From assembly GCF_018704125.1 (NCBI RefSeq), contig NZ_JAGTIS010000004.1, positions 62,001-126,000 of the forward strand: a stretch of 64,000 bases of DNA, in the 5' to 3' direction. A program made the translations under genes and the position numbers. The number at the start of each line of letters is the position of its first letter. The stretch's first letter is position 1. Below the pieces are notes generated by a model. The model was given only the letters and a program-made list of their open reading frames with translations. It was not told the origin of the DNA and made no database searches. This DNA is from Metapseudomonas boanensis. GTDB lineage: Bacteria > Pseudomonadota > Gammaproteobacteria > Pseudomonadales > Pseudomonadaceae. Shown in pieces: positions 1-64,000 of the stretch.

Positions 1-118
1 CTTCCTCTTCCAGCATCTGGACCGCATTGGCTACCAGGGCTGGGTCGGCTGTGAATACAAGCCGGCTACCACCACCGTTGCCGGCCTGGGCTGGCTGAAA
101 ACCCATAACGCCATCTAA
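1..118 (+). CDS. hyi: Hydroxypyruvate isomerase, C-terminal fragment
   Basis: The window opens inside a gene; 38 codons plus a TAA stop (116-118) are visible in the frame that starts at base 2. The peptide ends [20 protein letters not shown], which matches the C-terminus of the hydroxypyruvate isomerase/OtnI family (xylose isomerase-like TIM barrel). The enzyme interconverts hydroxypyruvate and tartronate semialdehyde. The next gene, glxR, begins 16 bases later on the same strand, as expected for a gcl-hyi-glxR operon. Identity rests on this tail plus the neighbours; the catalytic part lies outside the window. Confidence 0.8.
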
Positions 119-134
119 GAAAGAGGTATTCAAC

Positions 135-1025
135 ATGGCCAAGATCGGATTCATCGGCACCGGCATCATGGGCAAGCCCATGGCTCAGAACCTGCAGAAA
201 GCCGGCCACACCCTGTTCTTCTCCGAGCATTTCGACAAGGCTCCGGCCGACCTGCTGGGTGACAACGGCGTCGCCCTGGCCAACCCGAAAGAAGTTGCCC
301 AGGAAGCCGAGTTCATCATCGTGATGGTTCCGGACACCCCCCAGGTCGACGACGTACTGTTCCGCAAGGACGGCGTGGCCGAAGGCGTTGGCGCCGGCAA
401 AGTCGTGATCGACATGAGCTCCATCTCCCCCACCGCCACCAAGGCCTTCGCCGAGAAGATCAAGGCGACCGGCGCTGCCTACCTGGACGCCCCGGTGTCC
501 GGCGGTGAAGTCGGTGCCAAGGCCGCGACCCTGAGCATCATGGTCGGTGGTTGCCCGAACGCCTTCGAACGCGCCCTGCCGCTGTTCCAGGCCATGGGCA
601 AGAACATCACCCGCGTGGGTGCCAACGGTGACGGCCAGACCGCCAAGGTCGCCAACCAGATCATCGTTGCCCTGAACATCCAGGCCGTTGCCGAAGCCCT
701 GCTGTTCGCCGCCCGGAACGGCGCCGACCCAGCCAAGGTACGCGAAGCACTGATGGGTGGTTTCGCCGGCTCCAAGATTCTCGAAGTCCACGGCGAGCGT
801 ATGATCAAGGGCACCTTCGATCCGGGCTTCCGCATCAGCCTGCACCAGAAGGACCTGAACCTGGCACTGTCCGGCGCCCGCGAACTGGGCCTGAACCTGC
901 CGAACACCGCCAACGCCCAGCAAGTGTTCAGCACCTGCGCGGCCCTCGGCGGCAGCAACTGGGACCACTCCGCCCTGATCAAGGGCCTGGAGCACATGGC
1001 CAACTTCTCGATTCGCGAGGAGTGA
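135..1025 (+). CDS. glxR: Tartronate semialdehyde reductase (2-hydroxy-3-oxopropionate reductase)
   Basis: 296 aa, the usual length for the beta-hydroxyacid dehydrogenase family. It reduces tartronate semialdehyde to D-glycerate with NAD(P)H in the cytoplasm. The N-terminal Rossmann motif GFIGTGIMG lies at residues 5-13, the substrate-binding motif DAPVSGG at 118-124, and the catalytic lysine sits in KVAN at 171-174. An AGAGGT ribosome-binding site precedes the ATG. It follows hyi by 16 bases and is followed, after about 260 bases, by glycerate kinase, so it supplies the glycerate that TtuD phosphorylates. Whether it prefers NADH or NADPH cannot be read reliably. Confidence 0.95.
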   Translation: MAKIGFIGTGIMGKPMAQNLQKAGHTLFFSEHFDKAPADLLGDNGVALANPKEVAQEAEFIIVMVPDTPQVDDVLFRKDGVAEGVGAGKVVIDMSSISPTATKAFAEKIKATGAAYLDAPVSGGEVGAKAATLSIMVGGCPNAFERALPLFQAMGKNITRVGANGDGQTAKVANQIIVALNIQAVAEALLFAARNGADPAKVREALMGGFAGSKILEVHGERMIKGTFDPGFRISLHQKDLNLALSGARELGLNLPNTANAQQVFSTCAALGGSNWDHSALIKGLEHMANFSIREE

Positions 1026-1030
1026 TGTTT

Positions 1031-1110
1031 CGTAGGACGGGATGAGCGCCAGCGCTGCCCATCGATCCGGCAGCTCCCGCGATGGCCAGCGCCCGCTCTT
1101 CCCGTCCTAC
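1031..1110. repeat. Imperfect inverted repeat between glxR and ttuD
   Basis: GTAGGACGGGATGAGCG near 1031 is mirrored by a matching complementary arm ending CCCGTCCTAC near 1110. The ends pair for about ten bases and the interior pairs partly. A third partial copy of the outer sequence (GTCCTACAAG) lies near 1252, before ttuD. The layout resembles the dispersed extragenic palindromes common in Pseudomonas. It could stabilise the glxR 3' end or attenuate read-through into ttuD. Confidence 0.55.
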
Positions 1111-1171
1111 GACCCCTTTCGACCCTCCTGGTCCGCGGTGACACGGCGCCAACGACCAGGAAGGTCGATTC

Positions 1172-1207
1172 CAGTCCCGAGCCGCTGCGCGCGGCGGTTC
1201 GGGACTG
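1172..1207. terminator. Strong hairpin between glxR and ttuD
   Basis: The arms CAGTCCCGAGCCGC and GCGGCGGTTCGGGACTG can form a long GC-rich stem with a very short loop. No uridine run follows, so this may be a processing or attenuation hairpin inside the operon rather than a classical terminator. It lies about 80 bases before the ttuD start. Confidence 0.45.
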
Positions 1208-1286
1208 AAATCGGCCAGACACGCCCAGCGATTCCACTCGCCGGCATGCCGTCCTACAAGAAGCATCAGGCCACCTGGAGCCAGCC

Positions 1287-2561
1287 ATGTCCCTCGATCC
1301 CAAAGCCTTCCTGCGCGACCTGTTCGCCACCGCCATCGCCGCCGCCCACCCACGCCAGGTGCTGGCCGACCACCTTCCCGCCGACCGCTCCGGCCGCGTC
1401 ATCGTCATCGGCGCCGGCAAGGCCGCCGCAGCCATGGCCGAGGTGATCGAGCGCGAATGGCAGGGCGAGATTTCCGGCCTGGTGGTGACCCGCTACGGCC
1501 ACGGTGCCGACTGCAAGAAGATCGAAGTCGTCGAGGCCGCCCACCCGGTACCGGATGCCGCCGGCCTGGAAACCGCCCAGCGCGTGCTCAAGCTGGTTAG
1601 CGGGCTGTCGGAGTCCGACCGAGTGATCTTCCTGCTCTCCGGCGGTGGCTCCTCCCTGCTCGCCCTGCCCGCCGAAGGCCTGACCCTCAAGGACAAGCAG
1701 GCGATCAACAAGGCCCTGCTGAAGTCCGGCGCTTCCATCTCCGAGATGAACTGCGTGCGCAAGCACCTCTCGGCGATCAAGGGCGGCCGCCTGGCCAAGG
1801 CCTGCTGGCCGGCCACCGTCTACACCTACGCGATTTCCGACGTGCCCGGCGACGAGGCCACCGTGATCGCCTCCGGCCCCACCGTGGCCGACCCGACCAC
1901 CTCTGCCGAAGCCCTGGCCATTCTCGCCCGCTACGAGATCGAGATTCCGGCCCATGTGCGTACCTGGCTGCAAGACCCGCGCTCGGAAACCGTGAAGCCC
2001 GGTGATCCCTGCCTGTCGCGCAGCCATTTCCAACTGATCGCCACGCCCCAGCAATCCCTGGACGCCGCCGCCGAGAAGGTTCGCGCCGCCGGCCTGACCC
2101 CACTGATCCTCGGCGATCTGGAAGGCGAATCCCGCGAGGTGGCCAAGGTCCACGCCGGCATCGCCCGGCAGATAGTCCTTCACGGCCAACCGATCAAGCC
2201 GCCGTGCGTAATCATCTCCGGCGGCGAGACCACCGTGACCGTACGCGGCGATGGCCGCGGCGGGCGTAATGCCGAGTTCCTGCTGAGCCTGACCAATACC
2301 CTGAAAGGCTTGCCCGACGTCTATGCCCTGGCTGGCGACACCGACGGCATCGATGGCTCGGAAGACAATGCCGGCGCCATCATGACCCCGTGCAGCTACG
2401 GCCGCGCCGCCAAGCTCGGCCTCAGCTCCAGCGACGAGCTGGACAACAACAACGGCTACGGCTACTTCGCCGCACTGGGTGATTTGATCGTAACCGAGCC
2501 GACCCGCACCAACGTGAACGACTTCCGCGCCATCCTGATTCTCGAGAGCCCTGAAAAATGA
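1287..2561 (+). CDS. ttuD: Glycerate kinase (MOFRL family)
   Basis: 424 aa, typical of the GckA/TtuD (glycerate 2-kinase) family. It phosphorylates D-glycerate with ATP; family members normally make 2-phosphoglycerate. Visible features are IGAGKAAAAM at 41-50 with the conserved lysine, the glycine-rich SGGGSS at 118-123, and a C-terminal MOFRL domain with the sequence GDGRGGRNAEF. The stop overlaps the pykF start by four bases (ATGA), so translation is probably coupled. The product feeds enolase and then the adjacent pyruvate kinase, completing a route from glyoxylate to pyruvate. Confidence 0.94.
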   Translation: MSLDPKAFLRDLFATAIAAAHPRQVLADHLPADRSGRVIVIGAGKAAAAMAEVIEREWQGEISGLVVTRYGHGADCKKIEVVEAAHPVPDAAGLETAQRVLKLVSGLSESDRVIFLLSGGGSSLLALPAEGLTLKDKQAINKALLKSGASISEMNCVRKHLSAIKGGRLAKACWPATVYTYAISDVPGDEATVIASGPTVADPTTSAEALAILARYEIEIPAHVRTWLQDPRSETVKPGDPCLSRSHFQLIATPQQSLDAAAEKVRAAGLTPLILGDLEGESREVAKVHAGIARQIVLHGQPIKPPCVIISGGETTVTVRGDGRGGRNAEFLLSLTNTLKGLPDVYALAGDTDGIDGSEDNAGAIMTPCSYGRAAKLGLSSSDELDNNNGYGYFAALGDLIVTEPTRTNVNDFRAILILESPEK

Positions 2562-3973
2562 CGCCTGACAAGAAAGTAAAAATCCTCGCCACCCTCGGGC
2601 CGGCGATCAAAGGCATCGACGACATCCGCCAGTTGGTGGAAGCCGGCGTCAACCTGTTCCGCCTCAACTTCAGCCACGGTGAACACGCCGACCACGCCCA
2701 ACGCTACGAATGGGTGCGCGAAGTGGAGCGCCAGCTGAATTACCCCATCGGCATCCTCATGGACCTGCAAGGGCCAAAGCTGCGCGTGGGCCGCTTTGCC
2801 GATGGCAAGGTGAACCTGGAGCGCGGCCAGGCCTTCCGCCTGGACCTGGACAGCACCCCGGGTGACGCCCGCCGGGTCAACCTGCCGCACCCCGAGATCA
2901 TCGAGGCGCTGGAGCCCGGCATGAACCTGCTGCTGGACGACGGTCGTCTGCGCCTGCAGGTGATCGCCAAGCAATCCGATGGCGTGGACACCAAAGTAGT
3001 AGCCGGTGGCGAACTGTCCGACCGCAAGGGTGTGAACGTACCGGAAGCGGTGCTGCAACTCAGCCCGCTGACCGCCAAGGATCGTCGTGACCTTGCCTTC
3101 GGCCTGGATTTGGGCGTGGATTGGGTGGCGCTGTCGTTCGTGCAGCGTCCTGAAGACATCGTCGAAGCCCGCGAGCTGATCCAGGGTCGCGCCTTCCTCA
3201 TGGCCAAGATCGAGAAGCCCTCTGCGGTGCAACACCTCGAAGAAATCGCCCGCCTCTGCGACGCCATCATGGTGGCTCGCGGCGACCTGGGTGTGGAAGT
3301 ACCGGCCGAGAACGTACCGCGCATCCAGAAGGACATCATTCGCACCTGCCGCCAACTTGGTCGGCCGGTGGTGGTGGCCACCCAGATGCTCGAATCCATG
3401 CGTTTCTCCCCGGCACCGACCCGCGCTGAAGTGACTGACGTTGCCAACGCCGTGGCCGAAGGCACCGACGCGGTGATGCTCTCCGCCGAGACTGCTTCCG
3501 GCGACTACCCACTGGAAACCGTGCAGATGATGAGCAAGATCATCCGCCAGGTGGAGAACGGTCCGGACTTCCAGAGCCAGCTCGACGTCAGCCGTCCACA
3601 GGCCGAGGCTACCGCTTCGGATGCCATCAGCTGCGCCATCCGCCGCATCAGCAGCATCCTGCCGGTGGCGGCCCTGGTGAATTACACCGAGTCCGGCAGC
3701 TCCAGTCTGCGCGCCTCCCGCGAGCGCCCGAAGGCGCCGATCCTCAGCCTGACGCCGAATCTCAACACCGCACGTCGCCTGACTGTGGCCTGGGGCATCT
3801 ATTCGGTCGTCAATGAACGTCTGCACAAGGTCGAGGAAGTCACCAGCACAGCGCTGGAGATAGCCCAGGCCCAAGGCATGGCCAAGCGTGGCGATACCGT
3901 GGTGATCACCGCCGGCGTGCCGTTCGGCCAGCCGGGCAGCACAAACAGCCTGCGGATCGAAACGCTGAACTGA
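2558..3973 (+). CDS. pykF: Pyruvate kinase
   Basis: 471 aa, in the range of type I bacterial pyruvate kinases; it converts phosphoenolpyruvate and ADP to pyruvate and ATP. It has RLNFSHG at 35-41, the active-site lysine in AKIEKP (216-221) and ARGDLG at 240-245, followed by the regulatory C-terminal domain. The ATG overlaps the ttuD stop. This is the operon-linked isozyme (also called ttuE in tartrate clusters); Pseudomonas usually has a second pyruvate kinase elsewhere. Expression probably follows the glyoxylate operon rather than glycolysis. Confidence 0.95.
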   Translation: MTPDKKVKILATLGPAIKGIDDIRQLVEAGVNLFRLNFSHGEHADHAQRYEWVREVERQLNYPIGILMDLQGPKLRVGRFADGKVNLERGQAFRLDLDSTPGDARRVNLPHPEIIEALEPGMNLLLDDGRLRLQVIAKQSDGVDTKVVAGGELSDRKGVNVPEAVLQLSPLTAKDRRDLAFGLDLGVDWVALSFVQRPEDIVEARELIQGRAFLMAKIEKPSAVQHLEEIARLCDAIMVARGDLGVEVPAENVPRIQKDIIRTCRQLGRPVVVATQMLESMRFSPAPTRAEVTDVANAVAEGTDAVMLSAETASGDYPLETVQMMSKIIRQVENGPDFQSQLDVSRPQAEATASDAISCAIRRISSILPVAALVNYTESGSSSLRASRERPKAPILSLTPNLNTARRLTVAWGIYSVVNERLHKVEEVTSTALEIAQAQGMAKRGDTVVITAGVPFGQPGSTNSLRIETLN

Positions 3974-4027
3974 TTTGAAACACCCGAAGCGACGGGGTCC
4001 ATAGAGAACCTGCGCTCCAATGCAGCA

Positions 4028-4075
4028 CCTGTAGCGAAGCTTCGCTCGGCCCCTCGCGAGCAAGCTTCGCTACAG
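4028..4075. repeat. REP-like inverted repeat downstream of pykF
   Basis: CCTGTAGCGAAGCTTCGCTCG and CGAGCAAGCTTCGCTACAGG face each other across a loop of about eight bases. This is the Pseudomonas extragenic palindrome type (GTAGCGAAGC...GCTTCGCTAC). It sits between the pykF stop and the urea transporter start and could act as a transcript-end hairpin for the upstream operon. Confidence 0.75.
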
Positions 4076-4124
4076 GAATAGATGCCCGGTTCGAAACGAC
4101 TGGGCGATTTTTTTCAGAACTGCC

Positions 4125-5039
4125 ATGTATCGACTGCCTCTACGACCTGAAGTCCGTAGTTGGGCCTCGGCCCAATTGAACGGTTTCAGCCAGATATTCC
4201 TGCAGCGCCACCCTGGCTGCGGCGCACTGATCCTGCTTGCCATTGCGCTGGGCGCCCCTGCCCTGCTCGGTGGTGCACTGCTGGGTGGTGCCGCCGGTTG
4301 GCTCACTGCCGTTCGACGGCGATATCGCAAGGAAGACATCGAAGCCGGGCTCTACGGCTACAACGGCGTGCTGCTGGGTCTGCTGCTCAGCGCACGATTC
4401 GAGCCATCGCTCTATCTGGCGCTGGTTATCCTGTGCGCCGGCGGGATGTCCTCACTGTTGCTCAATCCATTGCTTGCAGCCGCACGCCAGCGCAGGTGGC
4501 TGCCGGCCTATACGCTGCCCTTCGTCAGCTTCGGCTGGCTATGGCTAGCTCTGGGCGGGCCGCTGGAGCTGGTCCCCAGCGCAGCATCGGCCGACGAACT
4601 GTTGCAGCACGGCTGGATTGGCACACCGCTGGCGGTCGTGCGTGGAATTGGCCAGGTGATTTTCCTCAATGCCCCGTTGCCAGGTGCCTGTGTGCTCACC
4701 GCACTGCTGGCGGCCAACTGGCGCGTGGCCGCCTGGGCACTTTTCGGCTCTGCCCTGGCGCTTAGCCTGGCTACGCTCCAGGGGCTACCCGAGCAAGACC
4801 TGCTGGCCGGACTGTACGGGCTGAATGGCGCCCTGGTCGCTATCGCGTTGGGCAAGGACTTCCGCCAACCCTGGGCCGTGCTTGCCGGTGTGTTGCTGAG
4901 TGTTCTGCTACAACCCGGTTTTGCCGTGCTAGGCCTGCCCGCCATGACGGCCCCCTTCATCCTTGCCTGCTGGCTGGTGTTGGCCAGCACGCTTCTGCTG
5001 CGCTGCATTCTGCCAAGCCTGCGGCGCTTGCCGGAGTGA
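4125..5039 (+). CDS. Urea transporter (UT family)
   Basis: 304 aa, very hydrophobic, with the two-fold repeat of the UT family. The first half has LNGFSQIFLQ (18-27), GLYGYNGVLLGLLL and YTLPFVSFGW; the second half has the matching GLYGLNGALVAIALG. It should form a channel-like urea pore in the inner membrane. The gene follows the glyoxylate-to-pyruvate operon, so a role in nitrogen use during purine or allantoin breakdown, which yields both urea and glyoxylate, is a reasonable inference. No urease gene is in the window. The start ATG has no strong ribosome-binding site, so a slightly different start is possible. Confidence 0.9.
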   Translation: MYRLPLRPEVRSWASAQLNGFSQIFLQRHPGCGALILLAIALGAPALLGGALLGGAAGWLTAVRRRYRKEDIEAGLYGYNGVLLGLLLSARFEPSLYLALVILCAGGMSSLLLNPLLAAARQRRWLPAYTLPFVSFGWLWLALGGPLELVPSAASADELLQHGWIGTPLAVVRGIGQVIFLNAPLPGACVLTALLAANWRVAAWALFGSALALSLATLQGLPEQDLLAGLYGLNGALVAIALGKDFRQPWAVLAGVLLSVLLQPGFAVLGLPAMTAPFILACWLVLASTLLLRCILPSLRRLPE

Positions 5040-5210
5040 ACCAGTAACCCCACTCCTTGAGGCCGTACTCCATCGGTGGGTGCAAATTCCTTCGCAAAGG
5101 GCCACAACGCGCCCCGCGCAACCTCTCGGCAGACCTGCCTGGCAAATGAATTCGCCCCTCCAGGGGAATGCCTTCATGAAAACAAACATGAATAAACAAA
5201 TATTTTTTTA

Positions 5211-5243
5211 GTATTAAACGAATATAAAAAGGCCGGATATAGT
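5211..5243 (+). promoter_or_regulatory. AT-rich promoter region of sbp
   Basis: A stretch of about 50 bases (5188-5243) is much richer in A and T than its surroundings, with runs such as ATATTTTTTTAG and AATATAAAAA. TATAGT at 5238-5243 is a good -10 candidate; the -35 position has no TTGACA-like hexamer. AT-rich DNA with a poor -35 is what CysB-activated sulfur-starvation promoters look like, so CysB control is inferred, not shown. Confidence 0.5.
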
Positions 5244-5278
5244 CACGTCGTCACACTGCCCCCCAGAAGGAACTCCCT

Positions 5279-6277
5279 GTGAAACGACTGTTCTCCGCCT
5301 CCCTGCTGGCCGCCGGCCTGGCCCTGGCAAGTGCCGCTCAGGCTGCGCCTACCCTGCTCAACGTTTCCTATGACGTGATGCGCGACTTCTACAAGGACTA
5401 CAACGCCGCATTCCAGAAGCACTGGCAGCAGGAGAATGGCGAGAGCATCAACCTGCAGATGTCCCATGGCGGCTCCAGCAAACAGGCTCGCGCAGTGATC
5501 GACGGCCTGCCGGCCGACGTGATCACCATGAACCAGGCCACGGACATCAATGCCCTGGCCGATCATGGCGGCCTGGTGCCGCAAGACTGGGCCAGCCGCC
5601 TGCCGAACGACAGCGCACCCTTTACCTCCGCCACCGTGTTCATCGTGCGCAAGGGCAACCCTAAGGGCCTGAAGGATTGGCCGGATCTGCTCAAGGATGG
5701 CGTGCAAGTCGTGGTACCCAACCCGAAGACCTCCGGGAACGGTCGCTACACCTACCTTTCCGCTTGGGGCTACGTGCTGAAAAATGGCGGAGACCAGGAC
5801 AAGGCCAAGGACTTCGTCGGCAAGCTGTTCAAGCAGGCCCCGGTGCTGGACACCGGCGGTCGCGCCGCCACTACCACCTTCATCCAGAACCAGATCGGCG
5901 ATGTGCTGGTGACCTTCGAGAATGAAGCCGAGATGATCGCCCGCGAATTCGGCCGCGGCGGCTTTGAAGTGGTCTACCCCAGCGTCTCGGCCGAGGCCGA
6001 GCCGCCGGTTGCCGTGGTCGACAAGGTGGTGGACAAGAAAGGTACCCGCGCCGCCGCCGAGGCCTACCTGAAGTACCTGTGGAGCGACGAAGGCCAGACC
6101 ATCGCCGCCAACAACTACCTGCGCCCACGCAACCCGGAAATCCTCGCCAAGTTCTCCGACCGCTTCCCGAAAGTGGACTTCTTCTCGATAGAGAAGACCT
6201 TCGGTGAGTGGCGAGACGTGCAGAACGTGCACTTCAACGACGGCGGCGTGTTCGACCAGGTCTACACCGGGCAATGA
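5279..6277 (+). CDS. sbp: Periplasmic sulfate-binding protein
   Basis: 332 aa. A signal peptide of about 22 residues ends AAQA, so the mature protein starts near APTLLNVSYD. It belongs to the Sbp/CysP family of ABC-transporter solute-binding proteins: MSHGGSSKQARAV near residue 62 and SGNGRYTYLSAWGY are family signatures for sulfate or thiosulfate binding. The start is GTG with AGAAGGA upstream. No cysT, cysW or cysA lies next to it, so it must deliver sulfate to a permease encoded elsewhere. Induction by sulfur limitation is likely. Thiosulfate as a ligand cannot be excluded. Confidence 0.92.
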   Translation: MKRLFSASLLAAGLALASAAQAAPTLLNVSYDVMRDFYKDYNAAFQKHWQQENGESINLQMSHGGSSKQARAVIDGLPADVITMNQATDINALADHGGLVPQDWASRLPNDSAPFTSATVFIVRKGNPKGLKDWPDLLKDGVQVVVPNPKTSGNGRYTYLSAWGYVLKNGGDQDKAKDFVGKLFKQAPVLDTGGRAATTTFIQNQIGDVLVTFENEAEMIAREFGRGGFEVVYPSVSAEAEPPVAVVDKVVDKKGTRAAAEAYLKYLWSDEGQTIAANNYLRPRNPEILAKFSDRFPKVDFFSIEKTFGEWRDVQNVHFNDGGVFDQVYTGQ

Positions 6278-6284
6278 CCCGTTC

Positions 6285-6308
6285 GCCCTGCCCGATCGCG
6301 GGCAGGGC
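6285..6308. terminator. Bidirectional hairpin between sbp and the peptidase gene
   Basis: GCCCTGCCC, a six-base loop and GGGCAGGGC form a perfect nine-pair stem seven bases after the sbp stop and 15 bases beyond the stop of the convergent peptidase gene. There is no strong T run on either side, but its position between convergent genes fits a shared terminator. Confidence 0.55.
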
Positions 6309-6322
6309 ATCACTCCTCAGGC

Positions 6323-7414
6323 TCACCGCCAACCCAGTGTCCGCAAGGCTCCCAGGAGCGTATCCCCATCCAGCGCCGGTACCCGCCGTTCATCCGCGCT
6401 CACCATCTCCTGCCCTGCCAGCACGGCATTGATGATCGCCTCCTCAACCGCCTCCGCAGCCCCCAGGAAAAGCGGCGAGATATGATCGTTATTGACCATT
6501 TCCAGTGGCGTGCTGAACGGCAGGTCCTTGCGCCCGTAATCCGCTGGCGGCAGGTCGCAATTGCCAGTGGCGAAGGCGAGGAAGATGTCGCCACTGGCGT
6601 CCTCGGTCCCACCGCCGGTACGGGCGATGCCGATGGAAGCACGCTGAGCCAGGCGCTGGCACTGATGGGGCAACAGCGGCGCATCAGTGGCCAGGATGAC
6701 CACGATGGAGCCCATGCCTGGAGTACCGTGTTCGGCGAAGGGGGATTCGATCTCGCCCAGCAGACGCCCAACCGGGTAGCCGTCAACCCGCAACTCGCGG
6801 CGCATGCCGTGGTTGGCCTGAACCAGTGCGCCCACCGTCCAGCCGCCTTGCTCCGCCGGAAGCCGGCGCGACGCCGTGCCGATACCGCCCTTGAACTCAT
6901 GGCAGATCATTCCCGTACCACCCCCGACCGGTCCCTCGGCTACTGCGCCGCTTCGCGCATCGGCCAAGGCCTCGGCCACTTCAGCGGGGCCGACATGCTG
7001 ACCCCAGATGTCGTTGAGCACGCCGTCGTACGTTTCCATCACCACCGGCATGCACCAGTACACCGAGTCGCCGGCTTGAGCACGTTCCTCAGCGACCAGG
7101 GCGTCACGCACCGCGCCGACGCTGTGGGTGTTGGTGATGGCTAGCGGCGTGGTCAGCAGACCCGCCTCGCGGATCCACTCCAGCCCGGTGGCGTCGCCGT
7201 TGCCATTGAGTACATGGCATCCGGCAAAACACGGCTGTTCGCGGGCCGATCCGGCCCGCGGCTGCACCAGCGTCACGCCGGTGCGCACTAGCTTGCCGCT
7301 GCGCTCTTCGCAAATCGTGCTGTGGCCGACCCGCACGCCCGGCACGTCCGTGATGGCGTTGAACTCACCCGGCATGCCGAGCCCGATATTGATACCAAGT
7401 TGACGCGCACGCAT
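6323..7414 (-). CDS. P1-family aminopeptidase (DmpA type)
   Basis: 363 aa, similar in length to L-aminopeptidase/D-Ala-esterase DmpA and the beta-peptidyl aminopeptidases (peptidase family S58/P1). These are made as a precursor that cleaves itself before a nucleophilic serine. Here GMGSIVVILATDAPL places the expected cleavage between Gly235 and Ser236. The N-terminal ITDVPGVRVGHST and the late SGDIFLAFATGN are also family signatures. AGGAG precedes the ATG. It lies 15 bases downstream of an APC permease gene, suggesting uptake followed by hydrolysis of short or unusual peptides. The substrate is not readable; no signal peptide is seen. Confidence 0.88.
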   Translation of the reverse strand: MRARQLGINIGLGMPGEFNAITDVPGVRVGHSTICEERSGKLVRTGVTLVQPRAGSAREQPCFAGCHVLNGNGDATGLEWIREAGLLTTPLAITNTHSVGAVRDALVAEERAQAGDSVYWCMPVVMETYDGVLNDIWGQHVGPAEVAEALADARSGAVAEGPVGGGTGMICHEFKGGIGTASRRLPAEQGGWTVGALVQANHGMRRELRVDGYPVGRLLGEIESPFAEHGTPGMGSIVVILATDAPLLPHQCQRLAQRASIGIARTGGGTEDASGDIFLAFATGNCDLPPADYGRKDLPFSTPLEMVNNDHISPLFLGAAEAVEEAIINAVLAGQEMVSADERRVPALDGDTLLGALRTLGWR

Positions 7415-7429
7415 AACGACTCCTGGAAT

Positions 7430-8794
7430 TCAGAGTTTCTGGAAGGCGGGACTGAGCTTGCCGTAGGTGCCATAGAGGATCACCGATACCGCCAGTAGCC
7501 CGAGGATGGTCAATAGGTCCTGGCCGGAGGCCTCCAGCGCCAGGTTGAGCAGCAGGTAGCCCGCGCCGATTACCGCCAGCAGCGCCGGCAGAGGCCATAA
7601 CGGCATGCAGTAGCTGTGCTCGATGTCGCGCCGCAATACCCGGCTGAATAGCGCACAGAGCGCGATGATCAGATAAACGACGACAATCAGCAGCACGGTG
7701 AACGAGGTCATTTCCGCCAGGTTGGAGCTGAAGCTGAGCAGCGCCGAAGGGACCGCGAGGAACAAGGTGGCCAGCCAGGGCGACTCCCAACGCGGATGAA
7801 TTCGAGTGAACGCGCGATTGAGAGCAGGCGTCCAGAGCTCATCACGACCGCTGCTGAAGATTACCCGGCCAATCTGGATGACGATGGCGATGATGGCGTT
7901 GAACACCGAGAGGAATATCCCCGCACTGACCAGCCGGGACAGGGTTTCGTTGCCATGACTGGCAAGCAGATAGCCGATGGGGTCCGGGCTGGCCACCATC
8001 TCGGCGAGCGAAGGCGCGCCAATCAGCAGGGCCGTCAGCGGCGCCAGTTCAATGGCGACAACCAGCAGCAGCGACCAGAGAACGGCCCTGGGCAAACCGT
8101 GGCCACCGTCCTTCATGTCCTCTGCCAACAGCACGGCGCCGCCGAAGCCGTTGTAGGAAAACAACGCTATGCCGACCGCGCCGACCACCAGGGCCATCGG
8201 CGCCGCTTGCAGCACACCGTTCTCCAATAACTGGGGCTGCAGCAACACGCTCGCTGGCTGCTCTGCGTTACCAAAACCAAGGACGACGATCACCAGCAGG
8301 GCCGCGACCTCAAGTAGCAGGCAAATACCCGTAACCCAGGCATTGAGTTTGATATTGAGGACGCCCAGCAAGTAGCTCGCCGCCACGATGACCAAGGCCA
8401 CCATCTGTGAATCGAACTGCGTTCCCAGGGCGGCATTGAGGTAAGTTGCCGCGCCGGTCGCCAGCACTGGCGGAACGAATATCATCGCCGCCAGCACCGT
8501 CAGGAAAGTGGCATAGCCTGCCATGCCGCCGAACACACGCTTGGCATAGACGTATTCGCCACCGGCGGTCTTGTGCGCGCGGCCGAGCTCCGAGTAGCAC
8601 CAGGCGAACATCAGCGCCAACACCGCAGCCAGGACAAAGGACAGGAACGCCCCACTGCCGGCCTGCTGGATAGCGAAGGGAGCGATGACAAAAACCGAGC
8701 TGGCCGGAGTGACACTGGAGACCGTGATAGCGACCACATCGAAGGTGCCCAAAGTGGGCTTGAGCGAACCCGTGGACGGGCTGGAAGAGCTCAT
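7430..8794 (-). CDS. APC-family amino acid permease
   Basis: 454 aa with about twelve predicted membrane spans. The N-terminal region TFDVVAITVSSVTPASSVF and the span AWCYSELGRAHKTAGGEYVYAKRVFG fit the amino acid-polyamine-organocation superfamily (PF00324/PF13520 type). It should carry an amino acid or related amine into the cytoplasm. It is the first gene of a two-gene unit with the DmpA-like peptidase and is divergent from a LuxR-type regulator. The substrate cannot be predicted from sequence. Confidence 0.87.
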   Translation of the reverse strand: MSSSSPSTGSLKPTLGTFDVVAITVSSVTPASSVFVIAPFAIQQAGSGAFLSFVLAAVLALMFAWCYSELGRAHKTAGGEYVYAKRVFGGMAGYATFLTVLAAMIFVPPVLATGAATYLNAALGTQFDSQMVALVIVAASYLLGVLNIKLNAWVTGICLLLEVAALLVIVVLGFGNAEQPASVLLQPQLLENGVLQAAPMALVVGAVGIALFSYNGFGGAVLLAEDMKDGGHGLPRAVLWSLLLVVAIELAPLTALLIGAPSLAEMVASPDPIGYLLASHGNETLSRLVSAGIFLSVFNAIIAIVIQIGRVIFSSGRDELWTPALNRAFTRIHPRWESPWLATLFLAVPSALLSFSSNLAEMTSFTVLLIVVVYLIIALCALFSRVLRRDIEHSYCMPLWPLPALLAVIGAGYLLLNLALEASGQDLLTILGLLAVSVILYGTYGKLSPAFQKL

Positions 8795-8995
8795 ATCCTG
8801 ATCCTCTTGCTTGTTATTGGGATTGAGGCGGGAACGAAGCGTTGCCGGCTTGCGCAGCGGCGCTGTTGTTGTGGAGCGGATTCTGGGGAAGCATGGCTAC
8901 AGAGCCAATCACCCTATTGGAGTACGCCCCTTGACGCGGACCGGGCCTGATCGGCCAAGCTTGCGCTCCCAGCCTGAGCGGATTCGGAGATGCAT

Positions 8996-9799
8996 ATGGA
9001 AACCTTGTTCCGGGAGGCCGGCCTGCACGCCAGCCTCGGCCGCACCATCGAGCAGATCGGTCGCGAGCGTTTCTGGAAGCAACTGATCCTGCTGCTGCAC
9101 CAATGGCTGCCGTTCGACAATGCGCTGGCCACCCACTACCCGGCGGAAGGCGTCCCCATTCCCCTGGAGGTCTACGATGTCGAGCCTCAGATCGGCCCGG
9201 CACCGATGGTCGCGTACCTGAACGGTCTTTACCTGCTTGACCCCTTCTACCAGGCCTGCCAGGAGGGGTTACCCAGCGGTCTGTATCGCCTGGAGGAAAT
9301 TGCCCCAGACCAGTTCCGCCTGAGCGAGTACTTCCTCAGCTACTTTCATGACAATGTGCTGGAGGATGAAGTGCAGTTCATTCTCCAACTGCCTGGCGAT
9401 GGGGCGCTCTCGCTATCGCTGGGCATGCGGCGCCTGTTCAACGCCGAAGAATGCGGCATGCTCGCCCTGCTTTCGACCTGGGTACTGGCGCTGATGCAGC
9501 AGCACTGGCACCAGTGCAGCCTGCGCCCCCAGGCTGCCCGAAATGACGAAATAGCTACGCAAGTACGTGATGCACTAAGCCAGTTTGGTGCAGGGGTCCT
9601 ATCGGAACGGGAACTGGAGATCGCACGCCTGATACTGCGTGGCTACTCATCGAAGGCCATCGCCGAGCGCCTGGCCATCTCGCCGGAAACGGTGAAAGTG
9701 CACCGCCGACACCTGTACGCCAAGCTGGATATCTCCTCCCAGCCAGAGCTGTTTTCGCTGTTCATCCAGGCTTTGGGGCACGATCCGGAGAATCCTTGA
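8996..9799 (+). CDS. LuxR-type transcriptional regulator
   Basis: 267 aa from the chosen ATG. GGAG lies six bases before this ATG but directly abuts an in-frame ATG at 8990, so the later one is preferred. The C-terminus is a LuxR/GerE helix-turn-helix (LSERELEIARLILRGYSSKAIAERL... with SPETVKVHRRHLYAKL). The 190-residue N-terminal part is of unassigned type and has no phospho-acceptor receiver motif and no clear autoinducer-binding signature. It is divergent from the permease-peptidase pair across about 200 bases and is probably its regulator; that link is inferred from position. Confidence 0.85.
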   Translation: METLFREAGLHASLGRTIEQIGRERFWKQLILLLHQWLPFDNALATHYPAEGVPIPLEVYDVEPQIGPAPMVAYLNGLYLLDPFYQACQEGLPSGLYRLEEIAPDQFRLSEYFLSYFHDNVLEDEVQFILQLPGDGALSLSLGMRRLFNAEECGMLALLSTWVLALMQQHWHQCSLRPQAARNDEIATQVRDALSQFGAGVLSERELEIARLILRGYSSKAIAERLAISPETVKVHRRHLYAKLDISSQPELFSLFIQALGHDPENP

Positions 9800-9822
9800 G
9801 CCTCGCGCGCAAGATGCAATAG

Positions 9823-9850
9823 GCCCCTCTCCCGTAGATGGGAAAGGGGC
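9823..9850. terminator. Hairpin between convergent luxR-type and lipoprotein genes
   Basis: GCCCCTCTCCC, a six-base loop and GGGAAAGGGGC form a stem about 24 bases after the regulator stop. It could end transcription from both sides. The sequence also resembles the CCCTCTCCC repeats seen at three flagellar operon ends. Confidence 0.5.
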
Positions 9851-9925
9851 GCTCAGGCCATTCGGGGAGCCGCAGCTCTGGTAGCGGCGGATTCACTCCC
9901 CAAGCAGGCCAACGGTCTGCCTGAC

Positions 9926-10372
9926 TCAGTGAAAACGCCGCCCCAGCCCTGCAGGAACACCGCTGGCATCAGTCGGCTCCCAAGGCCCATGCGGGCTGTT
10001 GGAATAGCTCCAGCCGTTATCCCAACGGTAATAGATGCGCTCGCGATAGAAGATGTTGCGCTCACCTTCCAGCACATAGACGCCAAGCCCGGTATCCCAA
10101 TAGCAGTTGCCGCCTGGTGGTGGCGCAAAGCGCGGGTGCGCACTCATCCGCGGTGCCGGCTTGGCCGGCTGCGGCTGCGCCGGTGGCATGGGCCGCTGCT
10201 GTTGCGGTTTCGGTTGGGACGGGGTGTACACCGCTGGAGGCTCGCGGTCGGGCTCACGCGGCTCGTAGTAAGGGCCTTGTGCAACGCAACCGCCGAGGCC
10301 CAGCAGCAGGCCTATCAGGGGCAGGCCCAGCCGAGAGCGGCGGGCCGGCAGATCGAGTTCTTGAACGGTCAT
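9926..10372 (-). CDS. Small proline-rich lipoprotein of unknown function
   Basis: 148 aa from the ATG at 10372, which overlaps the ccmI stop in an ATGA junction; the frame stays open further upstream but only inside ccmI. A hydrophobic segment ends in LGLGGC, giving a lipobox with Cys29. A proline/glutamine-rich spacer (about 35-85) follows, then a compact C-terminal region rich in aromatic residues ([35 protein letters not shown]). I do not recognise a functional family. It is the last gene of the ccm operon, so it is probably co-expressed with cytochrome c maturation and anchored in a membrane facing the periplasm. Confidence 0.75.
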
Positions 10373-11577
10373 TTCTTGTCCGGGCTGTCTATGGTCAGAC
10401 GTTGGGGCTCCAACGTGCCAGTAGACAACGGCGAACTGCTTCCGATCCATTCACCTGACGTAGCGTTGCCGCTGCGGGAGATCCGAGCGACCAACTGCAC
10501 TTCCGGGAAGTTGGAAAGCTTGAGCTGCGGCATCATGGCGTCCGCATCGCTCAGGCTGACCTCCACCGGCAGGTCGGCAACTGTCATGCGTTTGACGGCC
10601 AGTGGCATGGGCGGCCCAGAGGCTGCGCGAGCGAAAACGAACACGCTGTCGCCGGGCTTGACCTTGTCCTTGAGGGCGGCGGCCAGGTCCACGCGAACCT
10701 TCAGCTGCGCACCGACAACCGCAGTGACAGCCGGCGTCTCGACGCTGACGCCACTTTCCTTGAGCCTCTCGCGGGCTTTGTCGATGCCGCCTTGCAATGC
10801 ACCGCGCGAGGGATCATCGGCAGGCAGCTGGACGATCAGGCGCTCCCAGTAGCGAATGGCATCCTGGTAACGGCCGTCCTCGAAACCGGCTATCCCCAGC
10901 AAGCCGAGGCTGGTGACTTCGTTGGGATTGGCCTTCAGAGCTTCCTCCGTCAGCGCCTTCACTTCTGGGGTCAGGCGCTTCTGCGCGGCAAAATACAAGG
11001 CCTGAGCCCATTGGCCGAGCAGTTCGGGCTGACGCCCTGCTCGCTTGACCGCTTGCTCATAGGCGCGGGCAGCATCGGCCGCGCGGTCCTGGGCCATGTA
11101 GGTACGACCGAGGAAGTACCAGCCCTCGGCGGATTCCGGCTGGGCCTCTACCGCACGCTCCAGACGTGCAGTCATTTCTTCGATGGAGCGCGGCTGCTCG
11201 CGCATTTCACGGGCGAGTTCCACCTTGTCGCTAGCACCCCAGTGCAGGTACATGCCGAAGCCAAGCGCAGGAACCAGGATAGCGGCAACCAGCGGCAGGG
11301 CCTTGCCCAGGCGGGAAACTCGGGCGATGTCGGCCCCTTCGGTATCAGCCAGCAGCTCGCGGGCCGCTTCGGCACGGCCTGCATCGAACTGTTCCTGGGT
11401 CAGGGTGCCGGCAGACCGCTGGCCTTCCAGCTCATCCAGGCGCTCCTGGTACAGGGCGACGTTGAGGGAGGTACGGTCTTCCTCGGTCTGGGCCTTGCGG
11501 CCACGCAGCACGGGAATCAGCAGGAAGGCCAGAGCGACCAGCAACAGCAGGCCGGCGGCGAGCCAGAAATCGATCAT
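10369..11577 (-). CDS. ccmI: Cytochrome c biogenesis protein CcmI
   Basis: 402 aa. Two N-terminal membrane spans (about 4-24 and 92-112) flank a cytoplasmic loop; the periplasmic part carries TPR-like repeats ([24 protein letters not shown]) and a C-terminal domain. In the ccm system I, CcmI (CycH) holds apocytochrome c and hands it to CcmF/CcmH for heme ligation. The start overlaps the ccmH stop by four bases, and the stop overlaps the lipoprotein start. Confidence 0.95.
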
Positions 11578-12062
11578 GGGGCTTTCTTGTCCTGGTTCTC
11601 GGAGTTCAGCAGGGCATCGAGACGCGCCTGCTCCTCAGCGGAAAGCATTACTTGCGAGGGTCTGTTCTCAACACGGCGACGGCGCACGACGATGATGCCC
11701 AGCACCACCAGCCCACCTACCAGCAGGCCTGCCGGGCCGTACCAGAGCAGCAAGGTGCGGGCATTCACCGGCGGCTTGTAACGCACGAAGTCGCCGTAGC
11801 GCGCCACCAGAAAGTCGACGATCTCCTCGTTGCTCTTGCCCTCTTCCAGCATGCGGAAGATTTCCCGCCGCAGGTCGGTGGCAATTGGCGCATTGGAGTC
11901 TGCGATGTTCTGGTTCTGGCACTTGGGGCAACGCAACTCTTCGGTAAGTGTACGGAAACGCTCACGCTCGGCCTCGTCCTTGAAGCTGTAGGTGTCGATC
12001 GCGGCCCGGGCTGCGCCGCTCAGCGCCAGCCCCAGGAGTGCGGCAGCCAGCAGGCGTTTCAT
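11574..12062 (-). CDS. ccmH: Cytochrome c maturation protein CcmH (CcmL)
   Basis: 162 aa from the ATG at 12062, which overlaps the ccmG stop as ATGA; the longer open frame runs into ccmG and is not credible. A signal peptide ([20 protein letters not shown]) is followed by the redox motif [10 protein letters not shown] with Cys45 and Cys48, and a C-terminal membrane anchor. CcmH reduces the apocytochrome CXXCH cysteines together with CcmG. It is the short form; the CycH-like part is encoded separately as ccmI. Confidence 0.95.
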
Positions 12063-12595
12063 TGCCCGCCCCCGTCGACCAGCGCCTGGTACAAAGGCGC
12101 CAGCTGCTCGCGCCACACCGTCTCGTCGATCACACCAACGAACTTGTGGCGGATGATGCCGTCCTTGTCGATCAGGAAGGTTTCCGGCGCACCGTAAACG
12201 CCCAGGTTGAGGCCGAGGCTGCCCTGCTCATCACGGATATCCAGCTGATAGGGATTGTGGAACTCATTCAGCCATTTCAACGCAGCGGCGTTGTCGTCCT
12301 TGTAGTTCACGCCGTAGATGGTCACGCCCATCTGCGCCAGCTTGTTCAGCACCGGGTGCTCGACGCGGCAGGCCACGCACCAGGTCCCCCAGACATTGAC
12401 CAGCGCCGGCTTGCCCTTGAGGTCGGCCTCGGTGATGGTGCGGTCGCCACTGACCGAAGGCAGTGAGAAGGCCGGGAACGGCTTGTCGATCAGCGCCGAA
12501 GGCAGCTCGGCCGGGTCGAGGAACAAGCCGCGATAGAGGAATACCGCGATGGCGAGAAAGGCCAGCAGCGGCAGGACCAGGATCAGGCGCTTCAT
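12059..12595 (-). CDS. ccmG: Thiol:disulfide interchange protein CcmG (DsbE)
   Basis: 178 aa, a membrane-anchored periplasmic thioredoxin-fold protein. A single N-terminal span is followed by the thioredoxin domain with NVWGTWCVACRVEHP; the active cysteines are Cys73 and Cys76. It keeps CcmH and apocytochrome c reduced so that heme can be attached. The start overlaps the ccmF stop and its own stop overlaps the ccmH start, so the genes are translationally coupled. Confidence 0.96.
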   Translation of the reverse strand: MKRLILVLPLLAFLAIAVFLYRGLFLDPAELPSALIDKPFPAFSLPSVSGDRTITEADLKGKPALVNVWGTWCVACRVEHPVLNKLAQMGVTIYGVNYKDDNAAALKWLNEFHNPYQLDIRDEQGSLGLNLGVYGAPETFLIDKDGIIRHKFVGVIDETVWREQLAPLYQALVDGGGQ

Positions 12596-14565
12596 GCTTG
12601 GGCTCCAGACATACCCAGCGCGTCACGGACGCGGGTCTTCACTTTTACGCGGTAGCGACGATCGACGGCTGCCAGCACGCCACCCAGGCCCATCAGCAGC
12701 CCACCCAGCCAGATCCAGCGGATAAACGGCTTGACGTGCACACGCACCGCCCAGGCGCCAGCATCGAGCGGCTCGCCCAGTGCGACGTAGAGGTCACGAG
12801 TAAAACCGGCATCGATGCCCGCCTCGGTCATTACCGACTGCTGGACGGTGTAGAGGCGCTTCTCCGGATGCAGGACGGAGATCTGCTGCTCGCCCTTGTA
12901 GATGATCACGGTGCCCTTGTCGGACGTGAAGTTGGGGCCTTCATGGTGCGCCGCCCCCTCGAAGAGGAAGCGGTATCCGCCGAGCTCCACCGACTCACCC
13001 GGCGCCAGGCGCAGGTCACGCTCGGCGCTGTACTGGCTGGACAGGACCACGCCCAGGGCACAGACCGCAACGCCCACGTGGGCCAATTGCATCCCCCAGT
13101 AGCTGCGCGTCAGGCCGCGGATACCGGTAACCAGCCCCTTGTGACGCGTCTTGTCGACCAGGTCGCGGATGCCGGCCAGCACTACCCAGGCGGCGAGGAA
13201 GCCCACGGCCAGCACGGCCCAGTGGAAGTCGCCATAGAGGAACGCAGCCAGCACGCCCAGCACCAGGCTGCCGATCAGCACCGGGCCGAGCATGCCGAGC
13301 AGCCACTGCACCGGGGTGTCCTTCCAGCGCACCAACACGCCAGCGGCCAGGGCCAGCATGAGGATCCCCATCAGCGGCAGGAAAAGCGCATTGAAGTACG
13401 GCGGACCCACCGAAAGCTTGGCGCCGGTCAGGGCATCGAGCACCAGCGGATAGAGAGTGCCGAGGAGGATCATCGAGGCCACCACCACCAGCACCAGGTT
13501 GTTCACCAGCAGTAGCGTCTCGCGGGACCAGAGGGCAAAGCCCACCTGGCTCTTGACCACCGGCGCGCGCACGGCGAACAACGTCAGCGAGCCCCCCACC
13601 ACGAGCAGCAGGAAGGCAAGGATGAACACGCCGCGTTCCGGATCGGAGGCGAAGGCATGCACCGAGGTCAGCACCCCGGAACGGACCAGGAAGGTACCCA
13701 GCAGGCTCAGGGAGAACGCCGCGATCGCCAGTAGTACGGTCCAACTCTTGAACACACCCCGCTTCTCGGTCACCGCCAGCGAGTGGATCAACGCAGTGCC
13801 CACCAGCCAAGGCATGAAGGAGGCATTCTCCACCGGGTCCCAGAACCACCAGCCGCCCCAGCCCAGTTCGTAGTAGGCCCACCAGGAGCCGAGCACGATG
13901 CCGACACTGAGGAAGGCCCAGGCGATGATGGTCCAGGGTCGAGACCAGCGCGCCCAGGCCGCATCCAGGCGACCGCCGAGCAGTGCAGCGATGGCAAAGG
14001 CGAAGGCCACCGAGAAGCCCACGTAGCCCATGTAGAGCATCGGCGGGTGGACGATGAGGCCGAAGTCCTGCAACAACGGATTGAGGTCGTTGCCGTCCGC
14101 CGGGACGCTCGGCAACAGGCGATTGAAGGGGTTGGAAGTAACGATGAGGAACAGCAGGAAACCGATGCTGATCATGCCCATCACCGCCAGCACGCGAGCC
14201 AGCATGACTTCGGGCAACTGCCGGGAGAAAACCGACACCGCAAAGGTCCAGCTGCCAAGGATCAGCGCCCAGAGCAGCAGCGAGCCCTCATGCGCGCCCC
14301 ATACGGCGCTGAACTTGTAATACCAGGGCAGAGCACTGTTGGAGTTGCTGGCGACGTAGGCCACCGAAAAGTCATCGACCATGAAGGCATAGGTCAGGCA
14401 ACCGAACGCGAATGCCAGGAAGGCGAACTGCCCCCAGGCAGCCGGCTGCGCCAGGCTCATCCATTGACGGTCGCCACGCCAAGCGCCAACCAGCGGCAAG
14501 GTGGCCTGCACGATGGCCATGCACAGCGCAAGGATCAGGGCCAGGTGGCCAAGTTCAGGGATCAT
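12592..14565 (-). CDS. ccmF: Heme lyase subunit CcmF
   Basis: 657 aa from ATG 14565; an in-frame TTG three bases earlier is less likely. It is a polytopic membrane protein with the tryptophan-rich WWD heme-handling motif GWGGWWFWDPVENASFMPW and flanking histidines. CcmF takes heme from holo-CcmE and ligates it to apocytochrome c with CcmH and CcmI. The start lies four bases past the ccmE stop, and the 3' end overlaps ccmG. Confidence 0.97.
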   Translation of the reverse strand: MIPELGHLALILALCMAIVQATLPLVGAWRGDRQWMSLAQPAAWGQFAFLAFAFGCLTYAFMVDDFSVAYVASNSNSALPWYYKFSAVWGAHEGSLLLWALILGSWTFAVSVFSRQLPEVMLARVLAVMGMISIGFLLFLIVTSNPFNRLLPSVPADGNDLNPLLQDFGLIVHPPMLYMGYVGFSVAFAFAIAALLGGRLDAAWARWSRPWTIIAWAFLSVGIVLGSWWAYYELGWGGWWFWDPVENASFMPWLVGTALIHSLAVTEKRGVFKSWTVLLAIAAFSLSLLGTFLVRSGVLTSVHAFASDPERGVFILAFLLLVVGGSLTLFAVRAPVVKSQVGFALWSRETLLLVNNLVLVVVASMILLGTLYPLVLDALTGAKLSVGPPYFNALFLPLMGILMLALAAGVLVRWKDTPVQWLLGMLGPVLIGSLVLGVLAAFLYGDFHWAVLAVGFLAAWVVLAGIRDLVDKTRHKGLVTGIRGLTRSYWGMQLAHVGVAVCALGVVLSSQYSAERDLRLAPGESVELGGYRFLFEGAAHHEGPNFTSDKGTVIIYKGEQQISVLHPEKRLYTVQQSVMTEAGIDAGFTRDLYVALGEPLDAGAWAVRVHVKPFIRWIWLGGLLMGLGGVLAAVDRRYRVKVKTRVRDALGMSGAQA

Positions 14566-14569
14566 CAAA

Positions 14570-15019
14570 TCAGCCCTCGTTCTTCGGCGGCAACTGGCCG
14601 CTTTCCTTGAGGGCCTTGGTCACCTCCGGAGGCATGTAGTTCTCGTCGTGCTTGGCCAGCACCTCATCGGCCACCAATACGCCGTCGGCATTCAGCTTGC
14701 CGAGGGCAACGATGCCCTGCCCTTCGCGGAACAGGTCCGGGAGGATGCCGTGATAACGGATGGTCACGCTCTTGGCGAAGTCGGTCACCACGAACTGCAC
14801 GTCGAGGCTATCACCCGAGCGCTGCACCGAGCCTTTCTCCACCATACCGCCAGCACGGATGCGCGTGTCCTGCGGCGCTTCGCCGTTGGCGATTTGCGTA
14901 GGGGTGTAGAACAGGTTGATGTTCTGTTGCAGCGCAGACAGCGCCAGGGCTACGGCTATCGCTACCCCCGCCATGATGGCGAGAATGATGAACAGGCGTT
15001 TCTTGCGAACCGGATTCAC
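14570..15019 (-). CDS. ccmE: Heme chaperone CcmE
   Basis: 149 aa from a GTG at 15019 preceded by GGGAGGAG. The ccmD stop overlaps this start (GTGA), and the family N-terminus [15 protein letters not shown] begins here, so the longer frame upstream is rejected. One N-terminal membrane anchor is followed by an OB-fold periplasmic domain. The heme-attaching histidine is His124 in [10 protein letters not shown], with Tyr128 as the usual axial ligand. CcmE carries heme from CcmABCD to CcmF. Confidence 0.95.
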
Positions 15020-15192
15020 TTCGACTCCTCCCGGCGCAAACGACGCGCCTCGTCTTGCAGGTAACGTCGGCGCGCCAACAACGGCATGGCGACGTTGATG
15101 GCCAACACGACCAGGCTGATGCCATAAGCCGACCACACGTAAAGGCCATGGTTACCCATGGCGAGAAACTCGGTGAAAGACGAAAAACTCAT
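15016..15192 (-). CDS. ccmD: Heme exporter accessory protein CcmD
   Basis: 58 aa, read directly from the sequence. It starts [20 protein letters not shown], continues with one membrane span ([19 protein letters not shown]) and ends with a basic/acidic cytoplasmic tail ([19 protein letters not shown]). Length, topology and the [10 protein letters not shown] signature match CcmD, which stabilises the CcmC-CcmE interaction and release of holo-CcmE. The ATG overlaps the ccmC stop by one base (TGATG) and the stop overlaps the ccmE GTG. Confidence 0.93.
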
Positions 15193-15944
15193 CAGCCCTT
15201 CTCCACTTGTGCCCGAACTTCAGCCTTGGCCCAGCTGCTGCGGGATTCACGCTTGAGTACATCCAGGCGCATGCGCAGCAGCACCACGGTGGTGAAGAAG
15301 CAGTAGAAGCCGAGGACCATGATCAGCAGCGGCACCCACATCTCCGGCGGCATGGCCGGTTTTTCGGTGATCTTGAAAGTGGCCGGCTGATGCAGGGTAT
15401 TCCACCACTCCACCGAGTACTTGATGATCGGGATGTTGATCACACCGACGATGGCCAGCACCGCACAGGCCTTGGCAGCGCTATCACGATTGCTGATCGC
15501 CTGGCCGAGGGCAATGACACCGAAGTACAGAAAAAGGAGGATGAGCATCGACGTCAGTCGCGCATCCCATACCCACCAGGAACCCCAGGTAGGCTTACCC
15601 CAAATGGCGCCGGTAAGCAGTGCCACGAAGGTCATCCAGGCACCGATCGGAGCGGCAGCCTGCAAGGCGACGTCGGCCAGTTTCATCTTCCATACCAGCC
15701 CAACCACGCCACAAATCGCCAGCATGATGTAGCAGGACTGCGCCAGGAAAGCCGCCGGCACATGGATATAGATGATGCGGAAGCTGTTGCCCTGCTGGTA
15801 ATCCGGCGGCGCAAAGGCCAGGCCCCAGACCAGGCCCACGGCGATCAGAATCACGGAAGCCCAGGCGAACCTGGGCAGCCAGCGACCACTGATCTCGTAG
15901 AACCATTTGGGCGAGCCCAGCTTGTGGAACCACGCCCAGTTCAT
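15192..15944 (-). CDS. ccmC: Heme exporter protein CcmC
   Basis: 250 aa from ATG 15944 ([15 protein letters not shown]); a GTG three codons upstream is possible. It has six membrane spans and the WWD motif [18 protein letters not shown] between them. CcmC presents heme to CcmE. It is separated from ccmB by a 71-base gap, the only real gap in the ccm operon, and overlaps ccmD by one base. Confidence 0.95.
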
Positions 15945-16015
15945 CGGGACCACCCGCTCATCGATACGACATGTTCGGACTTTGGCAGTTTTCTCATCAG
16001 GGCAACTCTTGTTTC

Positions 16016-16687
16016 TTATTCGCCGACGCTAATGGTCAGGCCGGCGGCTATGGCAAAAGGTGTCAGGGTAACCGCCAGGGCGGTCAGGCTGGCCAGCCAC
16101 AACAGGTGGCCGACCGCTGGCAGTCCTTGCAGGGCCGCTTGCAAAGCCCCACTGCCGAGAATCAGCACCGGGATGTACAGCGGCAAAATCAGCAGGGCAA
16201 GCAGCAGTCCACCACGTTTGAGCCCTACGGTTAGCGCGGCACCGACCGCGCCGAGCAGACTCAAGACTGGCGTGCCGAGTAGCAGCGAGAGCAACAGCAC
16301 GGGCAGGCAACGTGTCGGCAGGCCGAGCATCAAAGCCAGCAGCGGCGCCAACAGTACCAGTGCCAATCCGGAAAACAGCCAGTGTGCCAGCACCTTGGCC
16401 AGCACCAGAAGCGGCAAGGGGTGCGGCGAAACGACCCACTGCTCCAGCGAGCCATCCTCGAAGTCACTACGGAAAAGGCCGTCCAGCGAGAGCAGCACGG
16501 CCAAAAGAGCCGCCACCCAGACCAGGCCGGGCGAAAGGCTTTGCAACAATTGGGTTTCCGGCCCCACCGCCAGAGGAAACAATGCAACCACTATGGCGAA
16601 GAACACCAGCGGGTTGGCCAATTCCGCCGGACGGCGCACCAGCAGGCGAGCTTCGCGAGCCACCAGAAGCGTGAAGACACTGCTCAT
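16016..16687 (-). CDS. ccmB: Heme exporter protein CcmB
   Basis: 223 aa, six predicted membrane spans. The N-terminus [26 protein letters not shown] is a CcmB signature. It is the membrane subunit of the CcmAB ABC transporter whose ATP hydrolysis releases holo-CcmE from CcmC. The start overlaps the ccmA stop by four bases. Confidence 0.95.
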
Positions 16688-17319
16688 GCGCGGCGCTGCC
16701 CAAGATCAAGTTCGCGATAACCGGCAGGTACCTGCCCCATGCTGTGGTGGGTGGTAAACACGACCAGGCCATCCTGCTCGCAATGCCGCGCCAAGTGCGC
16801 CTCCAACTGAGCGACGCCCTGCTTGTCGAGGGCGGTGAAGGGTTCGTCGAGGATCCACAATGGCGGGGCATCCAGGTACAGGCGAGCGAGTGCGACGCGG
16901 CGCTGCTGGCCGGCAGACAGCGTATGGCACGGGACGTCTTCGAATCCGCGCAGCCCCACGGCGTCCAATGCCTGCCAGATGGCGTCGCGCCCAGCGGGTT
17001 GATGCAGGGCACAGAGCCACCGCAGGTTTTCCTCAGGGGTCAGGAGCCCCTTGATTCCGGCAGCATGGCCAATCCACAACAGGTTACGTGCCAGTTCGCT
17101 GCGCTGGCTCGCCAGCGGCTTGCCGTTGAGGCGCACTTCACCCGCGGTTGGTTGCATCAGGCCGCAAAGCAATCGGAGCAAGCTGGTCTTGCCACTGCCG
17201 TTCGGACCGCTGACCTGCAACATCTCGCCCCGGTGCAACTGCAGGTCCAGCCGCTCGAACAGCAGACGCCAGTCCCGCTCACAAGCGAGGGCCACGGTCT
17301 CGAGATAGGGACTGGTCAC
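16684..17319 (-). CDS. ccmA: ABC transporter ATP-binding protein CcmA
   Basis: 211 aa, the ATPase of CcmAB. Walker A is GPNGSGKTS (38-46), the signature [14 protein letters not shown] precedes Walker B ([12 protein letters not shown]), and the switch histidine is in FTTHHS. It is the first gene of the ccm operon, divergent from the FliK-like gene across about 150 bases. Confidence 0.96.
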
Positions 17320-17410
17320 GGCATGGATACCCGGGAAGTGTTCAAGTCAGGGAGGTACCGGCCGCTATACTGGAACACGCACGACTCGCAGCCGGCCCGG
17401 ACGGGGCGGC

Positions 17411-17416
17411 ATTATA
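17411..17416 (-). promoter_or_regulatory. Candidate -10 element for the ccm operon
   Basis: On the minus strand a perfect TATAAT, preceded by TG, lies about 92 bases before the ccmA start. I see no good -35 hexamer at 16-18 bases, so this is a possible extended -10 promoter only. On the plus strand TATACT at 17369-17374 is a candidate for the divergent FliK-like gene. Confidence 0.35.
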
Positions 17417-17469
17417 CATGCCATCCCCTTCACCCGAAGCGAGCTTTTTCGACAGGTTGTTACCCTTCG

Positions 17470-19026
17470 ATGACAGAAATCAGCGGCACTCGCTCCCTGC
17501 CCCCCAGCCAGCCCGTCAGTCGCCCCAGCCAGATAGCTGCGGACCTGGCGCTCAAGCTGCTGCAGCCGCTGGATGGCCTACTGGCAGCGGGGGATAGCGC
17601 CCAGGCCGAGGTCATTGCAGTCAAGGAGACTGCGCAAAGCTTCCAGCTCCTGCTCAAGCTGACGCTGGCCAATGGCAGCCAGGCAACCATCGCATCCAGC
17701 AGCTCGCGACCGGTGGCCCAAGGCAGCCTTCTCAATGTCACGGCGCTCTCCGAAACCCGGCTGGCCGTGACCCTGCAAGGCGGAGAAAAAGCGCTGGGCA
17801 GCCTCGACCTGGACCTGCTGCCAGTTGGCACCCTGCTCCAAGGCAAGGTGGTAGCCACTGAGGTGGCAGCCCAAGGCAAAGCCCAGGCCGCTGTCTACAA
17901 GGCCCTCATAAGACTGCTCAACACCCCTTTGGCCGGTCGCCAGCTGAGCATCGAAAGCCCGCGCCCCCTGACCATCGGCAGCCTGCTTACGGCAATGGTA
18001 CAAGGCAGTCAGAAGCTTCAGTTCCTGCCGCTGTCGGCTCAACTGGACCAGCTGGAGCTGAGCCAGCAGCTGGCTAGCCAGCAGGGTCGCCAAGGTTCGC
18101 TCGAGGGTCTCTTCAGAGCCTTGCAAGGCATGGGACGGGACAATTTGCCCGAGGCCCTGCGCGGCACCATGGATAAACTCCTGGGCGCCCTCCCTTCTGC
18201 CCGCCAGCTCGGCGATGCCAAGGGGCTGGCCCAGGCGCTGGAGAACAGCGGCCTGCTGCTCGAAAGCAAGCTGCTGACCGGCCAGACGGCCGCACTGTCA
18301 CAGGACTTCAAAGGTAACCTCCTACGCCTGATCGCCCAACTGCTGCCCATGCTGCCCACGCCCACGCCCACGCCCACGCCCACGACACTGCCTGGCACTG
18401 GCACCAGCAGTGCAATGGCCCAGGCACTGCCGACCTTCATCCGCAACGCACTGGGCGCACTTGGCCAGGCCAACGCTCGACAGCAAGCCCTCAGCTTTCC
18501 ACTGCCATCGCGGCTGACCCAGGCGCTGGACGGCGAAGAGGACCTGGAAGCCCTGCTGAAGCTGGCCGCAGCCGCTGTTTCACGCCTGCAGACGCATCAA
18601 CTGTCGAGCCTGACGCAAAGTCAGGTGACGCCTGAAGGCAATCTGTTGACCACCTGGCAACTGGAAATACCGATTCGTAACCAGCAGGAAATCGCCCCGT
18701 TGCAGATCAAGCTGCAGCAGGAGCGCGATGGCAAAGCGAAGCCCGGCGAGCAGAAGGAAAGCCTCTGGCGTATCGAGCTGGCATTCGATCTCGAGCCGCT
18801 CGGCCCGCTGCAGGTCCAGGCACAACTGGCCCAGGGCAGCGTTTCCAGCAAGCTTTGGGCGGAGCGGGCCAGCACCGCCAGCCTGATCGACCTGGAGCTC
18901 CCGCAGCTGCACGAACGACTGGTTGCCGCAGGCCTCACGGTCGGCGAACTGACCTGTTGCCAGGGCAAGCCAACTCAAGGGCCTCGCACCAACCTGGAGC
19001 AGCGCTGGGTGGACGAAACCGCATGA
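17470..19026 (+). CDS. Second FliK-like hook-length control protein
   Basis: 518 aa from ATG 17470; the frame is open upstream only as the antisense of ccmA. The long N-terminal region is rich in Ala, Leu and Gln, with a (PT)n stretch near residue 300. The C-terminal part (about 380-505; LTTWQLEIPIRN..., LWRIELAFDLEPLGPLQVQAQL..., LHERLVAAGL) has the shape of the Flg_hook (FliK C-terminal) domain. The FliK domain switches flagellar export specificity by contacting FlhB. This gene is followed by a stand-alone FlhB C-terminal domain gene, which supports the assignment. It is separate from the main fliK at 40300-41631. Confidence 0.75.
   Translation: MTEISGTRSLPPSQPVSRPSQIAADLALKLLQPLDGLLAAGDSAQAEVIAVKETAQSFQLLLKLTLANGSQATIASSSSRPVAQGSLLNVTALSETRLAVTLQGGEKALGSLDLDLLPVGTLLQGKVVATEVAAQGKAQAAVYKALIRLLNTPLAGRQLSIESPRPLTIGSLLTAMVQGSQKLQFLPLSAQLDQLELSQQLASQQGRQGSLEGLFRALQGMGRDNLPEALRGTMDKLLGALPSARQLGDAKGLAQALENSGLLLESKLLTGQTAALSQDFKGNLLRLIAQLLPMLPTPTPTPTPTTLPGTGTSSAMAQALPTFIRNALGALGQANARQQALSFPLPSRLTQALDGEEDLEALLKLAAAAVSRLQTHQLSSLTQSQVTPEGNLLTTWQLEIPIRNQQEIAPLQIKLQQERDGKAKPGEQKESLWRIELAFDLEPLGPLQVQAQLAQGSVSSKLWAERASTASLIDLELPQLHERLVAAGLTVGELTCCQGKPTQGPRTNLEQRWVDETA
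18355..18384 (+). repeat. Hexanucleotide tandem repeat (CCCACG)5
   Basis: Five perfect tandem copies of CCCACG encode Pro-Thr repeats within the FliK-like protein. The unit is six bases, so slippage would change the number of PT pairs without shifting the frame. Confidence 0.95.
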
Positions 19027-19142
19027 GACCAACGCCCTTGCGCGCACCCTGTGCTACCGCTTGCTTGCGCTACGCCTCGCTGCACGATTCGGGCTGCCTC
19101 GATATGCCATTGGGCCGTACTTCTGCAAGGAAAACGCAATGA
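19023..19142 (+). CDS. Possible 39-codon linking ORF
   Basis: An ATG at 19023 overlaps the FliK-like stop (ATGA), and the frame ends in a TGA that overlaps the next gene's ATG, again as ATGA. The peptide would start MRPTPLRAPCATACLRYASL and ends SARKTQ; it has four cysteines or fewer and no recognised domain. The double overlap may be chance, or the frame may serve only to carry ribosomes between the two genes. There is no evidence that the peptide is functional. Confidence 0.25.
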   Translation: MRPTPLRAPCATACLRYASLHDSGCLDMPLGRTSARKTQ

Positions 19143-19483
19143 GCAACGATACGCCCCGCCAGGCCATTGCCCTTTCCTATGACGGCAGTTCCGCGCCCAG
19201 TCTCACGGCCAAGGGTGATGACGAACTGGCCGAAGCCATCCTGGCCATCGCCCGCGAATACGAAGTGCCGATCTACGAAAATGCCGAACTGGTGCGGCTG
19301 CTTGCGCGCCTGGAGCTGGGTGATGCGATTCCGGAGTCGCTGTACCGCACCATCGCCGAAATCATCGCCTTTGCCTGGTACCTCAAAGGCAAGTGTCCGC
19401 CCGACCTTGCGCCAAAGCGGGAATGTGCCCCAGAGCAGGATGTGGCCGCTGCGCCCGCGCGTCTCAACGCTCCGGCCGATTGA
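19139..19483 (+). CDS. FlhB C-terminal domain protein (FlhX/EscU-C type)
   Basis: 114 aa from ATG 19139, which has AAGGA seven bases upstream. Residues 8-86 (QAIALSYDGSSAPSLTAKG... to AFAWYLKGK) align by eye with the part of FlhB after its NPTH cleavage site (HFAVALKYD... to VYQLKQF). The protein is therefore a free copy of the FlhB-CC fragment with no membrane part and no NPTH site. In other bacteria such FlhX proteins can partly replace FlhB-CC in the export switch. It follows a FliK-like gene, its natural partner. The 3' end overlaps the convergent rhodanese gene by 20 bases. Confidence 0.85.
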   Translation: MSNDTPRQAIALSYDGSSAPSLTAKGDDELAEAILAIAREYEVPIYENAELVRLLARLELGDAIPESLYRTIAEIIAFAWYLKGKCPPDLAPKRECAPEQDVAAAPARLNAPAD

Positions 19484-19901
19484 ACACCAGACGCTCGCCC
19501 TGCAGCCCCTTACCCTGCGGAAAATCCAGCAATTGCCAGGCGAAGTAGCCTTCGCGGAAGTAGAACACCTGCCGATAGCCCCAGCTCACCGCCATGCGTA
19601 CGGCTTCGGCGCCATGGGGGCACACATCGCTGTCGCAGTAGATCACCAGCGGCATATTCCTGGGCCAGTCGGGCCTGGCCAACTCGTCGAATCGACCCGC
19701 CAGGTCGTAATGCAAGGCACCGTGCACATGGCCCCAGGACCACTCGCGAGTCGGACGAACGTCGATGAATACAGCCCCGCGCTCGTAGAGGTAACGTGCC
19801 TGGAGCACATTGACCGTCATCGCGCCGTCGACCTCCATAGGGGCCTCTTGGGCATGTACCAGCGATGCCAGGCAGAACAGCAGGATTGGAAGGAGACGCA
19901 T
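19464..19901 (-). CDS. Secreted rhodanese-like protein
   Basis: 145 aa from ATG 19901 with GGAGG seven bases upstream. An N-terminal signal peptide (MRLLPILLFCLASLVHA) precedes one rhodanese domain: VFIDVRPTREWSWGHVHGAL, then LVIYCDSDVCPHG with the active-site cysteine. Rhodaneses transfer sulfur from a donor to an acceptor; a periplasmic single-domain form may act on thiosulfate or polysulfide, but the substrate is unknown. It lies at the end of the che gene run; whether it shares that transcript is uncertain. Confidence 0.85.
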   Translation of the reverse strand: MRLLPILLFCLASLVHAQEAPMEVDGAMTVNVLQARYLYERGAVFIDVRPTREWSWGHVHGALHYDLAGRFDELARPDWPRNMPLVIYCDSDVCPHGAEAVRMAVSWGYRQVFYFREGYFAWQLLDFPQGKGLQGERLVFNRPER

Positions 19902-19937
19902 CACCGGACCTCCCCGGAGAGAAGCCCCGGAATTTCA

Positions 19938-20045
19938 GCTTAGGCCCGTGGCAGAGGACGGCTTGGAACTATTGGCGAACGGGGATGGGGAGCTAAGAAC
20001 CTCGCGGCCTAAGCACTAGCCTGAGCCGGCTGTGTGGCTTAGGCC
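19938..20045. repeat. Three copies of GCTTAGGCC in a gene-free gap
   Basis: GCTTAGGCC occurs at 19938-19946 and 20037-20045, and its complement GGCCTAAGC at 20006-20014, in the 175-base gap between the DUF2802 gene and the rhodanese gene. The middle copy can pair with either outer one. Function unknown; no promoter is obvious. Confidence 0.6.
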
Positions 20046-20076
20046 CAAGGGCGAACCAGCGTTGCAGGAGAGCGAG

Positions 20077-20481
20077 TCAGCCGCGGTCCCTCTGCGCCTG
20101 ATGCAGTTTGCTCACCAGTTCAGCCTCCGCGGTTGTCAAGCCGCAGGCGTGTGTGAGATCGGCGACGCTGGCACCCAGACCGACGAGGCGTGCCGCCTGG
20201 GTGAAGGAAAGGCTAGTGGGATCGCGCTGCTCGATCTGGTTGAGTTTGTCCGGCAGGGGCGCAACCACCTGGCGTAACTCATGGAGCTCCTCGCCCATGC
20301 GGATGCTGCCGCTGAGGTAGGCATCCAGTCGCTTGGAAAGCTCTTTGATCCGCAGGTCACGAAGCGCATCGCGCCGGGCCTGCGCTTCGACCTCGAGGCG
20401 AAAGCGCTTGGCAAGCCACAGGCAAGCGCCGGCCAGAGCGGCGCAGGCCACCCCCAGCACTGCCAGCGCTATCCAGATCAA
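20077..20481 (-). CDS. DUF2802 membrane-anchored protein
   Basis: 134 aa. One N-terminal membrane span (MIWIALAVLGVACAALAGAC) is followed by a charged coiled-coil stretch (about 28-85) and a C-terminal helical region (TQAARLVGLGASVADLTHAC) typical of DUF2802. The gene starts one base after the cheW stop and sits at this place in many Pseudomonas che clusters. It may be part of the chemotaxis or polar machinery, but no function can be read from it. Confidence 0.8.
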   Translation of the reverse strand: MIWIALAVLGVACAALAGACLWLAKRFRLEVEAQARRDALRDLRIKELSKRLDAYLSGSIRMGEELHELRQVVAPLPDKLNQIEQRDPTSLSFTQAARLVGLGASVADLTHACGLTTAEAELVSKLHQAQRDRG

Positions 20482-20482
20482 C

Positions 20483-20962
20483 TCAAATACTCTCCAGTTC
20501 CGACCACTCTTCCTCGCTCATCATTTTGTCCAACTCGACGAGAATGAGCAGTTCGCCGTTCTTGTTGCAGACGCCCTGAATGAACTTGGCGGACTCATCG
20601 TTGCCCACGTTTGGCGCGGTTTCGATTTCCGATTGGCGCAGGTAAACCACCTCGGCAACGCTATCGACGAGGATGCCGACGACCTGCTTGTCCGCCTCGA
20701 TGATCACGATGCGCGTGTTATCCGTCACCGGAGCCGGGCCGAGGCCGAAGCGCTGACGAGTATCGATCACGGTCACCACGTTACCGCGCAGGTTGATGAT
20801 GCCCAGAACGTAGCTCGGCGCCCCCGGCACCGGCGCGATTTCGGTGTAGCGCAGCACTTCCTGGACCTGCATCACGTTGATGCCATAGGTTTCGTTGTCC
20901 AGGCGGAAAGTCACCCACTGCAGAATGGGGTCTTCAGCACCTTGCGCGGACGTATTCTTCAT
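20483..20962 (-). CDS. cheW: Chemotaxis coupling protein CheW
   Basis: 159 aa. A CheW domain (LQWVTFRLDNETYGINVMQV..., VPGAPSYVLGIINLRGNVVTVID...) spans residues 13-150. CheW couples chemoreceptors to CheA in the array. The acidic C-terminal tail (MSEEEWSELESI) is an extension beyond the fold. It is the last recognisable che gene of the run; a structured gap of 95 bases separates it from parP. Confidence 0.96.
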   Translation of the reverse strand: MKNTSAQGAEDPILQWVTFRLDNETYGINVMQVQEVLRYTEIAPVPGAPSYVLGIINLRGNVVTVIDTRQRFGLGPAPVTDNTRIVIIEADKQVVGILVDSVAEVVYLRQSEIETAPNVGNDESAKFIQGVCNKNGELLILVELDKMMSEEEWSELESI

Positions 20963-21002
20963 GTTCCCTAGCCTCGTCTTGGGCTGCCCCCAGGCAGCGA
21001 TC

Positions 21003-21052
21003 GCGGGTTCTGCCCGCTGTTATGCAAACGGGGCCCCATGCTGCACGGGGCC
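21003..21052 (-). terminator. Pair of hairpins between parP and cheW
   Basis: GGCCCC...GGGGCC (21032-21052) and GCGGG-ttctg-CCCGC (21003-21017) can form two stems just after the parP stop. The first is followed by GTTT on the minus strand. They may attenuate transcription into cheW or protect the upstream mRNA. Confidence 0.4.
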
Positions 21053-21057
21053 GCCTT

Positions 21058-21900
21058 TCAATTCAACGACATCTGTTTGACGGCGCCGCTGGCGATCAAC
21101 TCAGCCAGGGCCGAAACATCCAGCAGCGCACACATATGCTCGATCACGGTGCCTGCCAGCCATGGACGCAGGCCGCGCTGGCTGCGCCATTTGATTTCAC
21201 TCGGGTCCAGGCGAATCGACCGACTGACCTGGTGAACGGCCAGTCCCCACTCGTAACCCTGGACCGAAATCACATACTGCAGCCCTTCACGGAAGTCGTC
21301 GCGGTAACGCTCCGGCATCACCCAGCGCGCGGTATCCAGCACTTTCAGGTTGCCCGCCTGGCACGGAAGTATGCCCAGAAACCAGTCCGGCTGACCGAAG
21401 AGTGGCGTCAGCTCCTGACCTGCCAATGGGTAGATGGAGCCAAGCGAAACCAGCGGCACAGCCAGGGTCAAGCCGGCGACATCGAACAGCAGGCACTCGA
21501 AAGGCTCCTCGCCCCAGGCCGGCCGGCCCTCGGCATGCAGAATCGGGATATCAAGAAGCTGCGCGCTGGGAACACTGAGTTCGACGAGCGGTTCGACCCT
21601 CGTTTCGACCTGCTCGAAATGCCGAGCGTCTACGACGACCATTTGCGGCTCTGGCTCGGCTTCCGGCTCAACGACGACCTCCTGCTGAACCGGGACCTGT
21701 AGTTCGGAGACCGGTTCGGCAGTCACCATCCGGGGCATACGTGCATCACGCACCTGCTCCTCGAGGACGGCAGCCTCGAACTCTTCAAGGCTGATGCTTG
21801 CTTCCAGTTCAACCGAGGCCTCCTGCAGCAGTGCATCAAGATACGACTGCAGTGCCAGTTGCGGGCGTGTGGCGGTAGCAGTGGCGACGGTACGGCTCAT
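21058..21900 (-). CDS. parP: CheW-domain polar localisation protein ParP
   Basis: 280 aa: an N-terminal region of about 120 residues, acidic and rich in Glu, Val and Pro, followed by a divergent CheW-like domain (CLLFDVAGLTLAVPLVSLGSI..., WFLGILPCQAGNLKVLDTARW...). In Vibrio and Pseudomonas, ParP links ParC and CheA and keeps the chemotaxis array at the cell pole. The N-terminus contains SYLDALLQEAS and ISLEEFEAAVLEEQ, which resemble the repeats in CheA of this window. It follows parC, its partner. Confidence 0.88.
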   Translation of the reverse strand: MSRTVATATATRPQLALQSYLDALLQEASVELEASISLEEFEAAVLEEQVRDARMPRMVTAEPVSELQVPVQQEVVVEPEAEPEPQMVVVDARHFEQVETRVEPLVELSVPSAQLLDIPILHAEGRPAWGEEPFECLLFDVAGLTLAVPLVSLGSIYPLAGQELTPLFGQPDWFLGILPCQAGNLKVLDTARWVMPERYRDDFREGLQYVISVQGYEWGLAVHQVSRSIRLDPSEIKWRSQRGLRPWLAGTVIEHMCALLDVSALAELIASGAVKQMSLN

Positions 21901-21987
21901 GGCGAGAATCCAGCGGATTGATCTTGACTACCTATCGGCAGGCAATCGGCCTGACTTGAGTACCGCGGGTCGGCACAAGCACTCATT

Positions 21988-22776
21988 TCAAGCCACCTGG
22001 GCGGCCAGTTGCTGGCCCAGCAGATGCTTGAGCAAGGCGCGATAGGCAATTACGCCGCGACTGTTGTTGTCGTACTGGGATGGCGTCACCCCGGCGCGGC
22101 TGGCATCGCGCAGACGAGTGTCCACCGGGATGTAGGCTTGCCAAAGGTGATCGAGGTAGCTGTTGCGCAATAGTTTGAGCGTGTTCAGCGAGGCCTGGGT
22201 GCGCCGGTCGAAAAGCGTCGGCACGATGGTGAACGGCAGCGCCTGTTTGCGTGACCGGTTGACCATGGCCAAGGTGCTGACCATGCGTTCAAGCCCCTTC
22301 ACCGCAAGGAACTCGGTCTGCACCGGAATTACCAGGTGCTGGCTGGCGGCCAGCGCATTGACCATCAGCACGCCAAGCAGCGGCGGGCTGTCGATGATGG
22401 CGTGGTCATACTCCTGCCACAGCTGCGCCAGACTCTTGGCCATCACCAGACCCAGCCCGTTCTGCCCCGGCGACTGGCGCTCCAGTGTAGCGAGGGCCGT
22501 GCTGGACGGCAGCAGGGCGATGCGTTCATGGCTGGTCGGCAGCAGCAATTCGCGCGGGAGGCCCGCAGGGACCCCGCCCTGATGCAGGAACAGATCGAAG
22601 CAGCTGTGCTCGAGGGCATCCGGATCGTGTCCGAAGTAACTGGTCATCGATCCATGGGGGTCGAGGTCGACAACGACCACCCGCTTGCCGGCATCTGCCA
22701 GCAGGCCCGCCAGAGCAATGGATGTGGTGGTCTTGCCGACTCCACCTTTTTGATTGGCTACTGCCCAGACTCTCAT
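21988..22776 (-). CDS. parC: ParA-like ATPase ParC, chemotaxis array positioning
   Basis: 262 aa from ATG 22776. GGGAGG lies nine bases upstream, whereas an in-frame ATG at 22785 directly abuts it, so the later start is chosen. The deviant Walker A is NQKGGVGKTTT (8-18), Walker B region VVVVDLDPHGS, and SPPLLGVLMVNAL follows. ParC is the MinD/ParA-type ATPase that recruits ParP and chemotaxis arrays to the pole. Its place between motD and parP, not next to a parB or replication gene, argues against a chromosome partition role. Confidence 0.9.
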   Translation of the reverse strand: MRVWAVANQKGGVGKTTTSIALAGLLADAGKRVVVVDLDPHGSMTSYFGHDPDALEHSCFDLFLHQGGVPAGLPRELLLPTSHERIALLPSSTALATLERQSPGQNGLGLVMAKSLAQLWQEYDHAIIDSPPLLGVLMVNALAASQHLVIPVQTEFLAVKGLERMVSTLAMVNRSRKQALPFTIVPTLFDRRTQASLNTLKLLRNSYLDHLWQAYIPVDTRLRDASRAGVTPSQYDNNSRGVIAYRALLKHLLGQQLAAQVA

Positions 22777-22829
22777 CGTTCTCATCCTCCCGGCCGGACC
22801 ATAAAGGTGCCGAGAATCAGCACCCGCCT

Positions 22830-23720
22830 TTATGGGGCAGGTGACGGGGAATTGACGGCACCCTCTGCAGGGACCGGTGCTGCCGCAGGTGGTGCAGGTT
22901 GCGTGCCAGCCCTCTGCAAGGCGCTATCCACCTTGGCGTGGGCACTGCCGACGCCGCTCACGCTGCGCCGCACATCAAGATTGCGTGAAATCACCAGCAC
23001 CACCCGCCGGTTGCGCGCCCGCCCTTCCGCCGTTGCATTGTCCGCTACCGGTTGGAACTCGCCATAGCCCACCGCCGCCAGGCGCCCAGCCGCAACACCC
23101 TTCATTGCCAGCATTCGCACGATGCTGGCTGCACGCGCCGTGGACAGTTCCCAGTTGGACGGGAAATGCGTCGTGCTGATGGGCAGGTTGTCGGTGAAGC
23201 CTTCGACATGCACCGGGTTGTCGTAGGGCGCCAGAATCCTGGCAACCCTCTCGACAAGGGCAAAGGCTGCATCGTTCGGGACCGCGTCGCCGCTAGGGAA
23301 CAGCAGGCTCGAGTTCATCTCGATCTCAACCCACAGCTCATTGCCGCGCACGCTCAATTGGCCATCACGCATCAGGTCGCCAAAGGCATCCCGCATGCCC
23401 TGGGCAATCTCTTGCAGCGGGTCGGCGCTCGGGTTGTCGATCACGGCCTGGCTGTGTTCGCTTTCCTGCTCCGCCAGAGCCCGATCCGGCTCAGTGGTCC
23501 TCGTTTTCTCCTCGCCCACGGGGATGGGCTTTATCGAGTGGTCCTGCTGGCTGAACGCACCTACCAGGCTCTCAGAGAGGATCTTGTACTTGCCTTCGTT
23601 GATTGAGGAGATGGAGTACATCACCACGAAAAAAGCGAACAGCAAGGTGATGAAGTCCGCATAGGATACCAGCCAGCGCTCGTGATTCTCGTGTTCTTCC
23701 TGATGCCGCCTGCGCGCCAT
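22830..23720 (-). CDS. motD: Flagellar motor stator protein MotD
   Basis: 296 aa. One N-terminal span holds the ion-binding aspartate (WLVSYADFITLLFAFFVVMYS); the C-terminal OmpA/MotB domain binds peptidoglycan (VEGFTDNLPISTTHFPSNWELSTARA). It is the B subunit of the second Pseudomonas stator. The C-terminal 35 residues are Ala/Pro-rich. It lies 12 bases after motC. Confidence 0.95.
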   Translation of the reverse strand: MARRRHQEEHENHERWLVSYADFITLLFAFFVVMYSISSINEGKYKILSESLVGAFSQQDHSIKPIPVGEEKTRTTEPDRALAEQESEHSQAVIDNPSADPLQEIAQGMRDAFGDLMRDGQLSVRGNELWVEIEMNSSLLFPSGDAVPNDAAFALVERVARILAPYDNPVHVEGFTDNLPISTTHFPSNWELSTARAASIVRMLAMKGVAAGRLAAVGYGEFQPVADNATAEGRARNRRVVLVISRNLDVRRSVSGVGSAHAKVDSALQRAGTQPAPPAAAPVPAEGAVNSPSPAP

Positions 23721-23732
23721 GACGAGCCCCCG

Positions 23733-24473
23733 TCAGTCCATGAAGCCTTGCAGCTTGAGTTCGATCGAGCGCGGGTTCTCGCCTTCGGCGATGGAGAGAA
23801 TGCCCTCCAGCAGCATCTCGCGGAAACGCGACTGGCGAATGGCAATGGACTTGAGCTTGTTGCCGACCGGCAACAGCAGCAGGTTGGCGAAACCGACACC
23901 ATAGATGGTGGCGACGAAGGCGACGGCAATGCCGTTGCCGAGCTGGCTCGGGTCGGCGAGATTGCCCATCACATGGATCAGCCCCATGACCGCACCGAGG
24001 ATACCGATGGTAGGCGCGTAGCCGCCCATGCTCTCGAATACCTTGGCGGCCTGCAGGTCGCGGCCCTCCTGGGTGAACAGATCGACTTCGAGGATGGTAC
24101 GGATCGACTCCGGCTCGGTACCGTCCACCAGCAGTTGCAGGCCTTTGCGAGCAAACGCGTCGGGCTCGCTGTCGGCTGCCGTCTCAAGGCCAAGGAGCCC
24201 CTCCTTGCGCGCGGTCAGGCTCCAGTTCACGACCCGATTGATTCCACCGGGCAGATCGACACGCGGAGGAAGGAGAATCCAGCGAATAATCGTCAGGGCG
24301 CGTTTGAAGACGCTGATCGGCGTCTGCAGAAACGCCGCGGCCAGGGTGCCACCCAGCACGATCAGCGCTGCCGGGCCATTGAGCAAAGCCGATACATGGC
24401 CACCTTCGAGGTAATTACCGCCAATGATGGCGACAAGTGCCAGGATTACCCCGATAAGGCTGAGAACATCCAT
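23733..24473 (-). CDS. motC: Flagellar motor stator protein MotC
   Basis: 246 aa from ATG 24473 (MDVLSLIGVILAL); the open frame upstream runs into the cheB end. It is a MotA/TolQ/ExbB-type protein with four spans: two N-terminal, a long cytoplasmic loop that contacts FliG, and two C-terminal (GILGAVMGLIHVMGNL, VAFVATIYGVGFANLLLLPV). With MotD it forms the stator that helps swimming and swarming in viscous conditions in Pseudomonas. Confidence 0.95.
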   Translation of the reverse strand: MDVLSLIGVILALVAIIGGNYLEGGHVSALLNGPAALIVLGGTLAAAFLQTPISVFKRALTIIRWILLPPRVDLPGGINRVVNWSLTARKEGLLGLETAADSEPDAFARKGLQLLVDGTEPESIRTILEVDLFTQEGRDLQAAKVFESMGGYAPTIGILGAVMGLIHVMGNLADPSQLGNGIAVAFVATIYGVGFANLLLLPVGNKLKSIAIRQSRFREMLLEGILSIAEGENPRSIELKLQGFMD

Positions 24474-24489
24474 TAGCTGAAGGCCTCCA

Positions 24490-25584
24490 TCACATGCAGG
24501 CCTCGACCAGGTGGCGACCAATTTCGTCCAGGCCATAGACGGCATCGGCGAGGTTGGCCTTCACCACCGCCATGGGCATGCCGTAGATCACGCAACTGGC
24601 CTCGTCCTGCACCCAGACCTGGCTACCGCCCTGCTTGAGCAGGCGCGCGCCTTCGCGACCGTCAGCGCCCATGCCGGTCAGCACGACGGCCAGTACCTTG
24701 TCGTTGTAGGACTTGGCAGCAGAGCCGAAGGTGATGTCCACGCAGGGTTTGTAGTTGAGGCGCTCGTCGCCAGGCAGAATGCGCACCACGCCACGTGCGT
24801 CCACCATCATCTGCTTGCCACCCGGGGCCAACAGCGCCAGGCCGGGGCGCAGTACGTCACCGTCTTCGGCTTCCTTGACCGATATCCGGCAGAGCTTGTC
24901 CAGACGCTCGGCAAAGGCCTTGGTGAAAGCAGCCGGCATATGCTGGATCAGCACCAGAGGCGCCGGAAAACTGGCGGGCAACTGGGTCAGCACCCGCTGC
25001 AAGGCTACCGGGCCACCGGTCGAAGTACCGATGGCCACCAACCGGTAGGCCTTACGCTTTGGGGCAGGCGAGTTCGACAAGGGTGCAGGCGCCGGGGCGG
25101 GCACTGCTGCGGGGCGAACGGCAGTGCCGGCACCAGGGCTCGACGCAACTTGCGGCGCGGAAGAACTGAGGGCACTGAAGCGGCGATTGCTGCGGGCAAT
25201 GCTGTGCACCTTGTCGCAGAGCAACTGCTTGACCTTTTCCGGGCTGCGCGAGATGTCCTCGAAGTTCTTCGGCAGGAAGTCCACTGCGCCGGCATCCAGC
25301 GCATCGAGGGTGACCCGCGCGCCTTCGTGGGTCAGCGAGGAGAACATCAACACCGGAGTCGGGCAACGCTGCATGATATGCCGAACCGCGGTGATGCCGT
25401 CCATCATCGGCATTTCGTAGTCCATCGTGATGACGTCCGGCTTGAGCGCCAGCGCCTGGTCGATGGCTTCGCGACCGTTGGTGGCGGTCCCCACCACCTG
25501 GATGTTCGGGTCCGAGGAAAGGATTTCCGATACGCGGCGGCGGAAGAAACCGGAGTCGTCCACCACCAAAACCTTGACTGCCAT
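24490..25584 (-). CDS. cheB: Chemotaxis methylesterase/deamidase CheB
   Basis: 364 aa. A receiver domain (VLVVDDSGFFRR...; phospho-acceptor Asp55 in ITMDYEMP; FLPKNF lysine) is joined by an Ala/Pro-rich linker to the CheB esterase domain. The catalytic triad is visible in AIGTSTGGP (Ser), IQHMPAAFT (His) and GMGADG (Asp). It removes methyl groups from receptors for adaptation and is activated by CheA. It lies 43 bases after cheA. The linker (about 140-180) is unusually proline-rich but shows no repeat. Confidence 0.96.
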   Translation of the reverse strand: MAVKVLVVDDSGFFRRRVSEILSSDPNIQVVGTATNGREAIDQALALKPDVITMDYEMPMMDGITAVRHIMQRCPTPVLMFSSLTHEGARVTLDALDAGAVDFLPKNFEDISRSPEKVKQLLCDKVHSIARSNRRFSALSSSAPQVASSPGAGTAVRPAAVPAPAPAPLSNSPAPKRKAYRLVAIGTSTGGPVALQRVLTQLPASFPAPLVLIQHMPAAFTKAFAERLDKLCRISVKEAEDGDVLRPGLALLAPGGKQMMVDARGVVRILPGDERLNYKPCVDITFGSAAKSYNDKVLAVVLTGMGADGREGARLLKQGGSQVWVQDEASCVIYGMPMAVVKANLADAVYGLDEIGRHLVEACM

Positions 25585-25627
25585 AACAGAAAGCTCCTAG
25601 CGGGCGGCCACTCCCGGCCGCCCAGAA

Positions 25628-27829
25628 TCAGCCGCGGCGCGCGTAATGCTTGAGCATGCTCGGCACATCGAGAATCAGTGCGATGCGACCGTCGCCGGTG
25701 ATAGTCGCTCCGGACATGCCCGGCGTCCCCTGGAGCATCTTGCCCAGCGGCTTGATCACCACCTCTTCCTGACCAACCAGTTGGTCGACCACGAAGCCGA
25801 TGCGCTGCGTACCCACCGAGAGGATCACCACATGGCCCTCGCCCTGCTCCTCATGGGTGGCATCACGCACCAGCCAGCGCTTGAGGTAGAACAGCGGCAA
25901 TGCCTTGTCGCGCACGATCACCACTTCCTGGCCATCCACCACGTTGGTGCGCGACAGGTCGAGGTGGAAAATCTCGTTGACGTTGACCAGTGGGAACGCG
26001 AACGCCTGGTTCCCCAGCATGACCATCAGGGTCGGCATGATCGCCAGGGTCAACGGGACCTTGATGACGATCTTCGAGCCCAAGCCCTTCTGCGAGAAGA
26101 CGTTCACAGTGCCATTGAGCTGGGAAATCTTGGTCTTGACCACGTCCATGCCGACACCACGACCGGAGACGTCGGAAATCTCGCTCTTGGTCGAGAAGCC
26201 CGGCGCGAAGATCAGGTTGTAGCATTCCAGTTCGGTCAGACGCTCGGCAGCGTCCTTGTCCAGCAGCCCTTTCTCCACCGCCTTGGCACGCAGGACGCTC
26301 GCATCCATGCCTTTGCCGTCGTCGGTAATCATCAACAGGATGTGGTCACCCTCCTGCTCGGCGGACAGTACGACACGTCCGGTACGCGGCTTGCCGGCGG
26401 CCTCGCGCTCTTCGGGGGGCTCGATGCCGTGGTCGACTGCGTTGCGCACCAGGTGTACCAGAGGGTCGGCCAGCGCCTCGACCAGATTCTTGTCGAGGTC
26501 GGTCTCCTCGCCCACCAGTTCGAGGTTGATTTCCTTCTTCAGGTTGCGTGCCAGGTCGCGGACCAGGCGCGGGAAGCGTCCGAAAACCTTCTTGATCGGC
26601 TGCATGCGGGTCTTCATGACCGCGGTTTGCAGGTCGGCCGTCACCACATCCAGATTAGACACGGCCTTGGCCATGGACTCGTCGCCACTGTTGAGCCCCA
26701 GGCGCACCAGGCGGTTACGCACCAGCACCAGCTCGCCGACCATGTTCATGATCTCGTCGAGCCGTGCGGTGTCGACTCGCACCGTAGTTTCAGCCTCACT
26801 GACCGCCGCCCCGCCGCTGGCTGCGGCCGGCGCCACCTGACGAGCCGCCGGCTCGGTGGGCTTGGCGACGGGCTTGGGTGCGGGAGCAACAGCAGGCTTG
26901 CCAGGAGCGACGACAACTGCAGTGGCGGTATCTTCGACCGCACCAGTGAACTTGCCCTTGCCGTGTAGCTGATCGAGCAGGCTCTCGAACTCATCGTCGG
27001 TGATATGTTCGCCGCCCGCCGGGTTGGCAGCCGGCACGACCGGCGTTTCGAGCGGGGTAACGATGGGTTCGGCAGCGCCGTTGAACTTGCCTTTGCCGTG
27101 CAGCTGGTCGAGCAGCGCCTCGAACTCATCGTCAGTGATTTCTTCACTGGCACCCGCCGGCGGGGCTGCGACCACCGTAGCGTTCACGGACACGGCAGCA
27201 GGCTCGGTGGAGCCCACGAACTTGCCCTTGCCGTGCAACTGGTCCAGCAGAGCCTCGAACTCGTCGTCGGTGATTTCGTCCCCGGCGGCCGGCTGAACCG
27301 GATCGGATTCAGGCTCGGCAACAGCGGCCCCGCCCAGGGCCTCGAGCAACTGCTCGAACTCGCTGTCGGTGATATCGGCGGAAGCCGCAGACACCTCGGC
27401 AGCGGGGCTGGGCGCGACCAGCGGAGCCGTCGCGTCACCACCCGGCTCGGCTAGACGTGCCAGCGCGGCCAACAGCGCTGGAGTCGCTGGAACCAGGTCG
27501 CTGCGTTCACGGACCTGGCTGAACATCTCGTTGACTGTATCCAGTGCCTGCAGGACCACGTCCATCAACTCCGCATCCACGCGGCGTTCGCCCTTGCGCA
27601 GGATGTCGAAGACGTTCTCGGCAATGTGGCAGCACTCCACCAGCGCGTTTAGCTGGAGGAAGCCAGCGCCGCCCTTGACCGTGTGGAACCCACGAAAAAT
27701 CGCATTGAGCAGGTCCATATCGTCCGGGCGGCTTTCCAGCTCGACCAGCTGCTCGGACAGTTGCTCCAATATCTCGCCGGCCTCAACCAGGAAGTCCTGG
27801 AGGATTTCTTCATCGGCGTCGAAGCTCAT
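25628..27829 (-). CDS. cheA: Chemotaxis histidine kinase CheA
   Basis: 733 aa. P1/Hpt domain (1-125) with phospho-histidine His49 in FHTVKGGAGF. A long Ala/Pro/Glu-rich linker (126-345) follows with three near-identical DEFEALLDQLHGKGKF repeats and a fourth degenerate copy; I see no folded CheY-binding P2 domain there. Then P3 dimerisation (VRVDTARLDEIMNMVGEL), P4 kinase (LVRNAVDHGIEPPEER, SDVSGRGVGMDVV) and P5/CheW-like regulatory domain. CheA phosphorylates CheY and CheB in response to receptors. Linker variation of this kind is known where ParP binds CheA (the LID region in Vibrio). Confidence 0.97.
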   Translation of the reverse strand: MSFDADEEILQDFLVEAGEILEQLSEQLVELESRPDDMDLLNAIFRGFHTVKGGAGFLQLNALVECCHIAENVFDILRKGERRVDAELMDVVLQALDTVNEMFSQVRERSDLVPATPALLAALARLAEPGGDATAPLVAPSPAAEVSAASADITDSEFEQLLEALGGAAVAEPESDPVQPAAGDEITDDEFEALLDQLHGKGKFVGSTEPAAVSVNATVVAAPPAGASEEITDDEFEALLDQLHGKGKFNGAAEPIVTPLETPVVPAANPAGGEHITDDEFESLLDQLHGKGKFTGAVEDTATAVVVAPGKPAVAPAPKPVAKPTEPAARQVAPAAASGGAAVSEAETTVRVDTARLDEIMNMVGELVLVRNRLVRLGLNSGDESMAKAVSNLDVVTADLQTAVMKTRMQPIKKVFGRFPRLVRDLARNLKKEINLELVGEETDLDKNLVEALADPLVHLVRNAVDHGIEPPEEREAAGKPRTGRVVLSAEQEGDHILLMITDDGKGMDASVLRAKAVEKGLLDKDAAERLTELECYNLIFAPGFSTKSEISDVSGRGVGMDVVKTKISQLNGTVNVFSQKGLGSKIVIKVPLTLAIMPTLMVMLGNQAFAFPLVNVNEIFHLDLSRTNVVDGQEVVIVRDKALPLFYLKRWLVRDATHEEQGEGHVVILSVGTQRIGFVVDQLVGQEEVVIKPLGKMLQGTPGMSGATITGDGRIALILDVPSMLKHYARRG
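26948..27373 (-). repeat. CheA linker repeats (three 19-residue copies plus one degenerate)
   Basis: Residues 186-204, 231-249 and 276-294 of CheA (bases 27218-27274, 27083-27139, 26948-27004) read ITDDEFEALLDQLHGKGKF with one E/S change; a degenerate copy ITDSEFEQLLEAL lies at 153-165. The three good copies are exactly 45 residues (135 bases) apart. The DNA of the copies is also similar, which points to tandem duplication followed by conservation of the motif while the spacers diverged. Confidence 0.95.
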
Positions 27830-27840
27830 ATGAGCGCTCC

Positions 27841-28629
27841 CTAAAAGCCCAGGCTGGATAGCAGATCATCGACGTCGTCCTGACCGGACACCACGTCTTC
27901 ACGTTTATCGGCATTGATCTGCGGACCTTCACCCCTGGAAGGATTTTTTTCTTTTTCGAGTTCGGCGCGCAGCGCGGCATGGTCGTGCTGGATGCCCGCG
28001 TAGCGATCCACCTGACTGGCCATCAACACGAGCTTGACCAGGTTGCTCTCCACTTCAGTGACCAACTGCGTCACGCGCTTGATCACCTGGCCGGTGAGGT
28101 CCTGGTAGTCCTGTGCCAGCAGGATATCGTTGAGCTTGCCGGACAGAGTGCCGGTATCCCGCTGGCTGCGGGTAAGGAATTGCTCGATGCGACGGGCCAA
28201 CTCGCGGAAGCCGTCAGCGCCAATTTCCCGACGCATGAAACGCCCCCACTCCTCGCCCAATTGCTGCGCCTCGTCGCTCAGTCCACCCAGCAGCGGCGTG
28301 CTCTCCTCCACCAGGTCCATGGTGCGGTTGGCGGCACGCTCGGTCATCTGCACCACGTAGGAAAGACGGTCCGTCGCATCCGCGATCTGCGACATCTCGG
28401 TGGCGAGGGGCAGCTTGGGGTCGATCTGGAAATTGACGATGGCGTTATGCAGTTCGCGGGTGAGCTTGCCGACTTCCTGGTAGAGGCCGCGATCACGGAC
28501 CTGGTTGAGCTCCTGGATGAGCTGTACTGCATCGGTGAAATTGCCTCGCTCGAGACTATCCACCAATTCCCGCGCACGGTCTTTCAGGGTCGACTCGAAG
28601 TCTCCCAGCATTGCTTGATTCTGGTCCAT
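27841..28629 (-). CDS. cheZ: CheY-P phosphatase CheZ
   Basis: 262 aa from ATG 28629 with GAGGGT upstream. It forms a long helical hairpin; the catalytic region LLAQDYQDLTGQVIKRV contains the expected Asp-Gln pair. The extreme C-terminus DDVDDLLSSLGF is the CheY-binding peptide. CheZ removes phosphate from CheY-P to end the motor signal. It is 11 bases from cheA. Confidence 0.95.
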   Translation of the reverse strand: MDQNQAMLGDFESTLKDRARELVDSLERGNFTDAVQLIQELNQVRDRGLYQEVGKLTRELHNAIVNFQIDPKLPLATEMSQIADATDRLSYVVQMTERAANRTMDLVEESTPLLGGLSDEAQQLGEEWGRFMRREIGADGFRELARRIEQFLTRSQRDTGTLSGKLNDILLAQDYQDLTGQVIKRVTQLVTEVESNLVKLVLMASQVDRYAGIQHDHAALRAELEKEKNPSRGEGPQINADKREDVVSGQDDVDDLLSSLGF

Positions 28630-28648
28630 GGCACCCTCGCGGCTGGCA

Positions 28649-29035
28649 CTAGCCACTGACCCGTTCGAAAATCTTCTCGATCTTTTCCTTCAATACCTGA
28701 GCAGTGAAGGGCTTGACGACGTAGCCGTTCACGCCGGCCTGGGCCGCTTCGATGATCTGGTCGCGCTTGGCTTCAGCGGTGACCATCAGCACGGGCAAGT
28801 GCTTCAGGCGGTCATCGGCGCGCACCGCGCGCAGCAGATCGATGCCGGTCATGCCGGGCATGTTCCAGTCGGTCACGAGGAAATCGAAATTACCGCTGTG
28901 CAGCATCGGCAACGCCGTGGTGCCGTCGTCGGCCTCGGCGGTATTGGTGAAGCCCAAGTCGCGCAAGAGGTTCTTGATGATGCGTCTCATCGTCGAGAAA
29001 TCGTCAACGATGAGGATTTTCATGTTCTTGTCCAA
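28649..29035 (-). CDS. cheY: Chemotaxis response regulator CheY
   Basis: 128 aa if it starts at TTG 29035, 124 aa if at ATG 29023. GGAGG (29041-29045) lies five bases before the TTG and 17 before the ATG, so the ribosome-binding site favours TTG, although homologues are usually given the ATG start ([14 protein letters not shown]). It is a single receiver domain: acidic pair in VDD, phospho-acceptor in [10 protein letters not shown], Thr in [10 protein letters not shown] and Lys in YVVKPF. CheY-P binds FliM and changes motor rotation. Confidence 0.95.
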
Positions 29036-29057
29036 GTCGACCTCCGTACAGTCTTAA

Positions 29058-29078
29058 ACGCCCCTCTTCCGGGTGCGT
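29058..29078 (-). terminator. Hairpin between fliA and cheY
   Basis: On the minus strand ACGCACCC, a short loop and GGGGCGT form a stem followed by TTTAAGA. It may end part of the flhA-fliA transcript or separate it from the che genes. The T run is short, so partial read-through is likely. Confidence 0.4.
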
Positions 29079-29105
29079 CATTCAATCGTCAAACCGGTAC
29101 GCCAT

Positions 29106-29852
29106 TCAGCGCGCGCGCCAATCGCCGAGCCGGGCACGCAGGCGTGCTGCGCACTGGCTGTGCAACTGACTGACTCGCGATTCGCTTACCCCAAGCACTT
29201 CACCGATTTCCTTCAGGTTCAGCTCTTCGTCGTAATACAACGCCAGAACCAGGCGTTCGCGCTCCGGCAGGTGCGCGATGGCATCGGCCAGCGCGGCCTG
29301 GAAACGTTCTTCTTCCAAGTCATGCGAAGGTTCGAGTTGGGTGACACCGGTGTCCTCGGGTAACCCGCCGTGCTCGCCGTCCTGCAACAGGTCGTCGAAG
29401 CTGAACAAACGGCTGCCCAAGGTGTCGCTCAGGATGCCGTAGTAGTCATCGAGACTCAATCCAAGTTCGGCAGCGACTTCCTGATCTTTGGCATCACGCC
29501 CCGTCCGCGCCTCGATAGTGCGAATGGCGTCGCTGACCATGCGCGTGTTGCGGTGGACCGAGCGCGGAGCCCAATCCCCCTTGCGCACTTCGTCCAGCAT
29601 CGCGCCTCGAATCCGGATACCGGCGTAGGTCTCGAAACTCGCCCCCTTGCCGCCGTCGTACTTCTTCGAGGCCTCCAACAGGCCGATCATCCCGGCCTGC
29701 ATGAGATCTTCCACCTGCACGCTGGCCGGCAGACGCGCCAGCAAGTGATAGGCGATGCGCTTGACCAGCGGGGCATAGCGTTCGATCAACTGGTGCTGCG
29801 AGTCCCGCGCCTGAGTCTTGCTGTACATACGCAGTCCGCTCGCTGGTGTCAT
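29106..29852 (-). CDS. fliA: Flagellar sigma factor FliA (sigma-28)
   Basis: 248 aa. Region 2 (APLVKRIAYHLLARLPASVQVEDLMQ), region 3 and region 4 helix-turn-helix (LNLKEIGEVLGVSESRVSQLHSQC) are all visible. FliA transcribes late flagellar genes; the fliC promoter in this window has its TAAA-N15-GCCGATA signature. The ATG overlaps the fleN stop by four bases. FlgM, its anti-sigma factor, is not in the window. Confidence 0.97.
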   Translation of the reverse strand: MTPASGLRMYSKTQARDSQHQLIERYAPLVKRIAYHLLARLPASVQVEDLMQAGMIGLLEASKKYDGGKGASFETYAGIRIRGAMLDEVRKGDWAPRSVHRNTRMVSDAIRTIEARTGRDAKDQEVAAELGLSLDDYYGILSDTLGSRLFSFDDLLQDGEHGGLPEDTGVTQLEPSHDLEEERFQAALADAIAHLPERERLVLALYYDEELNLKEIGEVLGVSESRVSQLHSQCAARLRARLGDWRAR

Positions 29853-30682
29853 ACGGGAGAATCCGCAGCGGGCTGTCTGAGCAAGCGCTCGACAAAGAAC
29901 TCAAGGTGGCCGCGCGGGTTCGCCGGCAGCGGCCAGCTGTCGACCTTCTGCGCAATCGCCTTGAATGCCAGGGAACACTTGGAGCGCGGGAACGCCTCGT
30001 AGACGGCTCGCTGCTTCTGCACGGCCTTGCGCACCGATTCGTCGTAGGGAATCGCCCCCACATACTGCAGGGCGACGTCGAGGAAGCGGTCGGTGACCTT
30101 GGTCAGCTTGGCGAACAGGTTGCGGCCTTCCTGGGGGCTGTGAGCCATGTTGGCCAACACCCGGAAACGATTCATGCCGTAATCGCGGTTGAGCAACTTG
30201 ATCAGCGCGTAGGCGTCGGTGATGGACGTGGGTTCGTCACAGACGACCACGATCACTTCCTGCGCGGCACGAACGAAGCTCACGACCGAGTCGCCAATGC
30301 CGGCGGCAGTATCGATGACCAGCACGTCGAGGTTGTCGCTGATATCGCTGAAGGCCTGGATCAGCCCGGCATGTTGCATCGACGAAAGGTGCACCATGCT
30401 CTGGGTGCCCGAAGCCGCCGGCACGATGCGGATACCGCCGGGGCCTTGAAGGAGCACGTCACGCAGATCGCACTCGCCATTGATGACATCGGCCAAGGTG
30501 CGCTTGGCCGAGAGACCGAGGAGGACGTCGACGTTGGCCAGGCCGAGGTCGGCGTCCAGCAACATGACCCGGCGGCCTAGCTCGGCCAGCGCCAGGGAAA
30601 GGTTCACCGACACATTGGTCTTGCCGACGCCACCTTTGCCGCCGGTCACCGCGATCACCTGTACGGGATGCATATTACCCAT
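29849..30682 (-). CDS. fleN: Flagellar number regulator FleN (FlhG)
   Basis: 277 aa from ATG 30682 (MGNMHPVQVIAV) with AAGGTG six bases upstream; earlier in-frame starts would overlap the flhF end. It is a MinD-type ATPase with deviant Walker A TGGKGGVGKTN and switch region DTAAGIGDSVV. FleN binds FleQ and lowers its activity, keeping the flagellum number at one. It overlaps fliA by four bases and follows flhF. Confidence 0.95.
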   Translation of the reverse strand: MGNMHPVQVIAVTGGKGGVGKTNVSVNLSLALAELGRRVMLLDADLGLANVDVLLGLSAKRTLADVINGECDLRDVLLQGPGGIRIVPAASGTQSMVHLSSMQHAGLIQAFSDISDNLDVLVIDTAAGIGDSVVSFVRAAQEVIVVVCDEPTSITDAYALIKLLNRDYGMNRFRVLANMAHSPQEGRNLFAKLTKVTDRFLDVALQYVGAIPYDESVRKAVQKQRAVYEAFPRSKCSLAFKAIAQKVDSWPLPANPRGHLEFFVERLLRQPAADSPV

Positions 30683-30753
30683 TTCAAACACCTTGTTAGG
30701 GACTGGGCCACTTGGCTGTCTAGGACTGCCCGATACGAGCAGCTCAGGATTCT

Positions 30754-32100
30754 TCAACCGACACGTCTCGCCGGATTCTGGTAAAGGCCGGCGAACATAT
30801 CTGCCATGGCTTCTTCGCTCGGGTCTTCCGGCGCCTGGAGACTGACGGCGCGGCTCACCAGTTGGTGGCTGCGCGGAACCTGCAGATCATCCGGAATTCG
30901 AGGCCCGTCAGCCAGATAGGCTACCGGGAGATGCTGGCCGATGGCCAGCCCCAAAACCTCGCCCAGGCTTGCCGACTCATCCAGCTTGGTCAGGATGCAG
31001 CCGGACAGGCCACAACGCTTGTAGCTGTGGTAAGCGGCCTTGAGCACCTGGCTCTGGCTAGTGGCAGCCAGCACCAGATAATTTCTGGCATTCACACCAC
31101 GGCTGGCCAGTGCTTCGAGCTGCATGGCCAAGGCCGGATCGTTGGCCGGCAGGCCGGCGGTATCGATCAGCACGACACGTTTGCGCGCCAACGGTGCGAG
31201 CGCCTGAGTCAGGGACTGACCGGGATCGACCAGGGTTACCGGGACGTTGAGAATACGCCCCAGGGTCTTCAACTGTTCCTGGGCGCCGATGCGGTAACTG
31301 TCCATGCTGACCAGGGCAATGCTCTGGGCACCGTACTTCAGCACGTAACGCGCAGCGAGCTTTGCCAGGGTGGTGGTCTTGCCCACGCCGGCAGGGCCGA
31401 CCAGGGCAATCACGCCGCCCTCTTCCAACGGCTCGTTCTGCGGCGTGCGAATCGAGTGGGCCAGATGGGCCAGCAGCATGCGCCAGGCCTGCCGCGGTTC
31501 CTGGACGTTACCGACCTTCTCCAGCAGCGTGCGCGCCAGCTCGGCCGGCAACCCCATGCGCTGCAGACGACGCCAGAGACCGGCCTGCTGCGGACGGCGA
31601 TTCTGCATTTGCCCCCAGGCGATGGAACCGAGCTGGACTTCGATGAGTTCGCGCAGGCCGTTCAGTTCGGAACGCATGGCATCCAGCGCAACATGGTCGA
31701 GCGCCGTAATAGCGGGCTCGGCTGGCGCCATGGCCGTCGGGATGGCGCGTGGGCGACTCAGTGCAGCCGCCAGGGCCGATTCCGGCAGTTCCGGCTCGAT
31801 GGCCACCAGCGGCTCGCCGGCGAATAATTGACGGTCCTTGCCAGCATCAGCCTGGGCGCGCGTGGTCAGTTCGGCCTGGGCTTCGGCAATACGGGTCTGG
31901 GTCTTGCGTAGCTCGGCTTCAAGGGCCGGATTAGGCTTGCTCGGAGCGGCAGCAGGCAGGGGGTAGTCCAACGCAGCGGTCAGCTCGACACCACCGGCAA
32001 CCCGGCGGTTGCCGATGATGGCTGCATCAGCGCCCAGCTCATCACGCACCAATTTCATGGCCTGACGCATATCGGCGGCGAAGAAGCGTTTGACCTGCAT
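30754..32100 (-). CDS. flhF: Flagellar placement GTPase FlhF
   Basis: 448 aa, an SRP-type GTPase. An N-terminal B domain (MQVKRFFAADMRQAMKLVRDELG) and a proline-rich linker are followed by the N and G domains: G1 VGPAGVGKTTTLAKLAARY, G3 LIDTAGL and G4 TKLDE. FlhF marks the pole where the flagellum is built. It lies 15 bases after flhA. Confidence 0.96.
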   Translation of the reverse strand: MQVKRFFAADMRQAMKLVRDELGADAAIIGNRRVAGGVELTAALDYPLPAAAPSKPNPALEAELRKTQTRIAEAQAELTTRAQADAGKDRQLFAGEPLVAIEPELPESALAAALSRPRAIPTAMAPAEPAITALDHVALDAMRSELNGLRELIEVQLGSIAWGQMQNRRPQQAGLWRRLQRMGLPAELARTLLEKVGNVQEPRQAWRMLLAHLAHSIRTPQNEPLEEGGVIALVGPAGVGKTTTLAKLAARYVLKYGAQSIALVSMDSYRIGAQEQLKTLGRILNVPVTLVDPGQSLTQALAPLARKRVVLIDTAGLPANDPALAMQLEALASRGVNARNYLVLAATSQSQVLKAAYHSYKRCGLSGCILTKLDESASLGEVLGLAIGQHLPVAYLADGPRIPDDLQVPRSHQLVSRAVSLQAPEDPSEEAMADMFAGLYQNPARRVG

Positions 32101-32115
32101 GGTCCTTGACCTCGG

Positions 32116-34239
32116 TTAGTTCTGGCCCACAGTCGCGACTATGGTGACCTGCTTGTTGTCCGGTATTTCCTGGTAGGCCAGCACGTACATGGTTGGCACG
32201 GCGAGCCTGGCAAAGCGCGACATCATCGCCCGGATCGGCCCGGCCACCAGCAGGATCGCCTGCTTGCCGAGCATTTCCTGGCGCTGCGCCGCTTCCACCA
32301 GGGAACGTTGCAGCTTTTCAGCCATGCCAGGTTCGAGGAGAACGCCATCTTCCGAACCCTGACCAGCCTTCTGCAGACTGTTCAGCAATATCTGTTCCAA
32401 CCTTGGCTCCAGGGTGATCACAGGCAGCTCGGGCTCTAGTCCCACAATGCTTTGCACGATTGCGCGAGACAGCGACACACGCACTGCCGCAACCAGCGCG
32501 GCGGGATCTTGACTCTTGGGCGCGACGTTAGCGATGGCCTCGGCGATGGTACGGATGTCGCGTACCGGCACCTGCTCCTGCAGCAGCGCCTGCAAAACCT
32601 TCAGCAAGGTCGACAGCGATACCATGCCCGGCACCAGCTCTTCCGCCAGCCGCGGCGAGCTCTTGGCCAGTAGCTGCATCAGCTGCTGCACCTCTTCGTG
32701 GCCGAGCAGTTCGTGGGCATGCTTGTGCAGTACCTGGTTGAGGTGCGTCGCGACCACGGTGCTGGCGTCCACCACCGTGTAGCCGAGCGACTGTGCCTGG
32801 TCGCGCTGGCTGGCGTCGATCCACACCGCTTCCAGGCCGAACGCCGGATCCTTGGCGGCCACGCCATTGAGGGTGCCGAACACCTGGCCGGGATTGATCG
32901 CCAATTCTCGGTCCGGATAGACCTCGGCCTCGGCCACGCTGACCCCCATCAGGGTCAGGCGATAGGCGTTGGGCAACAGATCGAGGTTGTCGCGGATGTG
33001 TACCGAGGGCATGAGGAAGCCCATTTCCTGGGAGAGCTTCTTGCGCACGCCCTTGATCCGCGCCAGGAGCTGGCCACCCTGGTTGCGGTCCACCAGAGGA
33101 ATCAGGCGATACCCCACTTCCAGGCCCACCAGGTCAACGGGAGTGACGTCGTCCCAGCCCAGCTCCTTGGTTTCCTGGGCGCGCTGGGCAGGCAGCAGCT
33201 CCTGCTGGCGTTTCTCCTCTTGCACGGCCTCTTCTTCGACCTTCTTCTGCTTCTGCCAGATCCACCAGGCACCGCCTGCGGCCACCAGGCCAAGGCCGAT
33301 GAAGGACACGTGAGGCATGCCCGGCACCAGGCCCATGGCGATCAGGATCGCGGCCGACACGGCCAGGGCCTTGGGCGAGGCGAACATCTGCCGATTGACC
33401 TGCTGCCCCATGTCCTCCGAGGTGGAGACTCGAGTCACCATGATGGCCGCGGCGGTGGACAGCAGCAGCGAGGGAATTTGTGCGACCAGGCCATCACCTA
33501 TGGTCAACAGCGAATAGATGCGACCAGCGTCGGCGAAGCTCATGCCGTGCTGGGCCATCCCGATGGCCATACCGCCGAGGAGGTTGATGAACAGGATCAG
33601 CAGGCCGGCAATGGCGTCGCCGCGAACGAACTTGCTGGCACCGTCCATGGAGCCGTAGAAGTCCGCCTCCTGGGAAACCTCGGTTCGGCGCTTCTTGGCC
33701 TCTCCCTGGTCGATCAGACCGGCGTTGAGGTCAGCATCGATGGCCATCTGCTTGCCAGGCATGGCGTCCAGGGTGAAGCGCGCACTGACCTCGGAGATCC
33801 GCCCGGCGCCCTTGGTGACCACGACGAAATTGATGATCATCAGGATCGCGAAGACCACCACACCGACCACGTAGTTACCGCCCACCACTACGTCACCAAA
33901 GGCCTGGATCACCTTGCCGGCCGCGTCATGGCCATCCTGGCCGTGGAGCAGCACCACGCGGGTGGAAGCCACGTTCAGCGCCAGACGCAGCAGGGTAGAC
34001 ACCAGCAGGATGGTGGGGAACACGGCGAAATCGAGCGGCCGCATGGCATAGACGCACACCAGCAGCACGACGATGGACAGGGCGATGTTGAAGGTGAAGA
34101 ACACGTCGAGCAGGAAAGGCGGCACCGGCAACGTCATCATGCCCAGCATCACCAGCACCAGCAGCGGCACCCCAAGGTTACCGCGCCCCATGCCCACCAG
34201 GTTGGTGCGGACATTGCCGATCAGTTGCGTACGATCCAC
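32116..34239 (-). CDS. flhA: Flagellar export gate protein FlhA
   Basis: 707 aa from a GTG at 34239, with GGGGAG five bases upstream. About eight N-terminal spans (VLVMLGMMTLPVPPFLLDVFFTFNIALS...) and the conserved cytoplasmic loop (GAGRISEVSARFTLDAMPGKQMAIDADLNAG) are followed by the large C-terminal domain that receives export chaperones. FlhA is the proton-using export gate. It heads the flhA-flhF-fleN-fliA operon behind a sigma-54 promoter at 34320-34336. Confidence 0.97.
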   Translation of the reverse strand: MDRTQLIGNVRTNLVGMGRGNLGVPLLVLVMLGMMTLPVPPFLLDVFFTFNIALSIVVLLVCVYAMRPLDFAVFPTILLVSTLLRLALNVASTRVVLLHGQDGHDAAGKVIQAFGDVVVGGNYVVGVVVFAILMIINFVVVTKGAGRISEVSARFTLDAMPGKQMAIDADLNAGLIDQGEAKKRRTEVSQEADFYGSMDGASKFVRGDAIAGLLILFINLLGGMAIGMAQHGMSFADAGRIYSLLTIGDGLVAQIPSLLLSTAAAIMVTRVSTSEDMGQQVNRQMFASPKALAVSAAILIAMGLVPGMPHVSFIGLGLVAAGGAWWIWQKQKKVEEEAVQEEKRQQELLPAQRAQETKELGWDDVTPVDLVGLEVGYRLIPLVDRNQGGQLLARIKGVRKKLSQEMGFLMPSVHIRDNLDLLPNAYRLTLMGVSVAEAEVYPDRELAINPGQVFGTLNGVAAKDPAFGLEAVWIDASQRDQAQSLGYTVVDASTVVATHLNQVLHKHAHELLGHEEVQQLMQLLAKSSPRLAEELVPGMVSLSTLLKVLQALLQEQVPVRDIRTIAEAIANVAPKSQDPAALVAAVRVSLSRAIVQSIVGLEPELPVITLEPRLEQILLNSLQKAGQGSEDGVLLEPGMAEKLQRSLVEAAQRQEMLGKQAILLVAGPIRAMMSRFARLAVPTMYVLAYQEIPDNKQVTIVATVGQN

Positions 34240-34279
34240 TGCTGCTCCCCTACCCCATCACGGATTGGCGCTCCGCCCA

Positions 34280-34293
34280 TCCAATCTTTTGAC
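34280..34293 (-). promoter_or_regulatory. Possible FleQ site in the flhA leader
   Basis: On the minus strand GTCAAAAGATTGGA matches 10 of 14 positions of the reported FleQ consensus (GTCAATAAATTGAC, quoted from memory). It lies downstream of the sigma-54 promoter, where FleQ binds at flhA in P. aeruginosa. Confidence 0.45.
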
Positions 34294-34319
34294 ACAAGAC
34301 TCGGTCATCAGCGGGCCTC

Positions 34320-34336
34320 TGCAAGAAGCCTTCCAA
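34320..34336 (-). promoter_or_regulatory. Sigma-54 promoter of flhA
   Basis: On the minus strand TTGGAAGGCTTCTTGCA has the invariant GG-N10-GC spacing and a good -12 (TTGCA); the -24 is TGGAAG rather than TGGCAC. It would start transcription about 70 bases before the flhA GTG. Confidence 0.7.
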
Positions 34337-34458
34337 CTTGGGTAAGGGATTGTTTTTTCGGGGTTTCAGGCGAGAAAGTTCTGCCAGGACTGCCGTGGGA
34401 GCGGATTCGTTCGTGGATGCACACCGAAAGCCTGCTTTTCATGCTCCCCCAAGCTCGG

Positions 34459-34498
34459 CATCCCTCACCCCCGGCCCCTTTCCCAGAGGGAGAGGGAG
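34459..34498. repeat. CCCTCACCCC/AGAGGGAGAGGG dispersed repeat after flhB
   Basis: CATCCCTCACCCCCGGCCCC followed by TTTCCCAGAGGGAGAGGGAG lies 23 bases past the flhB stop. The same element occurs inverted at 50217-50254 and in a shorter form at 40153-40190. The CCCT/AGGG arms can pair. The remaining sequence of the 282-base gap between flhB and flhA holds the flhA promoter and no gene. Confidence 0.75.
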
Positions 34499-34521
34499 TT
34501 ATCCGTGCCGCTTTCCGGGGT

Positions 34522-35658
34522 TCACTCGTCCCGCCGCAAATCCGGCGGGATCGGCAGGTCGTTGAGCGGTGCCGGGCGCTTGCCCCGTCCGGCACGGAAC
34601 TGCTTGAGCTGGTAGACGTAAGCGAGCACCTGGGCGACCGCGAGGTAAAGCCCAGCGGGGATTTCCTGGTCCAGTTCAGTGGAGTAGTAAACCGCCCGCG
34701 CCAGCGCCGGAGACTCCAGCACCATCACTTTGTTCTCCTGGGCGATCTCGCGGATCTTCAGCGCCGTGAAGTCACCGCCCTTGGCCAACAGCATTGGCGC
34801 CCCGCCCTTCTCGGCGTCGTACTTCAGCGCCACGGCAAAGTGCGTAGGGTTGGTGATGACCACATCGGCCTGCGGTATGGCAGCCATCATGCGGCGTTCG
34901 GCCATCTCGCGCTGCATGCGACGGATGCGCGACTTGACCTCGGGTTTACCCTCGGAATCCTTGTACTCATCGCGCACTTCCTGCTTGGTCATCATCAGCT
35001 TCTGCTTGTTGCTCCAGAGCTGGAAGGGCACATCCACGGCAGCGATCAGGATCAACCCGCAGGCCAGCCAGACCGCGCTCCAACCCACCACCTGGACACT
35101 GTGCAGGATGGCCATGTCCAGTGGCTCATGGGCAATGGCCAGTAGGTCATCGCGGTCCGCATTGAGCACCGCGAGCGCCACCAGCAGGATCACCGCGAAC
35201 TTGGCCAGCGCCTTGAGCAGTTCGACCAGGGCATGGGTGGAAAACATGCGCTTGAGACCGGCTAGCGGGTTCATCCGGCTGAACTTGGGCGCCATCGCCT
35301 GCCCCGAGAAAAGCCAGCCCCCCAGCGCCATCGGTCCCGCAATGGAAACGATCAGCAAGGTGGCCAACAGGGGCAACACGGCGTCCAGGGCCATCTTCCC
35401 TGACGCCAGCAACCAGATGCCCATGCTCCGCTCATCCAGCAGCACCTCGCGCGACAGGGCGAAGTTGGCCTGCATCATTTGCATCAACGAACTCGCCATG
35501 CTGCCGCCGGAGGCCAGCAGCCCTCCAGCCCCGCCCAAGGTCACGGCCAGCGTATTCAGCTCGCGGGAGCGAGCAATCTGCCCTTTCTCCCGGGCCTCTT
35601 GCTGGCGTTTCGCCGTGGGCTCTTCACTCTTGTCCGCTCCGCTCTCACTTTCCGCCAT
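34522..35658 (-). CDS. flhB: Flagellar export switch protein FlhB
   Basis: 378 aa. The N-terminal membrane domain has four spans, preceded by a charged tail (EEPTAKRQQEAREKGQIARS). The cytoplasmic domain contains the self-cleavage site ITNPTHFAVALKYD; cleavage between Asn and Pro and contact with FliK change export from hook to filament proteins. It is the last gene of the fliL-flhB run and is followed by a hairpin-forming dispersed repeat. Confidence 0.97.
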   Translation of the reverse strand: MAESESGADKSEEPTAKRQQEAREKGQIARSRELNTLAVTLGGAGGLLASGGSMASSLMQMMQANFALSREVLLDERSMGIWLLASGKMALDAVLPLLATLLIVSIAGPMALGGWLFSGQAMAPKFSRMNPLAGLKRMFSTHALVELLKALAKFAVILLVALAVLNADRDDLLAIAHEPLDMAILHSVQVVGWSAVWLACGLILIAAVDVPFQLWSNKQKLMMTKQEVRDEYKDSEGKPEVKSRIRRMQREMAERRMMAAIPQADVVITNPTHFAVALKYDAEKGGAPMLLAKGGDFTALKIREIAQENKVMVLESPALARAVYYSTELDQEIPAGLYLAVAQVLAYVYQLKQFRAGRGKRPAPLNDLPIPPDLRRDE

Positions 35659-35700
35659 GGAGCCCCCCGACCACAGGCCTGGAACACGTCAGCAGGATCA

Positions 35701-36477
35701 TCAACGCGCCCTCACCAACTCGCGCAGCAACTGCAGCGCGTCGCTGGCCAGAACCTGGTACTGCGCCAGGATGTCGGCCATGCCGATCCAGACGATCACC
35801 AAGCCGAGGGCCAGGGTCAGCGGGAAACCGATCGAGAAGATATTCAGCTGCGGCGCGGCGCGAGTCATCACGCCGAAGGCGACGTTGACCACCAGCAACG
35901 CGGTGATCGCCGGCAGCGACAGCAACAACCCCGCCCCCATCACCCAGCCGAGCTTGCCGGCCACTTCCCAGTAATGCGCGGCCATCAGCCCCCCGCCCAC
36001 CGGCAAGGTGACGAAGCTCTCCGCCAGCACCTCGAAGACCACCAGGTGGCCATTCATGGCGAGGAAAAGCAGCGTCACCAGCATCAGGTAGAACTGCCCG
36101 AGCACCGGCACCGAGACGCCATTGGTGGGGTCGACCATGGAAGCGAAGCCCAGGCCCATCTGCATCGAGATAATCTGCCCGGCCACCACGAAGGCATGGA
36201 AGAACAGCTGGAGGACGAAGCCGAGCAAGGCGCCGATCAGCACCTGCTCACCAATCAGCAGCAGCGTGCGTAGGTTCAACGCATCGACTGCCGGCATCGG
36301 CGGCAAGGCAGGCACCAGCACTACTGCAATTGCCGCCGCCAGGTAGAGGCGCACCCGCATCGGCACCAGCTGCGTGCCGATCACCGGCATGGTCATCAGC
36401 AAGGCTGCGGTGCGAAACAGCGGCAGGAGGAAACTCCCCACCCAGCCGCCGATCTGCGCATCGCTGAGCTCAAGCAT
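35701..36477 (-). CDS. fliR: Flagellar export protein FliR
   Basis: 258 aa, about six membrane spans (FLLPLFRTAALLMTMPVIGTQLVPMRVRLYLA...). FliR joins FliP and FliQ in the export pore and contacts FlhB. The start is three bases from the fliQ stop. Confidence 0.96.
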   Translation of the reverse strand: MLELSDAQIGGWVGSFLLPLFRTAALLMTMPVIGTQLVPMRVRLYLAAAIAVVLVPALPPMPAVDALNLRTLLLIGEQVLIGALLGFVLQLFFHAFVVAGQIISMQMGLGFASMVDPTNGVSVPVLGQFYLMLVTLLFLAMNGHLVVFEVLAESFVTLPVGGGLMAAHYWEVAGKLGWVMGAGLLLSLPAITALLVVNVAFGVMTRAAPQLNIFSIGFPLTLALGLVIVWIGMADILAQYQVLASDALQLLRELVRAR

Positions 36478-36480
36478 GGC

Positions 36481-36750
36481 TCAACCAATCAGCATCGGGA
36501 TGTTCTGATAGAGCGTCTGGATGTACTCCATCAGTTGGCGGGTCAGCCAGGGGCCCGCCCAGATCAGCGTCAGCAGCATCACGATGAGACGCGGCAGGAA
36601 GCTCAGGGTCTGCTCGTTGATCTGGGTGGCAGCCTGGAACATCGCCACAATCAGGCCCACCACCAGGCTCGGCACCACCAGGATGCCGACGATCAGGCAG
36701 GTTAGCCACAGCGCTTCACGGAACAGGTCGACGGCCACTTCAGGTGTCAT
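36481..36750 (-). CDS. fliQ: Flagellar export protein FliQ
   Basis: 89 aa from ATG 36750 (MTPEVAVDLFREALWLTCLI). Two membrane spans and the motif ATQINEQTLSFLPR are typical of FliQ, which surrounds the FliP5-FliR1 core with four copies. It starts eight bases after the fliP stop. A longer overlapping frame in this region is a shadow of fliP and is not used. Confidence 0.96.
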   Translation of the reverse strand: MTPEVAVDLFREALWLTCLIVGILVVPSLVVGLIVAMFQAATQINEQTLSFLPRLIVMLLTLIWAGPWLTRQLMEYIQTLYQNIPMLIG

Positions 36751-36758
36751 GCGCCCCC

Positions 36759-37514
36759 CTATACGCCGCCGAAGCTTCCGGCGAGTGTGCCGATGATCAA
36801 CGCCCAGCCATCCACCAGCACGAACAGCATGATCTTGAACGGCAAGGAAATGATCAGCGGCGAGAGCATCATCATACCCATGGCCATCAGCACGCTCGCC
36901 ACGACCAGGTCGATGATCAGGAAAGGGATGAAGATCATGAAGCCGATCTGGAACGCAGTCTTCAGCTCGGAGGTGACGAAAGCTGGCACCAGGATGGTCA
37001 GGGGGGCGGCGTCCGGACTGGGAATGTCGGTGCGCTTGGAAAGCCGCATGAAGAGTTCCAGGTCGCTGGCGCGGGTCTGCGCCAGCATGAAGTTCTTGAT
37101 CGGTACCTCGGCCTTGGTGATCGCCTCCTGCGCGGGCATCTGCTCGTTCAGGTAGGGCTGCAGTGCGTCGCGGTTCACCTGGTCGAACACCGGCGCCATG
37201 ACGAACATCGTCAGGAACAGCGCCAGGCCAATGAGAATCTGGTTTGACGGCGTCTGCTGCAAGCCAAGCGCCTGGCGCAGGATGGAGAAGACGATGATGA
37301 TCCGCGTGAAGCTGGTCATCAGCATGACGAACGCCGGAATGAAGCTCAGCGCCGTCATGATCAGCAGGATCTGCAAGCTGACCGAGTACTCCTGCTGACC
37401 TTCGGCGTTTGTGCTCAACGTGATGGCCGGAAGCGACAGCGGATTGTCGGCGCCAAGGGCCAGTGGCGCAGCCAGCACCAGCAGGCACGCCATGAGGATG
37501 CGGTGCAAAGCCAT
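36759..37514 (-). CDS. fliP: Flagellar export protein FliP
   Basis: 251 aa. An N-terminal signal peptide ([21 protein letters not shown]) is followed by four spans, with the FliP signature [27 protein letters not shown]. FliP forms the ring that nucleates the export gate. The ATG shares one base with the fliO stop (TGATG). Confidence 0.97.
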
Positions 37515-37933
37515 CAGTGCTTGTCCTTGCCGAGCAGTTCCATGAGTCGTTGGGCGAACTCCGGACTGGCCGCTTGGCTATCCGGAACCTGCACCGGCTC
37601 CTTGAGCACGTGCAGGGGTGTGATGCTTCCGGTGCTGAGGCCAAGAAGAATCTGCTCGGAACCAACCTGCACCAGCACCAGCCGATCGCGTGGGCCGAGG
37701 GACTGGCTCGACACCAGCTTGATAACCTGCCCGCCGCGCGGACTGAGCTGCTGGACGCGGCGCAGCAACCAAGCGAGCAGGAAGATCAGCCCCACCACCA
37801 GCAGCAGGCCAAGCGCCAATTGCCCCAATTGGGCCGCCATGCCGCTGCCGGCAACGGGCGCGACGGCCGCCGGCTCTGCAGCAAGCGCACTCAAGGGCAG
37901 CAGGGCGAGCCCCGCAACGATATGACGATGCAT
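37514..37933 (-). CDS. fliO: Flagellar biogenesis protein FliO
   Basis: 139 aa. A probable signal segment ([18 protein letters not shown]) and one membrane span ([25 protein letters not shown]) precede a cytoplasmic SH3-like region ([22 protein letters not shown]). FliO helps FliP assemble. It sits between fliN and fliP as in all Pseudomonas clusters. Confidence 0.93.
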
Positions 37934-37937
37934 GGTG

Positions 37938-38405
37938 TCAGCGCAGCTTCTTGATGCGTTCGCTCGGGCTGATCACATCAGTCAGCCGAATACCGAACTT
38001 CTCATTGACCACCACTACCTCACCATGGGCGATCAGAGTGCCATTGACCAACACATCCAGCGGCTCGCCGGCCAGGCGATCGAGCTCGATCACCGAGCCC
38101 TGGTTGAGCTGCAGCAGGTTGCGAATGGTGATGTCGGTATTGCCCACTTCCATGGAAATGGACACCGGGATGTCGAGAATCACATCCAGGTTCGGACCGT
38201 CCAGCGTCACCAGCCCGCCAGCGGCCTTGGGCCCGCTGCCGAACTCTTCCATCGGCGCTCGCGGCGAACTCGGTGCGGCAGCACCCTGGTTCATCAGGGC
38301 ATCGATGTCGTCCTGGCTGGCATCGCCGGCTTCGGCCAGTGCCGCAGCCCACTCGTCGGCCAGGGCCTGTTCCTCAGGGGTGGTGGTGCCCATGTCGCTT
38401 GCCAT
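37938..38405 (-). CDS. fliN: Flagellar motor switch protein FliN
   Basis: 155 aa, longer than enteric FliN because of an acidic N-terminal extension of about 70 residues (EEQALADEWAAALAEAGDAS...). The C-terminal SpoA domain (LDVILDIPVSISMEVGNTDITIRNLLQLNQGSVIELDRLAGEPLDVLVNG) forms the bottom of the C-ring and helps dock FliH. The start is ATG 38405; an in-frame ATG four codons later is possible. Confidence 0.96.
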   Translation of the reverse strand: MASDMGTTTPEEQALADEWAAALAEAGDASQDDIDALMNQGAAAPSSPRAPMEEFGSGPKAAGGLVTLDGPNLDVILDIPVSISMEVGNTDITIRNLLQLNQGSVIELDRLAGEPLDVLVNGTLIAHGEVVVVNEKFGIRLTDVISPSERIKKLR

Positions 38406-38448
38406 CGGTTGACCTCGTCTGGCTCTTGATTCGTTGGCAGCGTCGCTA

Positions 38449-39420
38449 TCAGCGCTGACGCTCTATGGGATCGAGGATCTGCAAGGACAAGTTGCCCTTG
38501 TGCGATCCCAACTTGGCCTTGAAGGCCGGCACACCGTTGGCGCGCATGATGATGTGTTCAGGCATCTCGACCGGAATCACGTCGCCCGGCTGCATGTGCA
38601 GGATGTCGCGCAGCTTGAGCTGGCGGCGCACCACGGTAGCGGCTACCGGCACGCTGACATCGAGGATGTCCTCGCGCAGGGCCTTGATCCAGCGCTCGTC
38701 CTGGTCGTCGACGTCGGACTGGAAGCCGGCATCGAGCATCTCGCGGATCGGTTCGATCATCGAATAGGGCATGGTGACGTGCAGGTCGCCGCCGCCGCCA
38801 TCCAGTTCGATGTGGAAGGTAGACACCACCACCACTTCGCTGGGGCTGACGATGTTGGCCAGCGCCGGGTTCACCTCGGAATTGATGTATTCGAAGTTCA
38901 CATCCAACACGGCATGCCACGCTTCAGCCAGATCAACGAAAGCCTGGTCCAGCACCATGCGCACCACGCGCAGCTCGGTAGGGGTGAACTCACGCCCCTC
39001 GATCTTGGCGTGGCGTCCGTCGCCGCCGAAGAAATTGTCCACCAGCTTGAACACCAGCTTGGCATCGAGGATGAACAGTGTCGTGCCGCGCAGCGGCTTC
39101 ATCTTCACCAGATTGAGGCTGGTCGGCACGTAGAGCGAATGCACGTACTCGCCGAACTTCATCACTTGCACGCCGCCCACCGCCACATCCGCCGAGCGGC
39201 GCAACAGGTTGAACATGCTGATGCGGGTGTATCGGGCGAAACGCTCGTTGATCATCTCCAGGGTCGGCATACGCCCCCGGACGATGCGATCCTGGCTGGT
39301 CAGGTCGTAGCTTTTGATACTGCCAGGTTCGGCCTCGGACTCGGTTTCCACCAGGCCATCGTCGACGCCGTGCAACAGCGCATCGATTTCATCCTGGGAC
39401 AGCAGGTCTTGAACAGCCAT
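38449..39420 (-). CDS. fliM: Flagellar motor switch protein FliM
   Basis: 323 aa from ATG 39420 (MAVQDLLSQDEIDALLHG); upstream frame lies in fliL. The CheY-P-binding peptide LSQDEIDALLHG is at residues 7-18, followed by the middle CheC-like domain and the C-terminal SpoA domain. FliM receives CheY-P and sets rotation direction. It starts 13 bases after the fliL stop. Confidence 0.97.
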   Translation of the reverse strand: MAVQDLLSQDEIDALLHGVDDGLVETESEAEPGSIKSYDLTSQDRIVRGRMPTLEMINERFARYTRISMFNLLRRSADVAVGGVQVMKFGEYVHSLYVPTSLNLVKMKPLRGTTLFILDAKLVFKLVDNFFGGDGRHAKIEGREFTPTELRVVRMVLDQAFVDLAEAWHAVLDVNFEYINSEVNPALANIVSPSEVVVVSTFHIELDGGGGDLHVTMPYSMIEPIREMLDAGFQSDVDDQDERWIKALREDILDVSVPVAATVVRRQLKLRDILHMQPGDVIPVEMPEHIIMRANGVPAFKAKLGSHKGNLSLQILDPIERQR

Positions 39421-39433
39421 GGTTGCACCTTGC

Positions 39434-39961
39434 CTACTGCAATACGAAATTGGTGAAAAGTACTTGCTCGACGACCAGTTCGCCGATCTCCTTCTTGGCC
39501 AGTTCCTGGACAGTGGCAGTAGCCTGCTGACGCAGCATCTCCTTGCCAACCGGGGTGACCAGGGTGTCGAAGCTCTGGCTGGAGAAGAGCATGACGAGCT
39601 TGTTGCGCAGCAGCGGCATATGCACTTTCAGCGCGTCCAGCTGCGCCTGGTCGCGGGCCAGCAACGAAAGGCTGACCTGCATGTAGCGCTGCCGCCCGTT
39701 CTGCGAAAAGTTGACAACGAAGGCTGGAGCAAGGTCCTCGTAGATAGCCGGTTGCTTGCCTGGCGCCGCAGCCTCGGCCACCTCGTCCGTTGCGCTTTCG
39801 GCCTGCCGGTCGCCTCGACTGAGGAAGAACCAGGTCGCGCCGACCGAAAGGGATACCGCCAGAAGCAAGGCCACTGCAATCAGCAAGATCAGTTTCAGCC
39901 TGCTCTTGTCGCCCGCTGACGCGGCGGCTGCAGCCGGGGTCTTCGCGTTGTTCTTTGCCAT
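39434..39961 (-). CDS. fliL: Flagellar basal body protein FliL
   Basis: 175 aa. A basic Ala-rich N-terminus is followed by one membrane span (LKLILLIAVALLLAVSLSVGATWFFL) and a periplasmic domain. FliL surrounds and supports stator units. It heads the fliL-flhB run behind a sigma-54 promoter at 40012-40027. Confidence 0.95.
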   Translation of the reverse strand: MAKNNAKTPAAAAASAGDKSRLKLILLIAVALLLAVSLSVGATWFFLSRGDRQAESATDEVAEAAAPGKQPAIYEDLAPAFVVNFSQNGRQRYMQVSLSLLARDQAQLDALKVHMPLLRNKLVMLFSSQSFDTLVTPVGKEMLRQQATATVQELAKKEIGELVVEQVLFTNFVLQ

Positions 39962-40011
39962 GCCAATAATCCGTCACTTGGCGGGGTAGGACCCACCTTT
40001 TCAGGGTGATG

Positions 40012-40027
40012 AGCAAGTGTTATGCCA
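40012..40027 (-). promoter_or_regulatory. Sigma-54 promoter of fliL
   Basis: On the minus strand TGGCATAACACTTGCT has the GG-N10-GC spacing with TGGCA at -24 and TTGCT at -12. It lies about 52 bases before the fliL ATG and would drive fliL-M-N-O-P-Q-R-flhB. Confidence 0.75.
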
Positions 40028-40152
40028 GCTCGCCAACCATTCGGACGGTGCCGCATCCACTCCAGGGCAGCGGATATACCAGTGTCGCCGCCAACTGTCA
40101 CTCGGGAGCAAGGGGGAATTGGGAGATACGGGAGGTAAGAGCATGCCCGACG

Positions 40153-40190
40153 GCCCCGCCCCCTCTTCCCGAAGAGGAGAGGGGTGACAC
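40153..40190. repeat. Dispersed CCCCTCT/AGAGGGG repeat after fliK
   Basis: CCCCTCTTCCCGAAG and AGGAGAGGGG form an imperfect stem. It is a shorter relative of the elements after flhB and fleR and lies between the fliK stop and the fliL promoter. Confidence 0.6.
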
Positions 40191-40299
40191 GCGCCTGAAG
40201 CTTTTTGTGCGTGCCGGCAACGTGGAGCCTGGCTGAAGGTAGAAACCAGTCTTTACCGGGGCCAACTCCCTTCGTTCTTTCAGAGAGAGGGCCATGGGA

Positions 40300-41631
40300 T
40301 CAGGCGTAATAATCCACCAACCCACGCCCAGCACCCACACTGGCCGAGCGAATCTCGCTGACGCTCACTGATGGGTCTTCATCTCCCACACCACCGAAAT
40401 CAGCACGCGCGCCGCCGCCACGCCGCTCGGCGTCACCGCCCTGCCCTTGCCAGCCGCGACCCAGCGACTGGTCGGAGACGCTCACGTCCAACTGGTTCAT
40501 CCCCTGTTGGGCGAAGAGGTCGCGCAGACGATGCATTTGGCCTTCCAGGGCATCGCGGACACCCGCGTTCGGACTGGCGAAAGTCACCTGCGCCTGGTCC
40601 TGCGTCATGTGCACTCGTACCTCCAGACGACCCAACTCGGCGGGATCGAGCTGGATCTCTGCCGACTTCAGGTTTTGACTGGACAGCCACATGACGCGAT
40701 CCACCACAGCCTCGCTCCATCCCCCTTGCTGGAGGGCGACAGGCTGCCCCGGTACCAGGTTCGGCGTGCGCTGCGCCTGGGCCACCGGCTGGCCGATAGC
40801 CTGGCTAAGCGCGCTGAGGCGACTGGCCAGGACCTCACTGCGGGCGTCGGAAGAGCTCTCGCCCAGAGCTTCGCCCAGGCCGCCGGAATGCTCGGCCACG
40901 GACAACTCGCCTTCCAGCTGAAGCTCACCGTCCTCCACTGGCTGATCCGCAAAAGCCGATAGCGCACTGGCGAACTCAGCGGAGGTGGCGGACTGCTGGT
41001 TGGTGCCCTGTACCTGCGGGGTTGACTGGGCCGATTGGGCGAGCTGTTCCATTGCCATTTTCACGGCAGGCCTGGTATCCGGTGAGACCTGCTCAGGAGC
41101 TTGGCTCGACTCGCCCAAGATCCTGGGAGTGGCACTGTCCGGCAGAGCGACTGTCGGCATGACGGGCAACCCCTCGAGCGCAGCACTGGACTGCTCCGGC
41201 GACACCTGGTCGGCCGCCACCACAGGCGACGCCGGACCGATTACCGATGCACCCGAGGCTGGCTGGGTCTCCGCTGCCTCGGATGGTAGCTGCTCGACCA
41301 TCGCCATCAGCAGCATCGGGTCAATGACAGGCTCGCCCTGGACTTGCGGGTCATCGACTTCCTCGGCCGGCAAGGCATTGCCGCTTTCGGCAACACTCTC
41401 CGCACGGTCAGCCGCCTCGGCAACCGGCTGGCCAGCTTCGTCCGGCTGGCCCGTTTCGGCCGGTTCCTTGCACTCGGCAGCCGTGGCCTGACGCTCTTTC
41501 GCGTACATCCTGGCAAAGCTGGACGCCTCGCCGTTGTTGGCTTGCGCCGTCTTTTCCGGGGCTTTTGCAACCGGTGCTTTCGGCTTCACGTCAGGCGTGG
41601 CCTGAAGAAGCAGATTGGGGGCAACGGGCAT
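40300..41631 (-). CDS. fliK: Flagellar hook-length control protein FliK
   Basis: 443 aa from ATG 41631 (MPVAPNLLLQATPDVKPKAP). The long, acidic, Ala/Pro/Glu-rich N-terminal part acts as a ruler in the family; the C-terminal Flg_hook domain (LKSAEIQLDPAELGRLEVRVHMTQDQAQVTFASPNAGVRDALEGQMHRLRDLF) switches FlhB. It is the last gene of the fliE-fliK run, downstream of hptB. The genome also has a second FliK-like protein at 17470-19026. Confidence 0.92.
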   Translation of the reverse strand: MPVAPNLLLQATPDVKPKAPVAKAPEKTAQANNGEASSFARMYAKERQATAAECKEPAETGQPDEAGQPVAEAADRAESVAESGNALPAEEVDDPQVQGEPVIDPMLLMAMVEQLPSEAAETQPASGASVIGPASPVVAADQVSPEQSSAALEGLPVMPTVALPDSATPRILGESSQAPEQVSPDTRPAVKMAMEQLAQSAQSTPQVQGTNQQSATSAEFASALSAFADQPVEDGELQLEGELSVAEHSGGLGEALGESSSDARSEVLASRLSALSQAIGQPVAQAQRTPNLVPGQPVALQQGGWSEAVVDRVMWLSSQNLKSAEIQLDPAELGRLEVRVHMTQDQAQVTFASPNAGVRDALEGQMHRLRDLFAQQGMNQLDVSVSDQSLGRGWQGQGGDAERRGGGARADFGGVGDEDPSVSVSEIRSASVGAGRGLVDYYA

Positions 41632-41724
41632 GGGCACTCTCCGCTCGAGTTGGTTCGTGCCCGGGCTGTAGCAAGTGGCGGGCCAATTATTCAAAGCCGG
41701 CCGGAGAGCGGGTAACCAGCCAGT

Positions 41725-42069
41725 TCAGCGACTGCGCTCGTCATCCAGCAAGCGACTGACAATGGCAAACTCCTGCTCGATCGACTCGATCAGCGGAGGC
41801 GCTTCATCCAATTGCTCTTGCTTGGCGAGTTCCTCCAACCGCTTGCAGAGGCTTGCCAGTGGCAAAGCGCCCATGTTGCTGCAACTTCCCTTGAAGCTGT
41901 GAGCAGATAGACGCAAGGCCTGGGCATCACGCTGCTGGACCGCCTGATGAAACTGGCGCAGACGCTCGCCCGAATCAGCCATGAAGGTGTCCAGCAATAC
42001 GGGAAATTCATCTTCCATGACTTCCTTCAGGGCGGCTAAGACAGCGTTGTCGAGATGAGTTTCTGACAC
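41725..42069 (-). CDS. hptB: Histidine phosphotransfer protein HptB
   Basis: 114 aa, a single Hpt domain with phospho-histidine His57 in LSAHSFKGSCSNMGA. In P. aeruginosa HptB receives phosphate from hybrid sensor kinases and passes it to HsbR, so controlling biofilm, swarming and flagellar genes through HsbA. Here it lies directly upstream of fliK and downstream of hsbR, inside the flagellar operon. Confidence 0.92.
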   Translation of the reverse strand: MSETHLDNAVLAALKEVMEDEFPVLLDTFMADSGERLRQFHQAVQQRDAQALRLSAHSFKGSCSNMGALPLASLCKRLEELAKQEQLDEAPPLIESIEQEFAIVSRLLDDERSR

Positions 42070-42096
42070 TCAGTTCCCCCCCTTTCGAATCGGTGA

Positions 42097-43797
42097 TCAA
42101 CTTGTCTGACTGGGCCAGCGGAACTCGACGCAAACCCCGGAGCCGGACTCTGACGGGCCGCAGCGCGCCGCGAGCTGGCTGATCAAGGTCAGGCCACGGC
42201 CACAGAGGCTGTCCATCGAAGGTTGCCGGGCCAGGCTGCCGGCCAGGTCAAAACCCTTGCCGCTGTCCTCGACGCGGATGAGCAAGCGTCCGCCGCCCTT
42301 CTCTTGCGGAACAAGTTCGAGATGGAAGCGCACATAGCCTTGCTCAAGCCCCGCCAGACGCTCGCTGCGCTCTCGGTAATAGCGAGAGAAGCCTTCAGCA
42401 TCGCGCTTGAGCGATGAATCCAGATCCAGCACCCCGTGCTCCAGGGCGTTGGAGTAAAGCTCGGCAAGTACGGTGTAGATAGCGCCCCCCTGCTCACGCA
42501 ACCCCTGGACTTCCAGCAACAGCTGGAGCAGGAAGGGCAGCGGATTGAAGCGTTTCAGGGTCTGGGCACGGAACTCGAAACTGGCCGCCCAATCCAGCGG
42601 ACTGGCCTGACCACTGTCGGTGAATGCCAGTTTGGCGCGCTCCACGGTCTCATCCAGGACGCACACTTCGATCATGCTGACGTCGTCCTGGGCCTGGCCG
42701 CGAAATGCGGTCAGGGCCTGCTGTATCTCCTCGAACAGCCTGTCGCCTTGGCGATTTGCGTCGAAAACCGCCTGCAGACGCTCATCACCGAACAGCTCAT
42801 CGGCATCGTTGCGCGTCTCCAGCACGCCGTCGGAAACCAGCACAAGGCGATCCCCGGTTTCCACCGGATAGGTTTCGAACCGGGCGTCGAACGACGCCGG
42901 ATCAAGCACTCCGAGCGGCAGGTGGCGAGATACCAGCGGCACCACTTCGCCGCTATCGGCACGTCGCAGGTGGCCATTGGGAAGACCGCCGTTCCAGACT
43001 TCGACTACTCGCCTATGAAAACTCAGATTCACCAGGGCCGCGCAGCAGAAGACGCCCACCGGCAGGATCCGCTTCAGCTTGGCGTTCATCTCCCGGAGGA
43101 TGTCGACCAGGCCATAGCCCTTGGCGGTCATCCCGTAGAACACCTCGGCCAGGGGCATCGCGCCGATGGCTGCCGGCAGGCCATGGCCGGTGAAATCGCC
43201 CAGCAGCACATGCATGCCGCCGGATGGTTTGTAGGCGGCCAACAGCAGGTCACCATTGAACAAGGCGTACGGCGATTGCAGATAACGAATGTTCGGCGCG
43301 CTGAGGCAGCCGGTGTGCGCCACCTTGTCGAAGACCGCCTTGGCCACCCGCTGCTCGGTGAGCAGGTGTTCATTGTGCCGGGCGATCAGGTCGCGCTGTT
43401 GCAGCACCGTATCCTGGAGGCGACGCAGGCGGTCCAGGGCCTTGATCTTGGCTTCGAGTATCACCGGGTTGTAAGGCTTGGCGAGGAAGTCGTCGCCCCC
43501 CGCCTCCAGGCAGCGCACCAGGGCCTCATTTTCCGTCAGTGAGGTAAGGAAGATGATCGGCACCAGCGCATCCCCAGCCAGTTGCTTGATCCGCTTGGCC
43601 GCCTCGAAGCCGTCCATGACGGGCATCAGGGCATCCATCAGCACCAGCTGCGGTTGCTCCTGGCGGAACAGCGCGACCGCCTCCAGGCCATTGCTGGCGG
43701 CCAGGGCACGGTGGCCCTGGCGACTGACAATGGTGGAGAGCAACAAGCGATCAGCGGCGTTGTCCTCGGCAATCAGGATGGACAACGGCTGGGACAT
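42097..43797 (-). CDS. hsbR: Response regulator/PP2C phosphatase-kinase HsbR
   Basis: 566 aa. Receiver domain (1-125) with phospho-acceptor Asp55 (LVLMDALMP) and Lys107 (FLAKPY); a PP2C/SpoIIE-type phosphatase domain (about 170-385; LLLGDFTGHGLPAAIGAMPLAEVF, RLVLVSDGVLETRN, QDDVSMIEV); and a C-terminal HATPase anti-sigma-type kinase domain (AELYSNALEHGVLDLDSS, GRGLTLISQLAARCG). In P. aeruginosa HsbR phosphorylates or dephosphorylates HsbA depending on input from HptB. All three domains are complete here. Confidence 0.93.
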   Translation of the reverse strand: MSQPLSILIAEDNAADRLLLSTIVSRQGHRALAASNGLEAVALFRQEQPQLVLMDALMPVMDGFEAAKRIKQLAGDALVPIIFLTSLTENEALVRCLEAGGDDFLAKPYNPVILEAKIKALDRLRRLQDTVLQQRDLIARHNEHLLTEQRVAKAVFDKVAHTGCLSAPNIRYLQSPYALFNGDLLLAAYKPSGGMHVLLGDFTGHGLPAAIGAMPLAEVFYGMTAKGYGLVDILREMNAKLKRILPVGVFCCAALVNLSFHRRVVEVWNGGLPNGHLRRADSGEVVPLVSRHLPLGVLDPASFDARFETYPVETGDRLVLVSDGVLETRNDADELFGDERLQAVFDANRQGDRLFEEIQQALTAFRGQAQDDVSMIEVCVLDETVERAKLAFTDSGQASPLDWAASFEFRAQTLKRFNPLPFLLQLLLEVQGLREQGGAIYTVLAELYSNALEHGVLDLDSSLKRDAEGFSRYYRERSERLAGLEQGYVRFHLELVPQEKGGGRLLIRVEDSGKGFDLAGSLARQPSMDSLCGRGLTLISQLAARCGPSESGSGVCVEFRWPSQTS

Positions 43798-43809
43798 ACG
43801 GACGAGTCC

Positions 43810-44115
43810 TCAGGCGATCTGGAAGAGTTGTTCGAAATTGGAGATGGCGAGGATCTTGCGAACGTCAGGGCTGCAGTTGGCCAGACGTATCTGGGCTCGG
43901 TCACCGCCGGCATGGTCACGCAGCAACAGCAGCATGCCCAGCGCAGAGCTATCCAGGTAGGTGGTGCCTTTCAGGTCTACGACATAGCGCGTGGGCGTGA
44001 TGTTCACACGCTCATAGGCATCGCGGAATTCCTGGTGGGCGCCGAAATCGAAACGTCCCTGGATCGAGATGGTCAACTCCTGCCCATCGTCTGAGGGCAT
44101 CGAGGTGATCGCCAT
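43810..44115 (-). CDS. hsbA: Anti-anti-sigma factor HsbA (STAS domain)
   Basis: 101 aa from ATG 44115, with AAGGAG six bases upstream; a longer frame lacks a ribosome-binding site. It is a single STAS domain with the phosphorylatable serine in YLDSSALGMLLLL (Ser56). In P. aeruginosa unphosphorylated HsbA binds the anti-sigma factor FlgM and frees FliA, while the phosphorylated form stimulates the diguanylate cyclase HsbD. It heads the hsbA-hsbR-hptB set between fliJ and fliK. Confidence 0.93.
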   Translation of the reverse strand: MAITSMPSDDGQELTISIQGRFDFGAHQEFRDAYERVNITPTRYVVDLKGTTYLDSSALGMLLLLRDHAGGDRAQIRLANCSPDVRKILAISNFEQLFQIA

Positions 44116-44285
44116 GCAAAGCTCCTTGTTCAAGTTCGGTTTACGCGTGGAGAAGATTTAGCACCCACACCCAAGCAGGGCAACAACAAAGCGGTGCATG
44201 CCTGAAATTTAGGATTCTTTTGCACGTTCGGGAAACCCGAGGCGACCAGCCGTAGGGGGCGCAGACAGACCTGCTGCCTGCTTGG

Positions 44286-44306
44286 CGAATGAACTCGCCC
44301 CCCCCC
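44286..44306. repeat. GCGAATGAA-TCGCCCC dispersed element with a C9 run
   Basis: GCGAATGAACTCG followed by nine C residues (44298-44306) lies in the 212-base gap between fliJ and hsbA. Related copies are CAAATGAATTCGCCCCTCC near 5144-5162 and GCGAATGAATACGCCCCTAC near 50301-50320. The core GCGAAT/ATTCGC is an inverted repeat. No promoter was recognised in the rest of this gap. Confidence 0.6.
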
Positions 44307-44327
44307 ACTGATTTCATGCGCCAAATG

Positions 44328-44777
44328 CTACTCCGCGCCGTGCTGCAGCAGCCGCTGCGCCAGCTCGTCAAGTAGCCTCTGCTCGCGCTTGTCCTCGGCC
44401 ATTCGGGCCTCGTCGATGTAGCGCTGCACGAGTTTGCGCAGGCCTTCCAGCCGTGCATAACGTTCTTGCCAGGCCGCGCGGGCCTTGGTCAGGTTGTCCC
44501 GGTGCCAATTGACGCTCTGGCTCTGTTGGCCGATGGCCGATTCCAACTGCGAGAGGAAGCGCTGATAGTTCATCAGCCACTGGCCAGAGACACCCTTGCG
44601 CCCTTCGTCCAGCCATTGCTGCTGGTAGTCGGCGCGGTAGCGCTCGAGTTCGCCGAGTTTCATTTCCGCCTGGGTCAGCTGACCCTGGCAACGCCCGAGC
44701 ATCCTGGCCGCCTCACGCTCAGCGCGCGCAGCCATCTCCACCACTGGCGCCAGGCGCGCCGCTCGAATTCGCGACAT
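44328..44777 (-). CDS. fliJ: Flagellar export chaperone FliJ
   Basis: 149 aa, almost entirely coiled coil (RAARLAPVVEMAARAEREAARMLGRCQGQLTQAEMKLGELERY...), basic and rich in Arg, Gln and Leu. FliJ sits in the FliI hexamer and links it to FlhA. It starts six bases after the fliI stop. Confidence 0.94.
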   Translation of the reverse strand: MSRIRAARLAPVVEMAARAEREAARMLGRCQGQLTQAEMKLGELERYRADYQQQWLDEGRKGVSGQWLMNYQRFLSQLESAIGQQSQSVNWHRDNLTKARAAWQERYARLEGLRKLVQRYIDEARMAEDKREQRLLDELAQRLLQHGAE

Positions 44778-44783
44778 TCGTCA

Positions 44784-46142
44784 TCAACCCAGCGGGGCGA
44801 CGCCTAGGGTCGCGGCCAGGCGAGCGCTGCTCTGGGCCAGCCCCTCACTCTCATCAAGCGCCTGACGCAGGAATGCCGCCATGCCAGGCTGGCGCGCGAT
44901 GGCCTGGTCGGTCTCAGGGTCCCCACCGACCACATAGGCACCGACGCTGATCAGGTCCCGGCTCTGCTGGTAACGCGACCACAGCTGCTTGAATCGCTGG
45001 GCCAGTTTCATGTGGTCGGCGCTGACCACCTGCGGCATGACCCGGCTGATGGACGCTTCGATATCGATGGCCGGGTAATGCCCTTCCTCCGCCAGCCGGC
45101 GCGACAGCACGAAGTGCCCGTCGAGCACGCCCCGTGCCGAGTCGGCGATAGGGTCCTGCTGATCGTCGCCTTCGGACAGCACGGTGTAGAACGCGGTGAT
45201 CGAACCACCACCCTGCTCCGCATTGCCCGCCCGCTCCACCAGCTTCGGCAGCTTGGCGAATACCGATGGCGGATAGCCCTTCGTCGCGGGCGGCTCACCG
45301 ATGGCCAATGCGATTTCCCTCTGGGCCTGGGCGAAACGGGTCAGCGAATCCATCAGCAGCAGGACGTTCTTGCCCTTGTCACGGAAATATTCGGCAATCC
45401 GCGTGCAGTACATGGCGGCCCGCAGGCGCATCAGCGGTGCGTCGTCTGCAGGCGATGCCACGACTACCGAACGTTTTAGGCCCTCCTCACCGAGGATGTG
45501 CTCGATGAATTCCTTCACTTCACGGCCCCGCTCACCGATCAGGCCGACGACGATGATGTCGGCGTCGGTGAAGCGCGTCATCATGCCCAACAGCACGCTC
45601 TTGCCGACGCCGGTGCCGGCGAACAGGCCGAGGCGCTGGCCGCGCCCGACAGTGAGCAGCGCATTGATAGAGCGGATACCAACGTCCAGCGGCTCGCTGA
45701 TGGGATGACGCTTGAGCGGGTTGATGGTGGGACCATCCATGGGCACCCAATCTTCGGCGCGCATGCCGCCCTTGCCGTCGAGAGCGCGCCCCACGCCATC
45801 CAGCACACGCCCGAGCATGGACATGCCCATGGGCAGGCGGCCGGTGTCCGGCAGTGGCACCACGCGAGCACCGGGCGCGATTCCGGCCAAGCTGCCAACC
45901 GGCATCAGGAATATCTTGCTGCCGGAAAAGCCCATCACCTCGGCCTCGACTTGTACCGGGTGGTAGCTGTCGTCGTTGACCACCAGGCAACGGCTGCCTA
46001 CCGGCGCGCGCAAGCCTTCGGCTTCCAGAGTGAGGCCAACCATGCGCAACAGGCGTCCCTCCACCACGGGTTGTGCAGGCAGCTCGATGACATCGGAATA
46101 GCCCGCCAGACGCTTGGCGAAGCTGGTGCGTTCAATCCGCAT
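44784..46142 (-). CDS. fliI: Flagellar export ATPase FliI
   Basis: 452 aa, F1-beta-like ATPase. Walker A is [16 protein letters not shown], Walker B region [22 protein letters not shown], and [15 protein letters not shown] is a family motif. FliI energises the entry of export substrates. The start overlaps the fliH end by 11 bases. Confidence 0.97.
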
Positions 46143-46941
46143 GGACGGCCATTTCCAAGGCGCCTACGTCCAGCGAGCGATCAGCCGCCGGTGGATGGAC
46201 CTTGTGCTCCCGCTGACGTTCGAACAATTGCTTGAGCGCCTGGCTGAGGCGTGTCTCGACGCTGGCGTCGATACGACTGTGTTCGGTCTCGACGCGGCAA
46301 CCGCCGGGCTGCAGCGCCTCATCTTCGAGAATGCGCCAGGTTTCCTCATGCCGGTCACGCATGGCCTTGACCAGGTCGAAGTCCTGCGGATTGACGTGGA
46401 TACGAACGTTGCCGGCCCCCATGGGCAGCAACTTCAGGGCCTCTCGCAGCACATGGCGAAGCTGGCTGGAGTCGGTGTGCAACTCACGCTGGATCACTTC
46501 GCGGGTAATCAGGCTGACCAGATGAACCAGGGACTCCTCGATCTGCCGATCCTGCTCTGCGATCGGATCGAGCAGCTGGCCCATGACTCGCTCCAGACGT
46601 TCGACCTGGGCACAGAGTGTTACCTCCGCCTCCTGCCTGGCCTTGATCTGGCCGGCGTGGAAGCCGTCTTTCTCACCTGTTGCGAAACCTTCGTTGTAGG
46701 CGTCCTGACGGATCGCCTCCAACTCATCGAGCGTCAGCGGCTTGACGGCTTCGAGCTCCACGTCCTCCACCTGACCAAGCGGCTCGGCGGCGGCAAACTG
46801 CTCGGCCTCGTCCACTTCGGCCGGCTGTTCTGCCTCTACGACAACAGGGCTTTCCGGATCGAAGCTGGGCAGCGACCAGCGGTCGAATACGCCAAGGTCC
46901 TTGCCCCGGATCAGTTCGCTCGACGAGTCCTTGTTGGCCAT
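46132..46941 (-). CDS. fliH: Flagellar assembly protein FliH
   Basis: 269 aa. An acidic N-terminal part ([31 protein letters not shown]) with tryptophan RWSLPSF, a helical middle and a C-terminal V-ATPase-stalk-like domain are present. FliH holds FliI and docks it to FliN and FlhA. It starts ten bases after the fliG stop. Confidence 0.95.
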
Positions 46942-46951
46942 TGTGCGCGCC

Positions 46952-47968
46952 TCAGATCATTTCTTCGCCGCCCTTGCCGCCGAGGACGATTTCCCCGGCT
47001 TCGGCCATACGGCGGGCGATGGTGAGGATTTCCTTCTGCGCCGACTCCACGTCGCTGACTCGCACCGGACCCTTGGCTTCCAGATCGTCGCGCAACAGCT
47101 CGGCAGCGCGCTTGGACATGTTCTTGAAGATCTTTTCCTTGATGGCATCGTCCGAGCCCTTCAGGGCCAGCACCAGCACATCCGACGACACTTCGCGCAG
47201 CAACGCCTGGATGCCGCGATCGTCGACATCGGCCAGGTTGTCGAAGACGAACATCAGGTCTTCGATCTGAGTCGAAAGGTCCTCGTCCACCTCGCGAATC
47301 GAGTCCATCAGCTGGCCTTCGACCGAGCTGTCGAGGAAGTTCATGATGTCCGCCGCGCGCTTCACCCCGCCCATGCTCGTGCGGGTGGTGCTGGCATTGC
47401 CGGCGAACTGCTTCTCGAGAATCAGGTTGAGTTCCTTGAGGGCGGAAGGTTGCACGGTGTTCAGCGACGATACGCGCAGGACGATATCCAGACGCACCTT
47501 GTGGTCGAAGTGGCTGAGCACTTCGGCGGCCTGGTCAGGGTCGAGATAGGCAACCACGATCGCCTGGATCTGCGGGTGCTCGTAGCGGATCACATCGGCA
47601 ACGGCGCGCGGTTCCATCCATTTCAGGCTGTCCAGGCCACTGGTGCTGCCACCCAGCAGGATACGGTCGATCAGGTTGTTGGCCTTGTCCTCGCCCAGGG
47701 CCTGGGTGAGCATCTTGCGGATGTAACCGTCAGCGCCGACGCCGAGACTGGTCTGGTCGCCGACGATCTCGACGAACTCGCTCATCACCTGCTCCACCTG
47801 CTCGCGATGGACATTGCGCATCTGCGCCATGGCCACGCCGACCCGCTGCACTTCCTTCGGCCCCATGTGACGGAGCACCTGGGCGGCATCGGTCTCACCC
47901 AGAGACAACAGCAGGATGGCAGCCTTGTCGACCTTGGCCAGTTTCGCGGGGGCGCGGTTCTCACTCAT
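46952..47968 (-). CDS. fliG: Flagellar motor switch protein FliG
   Basis: 338 aa with N, middle and C armadillo domains (LAKVDKAAILLLSLGETDAAQVLRHM; MFVFDNLADVDDRGIQALLREV). The C-terminal charged helix contacts the stators. The start overlaps fliF by eight bases. Confidence 0.97.
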   Translation of the reverse strand: MSENRAPAKLAKVDKAAILLLSLGETDAAQVLRHMGPKEVQRVGVAMAQMRNVHREQVEQVMSEFVEIVGDQTSLGVGADGYIRKMLTQALGEDKANNLIDRILLGGSTSGLDSLKWMEPRAVADVIRYEHPQIQAIVVAYLDPDQAAEVLSHFDHKVRLDIVLRVSSLNTVQPSALKELNLILEKQFAGNASTTRTSMGGVKRAADIMNFLDSSVEGQLMDSIREVDEDLSTQIEDLMFVFDNLADVDDRGIQALLREVSSDVLVLALKGSDDAIKEKIFKNMSKRAAELLRDDLEAKGPVRVSDVESAQKEILTIARRMAEAGEIVLGGKGGEEMI

Positions 47969-49748
47969 CGGCGTTGATCCATTCTTTGACTACCTGGGCC
48001 ACGCGGCCGGGATCTTCCGCCACCAGATTCTTGATGGCGTTGAGCTGCGCATCATACCCGTCGCTCGGGCTAGGCAGGAGGATGCTCTGCGGCCCGCCGA
48101 GGCTGACGCGGTCCTCCGGCAGCTCGCCAGACAGGCCCATCACGCCCAAGTCGACATCACCATCGCGACCGCCCACCAGCTCCTTGCCCTTACCGCTGCC
48201 CGTGATGTTGTTCAGCACCGGGCGCAGCACGCCGAACACCAGCACCAGGATGAAGAGCACGCCCAGCACTTGCTTGACCACATCCCAGAACCAGGGCTGG
48301 GTGTAGAACGGAATGTCGATGACCTCTTCACCGCTGTCGGCAATGAAGGGGGTATTGATCACACTGACGCTGTCGCCACGGCTGGCGTCGTAGCCCACGG
48401 CGTCCTGGACCAGACGGGTGAAACGGGCGATCTCCTCGGTGCTCCAGGCTAACCGGGAGGTCTCGCCGGTTTGCGGGTCCACCTTGACCTGGTCATCGAG
48501 CACCACGGCGACGGAAAGCCGACGCAAGCGACCCTGCTGCTGCTTCGTGTAGCTGATGGAGCGGTCCAGTTCGTAGTTGCGGGTGGCCTGGTCGCGCTTG
48601 TCGGTCGGGTACGGCGCCAACATCGGCTTGCCGGTGGCGGGGTCGATGATCTGCTGGCCGTTGCTATCCAGCAGCGGTTGCCCCGGCGCCAATCCCGGCG
48701 CTGCAGCACCGTTGGCTTGTTGCGGCGCGGCACCCGGCGCCGGCGGCTGGTTGGACAGCGCCCCGGGGACGCCTTGCGGCCCGCTGCTGTTCTGCCGCTC
48801 CTCGTTGACGCTCTGTTCGCTGCGCAGCGCCGGCTGGTCCGGGTTGTACATTTCGGAAGTCGATTCGACCGCGCTGAAGTCCACATCCGCCGAGACTTCC
48901 GCCTTGTAGCGGCCATTCCCCAGGACCGGCTGCAGGATGCTATGCACGCGCTGTGTGTAAAGGGTCTCCATACGCCGGGAGTAGTCGAACTGCTTACCCG
49001 CCATGGTCAGCTCGGAGAGCTCCTGCTGGTCGGACAACAGGTTGCCTTTCTGATCGACGACCGTGACCTGGGATTTTTCGAGCTCCGGCACGCTGGTGGC
49101 GATCAGGTTGACGATGGCCATCACCTGGCTCGGCTCCAGGCCACGCCCCGGATAGAGTTCCACCAGCACCGAGGCACTCGGCTTGCGTTCATCACGGACG
49201 AATACCGAGCTCTTGGGAATCGCCAGGTGCACACGGGCACCCTTGACGTTGTTCAGGCTGGAGATGGTACGCGCCAGCTCACCTTCCAGCCCGCGGCGGT
49301 AGCGGGTCGCCTCCATGAACTGGCTGGTGCCCAGACCCTGCTCCTTGTCGAGAATTTCGAAGCCGACGTTGCCATCGCTCGGCGCCACCCCCGCACCAGC
49401 GAGTTTCAGCCGCGCGCGGGCCAGGTCGTCCGCCTTCACCAGTAGGGCACCGGAGTTGGGTTCGATCTTGTAGGGGATGTCCGCGGCCGTGAGGGCATCC
49501 ACCACCTGGTTGGCATCCATACCGGAAAGGCTGCCGTACAACGGACGATAGTCCGGCTGCTGGGACCAGAGGACCACGGCAAAGCCAACGGCAACGCTGG
49601 CGGCCAGCCCGACCAGCAAGCCGACCTGGCGCAGCATGGTCATCTGCGAAAGGTTTTCCAGGAAGGCGAGGCCGAACAGGGGCTTCTTCCCGCCCGGCTC
49701 GATCGATGCGTCCATCTTGGCCGGGACCTTTGCTGCAGCGTCAGCCAT
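47961..49748 (-). CDS. fliF: MS-ring protein FliF
   Basis: 595 aa. Two membrane spans (about 40-60; 450-475, WFWDVVKQVLGVLFILVLVFGVLRPV) flank the large periplasmic ring domains; the cytoplasmic C-terminus ends VVKEWINAD and binds FliG. A Gln/Pro/Ala-rich insert (GPQGVPGALSNQPPAPGAAPQQ) lies in the periplasmic part. FliF forms the base of the flagellum and is placed by FlhF. It starts 14 bases after the fliE stop. Confidence 0.97.
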   Translation of the reverse strand: MADAAAKVPAKMDASIEPGGKKPLFGLAFLENLSQMTMLRQVGLLVGLAASVAVGFAVVLWSQQPDYRPLYGSLSGMDANQVVDALTAADIPYKIEPNSGALLVKADDLARARLKLAGAGVAPSDGNVGFEILDKEQGLGTSQFMEATRYRRGLEGELARTISSLNNVKGARVHLAIPKSSVFVRDERKPSASVLVELYPGRGLEPSQVMAIVNLIATSVPELEKSQVTVVDQKGNLLSDQQELSELTMAGKQFDYSRRMETLYTQRVHSILQPVLGNGRYKAEVSADVDFSAVESTSEMYNPDQPALRSEQSVNEERQNSSGPQGVPGALSNQPPAPGAAPQQANGAAAPGLAPGQPLLDSNGQQIIDPATGKPMLAPYPTDKRDQATRNYELDRSISYTKQQQGRLRRLSVAVVLDDQVKVDPQTGETSRLAWSTEEIARFTRLVQDAVGYDASRGDSVSVINTPFIADSGEEVIDIPFYTQPWFWDVVKQVLGVLFILVLVFGVLRPVLNNITGSGKGKELVGGRDGDVDLGVMGLSGELPEDRVSLGGPQSILLPSPSDGYDAQLNAIKNLVAEDPGRVAQVVKEWINADE

Positions 49749-49762
49749 GTCTCAATCCGTCC

Positions 49763-50095
49763 TTATACCGGCATCTGCATGATGTCTTGGTAGGCCTGCA
49801 CCAGCTTGTTACGCACCTGGGTCATGGCCTGGAAGGAAACGCTGGCTTTCTGCGACGCAATCATGACGTCGGTCAGGTCCACGCCGGTCTTGCCGACTTC
49901 GAAGGCCGTTGCAAGTTCGCTGGCCGCCTGCTGGGTATCGTTGACCTTGTTGACGGCCTGGCCAAGCACCTCAGCGAAGTTCGGCGCCCCGACTTCCGGC
50001 GCGGCGACGGGTACAGGCTTGGCGCGCGCCATGGCATCCATCTGCATGGCACGCATTTCCAACATCAGGCGATTGAACTCGACACCCTGGCTCAT
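49763..50095 (-). CDS. fliE: Flagellar hook-basal body protein FliE
   Basis: 110 aa from ATG 50095 ([20 protein letters not shown]) with GGGAGGAA upstream; a longer frame lacks this site. The C-terminal [39 protein letters not shown] is the FliE signature. FliE joins the MS ring to the proximal rod. It heads the fliE-F-G-H-I-J-hsbA-hsbR-hptB-fliK run behind a sigma-54 promoter. Confidence 0.96.
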
Positions 50096-50152
50096 CACAT
50101 TCCTCCCACTGCCGCGCTTTTTTGACACTGCGCGGCTTGATGAAGGGGTATC

Positions 50153-50169
50153 TGCAACAAGGGTGCCAA
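50153..50169 (-). promoter_or_regulatory. Sigma-54 promoter of fliE
   Basis: On the minus strand TTGGCACCCTTGTTGCA matches the sigma-54 consensus almost perfectly (TTGGCAC at -24, TTGCA at -12, GG-N10-GC). The start point would be about 47 bases before the fliE ATG. GTCAAAAAAGCGCG in the leader (near 50112-50125) is a weak FleQ-site candidate. Confidence 0.85.
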
Positions 50170-50216
50170 GAGTTCAGGAATGGCGACTCGAAAGGTCGGC
50201 AGAATCGCAGGACCGG

Positions 50217-50254
50217 CCCCCTCTCCCTTTGGGAGAGGGTTGGGGTGAGGGATG
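50217..50254. repeat. Dispersed CCCTCTCCC/GGGAGAGGG repeat after fleR
   Basis: CCCCCTCTCCC-ttt-GGGAGAGGGTTGGGGTGAGGGATG is the inverse of the element at 34459-34498. The CCCTCTCCC and GGGAGAGGG arms form a perfect nine-pair stem with a three-base loop. It lies about 100 bases past the fleR stop and before the fliE promoter. Confidence 0.8.
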
Positions 50255-50353
50255 TCTCGGCTGGCTCGAACTCCGGACGGCAGGCGCTGGGGCCTGCATC
50301 GCGAATGAATACGCCCCTACAAAGAATCCATCAGCCCCTCGGGATGCCGCCAT

Positions 50354-51760
50354 TCAGCTGGCGTACAGATACGCCTCCACATCCATCCCCGCATCGCGCA
50401 TCTGCGCCAGCTTGTAGCGCAAGGTACGCGGACTGATGCCCAGGCGCTCGGCAGCTTCCTTGCGGCGGCCACGCTCGGAGCGCAGCGTGTCGATGATCAC
50501 CTGGAACTCATGGCGCCTCAGGTCATCGCCCAAGCCGCCGGCAGCTTCGACAGGCGCTGCTGGCATGGTCGCCATTGGCACTGCGACTGGAACCACCGTC
50601 AAGGGAGCGATGGGTGCCACCGACATGCCGATGGGCGCGGTAAGGCAAAGGTCCTGGGGCTGGATGCTGCCACCCTGCTGCAGGATCAGCGCTCGCTGCA
50701 CGGCGTTATCCAGTTCTCGTACGTTGCCTGGCCACGCGTGAGCGACCAGCGCGGCCTGGGCCTCGACCGAGAAGCGCACCGCGCCATGGTTCATTTTTTT
50801 GACGTGCTTGGCCAACAGGCGCTCGGCCAGCGGGAGGATATCCGCCGGACGCTCACGCAACGGCCGCCAAGCCAGAGGGAAGACAGAGAGGCGATAGTAG
50901 AGATCCTCGCGGAAGCGCCCCGCCGCCACTTCCCCTGCCAGGTCACGGTTAGTGGTAGCGAGCACGCGGATGTCCAGGTTGATCGGCCGACGCGCACCAA
51001 CGCGCTCCACCTCACGCTCCTGCAACACGCGCAACAGCTTGGCCTGCAAGCCGATCGGCATCTCGGAAATCTCGTCGAGCAGGATGGTGCCTCCGTCGGC
51101 CAACTCGAACTTGCCCGGCGCACTGGAAATGGCACCGGTGAACGCGCCCTTTTCATGACCGAAGAGCGTGGCTTCGAGCATGTTGTCAGGAATCGCCGCG
51201 CAGTTGATGGCAATGAACGGCTTCGCGGCACGCGGGGATTGCTGATGGATGTAGCGCGCCAGCACCTCCTTGCCCGTGCCGGACTCACCGGAGATGAGTA
51301 CCGTGGAATCACTCCTGGCGACGCGCGCCGCCAGGTCCAGCAGCTGTCGACTGGCCGGCTCCAGGGCCACCGGCCCGTCCTGATCAGCCACGCTCATGCG
51401 GCCGAGGGCATGACGCGCCACCAGCTCCAGCAGGGTGTTCGGCTCGAAGGGTTTGACCAGGTAGTCCGCCGCTCCCTGACGAATCGCCTCGACGGCGCGC
51501 TCCACTGCGCCATAGGCAGTCATCAACAACACCGGCAATTGCGGCAGGCGCTGACGCACGATGCCCAGCAACTGATGGCCATCCATGCCCGGCATGTTGA
51601 CGTCGCTGATCATCAGGCCGAAGGGCTCTTCCCCGAGGGCCACCAGGGCCGCCTCTGCGCAATCCACCGCACGGTAGTCGTAACCGCCCAGCAACAGCGT
51701 GTCCGCCAGCGCTTCACGCAAGGCACGGTCATCTTCGACCAGCAGAATTTTGGCAGTCAT
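50354..51760 (-). CDS. fleR: Sigma-54 response regulator FleR
   Basis: 468 aa. Receiver domain with Asp53 ([10 protein letters not shown]), AAA+ domain with Walker [19 protein letters not shown] for sigma-54 contact, and a C-terminal Fis-type helix-turn-helix ([22 protein letters not shown]). With FleS it activates the hook and later basal body genes. It is six bases downstream of fleS. Confidence 0.96.
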
Positions 51761-51766
51761 CGTCCT

Positions 51767-52972
51767 TTACTCCTGTGAAACCGACTGGACCGCGGGAATC
51801 AGCGGCAGAACCAGGGTGGCGCATGTGCCACGACCGGGCTTCGATCGCAGCTGCAACTCCCCCTGGTGCGCACGCGCCACGGCCTTGACCACCGCCAGGC
51901 CGAGGCCCGTACCGGTGGTCTTGGTGGTGAAGAAGGGCTCGCCCAGGCGCGCCAGGGTGGCGGCATCAATCCCAGGGCCGTTGTCGCTGATGGCCAGCCA
52001 CAGGCTTCCCTCTCGCGCATAGAGATGCACCTTCAGGCGCAGGTCACGACCCGCCGCCTGAATGGCGTTTTCGATCAGGTTGAGCAGTGCGCCGACCAGG
52101 GTGTCGCGATTGCACAGCAACTCGCCCTCGGCAATGTCGCACTGCCAGCGAACATTCAGACCCTCCACATGGGAGTCGGCCGACTCGCGCAGCGCAGCGA
52201 ACAGCGCGCGCGGTGCCAGGCGATCCGGCAACGGCAATTCCCCGCGCGCGAATACCAGCATGTCACGCACCTGGTGTTCCAGCTCGTGCAGCCGCTCCTT
52301 CAAGCGGCCGGCGAAGCGCTGTTGCTGCTCCACCGGCAATACCTGCTGGCTGAGGTGGCTGGCGTAAAGCAAGGCTGCGGAAAGTGGGGTACGAATCTGA
52401 TGAGCAAGCGACGCCACCATCCGCCCCAGCGCAGACAGGCGCTCATGGCGCGAGAGCTGATCCTGCAAGCGCCGGGTTTCTGTCAGGTCGGTGAGCAGCA
52501 CCAACTGGCCGGGCTCGGCACTGAGGGAGCGGGTGGCGATGGACAGCCGACGGCCATCCTTGAGGGAGATTTCATGGCCGTCGTCCTCACGGGGCGCAAA
52601 GCTACGAGTGATCACCTGACGCCAGAGCATGCCGACCAGAGGCTGCCCCAGCAGGCCACGCGCCACAGGGTTGGCCTCGCGCACCACGCCCTGCCCGTCG
52701 ATCACGATCACGCCGCCAGGGAGCAGGTCCAGCAGGCTTTGCAGGCGGTTGGCCAGACGTTCCTTCTCGGCCAGCTCCTGCATGCGCTGGGCGCTGACCA
52801 GGGCCAGCTGTCCCTTCAGCTCAGTGACCCGCGCTTCCAGCATGCTGTAGGACTCACTGAGCTGGCTCGACATCTGGTTGAACAGGGCGAACGCCTGCTC
52901 AAGGCCAGCACGGCCGGCCTGCTCAGCGGCAGAGGGCTCAGGATTCTGCGCGGGGATGACAGCTGGGTTCAT
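51767..52972 (-). CDS. fleS: Flagellar sensor histidine kinase FleS
   Basis: 401 aa from ATG 52972 (MNPAVIPAQNPEPSAAEQ); an ATG six codons earlier is possible. No membrane span is seen, so it is a cytoplasmic kinase. A coiled coil and a PAS domain (LLDLLPGGVIVIDGQGVVREANPVARGLLG) precede HisKA with the phospho-histidine in VASLAHQIRTPLSAA and the HATPase domain. It phosphorylates FleR; its signal is not known. Confidence 0.95.
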   Translation of the reverse strand: MNPAVIPAQNPEPSAAEQAGRAGLEQAFALFNQMSSQLSESYSMLEARVTELKGQLALVSAQRMQELAEKERLANRLQSLLDLLPGGVIVIDGQGVVREANPVARGLLGQPLVGMLWRQVITRSFAPREDDGHEISLKDGRRLSIATRSLSAEPGQLVLLTDLTETRRLQDQLSRHERLSALGRMVASLAHQIRTPLSAALLYASHLSQQVLPVEQQQRFAGRLKERLHELEHQVRDMLVFARGELPLPDRLAPRALFAALRESADSHVEGLNVRWQCDIAEGELLCNRDTLVGALLNLIENAIQAAGRDLRLKVHLYAREGSLWLAISDNGPGIDAATLARLGEPFFTTKTTGTGLGLAVVKAVARAHQGELQLRSKPGRGTCATLVLPLIPAVQSVSQE

Positions 52973-52990
52973 TCTTCTCTCTCGCTCCAT

Positions 52991-53010
52991 CGACCGTCAG
53001 CAGACGGTCG
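52991..53010. promoter_or_regulatory. Perfect inverted repeat in the fleS leader
   Basis: CGACCGTC-AGCA-GACGGTCG is an eight-pair stem with a four-base loop, placed at the expected 5' end of the fleSR transcript. It may be an mRNA hairpin that stabilises or regulates the leader, or a protein-binding site. Its distance from the fleS ATG is 18 bases. Confidence 0.6.
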
Positions 53011-53024
53011 GTCGAGAGAGCCTA

Positions 53025-53041
53025 AGCAAGACCCGTGCCTA
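53025..53041 (-). promoter_or_regulatory. Sigma-54 promoter of fleSR
   Basis: On the minus strand TAGGCACGGGTCTTGCT carries GGCACG at -24 and TTGCT at -12 with GG-N10-GC spacing. It lies in the 110-base gap after fleQ, about 54 bases before the fleS ATG. FleQ is the expected activator. Confidence 0.85.
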
Positions 53042-53082
53042 AAAAAATATCCCTATGAATCAAGGACATGAGAAATGGCAGC

Positions 53083-54552
<1,470 letters not shown>

Positions 54553-54650
54553 CTTGTCTAGTTCTTGCTTTTAGGGATGGGCGCCGCATCGCGCGGCGTA
54601 CGAGCAGACGGAGAAGCCTCTATGATGGGCTGGACCGGCAATTGGCCAGT

Positions 54651-54679
54651 AGTAAAGTCAAAAATCCACCCAGAGTCAA
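54651..54679 (-). promoter_or_regulatory. Candidate sigma-70 promoter of fleQ
   Basis: On the minus strand TTGACT (54674-54679) and TTTACT (54651-54656) are 17 bases apart, close to TTGACA/TATAAT. They lie about 100 bases before the fleQ ATG in an AT-richer gap. Confidence 0.5.
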
Positions 54680-54772
54680 TTTTATGGCGTGTTTTTTTGA
54701 TCAGGTCGACGGGACGGCTAAGTGGCCGCCAGAGCAATGTCGAGACAACATCAGAAAGATATCAAAAAGCCT

Positions 54773-55069
54773 TCACCCAAAAAGCTGATAGACCTTGGCG
54801 CCCTGCTTTGCCTGGTTGAGCTGGATCAGCTCGCCGGCAAGGCGCTGCTGCTCGGCGTGGCAGACGCTAACGAGCTCTCGGTACAGCGCCAGCAGCTCTT
54901 CCATCCGCGCCTGCAAGGCCTTGCTATCAGGCACTGCGTCGAGCATGGCATCGTCGACCGCCTGACGGCACAGCTGATCCAATTCACCGATCGCCGCCCA
55001 GTCCTGGTTGGCCAGCGCTGCTCGCAGGGCGCTGCCGGTGGTTTCGAGACGCTGAACGGATGAACTCAT
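54773..55069 (-). CDS. fliT: FliT-like flagellar chaperone
   Basis: 98 aa from ATG 55069, with GAGG eight bases upstream; an ATG at 55090 that overlaps the fliS stop is an alternative. It is all-helical with a Leu/Ala/Gln-rich sequence, and its place after fliS fits FliT, the FliD export chaperone. In Pseudomonas this gene is often annotated only as hypothetical or as fleP. Identity rests on size and position more than on motifs. Confidence 0.7.
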   Translation of the reverse strand: MSSSVQRLETTGSALRAALANQDWAAIGELDQLCRQAVDDAMLDAVPDSKALQARMEELLALYRELVSVCHAEQQRLAGELIQLNQAKQGAKVYQLFG

Positions 55070-55089
55070 GGTGTAATCCTCTACTGCCA

Positions 55090-55470
55090 TTACGGTGCGA
55101 TGGCATCCCAGGCGGATTTGATTTCGCGCAACAGCTCGGCCACTTCATCGAGCAGGCCCAGGTCGTTCTTCAGGTTGGCCTGCATGAGCCGGGACGCCAT
55201 GTACTCGTAGAGGCTGTCCAGGTTACCGGCCAGTTCGCCGCCCTTCTGGTGATCCAACCCATCACGCAGGCCGCCGATGATAGCGATGGCCTTGCCGATC
55301 AGCTCGCCTTTCTGCGCTGTCTGGCCACGCTCCATGGCACCGCGCGCCTGGGCGAGGCGGCCCAGACCGCCCTCCATCAACATCTGGATCAGGCGATGGG
55401 GTGTTGTCTCGAAAACCTGCGCCTGGACATCGACCGATTGGTACTGTCTGAGGGCTGTCGCTGCGTACAT
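55090..55470 (-). CDS. fliS: Flagellin chaperone FliS
   Basis: 126 aa with the canonical FliS start MYAATALRQYQSVDVQAQ and the motif TPHRLIQMLMEGGLGRLAQAR. FliS binds the flagellin C-terminus and stops it from polymerising before export. A second, more divergent copy lies 200 bases upstream. Confidence 0.94.
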   Translation of the reverse strand: MYAATALRQYQSVDVQAQVFETTPHRLIQMLMEGGLGRLAQARGAMERGQTAQKGELIGKAIAIIGGLRDGLDHQKGGELAGNLDSLYEYMASRLMQANLKNDLGLLDEVAELLREIKSAWDAIAP

Positions 55471-55579
55471 GGTGGCTCCCGCGGAACTGACTGGCTGATA
55501 CCCAAGGTATCGGCCGACCAGCGGTAACCTTTAGCCCGGATTTCCAATGTTCTGCAGGATTCTCGGCAAGCCTCCCTTC

Positions 55580-55643
55580 TAAGAGCGAGCTTGCTCGCGA
55601 ACGCATGCTCACGTCTTTTTCGCCAGCATGCTGGCTCCTACAG
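55580..55643. repeat. REP pair (REPIN-like) between the two fliS genes
   Basis: TAAGAGCGAGCTTGCTCGCG and, in reverse, CGCCAGCATGCTGGCTCCTA face each other with about 20 bases between. This is the Pseudomonas REP type also seen at 59681-59748. It separates the two fliS paralogs. Confidence 0.75.
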
Positions 55644-55670
55644 TGGGCCAGGCGCAGCGCAAAGAGCCTC

Positions 55671-56057
55671 TCAACCGGCGGACACGTCCACTTCGGAACC
55701 AATGGCGTCCCAGGCTTCCTTGATTTGCAGCAGCAGCGCTTCCACCTCGTCAAGGTGACGCGGTGTCGAGTCCAGCGCCACGCCGGCCAGGCGACGGGTC
55801 ATGTAGTCGTAGAGCGCGTCGAGGTTCGCGGCGATTTCCCCACCCAGCTCACGATCGAGGCCCGCCTGCAGCGCGCCGAGGATGCTCAGGGTGGAGCCGA
55901 CCGCAACGCCGCGCACTTCCGGCTTGCCTTCCTGCATGGCGAAACGTGCCAGGGAGATACGCTCCAGGGCGCCCGCCAGCAGCAGTTGCACCGTCTGATA
56001 GGGCGTGACGTCCGGACTGGCGACGACTTGTTTGTAGGTATGGATAGGATGGGTCAC
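55671..56057 (-). CDS. Second FliS-type chaperone
   Basis: 128 aa, a FliS-family helical protein ([52 protein letters not shown]) clearly diverged from its neighbour at 55090-55470. The N-terminus lacks the tyrosine-rich MYAxxAxxQY start. It begins six bases after the fliD stop. It may be specific for another export substrate, or a duplicate on the way to a new role. Confidence 0.9.
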
Positions 56058-56063
56058 GGCAGT

Positions 56064-57485
56064 TTAATCCTTCTGTACGACACCAGGCAGGCTGGCAAGG
56101 GCCTGGGTCAGGCGGTCACTGGTCTGGTTCAGGCGGCCCACCAGGGAGTCCATGGCATTGAACTGGTTGAGCAGGCGCTGCTGGACCTGCGTAACGCGCA
56201 GTTCCAGCGCTTCCTTCTGCTTGTCCACCGACTTGAGCGTGTTCTGCAAACCATCCATGCGTTGCTGCAGGATGCCGCCGGTCTGTGCATAGCCATCGAC
56301 CCGCTTGTCGAGGCGACTCATCAAGCCCTGGTCGCCGGTGAAGAAGCTGGCGACTGAATCGAAATTCTCCTTCAGCGCCTTGTCCAGTTTGGTGTCGTCG
56401 ATCTTCAGGGTGCCGTCTTTCTGGGTGGAGATTCCCAGGTCGGCCAACACACGCACACCCTCCTGGTCGGCAGGCGCAACCAGGTCGTTGCGTATGCCGC
56501 CCAGCAAGCTACGTACCGTGGCATCACCTACCAGGCCACCGACGACAGGTGCTTTCCCCTCCCCCGCCGAAACGACCGAGGTCAACTGGTTTGAGGTGGT
56601 CACTAGCTTGTTGTAGGCGTCGACAAACTTCTTGATATTGCTTTTGACCCCGGATTTATCCTGGTCGACGGTGAGAGTCAGGGATTTTTCGGTGCCAGCC
56701 GCCTTAAGCTCCAGAGTGACCTCGGGAATGGCCCCCGTGACACTGTTGGTTGCGCTCTCCAGGGCCAAGCCGTCGATGCTGAACTTGGCGTTGCGAGCCG
56801 CCTCGATGATCCCGCTGCTGGCCTCATCGGCACTGTCGAGCGTGCCACTGCCGATGGTCAGCGCGGCGAGATCGGGGTCGGCGCTGGTGACCTGCACGTC
56901 ATTTCCGGCACCGCTCTTGGTCGAGGTCAGCACCAGGCGGGTCTTGCCATCGCTGGGGTTGGTCACCAGGTTGGCGCTCACGCCCTGGTCCTTGAGCTTG
57001 GCATTGAGGGTATCGCGCACCTGGGCCAGGGTGGCGCCTTCGGCGATTTCGACCTGAGTACCCGCGTCGGCAGCACCGACCTTGACCGTCAGCGTGCCGG
57101 CCACGGCATCAGCATCGCCATTGGTCGGCACGGTGAAGTCGCTGGCCAGGGCCGCGGTCCCGACCTTGCTGCCAGTGGCCAACTGACTGACCTTGATGGT
57201 GTAGCTGCCGGCCAGTGCCGACTTGGTGGCCGTGGCCGTCACCAGGCTGGCATCGGATGAGATTGCCGAGCGGTTCTCGAACAGCGAGGTCTTGTTGAGA
57301 TCCTTGAGCGCGGTCTGGAGTTCGCTGAGGCTGCCCTTGAGCTGGCCAAGGGCAGAGAACTTGGTGGTGGTAGCCTTTTCAAGGCGCGCCAACTGAGCAT
57401 CCTTGGGCGCCCGCTCGGCATTCACCAGTGCGTTCACGATGCTGCTGACATCGATGCCCGAGCCCAGTCCCGTAATTCCAGCCAT
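56064..57485 (-). CDS. fliD: Flagellar cap protein FliD
   Basis: 473 aa. The N-terminal GITGLGSGIDVSSIVNALVNAE and the C-terminal coiled coil (KSVDKQKEALELRVTQVQQRLLNQFNAMDSLV) are FliD signatures. FliD caps the filament tip and lets flagellin insert; in Pseudomonas it can also bind mucin. It has four diverged outer domains in the middle. It follows flaG by 85 bases with a possible sigma-54 promoter between. Confidence 0.95.
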   Translation of the reverse strand: MAGITGLGSGIDVSSIVNALVNAERAPKDAQLARLEKATTTKFSALGQLKGSLSELQTALKDLNKTSLFENRSAISSDASLVTATATKSALAGSYTIKVSQLATGSKVGTAALASDFTVPTNGDADAVAGTLTVKVGAADAGTQVEIAEGATLAQVRDTLNAKLKDQGVSANLVTNPSDGKTRLVLTSTKSGAGNDVQVTSADPDLAALTIGSGTLDSADEASSGIIEAARNAKFSIDGLALESATNSVTGAIPEVTLELKAAGTEKSLTLTVDQDKSGVKSNIKKFVDAYNKLVTTSNQLTSVVSAGEGKAPVVGGLVGDATVRSLLGGIRNDLVAPADQEGVRVLADLGISTQKDGTLKIDDTKLDKALKENFDSVASFFTGDQGLMSRLDKRVDGYAQTGGILQQRMDGLQNTLKSVDKQKEALELRVTQVQQRLLNQFNAMDSLVGRLNQTSDRLTQALASLPGVVQKD

Positions 57486-57535
57486 CTCACCACCTCGTCA
57501 AGGGTTTGGCACTTGCGTACCGCGCGCCTGTTCGA

Positions 57536-57552
57536 AACAAATTCCGTGCCAA
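57536..57552 (-). promoter_or_regulatory. Possible sigma-54 promoter of fliD
   Basis: On the minus strand TTTGGCACGGAATTTGTTT has a perfect -24 (TTGGCACG) but TTTGT in place of TTTGC at -12. It lies about 50 bases before the fliD ATG. fliD has its own RpoN-dependent promoter in P. aeruginosa, which supports it. Confidence 0.45.
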
Positions 57553-57570
57553 AGAATCTCCAGCCGGCTG

Positions 57571-57945
57571 TCAGGCTTCGGCCTGGAACAACAGGCTGCG
57601 TGCCTCGGACAGGCTTTCAGCCAGCTTCAGAACATCCTCCGAGGGAATCTGCCGAATCACTTCGCCAGACGCAGCGTCGGTCACCTTCACCACCACCCGG
57701 CCGCTGGAATCGTCCAGGGCAAAGCTCAGGTTGCGCTGGATGTTCTGCACGAAGTCCTGGATGTTCGACAAAGCTGCCTCGACAGGCTGCTCCCCCTGCT
57801 CGGGCTTTTCGCCCGCTCCTTGCGATTTTTGAGGCTGAAGTTCCGTTACAGACTCATTTCGTACCGGGCGCAACGGGTCGCCACCCTGGACTTGGCGGAG
57901 CTGCACACCAGACTGTGACTGCGCATTCAACTTAGTGACGTCCAT
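57571..57945 (-). CDS. flaG: FlaG family protein
   Basis: 124 aa from ATG 57945 (MDVTKLNAQSQSGVQLRQVQ). The N-terminal half is disordered and polar; the C-terminal half is the FlaG domain (LSFALDDSSGRVVVKVTDAASGEVIRQIPSEDVLKLAESL). FlaG affects filament length in Pseudomonas. It lies between fliC and fliD, as is usual. Confidence 0.93.
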   Translation of the reverse strand: MDVTKLNAQSQSGVQLRQVQGGDPLRPVRNESVTELQPQKSQGAGEKPEQGEQPVEAALSNIQDFVQNIQRNLSFALDDSSGRVVVKVTDAASGEVIRQIPSEDVLKLAESLSEARSLLFQAEA

Positions 57946-57968
57946 CACCTCACCTCGCATGGCAAGAC

Positions 57969-57995
57969 GGGGGAAAGCGCCAGGCACTTCCCCCC
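57969..57995 (-). terminator. Transcription terminator after fliC
   Basis: GGGGGAAGTGCC and GCGCTTTCCCCC (minus strand) form a stem of about ten pairs with a short loop, 30 bases past the fliC stop and before flaG. It probably accounts for a large monocistronic fliC transcript, with some read-through into flaG. Confidence 0.6.
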
Positions 57996-58024
57996 TTGGT
58001 GGTTACGCGGACTCGCCCCTAGGC

Positions 58025-59488
58025 TTAACGCAGGAGGCTGAGCACCGCCTGCGGCAGCTGGTTGGCCTGGGCCAGGATCGCAGTGCCGGCCTGCTGCAGG
58101 ACCTGGTTCTTGGTCATGTTCGCAGATTCGGCGGCGAAGTCGGTATCCTGGATACGGCCGCGCGCAGCGGAGACGTTTTCCGTGATGTTCTGCAGGTTGG
58201 AGATCGTGTTGTCGAAGCGGTTCTGTACCGCACCGAGGTCGGCGCGCTGGGAATCGATGGACTTGATCGCGGCATCGATCACAGCAATCGCGTCTTGAGC
58301 ACCGTCCGCAGTGGAAATGTCAACCTGGGCGACTGAGTCGACCGAGGAGGAACCGCCCGCGGTGGCGAAGACCTGAGTGTTTGCTCCGGCAAAGCTGAAC
58401 TCGCCGACGCCGCTGAGCTGAACTTCGCCCACGGCTATGCGATTCGCGGCGCTGTTGACCGCTGCAGATGCTGCACCATTGATTCCTACGTCGTAGGTAT
58501 GGGTAGCGTCTGCCTCTGCAATCAAGAAGCTAATATCGTCATTTCCCTTCAGCACGATCTGGGTCTTATCCAGCGAGCCGTCAGCTTTCTCGACAAAGCT
58601 GGCCTCAACACCAGCACCAGCCGAGTTAATCTGGTTCTTCAGTTCAGTAAGGTCGTTGGAGTTGAAGTTGGAAACAGCCACACCTTTTCCGTTGACCGTC
58701 ATGGTCACCGAGCCACCATTGAAGGTCGCGTCGAACCCACCCATGGTCACTTCGTTTTTCACAGAAGCTGTAACGCCCACGCCTGCCGAAGCCGTCGCGG
58801 TGTTGATAGCATCGGCAATGGTTTTGGAAGAAGAGTTAGCGATGTAAGTGATGGCGCCAGTCGAACCTTTGGCATCCGAGATCTTGAAGTTGTCACCAGC
58901 CACGACCGCAGTGGTACCGTTGGTTGCAGCAGTAACCAACGTACCGGTCAATGTACCTTCCTTCTTATACTCATTGTTACCGAGCTTGGCCGCAGAAGTG
59001 GAAGAAATCGAGAAACCAATGGTTTCATTAGCTTGGGCGCCGACCTGGAAGTTTACATTCGCGAAATCGCCATTCAGCAGCTTGCGACCACCAAAAGTGG
59101 TTGTATTGGAAATTCGATCCAACTCTTCCTTGAGCTGCGTAACTTCCTGATTCAGGGCCTGGCGCTCGTTCGTGGAGTTAGAACCGTTAGCCGATTGCAG
59201 GGACAGATCGCGCATACGCTGCAGGATATTGGTGGACTGCTGCATGGCACCTTCGGCGGTCTGCGCCAAGGAGATACCGTCGTTGGCATTCCGCACGGCC
59301 ACATTCAGGCCGTTGACCTGACTGGTCAGGCGGTTGGCGATCTGCAGGCCGGCGGCGTCGTCCTTGGCACTGTTGATGCGCGAACCGGTCGACAGGCGCT
59401 CAAGGGATTTGCTCAGCGCGTTGGAAGACGCGTTCAGGTTGCGCTGGGCGTTGAGGGACGAGACGTTGGTATTGACGGTCAAGGCCAT
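58025..59488 (-). CDS. fliC: Flagellin FliC
   Basis: 487 aa. Conserved N-terminal D0/D1 ([20 protein letters not shown]..., [26 protein letters not shown]) and C-terminal D1/D0 ([36 protein letters not shown]) enclose a variable Thr/Ala/Ser-rich middle (about 180-390). It is the single flagellin gene seen here and forms the polar filament. A sigma-28 promoter lies about 95 bases upstream. The base composition of the variable middle is more AT-rich than its flanks, as is common in flagellins. Confidence 0.97.
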
Positions 59489-59581
59489 GGTGGTATCTCC
59501 AAAGGGACCTAGTGTTTGCCTGAGTAAGCGCCTCGCGGGCTTCCATGCTCAGGCGCCCAGAGAGTTCGCATTCGTCTTTTG

Positions 59582-59607
59582 TATCGGCCCTTGGTCGGGG
59601 ACCTTTA
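59582..59607 (-). promoter_or_regulatory. Sigma-28 (FliA) promoter of fliC
   Basis: On the minus strand TAAA (59604-59607) and GCCGATA (59582-59588) are separated by exactly 15 bases, the FliA consensus. Transcription would begin about 85 bases before the fliC ATG. Confidence 0.9.
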
Positions 59608-59680
59608 GGGCAATTTCAAAGATTTTTCAGATTTTCGAATTTGCCAGTATTGACAAGGACTTAGCACCACATACTCAACC

Positions 59681-59748
59681 TGTAGGAGCCAGCTTGCTGG
59701 CGAAGGACCCAGGTTTGGCCAAGTGTTCGCGAGCAGGCTCGCTCCGAC
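59681..59748. repeat. REP pair (REPIN-like) upstream of fliC
   Basis: TGTAGGAGCCAGCTTGCTGG at 59681 and the inverse of TGTCGGAGCGAGCCTGCTCG ending at 59748 form a head-to-head REP pair. It lies just past the flgL stop and may protect the 3' end of that transcript. Confidence 0.8.
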
Positions 59749-59843
59749 AAACAATGAGCACCTGCCAAGGAGCGATCCAAGGGATGGGCTGAAGCAGAGC
59801 GTTTGGCTGCGTGCATCTGCCCTGAAGAAAATCAGGCCGGCAC

Positions 59844-61100
59844 TTAACGCAGCTGGTTGAACAGATTCAGGCTGCTGACCTTTACGTAGCTCTGCTGCGC
59901 CGCCTCGAGAATGATCGACTGCATGGACAGGCGCGAGAGTGCCTCGGCATAGTCGAGGTCACGCAGTTCGGCCTGGACGCTCTTGTTCACCAGGCTGACT
60001 TCGTCATGGGAGGTCTGGGTAGATTCGACGGTGTTCAGGCGCGCGCCGATCTGGCCACGCACGGTATCGAGGGTGGTCATGCCATGGTCGAGGTTGGTGA
60101 TGGCCAGTGCGACCGAGTCGCGAACCTCACGAGCCCCCTGCGGAGAGTCACTCCCCTGTTCCAGCGCCATCCGCAGGTTGGCAATGGTGTCGAGGATCCC
60201 GACCTTGTTGGCGGGCGCAGTGGCCGGGTCGCTGTCGGGCGGGCTGATGGTGAAGCTCGACCCGTTGGGCGGAGTGCCGTTGACGTGGAAGGTGACGCCA
60301 CCATAACTCACCTTGGTGTCCTTGCCCGCAGCCAGCGTACCGCTGATAACCGGCCCGGCAGCCGGCTGTGGCAACGGCGTCAGGTTGTATTTCAGCGGAT
60401 TGGCCGGGTCGTTGAAGTCCAGCTGGATGCCGCCCTGCGGGAAGCTGGCAAACGTCACTTCGTCATCCACCAGGGCGCCACTGACCAGCGGCCCGGCAGG
60501 TGCCGCCGGGTTGCCTGACACGCTCAGGCGCCCCGCATTGACTGCGTTCTCGAACACTGCGCGGCCGTTGTCACTGATGGCAATGTCCAGCGAACTGGCA
60601 ACCTGCAATTTCCGCTGGCCCTCATCTCCTTGATAGCTGTAGGTGCCGTCCGCATTGCGCACGAACGGCTGGGTCTTGCCCTGGAAGCCGGCGAACAGGT
60701 ATTCGCCGCGAGCATTGCGGGTGTTCATCAGGCCGAAGAGTTCCTCCTCGCGCTCGTCCAGTTCGGTCGCTATGGATCGGCGATCCGCGCTGCTAAGTGC
60801 GCCGTTGCCCGCCTGTACCGCCAACTCGCGCACGCGTTGCATGAGGTTGCTCACCGTATCGAGAGTGGCCTCTTCCTGGTTCAGGCTGTTCTGCGCTGCT
60901 GCCAGGTTGCCCTGATACTGGCTCAGCACATTCTGCTGCTGCTCCAGTTGCAGGAGCCGTACCGAGGCGACCGGGTCGTCGGCCGGAGTCAGGATGCGTT
61001 TGCCACTGCTGATCTGCTCCTGGGTCCGGGTCACGTCGGAGTAATTGCGCTGCAGGCCCGAGACGCCGTTGTTGAAGGCTTGAAGAGTCGAAATGCGCAT
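59844..61100 (-). CDS. flgL: Hook-filament junction protein FlgL (HAP3)
   Basis: 418 aa. The N-terminus MRISTLQAFNNGVSGLQRNYSDVTRTQEQISSGKRI and the C-terminus LSRLSMQSIILEAAQQSYVKVSSLNLFNQLR are flagellin-like helices typical of FlgL. It joins hook and filament next to FlgK. It starts 12 bases after the flgK stop. Confidence 0.96.
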   Translation of the reverse strand: MRISTLQAFNNGVSGLQRNYSDVTRTQEQISSGKRILTPADDPVASVRLLQLEQQQNVLSQYQGNLAAAQNSLNQEEATLDTVSNLMQRVRELAVQAGNGALSSADRRSIATELDEREEELFGLMNTRNARGEYLFAGFQGKTQPFVRNADGTYSYQGDEGQRKLQVASSLDIAISDNGRAVFENAVNAGRLSVSGNPAAPAGPLVSGALVDDEVTFASFPQGGIQLDFNDPANPLKYNLTPLPQPAAGPVISGTLAAGKDTKVSYGGVTFHVNGTPPNGSSFTISPPDSDPATAPANKVGILDTIANLRMALEQGSDSPQGAREVRDSVALAITNLDHGMTTLDTVRGQIGARLNTVESTQTSHDEVSLVNKSVQAELRDLDYAEALSRLSMQSIILEAAQQSYVKVSSLNLFNQLR

Positions 61101-61112
61101 GGGTATGACCTA

Positions 61113-63227
61113 CTAGCGGAAGCTGCTGATCAGGGTATCGAACAGGGAGCGCGCAACTTGAATGATCTGGGCCGAAGCGTTGTAGTACTGCTCGAACTTG
61201 ATCAGGTTGGCGGCTTCCTCATCCAGGTTCACGCCGGACAGTGAGTCGCGGTTATCGGAGGCCTGCTTGAGAACTGCCGTCGAAGCTTCGCTGTCCTGCC
61301 GCGCCTGGGCAGTCAAGGTGCCGACGCGCTCCACCAGCTCGCCATAGCCGTCGGTGAAGCTCACGCCCGAGCTGCCGCTGCCGAGGTTCGGGTCAACACC
61401 GATGCTGGCCTTGCTCTGCAGGTCCGCCAGCTTGAGCGCATTGCGGTTATCCGACACGCCGCCTCGATTGAAGCCCAGCGTGAAACTGTCGTTGTCCTGT
61501 GGGCGACCACTGAAGGTCTGCTGGATGGTGTAACTCTGGGTCACGCCGCCTGAAGTGACTTCCACCGCAAAAGACAGCGCATTGGACTGCCCGGGCGTGA
61601 TCGCCAGCCCGGTGATGTCGGTCGGCGCCGCGGCTGGCGGCAACTGCGGCACGGTGGTGATGCGCACCCCTGCTGGCAGTGGCGACGGGAACTGCAATTG
61701 CTGGGTGGCATCGTCGTAGGTCAGCGTCAGATTGGGAAACGCGCTGATGACAGCCTGAGCGAGCGGATCAGAACGCAGGGCCTGCATGCTGGCCAGGCTG
61801 GCCGGATCGAGCACTTGGACGATCTCCGGCGCGCCGATCACCGCGTTGCCACGGTTCTGCAGGTTGGACTCGCTGCGCAGCGGCGCGGCGAAGGACAACT
61901 GGTCGGCCTGGTCCAACTCCACCGAAATGGATGAGGCACCCATCCGGGTGGGTTCCAGCATGAAGCGGTCGCCGGCGGAGGGTGTGCCCGTGAGCGTTAC
62001 GCTGAAGCCCTGATCCCGGCCAGCGGCGTCGCGCAAGCTCAGCTTCAACGGATTGCTCGGGTCGGGCGTGACGGTCATGACTGCACCGTCGCTCAGGCGG
62101 CGTGCCTGATAGCTGGAGCCATCGAACTCGAGGCGATAGTCGCTGGTTCCGAGCAGGCGCGTGTCGTCGATCGACAGGGATGCATCGGCCGATGATGTGT
62201 TGTCGCTGAACGCACGGGCACGGAGGTCCGCCAACTGCGGATCGTTGTAGTCGCCGAACAGCATCGAGCCGACCTGCCCTTTGAGGTCGAGCCCCTGACC
62301 CAGCTGACCGTTGACCTGGTCGCTGATAGCGAGGGCCAGGCGACCCAGGGAATTGGTCGACGGATCGAGGACCTCGCTGCGGTAGCGGATCAGCCCACCC
62401 AACTCGCCACCACTGACCTGGGGCGTGACGTTCTGATGCGTCCCGCCGTTGACCAGCTCAACTTCGAAGCGGCTTGGATCACCCTGACCGTTGACGATCT
62501 GCAGGCGACTTACCGTGCTGCCGACCACTAGCGGCTGGCCGCTGCCGATGAACAGGTTGAGGCTGTTGTCGTCCTGTTTGACAACGTTCACCCCGATATA
62601 GCTGGACAGCTGGCGTACGGCCTCATCGCGAGCATCGAGCAAGTCGTTGGGTTGCTTGCCGTTGGCCGATGCTTCGGCAATGGCATTGTTGAGACTGCCG
62701 ATCGAGGTGGCCAGGCGGTTGACCTGTTCGCTGACCGTGACCATCTGGCTGTTGATGAAGCCATTCTGCTCGCTGAGACGGTCATGCAGGGTATTGAAGC
62801 GCCTGGCGAGGCCTTCAGCTTCAGCCAGCACCAGCTCACGGGCCGGAGTGTTGGCCGGGTCTTCCGCCGCGGTCTGCAGGGCGGCGAAAAACTTCTGCAT
62901 GGACGGCGTAATGCCAGTGGTGGTGCTTGCCAGCAGCGAATCGAGCTGATCGATCTGACTCTTGTATGCGGTCACATCGCTGTTCAGGGCCGTGGAGTTG
63001 CGCAACTGGGAGGTGAGGAACTCACTGTAGGTGCGTCGAACCTCGGTCAGCGCAGCGCCGGAGCCGATATAGCCTGCCCCGCTGAACTGAGGGAGTCGAG
63101 TGGCCTGAGAGGCATCCTGGCGACTGAAGCCCGGAGTGTTGACGTTGGTGATGTTGTGGCCGGTGATGGAGAGTTGCGTCTTGCTGACGCTAAGCCCCGA
63201 CAGGCCAATGTTCAGTAGGTCAGCCAT
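61113..63227 (-). CDS. flgK: Hook-filament junction protein FlgK (HAP1)
   Basis: 704 aa. The N-terminal rod motif (MADLLNIGLSGLSVSKTQLSITGHNITNVNTPGFSRQ) and the C-terminal SGVNLDEEAANLIKFEQYYNASAQIIQVARSLFDTLIS are conserved; the middle is variable and long. FlgK is the first junction protein after the hook cap. It starts nine bases after the flgJ stop. Confidence 0.97.
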   Translation of the reverse strand: MADLLNIGLSGLSVSKTQLSITGHNITNVNTPGFSRQDASQATRLPQFSGAGYIGSGAALTEVRRTYSEFLTSQLRNSTALNSDVTAYKSQIDQLDSLLASTTTGITPSMQKFFAALQTAAEDPANTPARELVLAEAEGLARRFNTLHDRLSEQNGFINSQMVTVSEQVNRLATSIGSLNNAIAEASANGKQPNDLLDARDEAVRQLSSYIGVNVVKQDDNSLNLFIGSGQPLVVGSTVSRLQIVNGQGDPSRFEVELVNGGTHQNVTPQVSGGELGGLIRYRSEVLDPSTNSLGRLALAISDQVNGQLGQGLDLKGQVGSMLFGDYNDPQLADLRARAFSDNTSSADASLSIDDTRLLGTSDYRLEFDGSSYQARRLSDGAVMTVTPDPSNPLKLSLRDAAGRDQGFSVTLTGTPSAGDRFMLEPTRMGASSISVELDQADQLSFAAPLRSESNLQNRGNAVIGAPEIVQVLDPASLASMQALRSDPLAQAVISAFPNLTLTYDDATQQLQFPSPLPAGVRITTVPQLPPAAAPTDITGLAITPGQSNALSFAVEVTSGGVTQSYTIQQTFSGRPQDNDSFTLGFNRGGVSDNRNALKLADLQSKASIGVDPNLGSGSSGVSFTDGYGELVERVGTLTAQARQDSEASTAVLKQASDNRDSLSGVNLDEEAANLIKFEQYYNASAQIIQVARSLFDTLISSFR

Positions 63228-63236
63228 GACTCAGCC

Positions 63237-64000
63237 TCATGTCCTGGTGGTCTCGCCATCGACGCTGGCGACAGTCTGGTAGATCTGCATGCCACGAGCG
63301 ATCTGGGAAATCTTGCGGGCGTACTGCGGGTCGGTGGCGTAACCGGCTTCCTGCAGCTCGCGCACAAAGCGCTCTGGGTTCTGTGCCGAGTCGAGGGCTT
63401 CCTGATAACGGCCATTGCGCTGCAGGAAGCTGACGAAGTCATGGAAGCTTTGCTCGAAGGAGTTGTAGGCACGGAACGACGCCGCCTCCTTCACCGCCTG
63501 ACCGCCTTTGTATTCGGTGGTCATCACCCGCGCCGATTCGCCATCCCAGCCGCGATGGGACTTGATGCCGAACAGGTTGTGGCTACTGCTGCCGTCTTTC
63601 TGGCGGATGACCGACTTGCCCCAGCCGGTTTCCAGCGCAGCCTGGGCCACCAGGTAGCGCGGGTCGACGCCGATGCGTTCGGCGGCATCGATGGCCATCG
63701 GCAGCAGGGTTTCGATGAAGTCATTGCGTGAGGCGAATACCGACTTGCCGACGCCGGTCACGCTGACACGGCCCTGGTCGGCAACCGAGTCGCGCTCAGG
63801 CGCGGCAAAGGCTCTGGCTGGTGCCCAGTCGTTGCCGGCCAGGGGCTGCGCTGCCTGGGTTCGTTCGGCGGATGGCACGATGCCTGCGACCTGGCGCTCG
63901 CTCAGCTTGCCGGGCAATGCCAGGCGACGCTGGTTGATCAGCCTGGAGTCATCGCGCGTCTCAGTGACAGCGGTGGCTGAGCTGCCGACCGGTTTCTGCG
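63237..64000 (-). CDS. flgJ: Peptidoglycan hydrolase FlgJ, C-terminal part
   Basis: 253 codons and the stop are visible; the gene continues beyond the window end, since the frame is open to 64000 without a start. The visible part is the glucosaminidase/muramidase domain (FIETLLPMAIDAAERIGVDPRYLVAQAALETGWGKSVI, with the catalytic glutamate in LETGWGK) preceded by a polar linker. The rod-capping N-terminal domain must lie outside. FlgJ opens peptidoglycan for the growing rod. A TTG at 63917 is not the start. Confidence 0.93.
   Translation of the reverse strand, partial: QKPVGSSATAVTETRDDSRLINQRRLALPGKLSERQVAGIVPSAERTQAAQPLAGNDWAPARAFAAPERDSVADQGRVSVTGVGKSVFASRNDFIETLLPMAIDAAERIGVDPRYLVAQAALETGWGKSVIRQKDGSSSHNLFGIKSHRGWDGESARVMTTEYKGGQAVKEAASFRAYNSFEQSFHDFVSFLQRNGRYQEALDSAQNPERFVRELQEAGYATDPQYARKISQIARGMQIYQTVASVDGETTRT

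Follow-up and report, generated by a model that had tools for sequence, protein, structure and literature searches.

The window is the whole stretch of 64,000 nucleotides analysed here, from the gammaproteobacterium Metapseudomonas boanensis. On its minus strand the genes follow in the order cheY, cheZ, cheA, cheB, two Mot-type genes, parC, parP and cheW. CheY, CheZ, ParC, ParP and CheW are assigned to their classes by Pfam, and residues 2-126 of CheY match solved CheY structures; the names CheB, MotC/MotD, ParC and ParP are those we take to apply at this locus. In CheA, Pfam gives Hpt, H-kinase_dim, HATPase_c and CheW-like domains in the order of a CheA histidine kinase. The genes and peptides that matter below are as follows.

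21058..21900, minus strand: parP, with a CheW-like C-terminal domain; alternative partner of the CheA linker (LID)
21988..22785, minus strand: parC, a ParA-type ATPase of the polar anchor system
25628..27829, minus strand: cheA, 733 residues, with P1 (Hpt), a disordered, repeat-bearing linker at about residues 126-345, P3, P4 and P5
27841..28632, minus strand: cheZ, start picked within the ORF 27841-28656; its C-terminal QDDVDDLLSSLGF is a CheY-binding-type peptide
28649..29035, minus strand: cheY, proposed ligand of the CheA repeats
38292..38318, minus strand: SQDDIDALM, FliM-like, in a FliN-like ORF (named by eye)
38449..39420, minus strand: fliM, start picked within the ORF 38449-39549; N-terminal LSQDEIDALLHG

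The FliM peptide and the CheZ C terminus lie where a preliminary description of this DNA had placed them, the 39-nt span of the latter coding for 13 residues. Four repeats are present in the CheA linker:

27317..27373, minus strand: repeat 1 (diverged), residues 153-171, ITDSEFEQLLEALGGAAVA; predicted helix 156-164, of low confidence (pLDDT blocks 46-50)
27218..27274, minus strand: repeat 2, residues 186-204, ITDDEFEALLDQLHGKGKF; predicted helix 188-199
27083..27139, minus strand: repeat 3, residues 231-249, ITDDEFEALLDQLHGKGKF; predicted helix 233-243
26948..27004, minus strand: repeat 4, residues 276-294, ITDDEFESLLDQLHGKGKF; predicted helix 278-288

From repeat to repeat the spacings are 33, 45 and 45 residues. 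The preliminary description had three copies exactly 45 residues apart; the spacing holds for repeats 2-4, but only repeats 2 and 3 are identical, and repeat 4 differs from them by one A to S. Repeat 1 diverges past its core. At the DNA level, three 91-nt copies in cheA share 77-80% identity at a spacing of 135 nt. The exact spacing of 45 residues is a local feature: 161 spacings, from the window and its relatives, range from 28 to 111 with a median of 42. A 9-residue pattern that takes in the CheA repeats, FliM and CheZ was scanned over all ORFs of 80 residues or more in the window (390, in six frames) and occurs seven times, as against 0.11 +/- 0.33 times in 200 shuffles, a ratio that is descriptive only since the pattern was composed after the peptides were seen. 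The seven sites are CheA repeats 2-4, FliM, CheZ, the FliN-like ORF and one unannotated ORF on the plus strand.

The CheA of the window is without the five-domain architecture that includes P2. Pfam gives no P2 or CheY-binding domain in it at E<=1, and both P2 families are absent at E<=0.01 from 66 CheA N-terminal parts, that of the window among them (12 relatives in which the P3 marker failed and 7 fragments or interrupted sequences were omitted). Both families are also absent at E<=1 from the CheAs of ten named species, including P. putida. Pfam is insensitive for P2, finding the CheY-binding domain in 7 of 39 other CheA N-terminal parts, of which 19 have a P2 by eye. Profiles restricted to P2 match none of 103 repeat-bearing CheAs (the window's own not counted) at E<=10; all 19 of their matches are their own seeds, chosen by eye, and they probe the absence of P2 in the clade and not its frequency. 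Whole linkers used as P2 profiles were discarded, since they included the edges of P1 and P3 and matched everything. In the AlphaFold2 prediction (79 sequences), the linker is mostly below pLDDT 50 and holds no folded P2, only four lone helices of 9-12 residues that fall exactly at the repeats; the ten-residue blocks at repeats 2-4 reach pLDDT 79, 79 and 72, and those at repeat 1 only 46-50. The same approach does recover P2 in a relative that has one: in L245 (first 360 residues, 17 sequences), strands and helices form at 200-272 with pLDDT 90-96 (blocks 201-270). Among the Foldseek matches of this model are 2lp4, the P1-CheY/P2 complex, at E 4e-12 over an alignment that takes in P1, and 1a0o_B, the CheY-binding domain of CheA, at E 0.04 with probability 1.00. 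With the linker of the window, a search of solved structures gives nothing (best E 1.4), and the Foldseek matches listed for its CheA model are CheA core and histidine kinase structures. The view of the preliminary description that residues 126-345 contain no folded P2 is thus borne out by Pfam, by the P2-only profiles and by AlphaFold2 with L245 as positive control. A folded domain there had been set beforehand as the result to count against it; lone helices in disorder are what the prediction gives, and the claim is not refuted.

P2-less CheAs are common. The main text of Berry, Andrianova and Zhulin reports that over half of CheAs are without P2 and carry an unstructured stretch instead, and argues that P2 is dispensable (PMC10542144). 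With its unstructured linker, the CheA of the window belongs to that majority, but it differs in its linker peptides: the abstract and the passages bearing on P2 describe none, and the main text holds no word starting with "motif", "disordered" or "FliM". The CheA of P. putida has been given five E. coli-like domains, CheY-binding included, after Pfam, in the domain description of PMC11978298, whereas the P. putida CheA in our set (L271) gives no P2 at E<=1 by Pfam. A "YB" deletion of the P. putida CheA is published in the same work.

The helical repeats invite a comparison with SHOCT (PF09851), whose helices would here self-associate and thicken the array. The N-terminal part of the window CheA reaches 30.4 bits with that family, with no single stretch passing, and 56 of the 66 members match at E<=0.01; in five of the ten named species the score exceeds the Pfam cut-off, three of them with three stretches, a point that counts against CheY docking. 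The match in the window, however, covers only profile positions 11-27 of 28 (residues 227-243), and the copy number falls to one in 10 of 101 CheAs, so that we regard self-association of this kind as highly improbable. The whole window CheA scores 25.9 bits for a cut-off of 27. We know of no established role for SHOCT itself.

The repeats are a property of the clade. Among 229 genomes of the class, 85 (that of the window included) have a close CheA; 84 loci were retrieved, and 60 more by a phylum-wide search. From 111 CheA rows, ten were dropped: L057, L071, L073, L091, L094, L097 and L216, which are cut or of uncertain start, L116, interrupted in the record, L092, of uncertain start, and L213, a different, P2-bearing CheA. 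Six of these (L057, L071, L073, L092, L094 and L116) do carry repeats. In the remaining 101, which take in that of the window and some cut after the linker (L063, L114), repeats are always present, in one copy (10 CheAs), two (41), three (32), four (17) or six (1). The clade is presumably that of the F6 class. Over 262 repeats, F stands at position 6 in all, E at position 5 in 260 and L at position 10 in 259. The pattern demanded E or D at position 5, F, I, L or M at 6, and L, M or I at 10, so that the constancy of F and L is a finding and that of E is in part built into the search; the pattern was relaxed after L085, L119, L120 and L121 had been missed on a first pass. Across the alignment of 66 N-terminal parts, the top residue has a frequency averaging 0.62 within repeats 2-4 and 0.25 elsewhere in the linker (130-345, without repeat 1); more than two residues away from the repeats, only three prolines reach a frequency of 60%. 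A survey of repeat number and P2 across Pseudomonas, proposed in the preliminary description, gives two copies in 12, three in 39 and four in 29 of 80 named loci, mostly Pseudomonas, with the ten named species all devoid of a Pfam P2. The repeats of the clade probably go back to a single ancestor, so that their number does not count as independent evidence. That an array of conserved peptides, predicted to be helical, stands where P2 would be is well supported.

What would such peptides bind? According to PMC9126983, the conserved EIDALL motif of FliM is bound by phosphorylated CheY in a groove formed by helices alpha4 and alpha5. The CheA repeats share with the FliM EIDALL and CheZ C-terminal peptides the succession acid-hydrophobic-acid-x-L-L, and are predicted to be helical in CheA. 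They differ in having Phe for Ile/Val, in a conserved D-x-L-H-G tail (the LHG has no counterpart in FliM) and in being internal repeats of a linker, for which CheY binding is putative. A joint profile was built from FliM N termini (25 of 28 loci) and CheZ C termini (74 of 75). With it, the best CheA site has a median of 10.9 bits, and the site is repeat-like in 68 of 85 CheAs; that score is matched or exceeded by 10 of the 490 other ORFs annotated for chemotaxis (CheZ excluded, as part of the profile), by 31 of 2530 unannotated ORFs and by 25 of 790 shuffled linkers. At this level of about 1-3% chance per protein, the likeness of the CheA repeats to the FliM and CheZ peptides appears real but modest. 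The by-eye alignment of the preliminary description finds support in that the likeness stands above shuffles, but it is not decisive, the profiles from single peptides being weak. With FliM alone, 38 of the 2530 unannotated ORFs and 50 of the 72 CheBs do as well as CheA; with CheZ alone, 91 of the 2530 unannotated ORFs and 57 of the 76 CheYs do. Neither search alone can serve as a test, CheB rivaling CheA in the first and CheY in the second.

In CheY itself (76 loci), residues 85-128 have a mean conservation of 0.87 as against 0.85 overall, so that this face is not specially conserved. The alpha4-beta5-alpha5 face of CheY, to which peptides of the FliM/CheZ type bind, would be kept by FliM and CheZ anyway.

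The main competing partner is ParP. The passages on ParP in PMC5706961 describe the binding of its C-terminal domain to a CheA domain, the LID, found only with ParC/ParP, and those in PMC7534058 describe the LID as an extra CheA domain before P3, bound by ParP, placed between P2 and P3, and again present only with ParC/ParP. By its description, the LID of Vibrio CheA probably corresponds to this linker, and parC-parP adjoin cheW here as well; unlike the LID, said to need ParC/ParP, the CheA repeats occur also without them. The repeats could then be the LID alone, binding the AIF domain of ParP and anchoring the array at the pole with no part for CheY. In favor of this are the descriptions just cited, and the poor conservation of the linker outside the repeats, so that a LID located there should include them.

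The distribution of ParC and ParP bears directly on this point. In 24 genomes, a ParC search gives two groups of matches, at 40-57% identity (E<=5e-55) and at 29-36% (E>=4e-40); the latter are presumably chromosomal ParA, and are the only ParC matches in 8 of the 24. With the ParP profile, three controls score 226-273 bits (one of them, G034, is itself in the profile via L044), G179 scores 109 and G138 54, and ten others give at most 40 (the CheW level) or nothing. Seven genomes (G001, G010, G022, G154, G170, G172 and G192; drafts, 91-100% complete, of six families) have no ParC- or ParP-level match genome-wide. All seven keep repeats: four at L105, two at L085, one at L120, two at L066, one at L121, two at L116 and three at L067. 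Their cores read EFExLL or EFExVL (the latter at L085), and at L067 the core ITDDEFEALL is kept while the LHG tail is lost. In G012, G056 and G193, ParC is present with no ParP-level match, and the repeats are again kept. The CheA repeats thus do not share the restriction of the LID to genomes with ParC/ParP. Binding ParP cannot be their only job, and their persistence argues for a ubiquitous partner such as CheY; we consider the LID alone a decidedly unlikely explanation. That the repeats serve CheZ was likewise set aside, as one repeat is kept at each of two loci without cheZ in the retrieved stretch. The repeats are accounted for neither by ParP alone nor by CheZ alone.

ParP may nevertheless leave a trace. 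Single-copy CheAs occur at 3 of 67 loci with ParP and at 6 of 17 without, these six coming from four lineages (two same-genus pairs), and the LHGxG tail is found at 58 of 67 loci with ParP and 10 of 17 without (Fisher p 0.016, with related genomes counted singly). At a further 17 of the 101 loci, the ParP status is left unassigned, no CheW-type match lying in the retrieved stretch, and one of the 17 loci counted as lacking ParP (L118, 59 bits) may have a diverged ParP. Although these counts can be read in favor of the LID alone, fewer copies and a rarer tail in the absence of ParP make a shared role likely. ParP is a probable second user of the linker repeats, and the remark in the preliminary description that CheY docking and a LID bound by ParP may both be true appears to fit best.

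The repeat pattern is found in the linker of none of 35 CheAs from outside the clade (36 minus L216, a clade fragment without its linker), 19 of them P2-bearing; the P2-bearing L248-L250 have one look-alike near residue 525-547, beyond the linker. Other features occur among the 16 P2-less CheAs: FGFFDD-type arrays of 3-5 copies in L237-L239 (by eye), an acidic W motif in L220-L222 (looser in L218, DINWDALHAVLTG), PGEVSL[DE][DE]LExxF in L227, L228, L232 and L233 (similar in L229), and, in L236, a receiver domain where P2 would be. In L223, L224 and L251, none of the FGFFDD, acidic W and PGEVSL motifs and no receiver is found. [FY]GFF motifs also stand beside P2 in six other CheAs. These patterns suggest that short peptides of the linker are in use in several lineages whose CheAs are without P2.

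On another reading, favored by such unrelated motifs in other P2-less lineages, CheY needs no docking site and the repeats dock some other universal partner, be it a polar hub, a receptor, CheB, CheW or the CheA core. According to the main text of PMC10542144, phosphotransfer in E. coli can proceed without P2, overexpressed Hpt makes up for its lack, and more than 50% of CheAs do without it. On the other hand, the likeness to FliM and CheZ is above background, and AlphaFold2 leaves the repeats as lone helices in a low-confidence linker, though its output gives no contacts and docking on the CheA core is thus conceivable. We consider this reading, with another universal partner and no docking of CheY, unlikely. 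Docking of CheY is, in our opinion, the best reading of the repeats, with roughly even chances of being correct.

In the mechanism that we propose, the CheA linker would be a multivalent peptide tether replacing the folded P2 domain. Each repeat, I[TS][DE][DE]EF[ED]xLLDxLHG, would be acidic and amphipathic and fold into a short helix on its partner, most likely CheY and perhaps also the receiver of CheB. The phenylalanine and two leucines of the repeat would be seated in the groove that presumably takes EIDALL of FliM and DVDDLL of CheZ. The repeats would thereby hold CheY near the phosphorylated P1 and release it after phosphotransfer. Where ParP is present, the same array may serve as, or overlap, the LID bound by ParP; such a double use would explain the extra copies and the LHGxG tail. 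The repeats and the P2 or CheY-binding domain (PF07194, PF09078) are alike in lying between P1 and P3 and in the proposed job of holding CheY near P1; they differ in that P2 is one folded alpha/beta domain, whereas here 1-6 short helices stand in disorder with no match to a P2 profile. Among the titles and abstract starts listed, a literature search gives none on these repeats as CheY sites, and in the literature since 2005 no paper pairs CheA with any of five repeat strings, most subscription journals lying outside the scope of either search.

How CheY meets its kinase in the P2-less majority of CheAs is the question on which docking by linker peptides would bear. On a wider and more speculative view, which we put forward as possible but somewhat doubtful, the "missing" P2 would be replaced in several lineages by differing short docking peptides (ITDDEFEALL here, and FGFFDD arrays, PGEVSLDDLExxF or PDWxxLYxxLL elsewhere); the present kind would mimic FliM and CheZ, and a single CheY groove would then be contested by kinase, phosphatase and motor through one type of peptide, with as many as six sites on each CheA. 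Should docking be the task of these peptides, the signalling step in chemotaxis of the Pseudomonas type would work by capture on a multivalent peptide array, and kinase, phosphatase and motor would all carry peptides of one type. The polar anchoring by ParP could then compete with signalling on the same CheA linker, and the copy number, from one to six, would be a natural tuning of affinity.

The linker between P1 and P3 in the CheA L084 (1068 aa) is very long and holds six repeats of the ITDDEFEALL type. In the P. putida CheA L271, no P2 is detected by Pfam (E ≤ 1), whereas a published P. putida study (PMC11978298) shows a protein drawn, from Pfam, with a CheY-binding domain.

A second kind of linker repeat, FGFFDD or [FY]GFFxxAPG, was also observed. 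Three to five FGFFDD-type copies each (counted by eye) occur in the P2-less CheAs L237, L238, and L239, and one to three copies lie beside P2 in six others (L219, L226, L230, L231, L245, and L246). Outside the clade of the window CheA, single motifs are found as well. An acidic W motif (e.g., PDWNHLYNSLLG) is conserved as one instance in the otherwise Ala/Pro-rich linkers of the P2-less L220, L221, and L222, with a looser version in L218. The linkers of L227, L228, L232, and L233, CheAs of another class, share a single conserved PGEVSL[DE][DE]LExxF, and a similar motif is present in L229. Pfam gave weak bacterial-globin matches in two of the 39 CheA N-terminal parts scanned.

In L115, L117, and genome G012 (L119 and L225), a ParC-like ATPase lies near the che genes, with no match at the ParP level; in G012 this ATPase is close to a second, P2-bearing CheA. 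The che locus L060 (genome G179) contains a ParP-type gene (109 bits with the ParP profile; 226–273 bits in three controls), and a search of that genome gave no ParC-level match.

Two further features belong to the window:

18354–18384, a perfect GCCCAC hexamer array of 5.2 copies

38292–38318, minus strand, a FliM-type peptide, SQDDIDALM

The peptide lies near the start of a FliN-like ORF (37941–38462; named by eye). By eye, the hexamer array encodes the Thr-Pro run of the plus-strand ORF 16675–19023.
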